From: a virus
IMG/VR virus record: IMGVR_UViG_3300025413_000150
Coordinates: 1 to 20,376 of that record
Direction: 5' to 3' (one strand)
DNA: 20,376 nt
Positions 1 to 20,376 of the stretch are shown here, in pieces. Below the pieces are notes generated by a model. The model had not been told where the DNA came from. It saw nothing but the letters and a program-made list of their open reading frames with translations, and ran no database searches. The stretch's first letter is position 1, and each line of letters opens with the position of its first letter. The position numbers and the translations under genes are program-made.

Positions 1-197
1 TCATAAATTTTTTCAGCAAAATCAGGTGAAGTATAAATCACCATGTCATTTTTGATTTTGGCTAAATTTGTAAAGAATTCAAAATAGGTATCAACAGACC
101 TATGTTCATAAAAAGGAAGAACTCGGCCATATTTGGTTTTCGGCAATCTTCCACGGCCAATATCAAAGAATGCTGTTACAATTGTAATATCACTCAT
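1..197 (-). CDS. HtrL/YibB-like protein, N-terminal part (partial)
   Basis: This is the first ~65 codons of a gene that continues beyond base 1 of the window. Its ATG is at 197-195. The N-terminus reads MSDITIVTAFFDIGRG, which resembles the start of HtrL/YibB family proteins. That family has no settled function but often lies in surface-polysaccharide clusters and looks glycosyltransferase-like. The start codon overlaps the stop of the upstream glycosyltransferase (TGA at 192-190) by a few bases, so translation is probably coupled. It is the last visible gene of a four-gene glycan cluster. The family call rests on the short N-terminal motif only, because the rest of the protein is missing. 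Confidence 0.6.
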   Translation of the reverse strand, partial: MSDITIVTAFFDIGRGRLPKTKYGRVLPFYEHRSVDTYFEFFTNLAKIKNDMVIYTSPDFAEKIY

Positions 198-1038
198 ATT
201 TTTCCTCAAGTATTTTTTTCCAATTTGGAACCCTATTGTATTGGTGAACCATCACATATTTTTCACCAAAACTGTTATAAACAAATCCATCTTCAAATGT
301 TGGTTCTTTACACAATAGATTAGGTTTAAATTGATTCATTTTACTTGGATCAACCATCGTACCACATTGACAAGCCCAATTAGTATCACCACTATTGAAA
401 TTGGTAATTGACTTATACGGCTCAGTTGACAATAACACATTAACAGCAGCTTGGTCAGGTACAGGATTTCTGATGCCTTCAATCATTAATGCTAATGTCA
501 GAGAGTAATCAATGAATGTTTTAAATTCACCTGCCATTGATCCGGCGTTATAGATTTGTGTTTCGGCCATGTAATCTCGAATATCTGGTCCAAAACATTG
601 ACCAATATTATCGTAACCCCAAGGTTCGTCTTTGTATTTCAAACCTTCACCGCCATAATTAAGTTTTTTATCACCCATATTTTTGGTCAGCCATTCAGAA
701 GGATCAGACTGAAACACAATATCAACATCGGTAGAGATGACGTACCGAATGTCTTTTAGGTCTTTTAGGAATTTCCAATAGAAATAATGTCTGAGTGTTG
801 GTACTTGATAACCAAATCCATCAGCAAAATGAAATCCATTGTTTTCTTTGTTTCTTTGTTGACTCACTACAAAAATTTCAAAGCCGTGATCTTTTAGTTT
901 TTCGATTGTATCGTCCAAGACATTGAACACAATCATACCTTTGCGACCAGAATATCCCGTTCTTTCTAAAGAATGAACCCAATGTTTAATCTTTTCAAAA
1001 TCATATATCGATATAGCCGATATCACTAAATCATCCAT
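190..1038 (-). CDS. GT-A-type glycosyltransferase-like protein
   Basis: A 282-residue protein of hexosyltransferase type. A predicted beta strand ends in the DxD motif STDVDIVF (D104, D106), which in GT-A enzymes binds the metal and nucleotide-sugar. The upstream region (AISIYDFEKIKHWVHSLE) has the alternating pattern of a nucleotide-binding Rossmann-like half. The motif NAGSMAGE near the middle resembles the conserved acceptor-side segment of GT8-like enzymes. Its start overlaps the end of the SDR gene, and its stop overlaps the HtrL/YibB-like start, so the genes form one operon. It probably adds a sugar to a phage or host glycan. Donor and acceptor cannot be told from the sequence. Confidence 0.7.
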   Translation of the reverse strand: MDDLVISAISIYDFEKIKHWVHSLERTGYSGRKGMIVFNVLDDTIEKLKDHGFEIFVVSQQRNKENNGFHFADGFGYQVPTLRHYFYWKFLKDLKDIRYVISTDVDIVFQSDPSEWLTKNMGDKKLNYGGEGLKYKDEPWGYDNIGQCFGPDIRDYMAETQIYNAGSMAGEFKTFIDYSLTLALMIEGIRNPVPDQAAVNVLLSTEPYKSITNFNSGDTNWACQCGTMVDPSKMNQFKPNLLCKEPTFEDGFVYNSFGEKYVMVHQYNRVPNWKKILEEKYE

Positions 1039-1838
1039 AATTTTATTCCCATGTTATAAAAATCATTACTGTAATTTGAAATTTTAATCTTCATATTACA
1101 AGCATCTTCTAACTTTGTATTATCTAATATAAATTGTTCCTTGGCAAGCGAATCTACTTGAATGAAATTGCCTTGGCCATAACCTAGAATAAGACCTCTT
1201 GCTATCTTGGATATTTCCAATCCAAAATCAGAACTCAAGTTGTATATTCCTTTTGGTCTTATCTCACAGATTTTTTTCAACAATTCACAAACTCGTTCTA
1301 TACTTATAAAGTCTCGTTTGATACTTTTTTCCATATCATATTTGATAGTACCAGTAGCTTTTAGTTGGTTCATACAATAACCTACAAAAGAACTTCTACC
1401 TAATTCAAAACCATAAATGTTTGAACCCCTCAGTATCGTTAGATTTTCTACATTTTCGGTTAAGAATTTTTCTGTGAGAGATTTGTTTTCACTATATCGA
1501 TCAAAAGGATTTAATGGATGCCTTTCGCTATAACGTGCTATTATAGGTGAATTTCCATAAACTTTTCTGGTACTCATCATAATATAATGACAACCAGATT
1601 CTGCAGCTTTCACTCCAACAAGCCAATCTAAGTCATAGGCTTCATTATAGGTTTGAGTTTTATATTCATACGCAATAGCACAATTGATAACCACATCATA
1701 TCTTTTTAAATCAACATGATGTAAGTGACTATAAGGTACAATGTGAGCAAGAACATCATCATGCTCTAGAGAAATACTATTGTAGAAATTACGGCCAATA
1801 AAACTATTGTCACCAACTATTAAGACTCGGCTCGCCAT
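1026..1838 (-). CDS. Extended SDR: NAD-dependent epimerase/dehydratase
   Basis: A 270-residue nucleotide-sugar epimerase/dehydratase-type protein. The N-terminus RVLIVGDNSFIGRN is a Rossmann dinucleotide-binding motif with glycines at about residues 9 and 15. The catalytic Tyr-Lys pair is seen in YSENK (Y115, K119), and the serine region MMSTRKVYG precedes it at the usual distance. The protein is somewhat shorter than the ~310-340 residues usual for the family, so the C-terminal substrate domain is reduced. The ATG lies inside the 3' end of the GT2 gene (19-bp overlap). Between two glycosyltransferases, it most likely makes or modifies an activated sugar for them. The exact substrate is unknown. 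Confidence 0.8.
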   Translation of the reverse strand: MASRVLIVGDNSFIGRNFYNSISLEHDDVLAHIVPYSHLHHVDLKRYDVVINCAIAYEYKTQTYNEAYDLDWLVGVKAAESGCHYIMMSTRKVYGNSPIIARYSERHPLNPFDRYSENKSLTEKFLTENVENLTILRGSNIYGFELGRSSFVGYCMNQLKATGTIKYDMEKSIKRDFISIERVCELLKKICEIRPKGIYNLSSDFGLEISKIARGLILGYGQGNFIQVDSLAKEQFILDNTKLEDACNMKIKISNYSNDFYNMGIKLWMI

Positions 1839-2536
1839 GGGAAAACTCCATTATATTTTTTATTCATCACTTCATTACCATTTTTGAAAAAATCGGCATT
1901 AACAGAACCTGCATTACCATCAACACGATAATTAACCGTATATTTACCAGTACATTCATAATTTTTGAAATATTGTTGTAACGCTGAATAGAATACTCTA
2001 TCTTGGCCCCAACCGCCATGCCATACTGAAGCTAATTGTATTGCAACTTTTGTTCTAAGGCAATATGAATTAGTATCTATATGATTGATGCCATGATATG
2101 TTTGCCACTTACCAAGAGACTCACAATCGTCATTACAAATGTAGTCGCCAAGTTTACCACATATTTTTCTGAGTGAATAAACCCAATCAGCATTCGTAGA
2201 AGTCATTGTTTTTAAACAACTTTCTATGTGGTTATTTTCCAACCAACAATCCTGATCCAAATATCCTACAAATTCTGTGTCAATCAGGTGGGTAAAAGAA
2301 GCATATATACGGTGTCCGTAAAAACCATTAGCACCAACATTAATTGGTAAGTATGATACCTTTAGATTAGGATTACCAAGGTAATCATCCAATATTACCT
2401 TAGAAGCTCCCCTGAACTTTTCACCATCAACAACGACATAACAAGTGGTCGATTCGGTTTGATTCAATACAGACTCTATAGCACTTCTAAGAGTTGGTGC
2501 ACCAGTTGTTGGTATAATCACAGTCACTTTATTCAT
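1820..2536 (-). CDS. Family 2 glycosyltransferase
   Basis: A 238-residue GT2-type transferase. The start MNKVTVIIPTTGAPTLRSAI and the following SVLNQT are the classic GT2 opening (beta strand, then a helix with the Asn-Gln pair). YVVVDGEK gives the nucleotide-binding Asp, and GYLDQDCWLE (D94, D96) is the DxD-type metal site. The later segment HGGWGQDRVFYSAL has a GxDxxF-type pattern like the acceptor/catalytic region of the family. It is the first gene of the four-gene glycan operon and is separated by only 14 bases from the preceding 394-codon gene. It probably transfers a hexose from a nucleotide sugar in the cytoplasm. The acceptor is unknown. Confidence 0.85.
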   Translation of the reverse strand: MNKVTVIIPTTGAPTLRSAIESVLNQTESTTCYVVVDGEKFRGASKVILDDYLGNPNLKVSYLPINVGANGFYGHRIYASFTHLIDTEFVGYLDQDCWLENNHIESCLKTMTSTNADWVYSLRKICGKLGDYICNDDCESLGKWQTYHGINHIDTNSYCLRTKVAIQLASVWHGGWGQDRVFYSALQQYFKNYECTGKYTVNYRVDGNAGSVNADFFKNGNEVMNKKYNGVFPWRAES

Positions 2537-2550
2537 AATTATTCCTAAAT

Positions 2551-3735
2551 TTAATATAGTTTTCCAAAAGGTCCGTATTCACCACCACCTTTTTTAGCAC
2601 CAGCAAACACAAGTTTTGTTCCCAATTCTTCGACTTGTTTCTTACTTAATTTAGCTAAAGAAGCAAATATAGCAACTTGTTGACATTTTGAATTTGCTGT
2701 AACTGGTTTACCTTTTTCAGTATTTACAAACATAGCTCTCATATTTTTAATAAATTCTTTTTCATCTTTTATACCAGTTTCAATATAAGATTTGGATTTT
2801 ATTGTGTTAAACATTTTAACAAATTCATCTTCTCTTTTTAAGAACTCGGCTGTATCTAAAGGATAATCTAAAGCTGAGTCTAATATAGGCACTTTATATT
2901 CTCTGAACAATTGTCTAACGTAATCAGCTTGAGCTTTACCCAATCTAGCTTTCGTGGCAAGAGATGATTTAGGTTCAAATTTTTGAAAAGAATATTTTGA
3001 ACTACTTTGACCCCTTATATCTATTTTATAAGTAACTTCTTTTCCACCTTCTTCACCTTTTAACCAAAATTCAGCTCCAGCACTTACTGGCTTACTTTTA
3101 CCTGCTGATGTTCCTGTTTGTAAGGCCAATTCAACTCTTAGTTTGTCTAAAGTGAAGCTTGGTTTTTTAGTATCTTCAAATTCAACATCTTTAACATTAA
3201 CTTCTTCATATTTTGCTTGTTTACCCGACACTTTTTTTAACGATACACCAACAACTTTTCTTTCTTTGAATAATGTTCTCAGATAAGCATTTAATTGTTG
3301 TATCGTATCAAAATCGCCTTTTTTAACAAGTTTTTCTATATCAGAAATAACCTTTTTTTCATTCTGTATACACCAAATATCAGCTGGATCCCAAGTATCT
3401 TTTTTAGAAATTCCATATTTGTCTTTAACTAATTTGGAAATAAAATCCATAAATCCATATTCTCTGTTAAATTCTGTGAATTTAGAATTGGAAAATTCTT
3501 CCAACATCTTTTCTTGTTGTAGAAAAAATACTTGTAACCAATCAGCTGTGATTTGTGGATATATTCCCTTTGGTCCACCTAATTCAGAATATTTTGGATC
3601 TTTAGTGATATCTTCCCATTTAGTATATCTTCTATTATCTTTTAGTGCTCGTCTAAAAATCCAAGCTGAACCTAATTCTTGGCGTCTTGTTCTTTCGGTT
3701 GAACTTAATCCATCATCGGTTATTTTTGTGGCCAT
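2551..3735 (-). CDS. Conserved phage protein of unknown function (possible nuclease fold)
   Basis: A 394-residue, lysine-rich soluble protein; I cannot name its family with confidence. No signal peptide or membrane segment is visible. Residues ~112-190 contain DPADIW, a following strand and then VVGVSLKKV. The spacing Asp...GxSxKK resembles a PD-(D/E)xK nuclease core (Asp from PADIW, Lys from SLKK), but this is a weak, manual pattern. A later block IDIRGQSSSKYSFQKFEPK looks like another conserved beta strand. A late promoter-like TATAAATA lies ~90 bases upstream inside the previous gene, suggesting late expression. It could instead be a structural protein. Confidence 0.55.
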   Translation of the reverse strand: MATKITDDGLSSTERTRRQELGSAWIFRRALKDNRRYTKWEDITKDPKYSELGGPKGIYPQITADWLQVFFLQQEKMLEEFSNSKFTEFNREYGFMDFISKLVKDKYGISKKDTWDPADIWCIQNEKKVISDIEKLVKKGDFDTIQQLNAYLRTLFKERKVVGVSLKKVSGKQAKYEEVNVKDVEFEDTKKPSFTLDKLRVELALQTGTSAGKSKPVSAGAEFWLKGEEGGKEVTYKIDIRGQSSSKYSFQKFEPKSSLATKARLGKAQADYVRQLFREYKVPILDSALDYPLDTAEFLKREDEFVKMFNTIKSKSYIETGIKDEKEFIKNMRAMFVNTEKGKPVTANSKCQQVAIFASLAKLSKKQVEELGTKLVFAGAKKGGGEYGPFGKLY

Positions 3736-3736
3736 T

Positions 3737-4864
3737 TTACCTAATAATTTGAATGTCTTTGCCTGATGTCCAAACTTCTAGTTCGGTACGCAATCTACCC
3801 TCAGATTTAAGAGTTTCATATCTATTTATAGCTTTGTTTCGCCACCATTCAACAAGATTTTTTAATTCATGTTTTTCATAGTTTTCACCAGGAATTAACG
3901 TGTCTGTTTTTCCATTGACATAATCAACCATATTACTGAAACCATAATCTGAAGTATAATATCTTTTCTTTTCAGTTAGATTCTTGGCATCTTCAATAGT
4001 CTTTTCAAATAGTTGTCCTTCTGGTGTGCCTTTAAGTGCAGCTTTTGTCATAGCAATAATCTTAGTAAATGTTCTCAATTTACGGCTAGTTGTTGATTCA
4101 TCTTCACCTAATATATCACCACCAACTTTGCTCTCAACATATTCTTTGAGTGATTGATATCTTTCACCGTGCATCATGGGTACCATATCAGATTCGGTTA
4201 ATCCTTTGAATCGAATATAAGGTTTCATGCCGTCATATTGTGATACAGTTTTGGCCGTACCATAAAGACTGGTAGTTTCAAATAAACAAATATTAGCATT
4301 GTATTTCTTATTTACAATTTCTCTAACTGTGTGTGAAGTACAGATAGCAGCTAGTAATTTACCGCCAAGATAATTAAATCCAAAGGGTTGTGCTGGTACA
4401 ATCACAAAACCCATGATGGCAGAATCATTGAATCGTTTAGGAAACTCTTTGTTCTGTATCCAAACTTGTCCAAGCATTTCATTTCGGGGTTTCATATAGA
4501 TGACTGGCGAACCAAGTCTAATGAATCCTAGAATCTTTCCTGTGTTCTTTTCTCTGACAGCCAATTGTATATTGCGACCAACAGGTGCTTTATTAACGTG
4601 TGATGAAGTGATACTCAATAATGTTTCCCACATAGCACCATTCATTTCAATTACTTCAATATCCATGTCTTTTGGGTGCATAGAGAAGTCTGAAAACAAA
4701 TCGTCTTCAGGTGGAAATAGTGATGATCCAATAGAATCAAGAGATTTTAATTTCTCATCTCTCATGTATTGTTCAATATCACCAAAATTAGCAAAGTAAT
4801 CTTGAAATGCCTTAGAACAATATAGTGCTTCTTCAGTTGTTAAATTCATTTGTATGGATGCCAT
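3737..4864 (-). CDS. DUF4338-like protein
   Basis: About 375 residues from the ATG at 4864 (MASIQMNL); an in-frame TTG six bases upstream is possible but less likely. The central part carries a run typical of DUF4338: a strand ILGFIRLGSPVIYM, then MGFVIVPAQPFGFNYLGGK, then LLAAICTSHTVREIV, then ICLFETTSLYG. DUF4338 proteins occur in phages and in some anti-phage loci. Their biochemical activity is not established, although a GNAT-like fold has been suggested for related regions. The gene overlaps the end of the preceding small gene and has one base before the next gene's ATG, so it belongs to the same transcript. The family call is from memory of the pattern. Confidence 0.65.
   Translation of the reverse strand: MASIQMNLTTEEALYCSKAFQDYFANFGDIEQYMRDEKLKSLDSIGSSLFPPEDDLFSDFSMHPKDMDIEVIEMNGAMWETLLSITSSHVNKAPVGRNIQLAVREKNTGKILGFIRLGSPVIYMKPRNEMLGQVWIQNKEFPKRFNDSAIMGFVIVPAQPFGFNYLGGKLLAAICTSHTVREIVNKKYNANICLFETTSLYGTAKTVSQYDGMKPYIRFKGLTESDMVPMMHGERYQSLKEYVESKVGGDILGEDESTTSRKLRTFTKIIAMTKAALKGTPEGQLFEKTIEDAKNLTEKKRYYTSDYGFSNMVDYVNGKTDTLIPGENYEKHELKNLVEWWRNKAINRYETLKSEGRLRTELEVWTSGKDIQIIR
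3823..3830 (-). promoter_or_regulatory. T4-type late promoter (TATAAATA), inside a CDS
   Basis: An exact match to the T4 late -10 element on the minus strand, within the 3' end of the DUF4338-like gene. It lies ~90 bases upstream of the 394-codon gene. It needs only the -10 octamer, as in T4 where gp55 recognises it. An 8-base match in AT-rich DNA can arise by chance, and the location inside a CDS lowers confidence. Confidence 0.4.
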
Positions 4865-5100
4865 ATGCAATAGTAAGGATCAAATGCCCAGCCTTTTGGA
4901 GGATTTAAAGGATCAAATTTTAATGGATTAACTAATGGAGATGTTGCTTCTTCATAGTATTCTTTATAAATGCGAGAAATTTCTTCTCTGGATTTTTCAT
5001 CTGTATATTCATGAGCCATGCGGCTGCCTTCATCAATTAAAGAAAATCCTGGAAACCAAGTCCAAGGCCATATCCAATGTGAAAAAAACTTTTTAATCAT
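4846..5100 (-). CDS. Small protein with hydrophobic, Trp-rich N-terminus
   Basis: About 84 residues from the ATG at 5100 (MIKKFFSHWIWPWTWFPGF). I prefer this start because it overlaps the stop of the preceding gene as ATGA; an upstream in-frame start would overlap that gene by ~45 bases. The first ~22 residues are hydrophobic and tryptophan-rich, compatible with peripheral or single-pass membrane association. The middle (TDEKSREEISRIYKEYYEE) is a charged helix, and the C-terminus is rich in Pro, Trp and Tyr. I do not recognise the family. Its place behind a three-helix membrane protein suggests the two act together at the inner membrane, which is only inference. Confidence 0.6.
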   Translation of the reverse strand: MIKKFFSHWIWPWTWFPGFSLIDEGSRMAHEYTDEKSREEISRIYKEYYEEATSPLVNPLKFDPLNPPKGWAFDPYYCIWHPYK

Positions 5101-5447
5101 ATTAAATGTTGTGCCAGTACCATTGCGCTTAACCAAAACCACATGGTGTTAAAACCTACTAGTGTGGGCAATGCCTTTTTACGGCTAGCCCAAATTAATG
5201 TTGCTGATGTAATCAAAGTCAGATAATAAAGTTGCCAAATATTAATACCAAAAATTAATCCAGGAATAATAATAATTGCTTTAGCGGTCCATGATAAAAA
5301 TTCAATTATGTTATAGTCTGTCCAATATGATTTTTTAAACCACATAGAGTAACATTCTTTGATAGCCGACCAAGTAATATGCGTATATAAAATAGTTATA
5401 CACACCACACTAAAAAATGTTGCGTAAATAATTTGTTCATTTGTCAT
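5097..5447 (-). CDS. Small multi-pass membrane protein
   Basis: A 116-residue protein with about three to four hydrophobic segments: residues ~6-24 (IIYATFFSVVCITILYTHI), ~52-68 (WTAKAIIIIPGLIFGI), ~70-86 and ~96-114 (FNTMWFWLSAMVLAQHL). The ATG overlaps the stop of the helicase gene as ATGA, so it is translationally coupled to a replication gene. No known motif is seen. Holins can look like this, but the position behind gp41 and not beside a lysis enzyme does not favour that role. Another reading is a membrane anchor for the replication machinery or a superinfection-type protein. Function unknown. Confidence 0.65.
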   Translation of the reverse strand: MTNEQIIYATFFSVVCITILYTHITWSAIKECYSMWFKKSYWTDYNIIEFLSWTAKAIIIIPGLIFGINIWQLYYLTLITSATLIWASRKKALPTLVGFNTMWFWLSAMVLAQHLI

Positions 5448-6835
5448 ACTTTAAATCCTCCAAAATCTTTTCGTTCTCTTGTACCAAATGTATTAAGAGG
5501 TTTATCTTCACCTTTATGACCAGCATCAGCCAAGAAGTCATTTTCAACTTGTGCTATATCATATAGTTTCATCTTTGCTCTATCAATACCCAACGTGAAT
5601 CTTTTGAAATACGTTGGATCATTGTATCTATTCTTCAATTGTTTGACCATGATTTGACCAACTTCTTCCAATTCTTCGGAAGAAATCAAAGCAAACATCA
5701 AGTCAGCTGTCGCAGGCAAACCAAAAGACTCACTTGTATCTTCGAGTCCGGGGTCGGAAGAGGAATATCCTGACCTTGTTGTTTGAGTTGCAGAGACAAT
5801 GGGGACTCCGAATTCAACGGCCAGACCTCGCAATTCTTCTGCAATTGCTTTAACATAGGTATAGGAATTAACGTTGGCTCCTGCTTTGATTCTGGCTGAA
5901 CAACAAATATTAAGATAGTCGATAAAAATAATATCAGGAACAAAAGACTTTTTAAGATTAAGCTCATTTAGAAGTGTCCTAAAGTGTATAGATGATGCCG
6001 ATGCGGTAGGATACTCTTTGATGATTAACTTACCTGTGGTCTTTTCACGGAGTCTGGATATCTTTCTGTCAAACATATCTTTTGGCAATTCAACCAAAGA
6101 ATCAACAGTCACATCAAGGAGATTTGCATCTATCCTTTCAGCAATACGTTCTTCAGCCATTTCCATAGTGATGTACAATACATTTTTACCCTGAGACATA
6201 CAGCCAGCGGCAACATGACACATAAACAAAGACTTACCCACACCAGTCCCAGCCAATGCAATGTTAAGTGTCTTGGCAGGAAGACCACCCTTGGTGATTT
6301 TGTTGAAGAATTCGAGGTCAAATGGAATTCGTTCTTCTTTTCTGTGGTAGAATTCATATCGTTCATCAGAGTTTTCTAAGTAATCGTGGCCAACGGAGTT
6401 GTCAAAGCTTACCGCCAAGGCGTCTGATAGTATCTTGGGAATCGCACCTTTCTCTTGGGTTTTATCTTTCCCTTCGAGTATAGAAATAGACCCCAATACT
6501 GCATTGTAGATAGCCTTTTCTTGAACAAAGGACTCCGTTTTGTCAACAAGCCATTGAATCTTGGATTCTTCTCCGCTAGACGAAACAATCTCTTTAAGAT
6601 ACGATTCGGATTTTTCCACCTCATCATTTGTGAGATTTCGTTTCTCTTTGATGGCCAATTCAATTGCTTCAACCGTTGGTGAAGAATTGTAAGCATTTGT
6701 GAATGAAAGGATCTCATTGAATATCAGTCTTTCGGTTCTATCAGTAAAATATTCTGCTTTTAGAAATGGTAATACTTTGCGGATATATTCCTCATTATAA
6801 ACCAAATTCCTTAGTATCGTCTGTTCCAGTTTCAT
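5444..6835 (-). CDS. 41: Replicative DNA helicase, gp41/DnaB type
   Basis: About 463 residues. It resembles the T4 gp41 family of hexameric 5'-3' helicases that unwind the fork and partner the primase. Residues ~1-120 form the helical N-terminal domain (DnaB-N-like). The RecA-like motor follows, with Walker A ALAGTGVGKS (about residues 193-202), a conserved Glu region NVLYITMEMAEE, Walker B PDIIFIDYLNI (about 305) and the downstream SATQTTRSGYSS (DnaB H3-like). The ATG at 6835 is preferred over an in-frame TTG three bases upstream, with AGGA about 8 bases before it. It overlaps the 106-codon gene by about 40 bases. Length fits the family (T4 gp41 is 475 residues). Confidence 0.92.
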   Translation of the reverse strand: MKLEQTILRNLVYNEEYIRKVLPFLKAEYFTDRTERLIFNEILSFTNAYNSSPTVEAIELAIKEKRNLTNDEVEKSESYLKEIVSSSGEESKIQWLVDKTESFVQEKAIYNAVLGSISILEGKDKTQEKGAIPKILSDALAVSFDNSVGHDYLENSDERYEFYHRKEERIPFDLEFFNKITKGGLPAKTLNIALAGTGVGKSLFMCHVAAGCMSQGKNVLYITMEMAEERIAERIDANLLDVTVDSLVELPKDMFDRKISRLREKTTGKLIIKEYPTASASSIHFRTLLNELNLKKSFVPDIIFIDYLNICCSARIKAGANVNSYTYVKAIAEELRGLAVEFGVPIVSATQTTRSGYSSSDPGLEDTSESFGLPATADLMFALISSEELEEVGQIMVKQLKNRYNDPTYFKRFTLGIDRAKMKLYDIAQVENDFLADAGHKGEDKPLNTFGTRERKDFGGFKV

Positions 6836-7115
6836 CAATTATATCCTGTTCCATGTTGGAAGTCATTATCTCTACCAGTAAATCACCAATATAATTTTTG
6901 AAGGTGTCATCCTTCTCCAACTTATTTGGCTTCATAACTGGTGATTCTAACACATCATAAGCAAAAAGTAAATGAGCACCGTCAGGTTCCTCTTTTATTT
7001 TTACTTTACCATATTTGAATGTGGTATTCTTATATGGTCCTTCTAAAAATTTAATGTGTGCTATTGCATCATCTTCTTTAGGATAAATGAAACAATAATC
7101 TATGCCTTCTACCAT
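6795..7115 (-). CDS. Small conserved protein between UvsX and gp41
   Basis: A 106-residue acidic soluble protein. The first ~60 residues alternate beta strands (DYCFIYPKE, AIAHIKFLEG, TTFKYGKVKIKE, HLLFAYDVLES), so a small beta barrel is plausible. The last ~40 residues are helical and very acidic. No signal peptide or membrane segment is seen. It starts one base after the uvsX stop, with a GGTGGAA ribosome site inside uvsX, and ends inside the helicase gene. T4 has gene 40, a helicase-assembly factor, at this position, but I see no sequence similarity to it. Function is inferred only from location: a possible helper in recombination or helicase loading. Confidence 0.65.
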   Translation of the reverse strand: MVEGIDYCFIYPKEDDAIAHIKFLEGPYKNTTFKYGKVKIKEEPDGAHLLFAYDVLESPVMKPNKLEKDDTFKNYIGDLLVEIMTSNMEQDIIDETGTDDTKEFGL

Positions 7116-7116
7116 T

Positions 7117-8169
7117 TTATTCCACCGTTTCTTCCATGTCTTCTGTTTGCATGATACTACCAGAAGCTACACGATATTTACCTTCAACATAAGATTTGAA
7201 TGATTCGGATTCCAATATAGAAGTCCAAAACTCAGAACTATCCGTATCTTTTTCACGATATTTTTTATCTTCAACTTCACCAGTTTCAAAATCTACCTTT
7301 GAATACCAACCATTGCTAGGCTTAACCACATGTCCTGATTCGAGTGCAATATCAAGTAGACCAGACCACTTACTAATGCCACCGTCAAAAGATACAGAAA
7401 CAGGGATTTTAGATTTTTCTTTAACATATCGGGATTTTTCCACATTGATTATAAAATTGTAACCAGTAACTTCTGTGCCGTCTTTCTCTTGTTGACGGCC
7501 AATAATAAAGATATTATCAGCAGAGTAATAAGAACCTGTACCACCACCAACGATTGCTTTAGGAAACATTCCTATTTCCATGTATGTATGATTAACAACA
7601 ATCATTGGAATATCTTTCATTGATAGATGTGGTGTGACCATTCTAAACAATGATTTGATTTGTTTTGCTCTTGACATATCCGCTACAGACTTCTCAGCCA
7701 AAGCATCTTCAACTTCTTTCTTTGATGCCAAGTTACCAATTGAATCAATAATGATAATCAATTTATCAGTACGTTCCAACTGTGTTAATTGTGTCATCAC
7801 ATCGAATTTGAGTTGTTCAATATCAGTAAGCGGAGTGTGAAGCACCCGATTAGTGTCAATACCAAAAGAATCAAAATAGGATTGAGGAGTACCAAACTCA
7901 GAATCATAAAACAACAAAGCGGAGTCTTCATATTTGTCCAGATAAGATTTAGCCATCAATAAGGAAAATGCTGTCTTAAAATGCTTGGATGGACCTGCCC
8001 ACATTGTAAGACCTGGAGTTAGACCACCGTCCAACTTACCAGAAAGTGCCACATTAACAATTGGCACAGCCGTTGGTATCATATCTTTGTCATTAAAGAA
8101 TTTTGATTTCGCTAGAATGGCAGATTCTTTGATACTGCTATTCTTTTTAATTTTGTCTAATATACTCAT
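7117..8169 (-). CDS. uvsX: UvsX, RecA-like recombinase
   Basis: A 350-residue strand-exchange protein of the T4 UvsX group. UvsX coats ssDNA and drives recombination-dependent replication and repair. The phage-type Walker A GPSKHFKT is at about residues 59-66 (T4 has GPSKxFKS). Walker B is KLIIIIDSIGNL at about 138, and the segment MIVVNHTYMEIGMF plus GGGTGSYYSADNI matches the L1/L2 DNA-binding region. The C-terminus is acidic, as in RecA-type proteins. Length is a little below T4 UvsX (391). An AAGGAA ribosome site sits eight bases before the ATG. It lies between gp43 and gp41, the usual replication module of T4-like phages. Confidence 0.95.
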   Translation of the reverse strand: MSILDKIKKNSSIKESAILAKSKFFNDKDMIPTAVPIVNVALSGKLDGGLTPGLTMWAGPSKHFKTAFSLLMAKSYLDKYEDSALLFYDSEFGTPQSYFDSFGIDTNRVLHTPLTDIEQLKFDVMTQLTQLERTDKLIIIIDSIGNLASKKEVEDALAEKSVADMSRAKQIKSLFRMVTPHLSMKDIPMIVVNHTYMEIGMFPKAIVGGGTGSYYSADNIFIIGRQQEKDGTEVTGYNFIINVEKSRYVKEKSKIPVSVSFDGGISKWSGLLDIALESGHVVKPSNGWYSKVDFETGEVEDKKYREKDTDSSEFWTSILESESFKSYVEGKYRVASGSIMQTEDMEETVE

Positions 8170-8178
8170 TGTGTTCCT

Positions 8179-10719
8179 TCAATTAAAAAAATCTTCAAGG
8201 CTATTTGTTTTCTCAACAGACCACTTCATACAATCCAAAATGACTTTAATCGGTTCAAGAAATGCTTTGTTGAATTGTAAATCATAATCAACATACTTGT
8301 CAAGCCCAAACTCTGTCGGTAATCTTGATGGATAGGAAATTACCGTATCTTTAAAAGGATTTGGTAACTTCAAATAGGTGAATTTGATTTTCTCACCTTC
8401 TTGAATCAACGGATACTTTTTAGTAAGTCCCAATTGTTTCAGGTTGTGGTTGTATAGAATAGCACCTTTCACATGAATTGGTGTTCCTTTTTTATATAGT
8501 GTCATTGCATCAGAGTATGTGGTAAGTCCATTCAACCCACGAGGAAAAGATATTTCTTCTGGTGGAAGATTATTGAAATCTTTTCTGAACTGAGCAATGA
8601 ATGATTGAATGTCTTGTTCAGAACCATTCATCATAATCTTAATAGACTCTTTCATCTTATCACGGATGGCAGATGGTGTAGACGATTTAATCATCTCCAG
8701 ACCCATCACCTTCATCTGTGGTTCGTTATACTGTACACCTTCGTTGTTGTATATGTTTAGAATATAACGCTTCTTGGCAGTCCATAGACCTTTATTGGCC
8801 AGACCCTCACGTTTCATTTGCATCTTTTGTGCATACGCTCTAACGTATTCTGCAAGTTCTCCATAGCTCTTATCAATAAAAGGTTGAATTTTATCCTCAC
8901 AAATCCTATCCATGAAACGTATGATTTTGTTTGTATCCGTAGATTTATTAGTGATAAATTTATCAACCACACCGCCAAGACGGAGATAGATAGAGTCAGT
9001 ATCACTCGCAATAACGTAGTCAACATCTTTAGTCTCCAACAACTTATTCATATACTCATTGATTTTATTTTCTATCCACCTAATACTAAGTTGACCAGCT
9101 GTCGTGACACCCAAAGCCATCCTAAGGTCATAAAAACGAAAATATTGAGAGCCAAGAGCACCGTAAGCAGAATTAAGAGAAACTTTCTTAGCCAATTGTA
9201 GGTTGTTATATCTCGCAATTCGTTTTTCGATTTCATACTTCTTGGATTCATCTCGTTCATTTTCATACTCCTGTTTGGCTTGGAGATACAACTTTTTGAA
9301 TTTCTTTCTATCTTCATACATTTCTTCCATCATGGCAGGTAAGAAACCTTGTTTATCAGTACGAAAGAACTGACCATTTGGAGTTAATGTACAACCACTC
9401 ATATTTGTTGTATTAATTTTCTTAAGCAACAATTTATCAACTGTTACGCCTTGCGAAAGAACTTCTCTCATTTCATCTGTGTAATCTTCAGGCTGAATTA
9501 AAGTTTCAGGACTAATATTGTATTGGACCATAAGGTGAGGGTAAAGTGAATTTAAGTCAAAGCTGGCAACATAATGGTGTAGACCAACTTGTGGATCTTT
9601 CACATAGGCACCTTCAAAAGCCGAGGTCTTTTCATGATTAGATTTTGGAGGAACAATAATGCCTTTACCAAGCAAATATGAATATGTCAAAGCATCCCAC
9701 ATTCTAGTTTGAGCAAACACATCATTGTAATTGGACTTGGTGTCATAAGCCAAGGTCAAGGCCAATTCAATCAACTTCAACTTGTCTTCTAGTTTGATAA
9801 TCAACGCAACGTCTTTGATGTTATACTCAATAAACTTTTGATGATTCAAACGATACAAGGCGTGTAGGTTATCAAACTCATCATATGAAATTTTACCTTC
9901 ACCGAGTTCTACTTGAGCAATATTATCCAAACGATAAGACTCTTGTGACTTACCGCCAGGAGCATACCATTTGTAGAGTTCGATATAATCTAGAGAACCG
10001 ATACCAATCAAATCATACGATGTCATCTCACGATTGTTGTTGAATTCTTTCTTATCAAAAATCATATTCCAAGGCGATAGTCTCTTTGCTTCTTTCTCAC
10101 CTAGAATTTTTGTGAAACGATTAACAAGATAAGGTATATCAAAATACTTTGTATTCCAACCAGTGATAACATCAGGACATTGGTCTTGCCAGAGTTTCAT
10201 GAATTTACTACAAAGAGTCCACTCATCTTTGCATTTTACATACAACTCATCACCTTGTGTTTCATAGTCACCACAGGCGAATACCCAAGTCTTGCCATTT
10301 AAGAATGTTAAACAGATGGCTGTAATTGGTTCGTCAGCTTTGTATGGATCAGGGAAACCATTTTCAGAACCAACCTCAATATCAATGATGCCGATAGAAA
10401 CGTGTTCTTGTTCCCAATCAACCATGTTTGGATGTTCGTCAGCAATGTAAGCATATTCGAATCGAGTTTGACCGTAGACCTTTGGTGCACCGGCCACATC
10501 TTTGAAATTTTTAATATATTCTCTTGCCATAGACATACCATCAAATCTCTTTTGTGTAAGAGTAATACCCTCTAGAGATTTGAAATTGGCATTTCTATTT
10601 GAAGGAATATAAAGCGATGGTTCGTAATCAACCCTTTCTTTAATCCGTTGGCCATTTCTGACACCACGGTAAAGGATTTGATTACCAACTGATTGCACAT
10701 TGGTATAAAATGTTGTCAT
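8179..10719 (-). CDS. 43: DNA polymerase, family B (gp43)
   Basis: An 846-residue replicative polymerase with 3'-5' exonuclease, of T4 gp43 type (T4: 898 residues). Exonuclease motifs: Exo I IGIIDIEVGS (D113, E115), Exo II TGWNTKYFDIPYL, Exo III YNIKDVALI. Polymerase motifs: A FDLNSLYPHL, B KKVSLNSAYGALGS, C VIASDTDSIY with the two catalytic aspartates. The C-terminus ends SLEDFFN, resembling the clamp-binding tail of T4-type polymerases (RB69 ends in a similar SLFDMF-type peptide), so it should bind the gp45 sliding clamp. Its ATG overlaps the stop of the small upstream gene (TAATG). It is complete, with no sign of an intron or inserted homing endonuclease. Confidence 0.97.
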   Translation of the reverse strand: MTTFYTNVQSVGNQILYRGVRNGQRIKERVDYEPSLYIPSNRNANFKSLEGITLTQKRFDGMSMAREYIKNFKDVAGAPKVYGQTRFEYAYIADEHPNMVDWEQEHVSIGIIDIEVGSENGFPDPYKADEPITAICLTFLNGKTWVFACGDYETQGDELYVKCKDEWTLCSKFMKLWQDQCPDVITGWNTKYFDIPYLVNRFTKILGEKEAKRLSPWNMIFDKKEFNNNREMTSYDLIGIGSLDYIELYKWYAPGGKSQESYRLDNIAQVELGEGKISYDEFDNLHALYRLNHQKFIEYNIKDVALIIKLEDKLKLIELALTLAYDTKSNYNDVFAQTRMWDALTYSYLLGKGIIVPPKSNHEKTSAFEGAYVKDPQVGLHHYVASFDLNSLYPHLMVQYNISPETLIQPEDYTDEMREVLSQGVTVDKLLLKKINTTNMSGCTLTPNGQFFRTDKQGFLPAMMEEMYEDRKKFKKLYLQAKQEYENERDESKKYEIEKRIARYNNLQLAKKVSLNSAYGALGSQYFRFYDLRMALGVTTAGQLSIRWIENKINEYMNKLLETKDVDYVIASDTDSIYLRLGGVVDKFITNKSTDTNKIIRFMDRICEDKIQPFIDKSYGELAEYVRAYAQKMQMKREGLANKGLWTAKKRYILNIYNNEGVQYNEPQMKVMGLEMIKSSTPSAIRDKMKESIKIMMNGSEQDIQSFIAQFRKDFNNLPPEEISFPRGLNGLTTYSDAMTLYKKGTPIHVKGAILYNHNLKQLGLTKKYPLIQEGEKIKFTYLKLPNPFKDTVISYPSRLPTEFGLDKYVDYDLQFNKAFLEPIKVILDCMKWSVEKTNSLEDFFN

Positions 10720-11030
10720 TAACCTGTAATAATTTGTGGTGTTGGTGGTAGAACGATGCCAGAACCAAAGATTTGATTATAGTTTGTAACAAAGTCTTCG
10801 GCTGGAGTGTAGGAGTATACTACATGACGCTTAGCTAAGGCAACAGTTGTGCCGGTCTTTTGTTCAGAATGTAATGGAAATGGTGAGAATCCCACATTAG
10901 GCATACCATCTTTACCACGAACAACTGTGATTCCAACTGGATTTTCAATCACAAATTCTGTTTCCGATTCACTTTCTAACTCTCCAAGAAGGTCTTCGCC
11001 TGTAACGAGGCGTAACGCTAGTACTTTCAT
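10719..11030 (-). CDS. Small beta-rich protein upstream of gp43
   Basis: About 103 residues from the ATG at 11030 (MKVLALRLVTGEDLLGELE). The ATG has GGAG six bases upstream; a GTG four codons earlier would contain that ribosome site, so I reject it. The sequence is a series of short strands: an opening with TGEDLLGEL, then FVIENPVGITVV, then NVGFSPFPL, then HVVYSYTPAEDF. The pattern 'TGE-hydrophobic-GEL...V..NPV.I' recalls Sm/Hfq-like small barrels, but I cannot confirm that. It is the first gene of the gp43-uvsX-gp41 transcript and its stop overlaps the gp43 start. A role beside the polymerase, or in RNA binding or regulation, is inference only. Confidence 0.65.
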   Translation of the reverse strand: MKVLALRLVTGEDLLGELESESETEFVIENPVGITVVRGKDGMPNVGFSPFPLHSEQKTGTTVALAKRHVVYSYTPAEDFVTNYNQIFGSGIVLPPTPQIITG

Positions 11031-11059
11031 AATGTTCTCCACATAAATAATAATATAAC

Positions 11060-11088
11060 ATTATATATGAATTCGTATCGGACCACAA
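11060..11088 (-). promoter_or_regulatory. Sigma-70-like promoter for the replication operon
   Basis: Minus-strand TTGTGG (11088-11083), a 17-base spacer and a perfect TATAAT (11065-11060). It lies 30 bases upstream of the first ATG of the gp43 operon. The -35 element is weak (3/6) but the -10 is consensus. A DNA stretch just upstream resembles the early promoters at the right end of the window (shared TGACAA...TGTGGTCC...GATAC), suggesting a diverged copy. Confidence 0.55.
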
Positions 11089-11138
11089 GCTGTCCTTGTC
11101 ATCTTTGCCATTAAAACATTAATCAAGCAAAGGGATAA

Positions 11139-11960
11139 ATGGATCCGATTACGCTGTTTGCTCTAGCAAACGGAGCAGTTGCGGCCGTTAAAAAAGGTTG
11201 CCAATTATATAAAGACATCAAGGGTGCTGCTGGGGAGGTTAAATCCGTCCTCAAGGATCTTGACGACCAGTTCCACAAAGCACATCCACCCGGAACTCCA
11301 GTTTCCGTTGAGGTGAAAAATCAATTCATACAAGAGAAGAATCGTGTCATTGAATTGAATAAACGTGGTGGTGAAACTACTGGCATTTATACTGAACTTG
11401 GTAATTACCTTGGCGACTTCTTTGATGCCATGACAAAATGTATGGCCGTGATTGAAGAAGAAGAAAGAAAGAACCGTGAAGAATTATACACAGGAGATTC
11501 AAGTCTAGGTAAACGTGCTCTACAACTTGTTCTAATGAAAAAACAACTTGAACAGATGCAAGTTGAACTCCGTGAGATGATGATTTACAACGCACCACCA
11601 GAATTAGGTGCTTTATGGACTGATGTTAGTGAGATGATGAAAAGTATGGGTGTAGAACAAAAATTCTTACTCAAGAAAAAACTCCGTGATGAAGAAAGAG
11701 CTGCAGCCAGAAAAAGAGAAAAATTTAAATTGTACATGACAGAATTAAGTTATGGTGGCTTTGTTATTGTTTTAGGATTAACTATGACTTTATTAATGGC
11801 TTATATCTCATACGATAGAAAACAGAGATGGCCAGAATTAGAACCAGAAGTTATTAAACAACATCAAGCAGAACGTAGAAGATTGCATTTATTAGAATTG
11901 CAACAATACGAAGAACAATTACAAAAAGAAGATGCCGAATTACAACAACAATCAAGATGA
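11139..11960 (+). CDS. Coiled-coil protein with one membrane segment
   Basis: A 273-residue protein. The N-terminus (MDPITLFALANGAVAAVKKG) is amphipathic and alanine-rich. Residues ~30-190 are mostly charged helix, with EEEERKNREEL and LMKKQLEQMQVELREMM predicting coiled coil. One clear membrane segment lies at about residues 205-225 (GGFVIVLGLTMTLLMAYISY), followed by a long Glu/Gln-rich helical tail. An AAAGGGA ribosome site precedes the ATG. It begins the only plus-strand operon here, divergent from the replication genes. I do not recognise the family. It could be a virion-associated or ejected protein, or a membrane partner of the secreted peptidase encoded downstream. Confidence 0.7.
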   Translation: MDPITLFALANGAVAAVKKGCQLYKDIKGAAGEVKSVLKDLDDQFHKAHPPGTPVSVEVKNQFIQEKNRVIELNKRGGETTGIYTELGNYLGDFFDAMTKCMAVIEEEERKNREELYTGDSSLGKRALQLVLMKKQLEQMQVELREMMIYNAPPELGALWTDVSEMMKSMGVEQKFLLKKKLRDEERAAARKREKFKLYMTELSYGGFVIVLGLTMTLLMAYISYDRKQRWPELEPEVIKQHQAERRRLHLLELQQYEEQLQKEDAELQQQSR

Positions 11961-12099
11961 TGAAATTGATGAACAAGAAACTATGTCTTTTTCTGATTTT
12001 TTTCTGACTTTATCAGTAAAAATTATACTTGGTTTTTTCCTTTGCTTATATGTGTTTGCTATGGCTATAGTATTATTGTATCTTAAATTGAGCAAATAA
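11932..12099 (+). CDS. Small single-pass membrane peptide (55 aa)
   Basis: An ORF that overlaps the end of the previous gene by 29 bases in another frame, starting MPNYNNNQDDEIDEQETM. Residues ~20-50 form a strongly hydrophobic segment (LSVKIILGFFLCLYVFAMAI), ending in LKLSK. The short acidic N-terminus, one membrane helix and basic end match a single-pass peptide with its positive end inside. AAAAAGAAG just before the ATG is a plausible but imperfect ribosome site. It fills the gap before the S11 peptidase, where no other gene fits. A class III-like holin, pinholin or spanin subunit is possible given a cell-wall enzyme downstream, but none of these is shown. Confidence 0.55.
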   Translation: MPNYNNNQDDEIDEQETMSFSDFFLTLSVKIILGFFLCLYVFAMAIVLLYLKLSK

Positions 12100-12116
12100 A
12101 TATGACTACTATCATT

Positions 12117-12133
12117 GAGGAGTATTTAAATTG
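12117..12133 (+). promoter_or_regulatory. Ribosome binding site deciding a TTG start
   Basis: GAGGAG at 12117-12122 sits eight bases before TTG at 12131. No ATG lies near in that frame, and the TTG start gives a complete signal peptide. This sets the S11 peptidase start. Confidence 0.7.
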
Positions 12134-12889
12134 CTACGCATTGTTTTTTCTATATTATGTTTATTCTCCCTACTTTTTAATCTCGGAAATGTCCAAGCGC
12201 AACCAATTACCGCAAAGTCTTGGTTAATCACAAACGAAGATACCAATACCGTTCTTGATGCGTCTAATGAAGATAGAATACAACCAATAGCCAGTATCAG
12301 CAAATTGATTGTGGCAATGGTTGTGTTGGATGCCAAACAAGATATGGATGAATTAGTACCTCTCAGTACTAAAATTCGAGATGCCTTACCTTCACAATTG
12401 CCAAGAAGAATTTTATTAGAATTGGCTTTAGTCAATAGTAATAACAGAGCTGCACAAACTCTATGCGAACAATACCCTGGTGGTTTTGGTGTCTGTGTAT
12501 ATGTGATGAATTTAAAATTACAAAGTTTGAATATGGTTGATTCTATCGTATATGAACCAACAGGTCTTGATAAGAGAAATACCAGTTCAGCCAAACAATT
12601 GGTTAATCTAGTTAAGGCTGCAGCTAATTATTCATTTATAGTAGAAGCAGATAAAAAAACATCCGTTGAAGTTATCGTAAAGAAAAGAAAACTTGTATAT
12701 CATAATACAAATCCACTCGTTGGTAAAAAAGATTTTACTATAAGTAAGACAGGATGGATCTCTGCTTCTGGTGGATGTATTGTGACTAAACTAAATAATT
12801 CTATCATTATCGTATTAGGAAGCAGAAACACTCATACAAGAATTTATGAGGTTACTTATCTTTACGATATACACAGAAGGAGACTATAA
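12131..12889 (+). CDS. Secreted S11-family penicillin-binding-protein-type peptidase
   Basis: A 252-residue serine D,D-peptidase of the DacA/PbpG type that cleaves D-Ala-D-Ala or peptide cross-links in peptidoglycan. Residues 1-23 are a signal peptide ending NVQA|QP, so the enzyme acts in the periplasm. All three active-site motifs are present: SISK (S55, K58), SNN (S103-N105) and KTG (206-208). The ~100-residue C-terminal beta domain of DacA is absent, so the length matches the shorter PbpG (endopeptidase) type. It starts at TTG behind GAGGAG. Its stop overlaps the next ATG as TAATG. Phage endolysins are rarely of this family. It could remodel the wall, aid lysis or modify receptor access. 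Confidence 0.88.
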   Translation: MLRIVFSILCLFSLLFNLGNVQAQPITAKSWLITNEDTNTVLDASNEDRIQPIASISKLIVAMVVLDAKQDMDELVPLSTKIRDALPSQLPRRILLELALVNSNNRAAQTLCEQYPGGFGVCVYVMNLKLQSLNMVDSIVYEPTGLDKRNTSSAKQLVNLVKAAANYSFIVEADKKTSVEVIVKKRKLVYHNTNPLVGKKDFTISKTGWISASGGCIVTKLNNSIIIVLGSRNTHTRIYEVTYLYDIHRRRL

Positions 12890-13182
12890 TGAAAAAATCA
12901 CTACTAGCTTTATCACTTTTAACAATTTTAGGAACTGCTGATGCACAATGGCATCATCATGGTGGATATTGTTGTTATCGTGGAAACGGAATGGGTTGGG
13001 TTGCACCAGCTTTGATTGGTGGTGTTGTTGGTTATGAATTAGCTCGTCCACCAGTTTATGTGGAACAACCTTCAGTTATTGTTCAACAACCAGTAGTGCA
13101 AGCACCACCGTTTGGTTATCATTGGCAAGAAATGATTGACCCACAAACTGGAGTCAAGAGAGTTGTGGCTGTGCCTAATTAA
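12889..13182 (+). CDS. Small secreted Gly/Pro/Val-rich protein
   Basis: A 97-residue protein with a clear signal peptide (MKKSLLALSLLTILGTADA|Q). The mature part begins WHHHGGYCCYRG, has a hydrophobic glycine-containing stretch (APALIGGVVGYELA) like a glycine zipper, then a Pro/Val/Gln repeat region (PPVYVEQPSVIVQQPVVQAPP), and ends FGYHWQEMIDPQTGVKRVVAVPN. Such composition is common in small bacterial periplasmic or outer-membrane proteins, so the gene may have come from a host. AAGGAG lies six bases before the ATG, which overlaps the stop of the S11 peptidase gene. It probably works with that peptidase in the envelope. Its stop overlaps that of the convergent homospermidine synthase gene. 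Confidence 0.75.
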   Translation: MKKSLLALSLLTILGTADAQWHHHGGYCCYRGNGMGWVAPALIGGVVGYELARPPVYVEQPSVIVQQPVVQAPPFGYHWQEMIDPQTGVKRVVAVPN

Positions 13183-14615
13183 GTCCAGACTCTAAAGTTT
13201 TCGTATTTACAAGGATTACTTTCATCAAATTCTTTATAGAATAGACTGTTAGTGTCCTTGCTTGGTGTCCAGTTAGACATTACAGATACCAATGGTTCCC
13301 AATATTGGTCACCGATGGCCAAGATTTCTTCAAACGGCAATTCTTCTGGTTCTGTGTAACCATTTCTCGGATTTTTAATCATCCAAACGATGGCACCCAA
13401 CATAGAACCTGCAACTTGCATTGATGTTGCATTTTCACCTTCCACTAATTCTCTAGCCCCGTGAATATCTAATTGTGAACCGTGCCAGAAGCAGAAGCCG
13501 TCACCAATCAATAATACACCCAATTCATCCATGCCGTCAACGATTTCATCTTTGAGAATACGTTGTTCTTTTTGAATATCTAATTCGTTACCACGCATCT
13601 CATGTAGCGAAGCAATAGCCGAATCACATGGTTGATAAACGTAATAAACGGATGGTCTAAAGTCACCACGTTTTGTTGTGAAGTATTCTGATATTGTTAC
13701 TGACTCTGAATGTTGAATACAGTAACCATTGTATTGTCCACCATCTGGTACCCAAGACTTCATCAATACAGAAGCGCCAGGTTGCATTAAGAAAGCTGCA
13801 TTACCTTGTGACTTACCGCCTTCTGGATGTCTGTCTTCATGTGTGCCCCAGCCCATCTCGGCAGGCGCTCTACCTTCAGCCCAAAAACCTTCGCAAGACC
13901 ATGTGTTGGTAAATTCACCTTTTGTTTTTGGTTGATTAATAACTTGTTGGTCTCTTTCAGCAATATGAATCACTTTAACATCTAGTGATTTCATCAACTG
14001 AGCCCATTCTTCACGGTCTGTTGGCATCTCAACTTTTTTGCCACGTTTCTTGGCTAGATTAAGAAGTGCTCTTTTGGTCAAATGAGTAACATAACCTGGA
14101 TTTGCACCATGAGTCACACAGCATGTAGGACCATCAACATGTTGCATCATAGCTTCACGAACAACTTTATGTGTATGGTACAATGTTCGTTCAGACAACT
14201 TTGGAATTGTTTCGTCTGGATGATGTTCCCATCTTTCTAATGATGTATCAATTTCCATCACATCATTTTCCATACACCACTCTAGTAATGCTTGTGCATC
14301 AATATTAAGTGAGCAATTGATAATTAAATCACCTTCACCAACATAGGTTGATAATACTTTTTTGTAATTACTTGGAAGAATCTCTTTTCTGACATAGTGA
14401 CAGCCAGAACCACCGTGGCGGTGAATAAAAATGTGTCTATGATTATCACGTTCTAGTACCGTGATGTTTTTTGGATCAACAGCAATGTGTCTTAAAATAA
14501 CTGGTAAAATGGCTTGTCCAACAGAGCCATAACCGATAATTAGAATTTTACCATAAAAGTCAATGTGCTTTTGGTATTTTTCTTTTTCAAATTCTACAAA
14601 ACTTTTTACAGGCAT
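13179..14615 (-). CDS. hss: Homospermidine synthase
   Basis: A 478-residue enzyme, the usual length for bacterial homospermidine synthase (EC 2.5.1.44), which uses NAD+ to join two putrescines (or putrescine and spermidine) into sym-homospermidine. The N-terminus KILIIGYGSVGQAILP is a Rossmann motif (glycines at about 28, 30 and 33). Family-like blocks follow: DLIINCSLNIDAQALLEWC, EIDTSLERWEHH, THGANPGYVTHLTKRALL, GFWAEGRAPAEMGWGTHE and FCFWHGSQLD. It is intact. A T4 late promoter (TATAAATA, 14653-14646) lies 30 bases before the ATG, so it is likely expressed late, when DNA is packaged. Polyamines neutralise packaged DNA in T4. Convergent overlap with the preceding plus-strand gene. Confidence 0.92.
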   Translation of the reverse strand: MPVKSFVEFEKEKYQKHIDFYGKILIIGYGSVGQAILPVILRHIAVDPKNITVLERDNHRHIFIHRHGGSGCHYVRKEILPSNYKKVLSTYVGEGDLIINCSLNIDAQALLEWCMENDVMEIDTSLERWEHHPDETIPKLSERTLYHTHKVVREAMMQHVDGPTCCVTHGANPGYVTHLTKRALLNLAKKRGKKVEMPTDREEWAQLMKSLDVKVIHIAERDQQVINQPKTKGEFTNTWSCEGFWAEGRAPAEMGWGTHEDRHPEGGKSQGNAAFLMQPGASVLMKSWVPDGGQYNGYCIQHSESVTISEYFTTKRGDFRPSVYYVYQPCDSAIASLHEMRGNELDIQKEQRILKDEIVDGMDELGVLLIGDGFCFWHGSQLDIHGARELVEGENATSMQVAGSMLGAIVWMIKNPRNGYTEPEELPFEEILAIGDQYWEPLVSVMSNWTPSKDTNSLFYKEFDESNPCKYENFRVWT

Positions 14616-14645
14616 TTTCTATATCCAAGTTAAACGATAACTGGA

Positions 14646-14653
14646 TATTTATA
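14646..14653 (-). promoter_or_regulatory. T4-type late promoter for hss
   Basis: TATAAATA on the minus strand, 30 bases upstream of the homospermidine synthase ATG, in a short gap between the initiator-type tRNA and the gene. This is the textbook place and sequence for a gp55-dependent late promoter. Confidence 0.75.
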
Positions 14654-14658
14654 TGAAC

Positions 14659-14732
14659 TGGTTGCAGAGCCTGGAGTCGCACCAAGAACTAAGGATTATG
14701 AGTCCTTCGTGATACTGTTTCACCACCCTGCG
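14659..14732 (-). tRNA. tRNA-fMet-like (anticodon CAT)
   Basis: A 74-nt cloverleaf with CCA encoded. The acceptor is CGCAGGG/CTCTGCA, so the end pair is C1-A72, the hallmark of bacterial initiator tRNA, and the 3' end GCAACCA matches it too. The anticodon arm is AAGGA-CTCATAA-TCCTT; the third G-C pair of the classic initiator stem is A-T here. The D loop is short (AACAGTA) and lacks the G18-G19 pair, and the T loop is TGCGACT in place of TTCGACT. The last codons and the stop of the 63-codon gene lie inside it. Confidence 0.65.
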
Positions 14733-14880
14733 ATAATTTATCAAAAGCTTCTTTTTCAGCTGCCTCATCATCTAATTCTTTTGGTGTAGGTTTACGGAAG
14801 ATGGCGTCAAAGTTTTTACCATAAGTGTCTTGGTCTACACTAAAAGGTCTTGGATTACTTCCTTTGCCACCATCAGACAT
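14689..14880 (-). CDS. Small conserved phage-type protein (MSDGGKGS)
   Basis: About 63 residues starting MSDGGKGSNPRPFSVDQDTYG; the ATG at 14880 has GGAG six bases before it, better than the upstream ATG four codons earlier. Short proteins opening with a DGGKGS-type motif and ending in a disordered charged tail are common in phage genomes, without known function. Residues ~25-50 are an acidic helix (PTPKELDDEAAEKEAFDKL). The final ~14 codons (from SQGGETVSRR to the TAG at 14689) lie inside the initiator-type tRNA, past its anticodon. Either the tRNA arose over the 3' end, or the old C-terminus was replaced when the tRNA arrived. Confidence 0.7.
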   Translation of the reverse strand: MSDGGKGSNPRPFSVDQDTYGKNFDAIFRKPTPKELDDEAAEKEAFDKLSQGGETVSRRTHNP

Positions 14881-14899
14881 TATGAACTCCATAATAAAT

Positions 14900-14964
14900 T
14901 GGAGCGGGTGCCTAGATTCTCACTAGGACATCAGGTGGACCCCAATGTTGTTTGAAACCCCCGC
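14900..14964 (-). ncRNA. Degenerate tRNA-like element lacking a D arm
   Basis: A 65-nt element with CCA encoded, spaced 5 bases after tRNA-Gly(TCC). Acceptor GCGGGGG/CACCCGC has one mismatch, the T stem is CCTAG/CTAGG with loop TGAGAAT, and the anticodon stem ATTGG/CTGAT holds the loop GGTCCAC, giving TCC (Gly) but with G instead of U at position 33. Only 11 bases separate acceptor and anticodon stem, too few for a D arm, and the variable loop has 2 bases. It may be a decaying tRNA-Gly or a small tRNA-like RNA. Confidence 0.5.
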
Positions 14965-14969
14965 ATAAC

Positions 14970-15043
14970 TGGAGCGGATTAACAGAATCGAACTGTTGCC
15001 GAAAGATTGGAAATCTCCCGTTCTACCATTAAACTAAATCCGC
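14970..15043 (-). tRNA. tRNA-Gly(TCC)
   Basis: Acceptor GCGGATT/AATCCGC, anticodon arm GGAGA-TTTCCAA-TCTTT, T arm AACAG-TTCGATT-CTGTT, CCA encoded. A canonical cloverleaf for GGA/GGG codons. Confidence 0.93.
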
Positions 15044-15050
15044 AATAAAC

Positions 15051-15125
15051 TGGAGCGGGTAGAGAGAATCGAACTCTCAACTAAACCTTGGCAAGGTCTT
15101 GTGTTACCACTAGCACCATACCCGC
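15051..15125 (-). tRNA. tRNA-Gly(GCC)
   Basis: Acceptor GCGGGTA/TACCCGC, anticodon arm AGACC-TTGCCAA-GGTTT, T loop TTCGATT, CCA encoded. Canonical; reads GGC/GGT. A consensus sigma-70 promoter ends 13 bases before it. Confidence 0.93.
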
Positions 15126-15137
15126 AACTAAAATTAG

Positions 15138-15166
15138 ATTGTATCTTATATAGGCGCTCTTGTCAA
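15138..15166 (-). promoter_or_regulatory. Consensus sigma-70 promoter inside the tRNA array
   Basis: Minus-strand TTGACA (15166-15161), 17-base spacer, TACAAT (15143-15138). It lies in the 59-base gap between the CAT tRNA and tRNA-Gly(GCC) and should drive Gly(GCC), Gly(TCC), the tRNA-like element, the 63-codon gene and the initiator-type tRNA by host RNA polymerase. Confidence 0.8.
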
Positions 15167-15184
15167 GCGTCCTTGTGGTAAACT

Positions 15185-15259
15185 TGGTGCTCCGACTGTG
15201 AATTGAACACAGACTCAACCGATTATGAGTCGGTTGCTTTACCATTAAGCTATCGGAGC
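15185..15259 (-). tRNA. tRNA (anticodon CAT; candidate Ile2, lysidine type)
   Basis: Acceptor GCTCCGA/TCGGAGC perfect, A73, CCA encoded, D arm GCTTAATGGTAAAGC, anticodon arm ACCGA-CTCATAA-TCGGT, T arm CTGTG-TTCAATT-CACAG. C4-G69 and C5-G68 match the pairs reported to favour TilS recognition of E. coli tRNA-Ile2, so it may read ATA after lysidine modification. Elongator Met is the alternative. Confidence 0.88.
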
Positions 15260-15261
15260 AA

Positions 15262-15594
15262 TTATGTATTTTCAACCACTTGCCAAGTTGATGTAATTGA
15301 ATTGTTTGCTTCGTAACTTAATCGTAATTGCCAATCCGGATTTGAAGCGGTTTGTGCTTGAAATATTTCAGCAAAAACATTTGATTTAAATTCAAAACTT
15401 TCAATTATTATATTAGAATTTGCAATATCAAAATCTGCAGGAGGCGGCGTGTTACGACTAATAAGACCAGGTTGACTATTGATCCAACTATTAATATTTT
15501 TCACAATAGTATTCGCATCGGAATCTTTATAACCATATCTAAAAAATTGTTTGTCTTCCGGTTTATTTTTTACGAGTTGAATAATATATGACAT
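15262..15594 (-). CDS. Hypothetical protein, 110 aa
   Basis: A soluble protein (MSYIIQLVKNKPEDKQFFRYG...) with a GGAG ribosome site six bases before the ATG. The pattern is beta strand - charged turn - helix (DANTIVKNINSWINSQ), a Pro-rich loop (RNTPPPADFD), then strands ANSNIIIESFEF and WQLRLSYEAN. No signal peptide, membrane segment or known motif is visible. It ends two bases before the CAT tRNA, so it shares a transcript with the tRNAs. I do not recognise the family and assign no function. Confidence 0.7.
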   Translation of the reverse strand: MSYIIQLVKNKPEDKQFFRYGYKDSDANTIVKNINSWINSQPGLISRNTPPPADFDIANSNIIIESFEFKSNVFAEIFQAQTASNPDWQLRLSYEANNSITSTWQVVENT

Positions 15595-15622
15595 TAGTTT
15601 CTCCTTAACTATTACTATTTAT

Positions 15623-15697
15623 TGGTCCGCCGTAGAGGAATCGAACCTCTATTGACTGCTTAGAAGGCAGCTGTATTATCCATTATACTAACGGCAG
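15623..15697 (-). tRNA. tRNA-Arg(TCT)
   Basis: Acceptor CTGCCGT/ACGGCGG, anticodon arm GCTGC-CTTCTAA-GCAGT, T loop TTCGATT, A73, CCA encoded. Reads AGA, a codon common in AT-rich phage genes. Its first base directly follows the lipoprotein stop codon. Confidence 0.92.
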
Positions 15698-15979
15698 TCA
15701 AATTGTTGTTTCTATTTCTTGGCAAACACCTTGGTCTGTCCAAATAAATGTTAGTCTCTTATGTAGTGATTTAAAATCATATTCAATACTATGTTGACCA
15801 TTTATTATAGGAAATGTGGTAATGCTATCAGGCGTACCCATACCTTCAAAAAATGGCGAGGTCATCTCAGACATAGTTGCTACAATGTTACTGACACATG
15901 GTTTGGTTACGGAAGTATTTGGTTCACCTCCGCCACAGGCAGTTGCTAAAAATGATAGGAGTAATATAGTGTTTTTCAT
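15698..15979 (-). CDS. Small predicted lipoprotein
   Basis: A 93-residue protein beginning MKNTILLLSFLATACGGGEP: a short basic N-terminus, a hydrophobic core and a lipobox-like LATAC, so Cys15 is probably lipidated and the mature protein anchored facing the periplasm. Gly-Gly-Gly and Glu follow the Cys as a flexible tether. The rest (VATMSEMTSPFFEGMGTPDS...) has two further cysteines, possibly a disulphide. No good ribosome site is seen upstream. The stop codon TGA touches the first base of tRNA-Arg. Phage lipoproteins of this kind can act in superinfection exclusion or as outer spanins; neither is shown here. Confidence 0.65.
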   Translation of the reverse strand: MKNTILLLSFLATACGGGEPNTSVTKPCVSNIVATMSEMTSPFFEGMGTPDSITTFPIINGQHSIEYDFKSLHKRLTFIWTDQGVCQEIETTI

Positions 15980-16051
15980 AGATGTTATTATACATCAGCA
16001 CTTAACATCCTACACAGGATATTACTCTTATTACTTTTATTACATTATTAC

Positions 16052-16129
16052 TGGTACCCCCGCTCGGAGTCGAACCGAGAGAATTTTTCCTTTTGAGAGA
16101 AACGACTTTGCCAATTTGTCCACAGGGGC
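16052..16129 (-). tRNA. tRNA-Leu(CAA), short variable loop
   Basis: Acceptor GCCCCTG/CGGGGGT, D arm GACAAATTGGCAAAGTC (nearly as in the T4 tRNA-Leu), anticodon arm TTTCT-CTCAAAA-GGAAA, T loop TTCGACT, A73, CCA encoded. The variable region is only about 6 bases, whereas bacterial tRNA-Leu normally has a long arm. Confidence 0.85.
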
Positions 16130-16133
16130 CTCA

Positions 16134-16210
16134 TGGTGTGGAAGGTGGGACTCGAACCCACAAAACTCAGATTTTAAGTCTGATATGTATACCAATTCCA
16201 TCACAACCAC
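16134..16210 (-). tRNA. tRNA-Leu(TAA), short variable loop
   Basis: Anticodon arm TCAGA-CTTAAAA-TCTGA, Leu-type D arm (ATGGAATTGGTATACAT), T arm GTGGG-TTCGAGT-CCCAC, A73, CCA encoded. The variable region is 5 bases. The acceptor GTGGTTG/CTTCCAC has two adjacent T-T mismatches, so stability or function is uncertain. Confidence 0.82.
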
Positions 16211-16214
16211 ATAT

Positions 16215-16299
16215 TGGTGCCCCCCAAGGGATTCGAACCCTCACACCTTTCGGCACGGACTTCTAAGGACCGCATGGCTACCAGTTACATCAAAGGGGC
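16215..16299 (-). tRNA. tRNA-Leu(TAG)
   Basis: Acceptor GCCCCTT/GGGGGGC, anticodon arm CGGTC-CTTAGAA-GTCCG (one T-T mismatch), variable arm of 13 bases with a GCC-GAAA-GGT hairpin, T loop TTCGAAT, A73, CCA encoded. This is a normal class II tRNA, unlike its two Leu neighbours. The first 10 bases hold the end of the HNH gene. Confidence 0.92.
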
Positions 16300-16751
16300 A
16301 ATATTTTTTTACGATGTTTTACATTCTTACCTGAATTAGTATCCTGTTGTGCATGACAATTTGGACAAATAATTCTCAGGTTAGACAATTCATTATTATA
16401 ATGATTTCCGTCTATGTGGTCAAGCTCTAAAGGAACTTTTTGAGACATCCATTCAATTGTGCTACACAATTCACATCTATGCTCTTTTATACCATCACGG
16501 ATTAATTTTAATTTTAGTTTGTGTGCGGAAACAAAAGAACCTTTGATATAATCCAAAGCTGGAACATATTTACTGTCTGTTTTTTTACCCTTTAGTCCCA
16601 TGTTGCCTTTATAAACAACACCAAACTTTTTTAGATAACTTTCAAGTGTTTCTGGTTTACATCCAAGTTGTTTGCAAATAAAAGATTTAGATTGATTTTC
16701 GTTAATCCAAATGAGTATATCTTGTTTTCTATCTATTATATCTTGTCTCAT
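16290..16751 (-). CDS. HNH endonuclease (homing-type)
   Basis: About 153 residues from the ATG at 16751 (MRQDIIDRKQDILIWI), which has AAGGA five bases upstream; the longer ORF reaching further upstream lacks a ribosome site. Residues ~15-45 form a helix-turn-helix-like region (SKSFICKQLGCKPETLESYLKKFG). The C-terminal half is a zinc-bound HNH domain: CELC, then LELDHIDGNHYNN (catalytic His of DHIDG) and LRIICPNCHAQQD with the second Cys pair and last His. Such free-standing phage HNH enzymes usually make site-specific breaks to spread their own gene. It sits inside the tRNA array behind a late promoter, and its last codons and TGA lie in tRNA-Leu(TAG). Confidence 0.88.
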   Translation of the reverse strand: MRQDIIDRKQDILIWINENQSKSFICKQLGCKPETLESYLKKFGVVYKGNMGLKGKKTDSKYVPALDYIKGSFVSAHKLKLKLIRDGIKEHRCELCSTIEWMSQKVPLELDHIDGNHYNNELSNLRIICPNCHAQQDTNSGKNVKHRKKILPL

Positions 16752-16780
16752 TTCTATCCTTAAAAATGGTATACATGATA

Positions 16781-16788
16781 TATTTATA
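16781..16788 (-). promoter_or_regulatory. T4-type late promoter for the HNH gene
   Basis: TATAAATA on the minus strand, 29 bases before the HNH ATG, in the short gap after tRNA-Phe. It gives late expression to an endonuclease placed within tRNA genes that may be transcribed earlier. Confidence 0.7.
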
Positions 16789-16809
16789 TAAAACAAGTAT
16801 TACATTATT

Positions 16810-16885
16810 TGGTGCAACCTGTTGGAATCGAACCAACTTCCACGGCTCTTCAAACCGCCGCTATGACCACATCAGCTAAGGTTGC
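16810..16885 (-). tRNA. tRNA-Phe(GAA)
   Basis: Acceptor GCAACCT/AGGTTGC, D arm GCTGATGTGGTCATAGC, anticodon arm GCGGT-TTGAAGA-GCCGT, T arm GTTGG-TTCGATT-CCAAC, A73, CCA encoded. Position 37 is G, not the usual A. Confidence 0.88.
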
Positions 16886-16886
16886 A

Positions 16887-16960
16887 TGGTACCTCGTGAC
16901 AGAATCGAACTGCCGTAACCGTCTTGTAAGGGCGGTGTTCTACCATTAAACTAACGAGGC
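16887..16960 (-). tRNA. tRNA-Val(TAC)
   Basis: Acceptor GCCTCGT/ACGAGGT, anticodon arm CCGCC-CTTACAA-GACGG with one C-A mismatch, T arm GGCAG-TTCGATT-CTGTC, A73, CCA encoded. The last codons of the GroES-like gene lie in its first 15 bases. One base separates it from tRNA-Phe. Confidence 0.9.
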
Positions 16961-17203
16961 ATCGTATACAGCAACAACATGTTCAATGTCAATACTGTAA
17001 ATATCGTTTTCTAATTTTACGGCTCCATTCCAATTAACAAGCAACTCATCATTAATTGAAACTTCATCCAAATTATCAGCAACAGTAATTACTTTTGCTC
17101 TATCTGGTTCACCAGAAGATTTTAAAATAATACCTGAAGCTGTTTCTTTTGATGCTTCAATACGTTCAACAATAATTTTACCATTCAATGGAATATAACT
17201 CAT
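16946..17203 (-). CDS. GroES-like co-chaperonin
   Basis: An 85-residue Cpn10-type protein, near the length of bacterial GroES (~97). It opens MSYIPLNGKIIVERIEASKETASGIIL, the classic cpn10 first strand and the start of the mobile loop that contacts GroEL; VNDELLVNW-type and AVKLENDIYSIDIEHVVAVYD are the later barrel strands and the ending typical of the family. T4-like phages use gp31 or similar proteins to fold capsid protein with host GroEL. A ribosome site AAGGA precedes the ATG. The last four codons and the TAA lie inside tRNA-Val. The neighbouring DnaJ-like gene suggests a small chaperone module. Confidence 0.9.
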   Translation of the reverse strand: MSYIPLNGKIIVERIEASKETASGIILKSSGEPDRAKVITVADNLDEVSINDELLVNWNGAVKLENDIYSIDIEHVVAVYDASLV

Positions 17204-17222
17204 AAAAATCCTTATAAAAAAA

Positions 17223-17705
17223 TTAAACTGCTTCTTGTTCTGTTAGAATTCTTTTTAATCTATCAGCACAAAAAGAAGCCGCAGGTGCATCTGGTTTAAC
17301 CATTGGTGTCATATTACATGTACCTTTGATATAACCAATTGCTTGTTGTACTACACATGATGAACCAAATAGATCCGATTTGTTCAGGTCTAGATGCACT
17401 TCAACATGGAAGTCTTCCAATACTTCAGCAAGTGATTGAAATAAATCCGAAACTTTATAAACTTCGGTCATTAATCTCATTGCTGGTTTACTTTTCTTGT
17501 GGTCGTAATCAATTTCTCGTTCAACATAACCAAAAATTTTACAACCATGGCGGCCATCAATATGAACAACAACGGCCAAAGCGTAGTCTGCATACCAAAC
17601 ACCATTGACTCTTACTCTTTCAGAATCAGCACCAAGATAAACTTTAGTATCTGGTCCTTGTGAAGCAAGAAATGATTTAACTTCTTCTATATCAAATTTT
17701 CTCAT
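17223..17705 (-). CDS. YkuK-like protein (RNase H fold, DUF458)
   Basis: A 160-residue protein like the YkuK/DUF458 family, which is predicted to have an RNase H-like fold; its function is unproven. The strand VYLGADSERVRVNGVWYADY carries the first acidic residue (Asp in GADS) of such a core, followed by ALAVVVHIDGRHGCKIFG and the long helical segment MRLMTEVYKVSDLFQSLAEVL. Then comes VEVHLDLNKSDLFGSS, giving a second and third Asp, and VQQAIGYIKG. AAGGTGG precedes the ATG. It lies just upstream of the GroES-like gene (19-base gap) and divergent from the dnaJ-like gene. It may process RNA or a replication intermediate, but that is inferred from the fold. Confidence 0.75.
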   Translation of the reverse strand: MRKFDIEEVKSFLASQGPDTKVYLGADSERVRVNGVWYADYALAVVVHIDGRHGCKIFGYVEREIDYDHKKSKPAMRLMTEVYKVSDLFQSLAEVLEDFHVEVHLDLNKSDLFGSSCVVQQAIGYIKGTCNMTPMVKPDAPAASFCADRLKRILTEQEAV

Positions 17706-17716
17706 ATAACCACCTT

Positions 17717-17724
17717 TATAAATA
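17717..17724 (+). promoter_or_regulatory. T4-type late promoter for the DnaJ-like gene
   Basis: TATAAATA on the plus strand, 24 bases before the DnaJ-like ATG, in the gap between it and the divergent YkuK-like gene. It explains expression of the only plus-strand gene in the tRNA region. Confidence 0.75.
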
Positions 17725-17748
17725 TCTTACAACTTTTAAATCAATAAA

Positions 17749-18363
17749 ATGAACTTATACGATGAACTAGGACTATCTCCAAGATGCACCTTTGATGAAA
17801 TCAAACAAAGATACAGAGCTTTGGCTCAACAACATCATCCTGATAAAGGTGGTGATGAGACCACTTTTAAAAAAATTAAACTTGCTTACGAAGTACTTAG
17901 TGATCCATCCAGAAGAGCCGACTATGATGCAACAGGCAAAATAGAAGAAGATATTCCGATTAGAACAGAAGCGTTACAAGAGTTAGCAGGTTTAACAACT
18001 CATTGCATTACAAAAATTAATCCAGACCATGATGATTTAATCTTTGTAATGAAAAGAGAAATGCAAGATAACGTTGGCCAAATTAAAGATAACATTATAA
18101 CATGTAATGGTTTTATAATCAAGCTCAATAAAATTTTAAATAAGGTTAACCGTAAAAAAGAAGGTGAAAACTTCATTAAAAGTATCATACAGGATCAAAT
18201 TAAATTCCGTGAAGGTGAATTAAAACAATTCAAACACAAAATAGAGGTTCTTGATTATATGAAAGAAATATTAGAAGACTATTATTATGGTTTAGATTTA
18301 TCCACCTTGCTTGAAGGTGTGACACCAACAGAATGGCATCCTGCTGAATCAGTTTCAGAATAA
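17749..18363 (+). CDS. DnaJ-like J-domain protein
   Basis: A 204-residue J-domain protein. Residues 1-65 are a full J domain: LYDELGLSPRCTFDEIKQRYR, the HPD motif (30-32) that stimulates DnaK, FKKIKLAYEVLSDPSRRADYD. No Gly/Phe region or zinc domain follows. Instead, residues ~75-195 form a mostly helical, charged region (e.g. REGELKQFKHKIEVLDYMKEIL) unlike host DnaJ. It is probably a class III J protein that directs host DnaK to a phage target. It is transcribed opposite to the tRNAs from a late promoter and ends immediately before the CCA end of tRNA-Trp, so its transcript would run antisense into the tRNA array. Confidence 0.92.
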   Translation: MNLYDELGLSPRCTFDEIKQRYRALAQQHHPDKGGDETTFKKIKLAYEVLSDPSRRADYDATGKIEEDIPIRTEALQELAGLTTHCITKINPDHDDLIFVMKREMQDNVGQIKDNIITCNGFIIKLNKILNKVNRKKEGENFIKSIIQDQIKFREGELKQFKHKIEVLDYMKEILEDYYYGLDLSTLLEGVTPTEWHPAESVSE

Positions 18364-18439
18364 TTGGTATCCCGCTACGGATTCGAACCGCAATCGCATG
18401 GTTTTGGAGACCAGCATGTTACCGTTACACTAACGAGAT
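18364..18439 (-). tRNA. tRNA-Trp(CCA)
   Basis: Acceptor ATCTCGT/GCGGGAT, anticodon arm CTGGT-CTCCAAA-ACCAT, T arm TGCGG-TTCGAAT-CCGTA, CCA encoded. Its 3' end abuts the convergent DnaJ-like stop codon. Confidence 0.93.
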
Positions 18440-18441
18440 AT

Positions 18442-18515
18442 TGGTACTCCCAACAAGAATTGAACTTGTAATGGACGCTTATCAAGCGTCTGTTATACCA
18501 TTTAACTATGAGAGT
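18442..18515 (-). tRNA. tRNA-Ile(GAT)
   Basis: Acceptor ACTCTCA/TGGGAGT, anticodon arm GACGC-TTGATAA-GCGTC perfect, T arm ACAAG-TTCAATT-CTTGT, A73, CCA encoded. Confidence 0.93.
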
Positions 18516-18521
18516 ATATAT

Positions 18522-18596
18522 TGGCCGGTCCTGAGAGAATCAAACTCCCACTTCAGAGTTCGTAGCTCTGTGTAATATTCATTTTACTAAGGACCG
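18522..18596 (-). tRNA. tRNA-Arg(ACG)
   Basis: Acceptor CGGTCCT/AGGACCG perfect, anticodon arm CAGAG-CTACGAA-CTCTG perfect, G73, CCA encoded. Needs inosine at A34 by host TadA. The D loop (AAAATGAATAT) has lost the GG pair and the T loop is TTTGATT (T at 56), a compensating-looking change. Confidence 0.9.
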
Positions 18597-18598
18597 AT

Positions 18599-18673
18599 TG
18601 GTAGTGACGGAGGGATTCGAGCCCCCAACCTAATCCGTATGAAGGATTTGCTCTACCGTTAAGCTACGTCACT
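18599..18673 (-). tRNA. tRNA-Met (elongator, anticodon CAT)
   Basis: Acceptor AGTGACG/CGTCACT perfect, D arm GCTTAACGGTAGAGC, anticodon arm AATCC-TTCATAC-GGATT perfect, T arm GGGGG-CTCGAAT-CCCTC, A73, CCA encoded. It lacks the C4-G69/C5-G68 pairs seen in the other CAT tRNA, so elongator Met is favoured; Ile2 cannot be excluded. Confidence 0.88.
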
Positions 18674-18678
18674 ATGAA

Positions 18679-18752
18679 TGGTGGAGGATAGGAGAATCGA
18701 ACTCCTATAAACAACTTGCAAAGCTGCCGTAATCCCATTATACTAATCCCCC
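18679..18752 (-). tRNA. tRNA-Ala(TGC)
   Basis: Acceptor GGGGGAT/ATCCTCC with a G3-T70 wobble, the alanine identity element. Anticodon arm GCAGC-TTTGCAA-GTTGT, T arm AGGAG-TTCGATT-CTCCT, A73, CCA encoded. Confidence 0.93.
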
Positions 18753-18846
18753 ATAAATACGGAAATGAATAAAGGCATTTTTACAGAACCCTACAAGGCC
18801 AAAGAATTTTGGACTACAAGTAGAGAATTTACACCTTCATATAAAA
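18753..18846. other. 94-base spacer in the tRNA array
   Basis: The longest gap between the right-hand tRNAs. I see no convincing gene, promoter or hairpin here. A plus-strand reading frame starts at 18765 but has no proper ribosome site and runs into antisense tRNA sequence. Confidence 0.6.
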
Positions 18847-18923
<77 letters not shown>

Positions 18924-18929
18924 AAAAAC

Positions 18930-19005
18930 TGGTGCCCCCACCATGACTCGAACACGGCACCTACTGATTACAAATCAGTTGCTCTACCAGATGAGCTATA
19001 GGGGC
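18930..19005 (-). tRNA. tRNA-Thr(TGT)
   Basis: Acceptor GCCCCTA/TGGGGGC, anticodon arm ACTGA-TTTGTAA-TCAGT perfect, T arm CCGTG-TTCGAGT-CATGG, A73, CCA encoded. Confidence 0.95.
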
Positions 19006-19009
19006 AAAA

Positions 19010-19094
19010 TGGTGGATGTGGTTGGGATCGAACCAACTGTGGTGTAAACCGGAAGATTTACAGTCTCCTGCCATACCATTACGGCGGCACATCC
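19010..19094 (-). tRNA. tRNA-Tyr(GTA)
   Basis: Acceptor GGATGTG/CACATCC perfect, anticodon arm GGAGA-CTGTAAA-TCTTC, a 14-base variable arm (class II), T arm GTTGG-TTCGATC-CCAAC, A73, CCA encoded. Position 8 is C, not the near-universal T. Confidence 0.93.
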
Positions 19095-19101
19095 ATTTAC
19101 T

Positions 19102-19176
19102 TGGCTCCACAGGCAGGGATTGAACCTACGACCAATTGGTTAACAGCCAACTGCACTACCGCTGTGCTACTGTGGA
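19102..19176 (-). tRNA. tRNA-Asn(GTT)
   Basis: Acceptor TCCACAG/CTGTGGA perfect, anticodon arm GTTGG-CTGTTAA-CCAAT, T arm GTAGG-TTCAATC-CCTGC, G73 as expected for Asn, CCA encoded. Confidence 0.95.
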
Positions 19177-19183
19177 ATAATCT

Positions 19184-19258
19184 TGGGGAGAAATACGGGA
19201 ATCGAACCCGTGATAACGGAATCACAACCCGTGGTTTTACCACTAAACTAATCTCTCC
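19184..19258 (-). tRNA. tRNA-His(GTG)
   Basis: Acceptor GAGAGAT/ATTTCTC with an encoded G-1 facing C73, both histidine identity elements. Anticodon arm ACGGG-TTGTGAT-TCCGT, T arm ACGGG-TTCGATT-CCCGT, CCA encoded. Confidence 0.95.
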
Positions 19259-19265
19259 ATAAAGC

Positions 19266-19341
19266 TGGTGGAACCGAGGAGATTTGAACTCCTGACCTAC
19301 GGATTAAAAGTCCGCTGCTCTGCCAACTGAGCTACGATTCC
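19266..19341 (-). tRNA. tRNA-Lys(TTT)
   Basis: Acceptor GGAATCG/CGGTTCC, D arm GCTCAGTTGGCAGAGC, anticodon arm GCGGA-CTTTTAA-TCCGT, T arm AGGAG-TTCAAAT-CTCCT, A73, CCA encoded. Confidence 0.96.
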
Positions 19342-19345
19342 AAAT

Positions 19346-19480
19346 TGGCGCTCACGAAGGAATCCCACCTTCTTTCACCGGAGACCCCCTGTGGCGGGGG
19401 TGTTTACCTCTCCAACTGCCATGAGTAGCGAACTCACCGTGGACCCACGGTTGCGAACCGTAGCGTGGATGTTTCTGAGC
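19346..19480 (-). ncRNA. Structured RNA with tRNA-like 3' end and encoded CCA
   Basis: About 135 bases between tRNA-Asp and tRNA-Lys. The 3' end looks like half a tRNA: T-arm-like GAAGG-TGGGATT-CCTTC, acceptor-like strand GTGAGC, G73 and encoded CCA, five bases from tRNA-Lys. GCTCA at the 5' end (19480-19476) pairs with TGAGC. In place of D and anticodon arms there are three hairpins: ACGGTT/AACCGT (19447-19461), TGAGT/ACTCA (19422-19436), and a two-part stem GGAGA/TCTCC enclosing CCCCC/GGGGG (19380-19413). No ORF or tag-like reading frame explains it. T4 carries two stable RNAs of unknown function inside its tRNA cluster, and this is positionally analogous. A tRNA (Ser, Cys or Gln missing here) with an intron is the main alternative. 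Confidence 0.6.
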
Positions 19481-19487
19481 ATAAAAC

Positions 19488-19562
19488 TGGCGGTCCCAAG
19501 GAGAATCGAACTCCTATCAACGGCGTGACAAGCCGCTATACTAACCATTATACTATGAGACC
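19488..19562 (-). tRNA. tRNA-Asp(GTC)
   Basis: Acceptor GGTCTCA/TGGGACC, anticodon arm GCGGC-TTGTCAC-GCCGT, T arm AGGAG-TTCGATT-CTCCT, G73 (Asp identity), CCA encoded. Its 5' end meets the terminal helix of the 221-nt RNA. Confidence 0.95.
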
Positions 19563-19786
19563 ATACTAAAATACATTAGGAACCATTGTACATCTATCTC
19601 TACACTATAACAACGTCTGTTATAGGCCTGTACGGTCATTACTTCCTAAATTATCCATCGGCCTACCTCGGACAAAAATTGCTTAATGTCACTAGCTTTC
19701 ATGTAATTGTTTTACTACGTCCTCGGCAGGACATCCAGCGCAACAATCACCTAATGGTTTAGGTAACCTAATATATTTTAGTATGG
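19561..19786. repeat. 20-bp inverted repeat enclosing the structured RNA
   Basis: Left arm 19561-19580 (CCATACTAAAATACATTAGG) and right arm 19767-19786 are reverse complements except for one base, which still pairs as G-T in the minus-strand RNA. Two bases at each outer end belong to the flanking tRNAs. Confidence 0.85.
19563..19783 (-). ncRNA. 221-nt structured RNA flanked exactly by tRNAs
   Basis: The space between tRNA-Glu and tRNA-Asp. Its ends are inverted repeats (19561-19580 against 19767-19786, 19 of 20 Watson-Crick plus one G-T), making a long closing helix whose outermost pairs reach into the CCA end of tRNA-Glu and the 5' end of tRNA-Asp. Inside are ACCTAA-ACCA-TTAGGT (19749-19764), a stem ATTGTT/AACAAT enclosing GTCCT-GCCG-AGGAC (19706-19747), and CTATAACA-GACGT-TGTTATAG (19605-19625) within GTACA/TGTAC (19588-19633). 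RNase P at tRNA-Asp and 3' trimming at tRNA-Glu would release it. No known RNA family fits. Short coding frames exist but lack a start site. Confidence 0.65.
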
Positions 19787-19859
19787 CGTCCCGTACCAGA
19801 TTCGAACTGGTGTGAATGCCGTGAAAGGGCACTATCCTAGGCCACTAGATGAACGGGAC
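19784..19859 (-). tRNA. tRNA-Glu(TTC)
   Basis: Acceptor GTCCCGT/ACGGGAC perfect, anticodon arm GTGCC-CTTTCAC-GGCAT, T arm ACCAG-TTCGAAT-CTGGT, G73, CCA encoded. It is the first tRNA of the array in the direction of transcription. Confidence 0.94.
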
Positions 19860-19892
19860 AAAACTACACTTAACAAAAATAAAGAACTCTTG

Positions 19893-19918
19893 AAAGTGGT
19901 ACACGATGGTACCACTTT
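19893..19918 (+). terminator. Strong hairpin, likely intrinsic terminator (plus-strand U-tract)
   Basis: A perfect 10-bp stem AAAGTGGTAC/GTACCACTTT with a 6-base loop, followed on the plus strand by six Ts ending at 19921. It therefore best terminates plus-strand transcription, such as read-through from the DnaJ-like gene antisense to the tRNAs. On the minus strand it sits between the 22-codon gene and tRNA-Glu, with a poor U-tract, and might only attenuate. Confidence 0.7.
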
Positions 19919-19923
19919 TTTAC

Positions 19924-19992
19924 TTACCTTTTGAAATTCGGTTCACATGGATTTGTGAAAAAATGCCACTTACTACATTTCGTACATTTCAT
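19924..19992 (-). CDS. 22-residue microprotein with a zinc-knuckle-like Cys/His pattern
   Basis: Starts MKCTKCSKWHFF, ATG at 19992, TAA at 19926-19924. Cys3, Cys6, His10 and Cys16 form CX2CX3HX5C, close to the CCHC zinc knuckle. AAGGAG lies 9 bases before the ATG. The gene has its own sigma-70-like promoter whose leader matches that of the next upstream small gene, and it ends just before a hairpin. These signals argue that such a short frame is real. It might bind nucleic acid or host RNA polymerase early in infection, but that is speculation. Confidence 0.55.
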   Translation of the reverse strand: MKCTKCSKWHFFTNPCEPNFKR

Positions 19993-20025
19993 TTTTTTCT
20001 CTCCTTATCAACTGAACAGGTGTCC

Positions 20026-20053
20026 ATTGTATCAGAACTGGTCAATTTGTCAA
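20026..20053 (-). promoter_or_regulatory. Sigma-70-like early promoter, copy 1
   Basis: Minus-strand TTGACA (20053-20048), 16-base spacer ending TGA, TACAAT (20031-20026), then a leader ending TGTTCAGTTGATAAGGAG that carries the ribosome site of the 22-codon gene. A second copy of the whole cassette lies at 20291-20341. Confidence 0.85.
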
Positions 20054-20068
20054 GCAAATTTGTTGTAA

Positions 20069-20284
20069 TTAAACAACAGAACCAACATTTTCTTTATGAA
20101 ATTTTAGAACTGCTTCCCAAGCTTTTGTTTCTCCTTTGTGTGGAGTGTAAGCAGGACAAATTTTACGGATACCTTTTGCATTTCCCATATAATCAAAGCA
20201 ATGTGTTCCGTTTTTCCATCCTGTCACTTCAAAAACTTTATATCCAAAATCTTTTAAGAACTTGATTTCTTTTTCTGTTATCAT
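20069..20284 (-). CDS. Small early protein, 71 aa, unknown
   Basis: A 71-residue soluble protein from the ATG at 20284 (MITEKEIKFLKDFGYKVFEV). AAGGA stands 6-8 bases before it. The start is a charged helix, followed by VFEVTGWKNGTHCFDYMGNAKG and a C-terminal helix (ETKAWEAVLKFHKENVG). Two cysteines and several aromatic residues are spread without a clear metal motif. It has its own sigma-70-like promoter, the sign of an early host-takeover gene. I do not recognise the family. A weak inverted repeat TGTTGT/ACAACA overlaps its stop codon and may reduce read-through. Confidence 0.65.
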   Translation of the reverse strand: MITEKEIKFLKDFGYKVFEVTGWKNGTHCFDYMGNAKGIRKICPAYTPHKGETKAWEAVLKFHKENVGSVV

Positions 20285-20313
20285 TTAATTCCTTATCAAC
20301 TGAACATGAGTCC

Positions 20314-20341
20314 ATTGTATCAGGACCACAGGATTTGTCAA
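20314..20341 (-). promoter_or_regulatory. Sigma-70-like early promoter, copy 2
   Basis: Minus-strand TTGACA (20341-20336), 16-base spacer, TACAAT (20319-20314), then GGACTCATGTTCAGTTGATAAGGA leading to the 71-codon gene; the transcript start should fall about 20307. Confidence 0.85.
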
Positions 20342-20376
20342 CAGGAATCTTGTTGTATTTTAGCAACATGTTGTAT

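Follow-up and report, generated by a model that had tools for sequence, protein, structure and literature searches.

A conserved structured RNA family in phage tRNA arrays, probably matured in the manner of ribosomal RNA

The window, by which we mean the whole 20,376-nt stretch of viral DNA analyzed here, carries a tRNA array whose minus-strand order is tRNA-Glu (19859–19784), a 221-nt spacer and tRNA-Asp (19562–19488). The upstream neighbor, tRNA-Glu (UUC), is the first tRNA after the leader, tRNA-Asp (GUC) lies downstream, and the spacer proper (19563–19783, minus strand, read from 19783 down to 19563) is filled by a structured RNA that we assign to a new family, A. Its ends form a closing helix, P1, with the 5′ strand CCAUACUAAAAUAUAUUAGG at 19767–19786 and the 3′ strand CCUAAUGUAUUUUAGUAUGG at 19561–19580 (both minus strand); the first three bases of the former are the CCA end of tRNA-Glu and the last two of the latter are the GG that starts tRNA-Asp, so that P1 extends 3 nt into one tRNA and 2 nt into the other. 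This 20-nt inverted repeat is 95% complementary, with one G-U pair in RNA, and has a helix score of 17, as against a maximum of 13 in 1000 dinucleotide shuffles (0/1000 reached it). Folding of the minus-strand spacer RNA gave -69.6 kcal/mol (z = -5.9); the plus strand gave z = -4.05, the palindromic helix P1 being common to both strands. The initial annotation had placed a structured RNA of 221 nt, closed by a helix of about 20 bp, exactly between the two tRNAs, and the fold and shuffle statistics bear this out; the competing idea of a coding region falls away, as the spacer contains no open reading frame and has stops in every frame. Neither a tRNA covariance model nor ARAGORN found a match within 19563–19783, and cmscan of the window against Rfam 15, at both gathering and permissive thresholds, returned tRNAs only. 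The array also encloses a gene for a DnaJ-domain protein (E 6e-20; 17749–18363, plus strand, opposite to the tRNAs), and a saccharopine dehydrogenase-like protein is encoded at its edge (13179–14615, minus strand).

The phage is T4-like; the DNA polymerase of the window is about 50% identical to the polymerases of T4-like cyanophages, and a polymerase search yielded 80 viral contigs from the same phage group. Searching with a 22-nt motif of the spacer recovered four close copies, 91–98% identical, which make up the small known diversity of the window subtype, and helix-pattern and P7-pattern searches added many more copies of the RNA; 30 distinct copies were extracted by sequence and 34 were aligned by covariance model. 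Family A thus comprises at least 34 distinct copies; the IMG/VR metagenomic phage contigs that carry them reach 177 kb in length. Five phage records longer than 160 kb have one family A locus apiece, and the family is absent from three of the eight phage records over 150 kb, all three of which have a second family, B; family A is therefore optional and not essential to the phage group.

A MAFFT alignment of 25 sequences, from which the window subtype was left out, revealed one clear consensus structure: 96.4% of cells pair (34–41% when the partners are slid), two-sided changes occur in 36 of 77 pairs, and the covariation score is 0.316 versus 0.141. The covariance model built from this alignment (R1), to which the window subtype was unseen, scores 82–91 bits on that subtype and 87 bits on the window, with an E-value of 3.8e-27 that is rough owing to a shortened calibration, and the window aligns to it over its full length (model positions 1–215). 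On the antisense strand of the window R1 reaches 24 bits through the palindromic P1 only, so about 60 bits of the window score come from the interior. In the 34-sequence model alignment, two-sided changes were seen in 54 of 77 pairs, 96.1% of cells are paired versus 34–42% when slid, and the score is 0.432 versus 0.156 after shuffling; because this alignment was fitted to the model, the 25-sequence MAFFT alignment is the cleaner test. Within P1 itself, 10 of the 20 pairs have changed on both sides among the 34 sequences, indicating that the closing helix is selected as RNA. A lack of compensatory changes in homologs had been named at the outset as grounds for rejecting the RNA, and the alignments give strongly the opposite outcome. 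These results confirm that the spacer is a genuine, evolutionarily conserved folded RNA and one member of family A.

Mapping the consensus onto the window (all positions on the minus strand) places two helices just inside the closing stem. The 5′ strand of P2, CCUAAA (19758–19763), pairs with UUUAGG (19645–19650) and is replaced by CCAAC/GUUG-type pairs in relatives; that of P3, CCAU (19754–19757), pairs with AUGG (19655–19658), for which relatives have CCAG/CUGG, with 100% of cells paired. Together, P2 and P3 have 97.6–100% of cells paired and two-sided changes in 7 of 10 pairs. They occupy the bases of a local hairpin at 19749–19764, whose cells pair at 77% in relatives outside the window subtype; judged on these alignments, P2 and P3 do better, and the hairpin may form as an alternative but is not favored. 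P4 is a long hairpin, GGUGAUUGUU/AACAAUUACA (19702–19751), with an apical helix GUCCUGCCGAGGAC at 19719–19732 that shows two-sided changes in all six of its pairs in relatives. Between P3 and P4 lies a peripheral domain of the window subtype (19659–19700; alignment A3), which in most other relatives is replaced by a short GCC...GGU hairpin. A GUAAUG core (19637–19642) is invariant in 15/15 sequences of alignment A1 and 25/25 of A2, and its GUAA is able to pair with UUAC just inside P1. P5 (ACC/GGU) and P6 (GUACA/UGUAC), which are completely paired in the window-type arrangement, span 19582–19636 and enclose P7; the corresponding family helix covaries in 8 of 10 pairs, the window subtype positioning P6 differently. 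P7 is the hairpin CUAUAACA-GACGU-UGUUAUAG (19605–19625), which contains the conserved AGACG motif and shows compensatory changes in contig L084 and across the family. Among the internal hairpins proposed at first, the 8-bp hairpin at 19605–19625 is P7 and covaries and that at 19706–19747 is the conserved P4, whereas the one at 19749–19764 is not supported, although the case against it is less firm than that against the proposed switch. Conserved motifs lie in or near loops (AGG, CAUGAAGC, GUAAUG, AGACG and GAGAAG), and within the interior, conservation is no lower at unpaired columns (82% identity, 26 of 61 invariant) than at paired ones (80%), pointing to a function that extends past the helix itself.

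Upstream of tRNA-Glu and tRNA-Gln, relatives often carry a sigma70 promoter together with GTTCTTTAAAAATTT, an rRNA-type boxA. In the 60 nt before each tRNA, a boxA was located for 54 of 90 tRNA-Glu genes and 37 of 66 tRNA-Gln genes, and the 25 other kinds of tRNA had none; these counts keep duplicates and are biased by loci partly chosen through family A or B patterns. The window itself has, on the minus strand upstream of tRNA-Glu, a boxA-like element GUUCUUUAUUUUU (GTTCTTTATTTTT; 19875–19887) that matches less well than its counterpart GUUCUUUAAAAAUUU in relatives, a hairpin in the boxB position upstream of it (19894–19917) that might just as well be a terminator serving the opposite strand, and a candidate sigma70 promoter, TTGACA-16-TACAAT (20026–20053). 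The 23-nt TGTTCTTTAAAAATTTGTAGAGT has one exact match among 84,980 species genomes, in Caldimonas tepidiphila (Burkholderiales), where it lies in the 16S-23S spacer between the tRNAs and the 23S rRNA. In E. coli rrn operons, a second boxB/boxA/boxC set is found upstream of 23S (PMC10250234). Such sequence matches suggest that the phage tRNA operons of relatives have an rRNA-type antitermination leader and that the host is Burkholderiales-like. At four loci (L151, L152, L154 and L170), family A directly follows the boxA leader with no tRNA between, and their closing helix persists at a length of about 20 bp, though its sequence differs; family A is therefore a gene of its own, with P1 no by-product of tRNA sequence.

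To place family A among its neighbors, we surveyed 199 distinct tRNA spacers, each 60 nt or longer. Apart from the window, which was added, their loci had been selected through the polymerase alone, so that only the window itself biases the set. Fifteen have a closing helix (score at least 13 of 17) versus 0.15 expected; 11 of these stand behind tRNA-Glu, in 14 the helix continues over CCA/TGG, and the other 184 spacers are without such a stalk. Beyond family A, the arrays contain family B (about 125 nt; 36 sequences aligned, with covarying inner helices), family C (about 150 nt) and short modules of 65–130 nt, all of which have the kind of closing helix seen in family A, around different interiors, and stand behind the same tRNAs. 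A hammerhead-like look of family B (CTGATG, GAAAC) was rejected, as the motif is not conserved among its members. Modules stand singly or in tandem, with A then B in L087 and A, B and a third module in L021. At the Asp-Lys site the window is without an insert, and L085 (5495–5747) and L084 (341–594) carry two different helix-closed inserts of about 107 nt; near-identical phages differ by the presence or absence of whole RNA modules at the same site. The initial annotation was right about a structured RNA but saw a single one, missing the several module families of the same architecture, the covariation of the closing helix and the rRNA-like leader in relatives.

Several further features of these arrays were recorded. 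Short modules with similar ends, CCATATAAAAACACATT / AGTGTGTTTCTATATGG, often sharing the same A-C mismatch (L106, L142, L089, L111, L132 and others), follow tRNA-Lys, Ala, Met, Gln, Leu, Thr and Pro. The Asp-Lys spacer of the window (19342–19487, minus strand; 146 nt) folds strongly (-50.5 kcal/mol), has a tRNA-3′-end-like end GAGCGCCA, is conserved in L084 and L085 and is much shorter in L087; it may be a tRNA that has degenerated or acquired an insertion, or a further RNA module. L106 has a permuted betaproteobacterial-type tmRNA (RF04321, RF01850) inside its phage tRNA array (731–1195, minus strand), and at about 6150–6700 of the oriented L092 contig, tRNA-like units alternate with helix-closed modules, one tRNA seemingly bearing an insertion of about 80 nt.

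We propose, with a probability of roughly 0.6 by our own estimate, that family A is a stable phage non-coding RNA of the tRNA operon that is made and excised in an rRNA-like manner and acts in trans. A sigma70 promoter would drive transcription through the rRNA-type boxA leader, family A presumably forming one unit with tRNA-Glu and the following tRNAs; the 20-bp leader-trailer helix P1, including the CCA end of the preceding tRNA, would join the RNA ends, as in pre-16S and pre-23S rRNA; and a double-strand nuclease, most likely the host RNase III, for which a 20-bp helix is suited, would cleave P1. Exonucleases would trim tRNA-Glu to its CCA and RNase P would free tRNA-Asp, the product being a stable RNA of about 190–220 nt whose conserved junctions (the loop motifs listed above) would serve a role in trans, most likely by protein binding. 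With the CCA of tRNA-Glu held inside P1, release by tRNA processing alone seems less likely than helix cleavage, and the rRNA-like layout, the 20-bp helix and the inaccessible CCA together favor excision by RNase III. Pre-16S rRNA requires a leader-trailer helix of more than 17 bp for active 30S, with the RNase III site within the helix, and boxA recruits the antitermination complex in rRNA operons (PMC10250234).

The same stem could be read as a cis-acting processing or insulating stalk, in which only the closing helix matters and the interior is filler; it would bring a double-strand nuclease cut beside the tRNA ends and separate tRNA-Glu from the rest. That the closing helix is the part common to families A, B and C and the short modules, abuts tRNA ends and pairs with CCA agrees with such a role, but we consider it rather unlikely, given that the interior contains helices that covary in their own right as well as unpaired motifs that never vary, that family A also sits directly after the leader where no tRNA precedes it, and that 184 of 199 spacers in the same arrays have no stalk of any kind.

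It is less likely again, in our judgment, that the modules are specifically decoys or antitoxins, that is, accessory anti-defense RNAs, each neutralizing a host toxin or a tRNA-attacking nuclease. This idea would explain the presence/absence pattern of modules that are optional, single-copy in each genome record and swapped between close relatives at fixed sites. Phage tRNAs have been linked to resistance against tRNA nucleases, a link that speaks for it. So do the existence of effectors that cut tRNA tails (PMC12851939) and the abiF-type sRNA carried by cyanophage S-CREM1 (PMC9964418). Against it, family A matches no Rfam family and hence no catalogued antitoxin RNA. A decoy or antitoxin role is a special case of the trans-acting RNA that we favor and is compatible with it.

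That the modules are mobile DNA elements, bounded by terminal inverted repeats and inserting at the 3′ ends of tRNAs, is very improbable: inverted-repeat ends, the similar ends of otherwise unrelated short modules and presence or absence between near-identical phages would all fit, but the five phage records over 160 kb that have family A hold one locus each, the site is nearly always the same (after tRNA-Glu or after the leader), the end repeats drift with compensatory changes and no protein is encoded. The modules may nonetheless have been exchanged by recombination at similar helix strands. Hardly any weight is left for the regulatory switch or attenuator of the tRNA transcript suggested in the initial annotation from competing TTAGGAA and TTCCTAA. 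This complementarity is present in the window and in the three relatives that align closest to it, but in the 30 other members the alternative pairs in only 40% of cells (84/209), which is the slid-control, chance level, and no terminator or start codon was observed that would depend on the pairing; not conserved outside the window subtype, the switch is largely refuted by the comparative data. The copies of CCTAA/TTAGG serve as strands of P1 and P2, the 3′ strand of P2 overlapping one side of the proposed switch.

If the trans-acting, rRNA-like reading of family A is extended to its neighbors, it is possible, though we hold it more doubtful than not, that unrelated phage non-coding RNAs (A, B, C and the short modules) share one maturation platform derived from rRNA operons, and that the array is an expression and excision cassette for swappable RNAs. 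Such a platform, were it real, would combine boxA antitermination with a leader-trailer helix gripping the CCA end of the preceding tRNA, its cargo would probably be anti-defense or ribosome-directed, and the tRNA array would be more than a supply of tRNAs. An rRNA-style leader would also explain how long untranslated phage tRNA arrays might escape Rho termination. T4 species 1 and 2, GOLLD and ROOL, all in phage tRNA arrays, have no known function. With family A the question becomes accessible to standard experiments: the RNA is compact, 34 copies are available, its secondary structure is well resolved, its limits are clear and there is a specific hypothesis of how it matures.

Searches for known counterparts covered RNA families, isolate phages and bacterial genomes. 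Family A has no match in Rfam, and covariance models of GOLLD (RF02032), at gathering or permissive thresholds, and of ROOL find nothing in the window, in line with the earlier impression that the RNA resembles neither by eye. Blastn of families A, B and C against 50,697 isolate phage records, up to E 0.1, gave no match to any of the three, and separate searches picked up matches at tRNA-Glu or tRNA-Asp; T4, Delftia phage PhiW-14, S-T4, S-CRM01 and S-CBWM1 contain nothing that the covariance models R1 and R2 recognize; and the P7 motif, though conserved in the family, is nowhere matched exactly in 84,980 bacterial species genomes. We found no description of this RNA class in the literature searched, which included few subscription journals and may have missed an earlier report. 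Judging by that literature, structured RNAs in phage tRNA arrays are a known kind; what is new is family A, together with the architecture of shared closing helices and an operon resembling those of rRNA.

Comparison with known systems sets these features apart. GOLLD and ROOL, two kinds of structured phage RNA, are found near tRNA islands and have no known function (PMC12286853). GOLLD resembles family A in lying near phage tRNAs, and the two occur together in contig L111, but its members are often longer than 800 nt and have other structures. In L111, a GOLLD RNA with an internal tRNA (311–775, minus strand) shares the phage contig with families A and B. The species 1 and 2 RNAs of T4 (rnaC, 139 nt; rnaD, 119 nt), which are stable and of unknown function, are likewise small RNAs adjoining tRNAs in a T4-type phage; unlike family A, they show no long perfect closing helix by folding, and an R1 search of the T4 genome that detected its positive record found no family A there. 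The E. coli RtT RNA and 3′ETS-leuZ lie beside tRNAs and are released from tRNA operon transcripts; they too are RNAs from tRNA operons, but they are host-encoded and have no known relation to family A, and RtT, an Rfam family, has no match in the window. In some E. coli rrn operons, tRNA-Glu is a spacer tRNA. The pre-rRNA of bacterial rrn operons has the same layout as family A, with a boxA (clear in relatives of the window but weaker in the window itself), a helix strand, a structured RNA and the second helix strand, and its structured RNA is co-transcribed with tRNAs (PMC10250234), as we propose for family A. From this precedent, family A differs in having no rRNA homology, in its size of about 220 nt, in being phage-borne and in a helix that enters the CCA of the neighboring tRNA.
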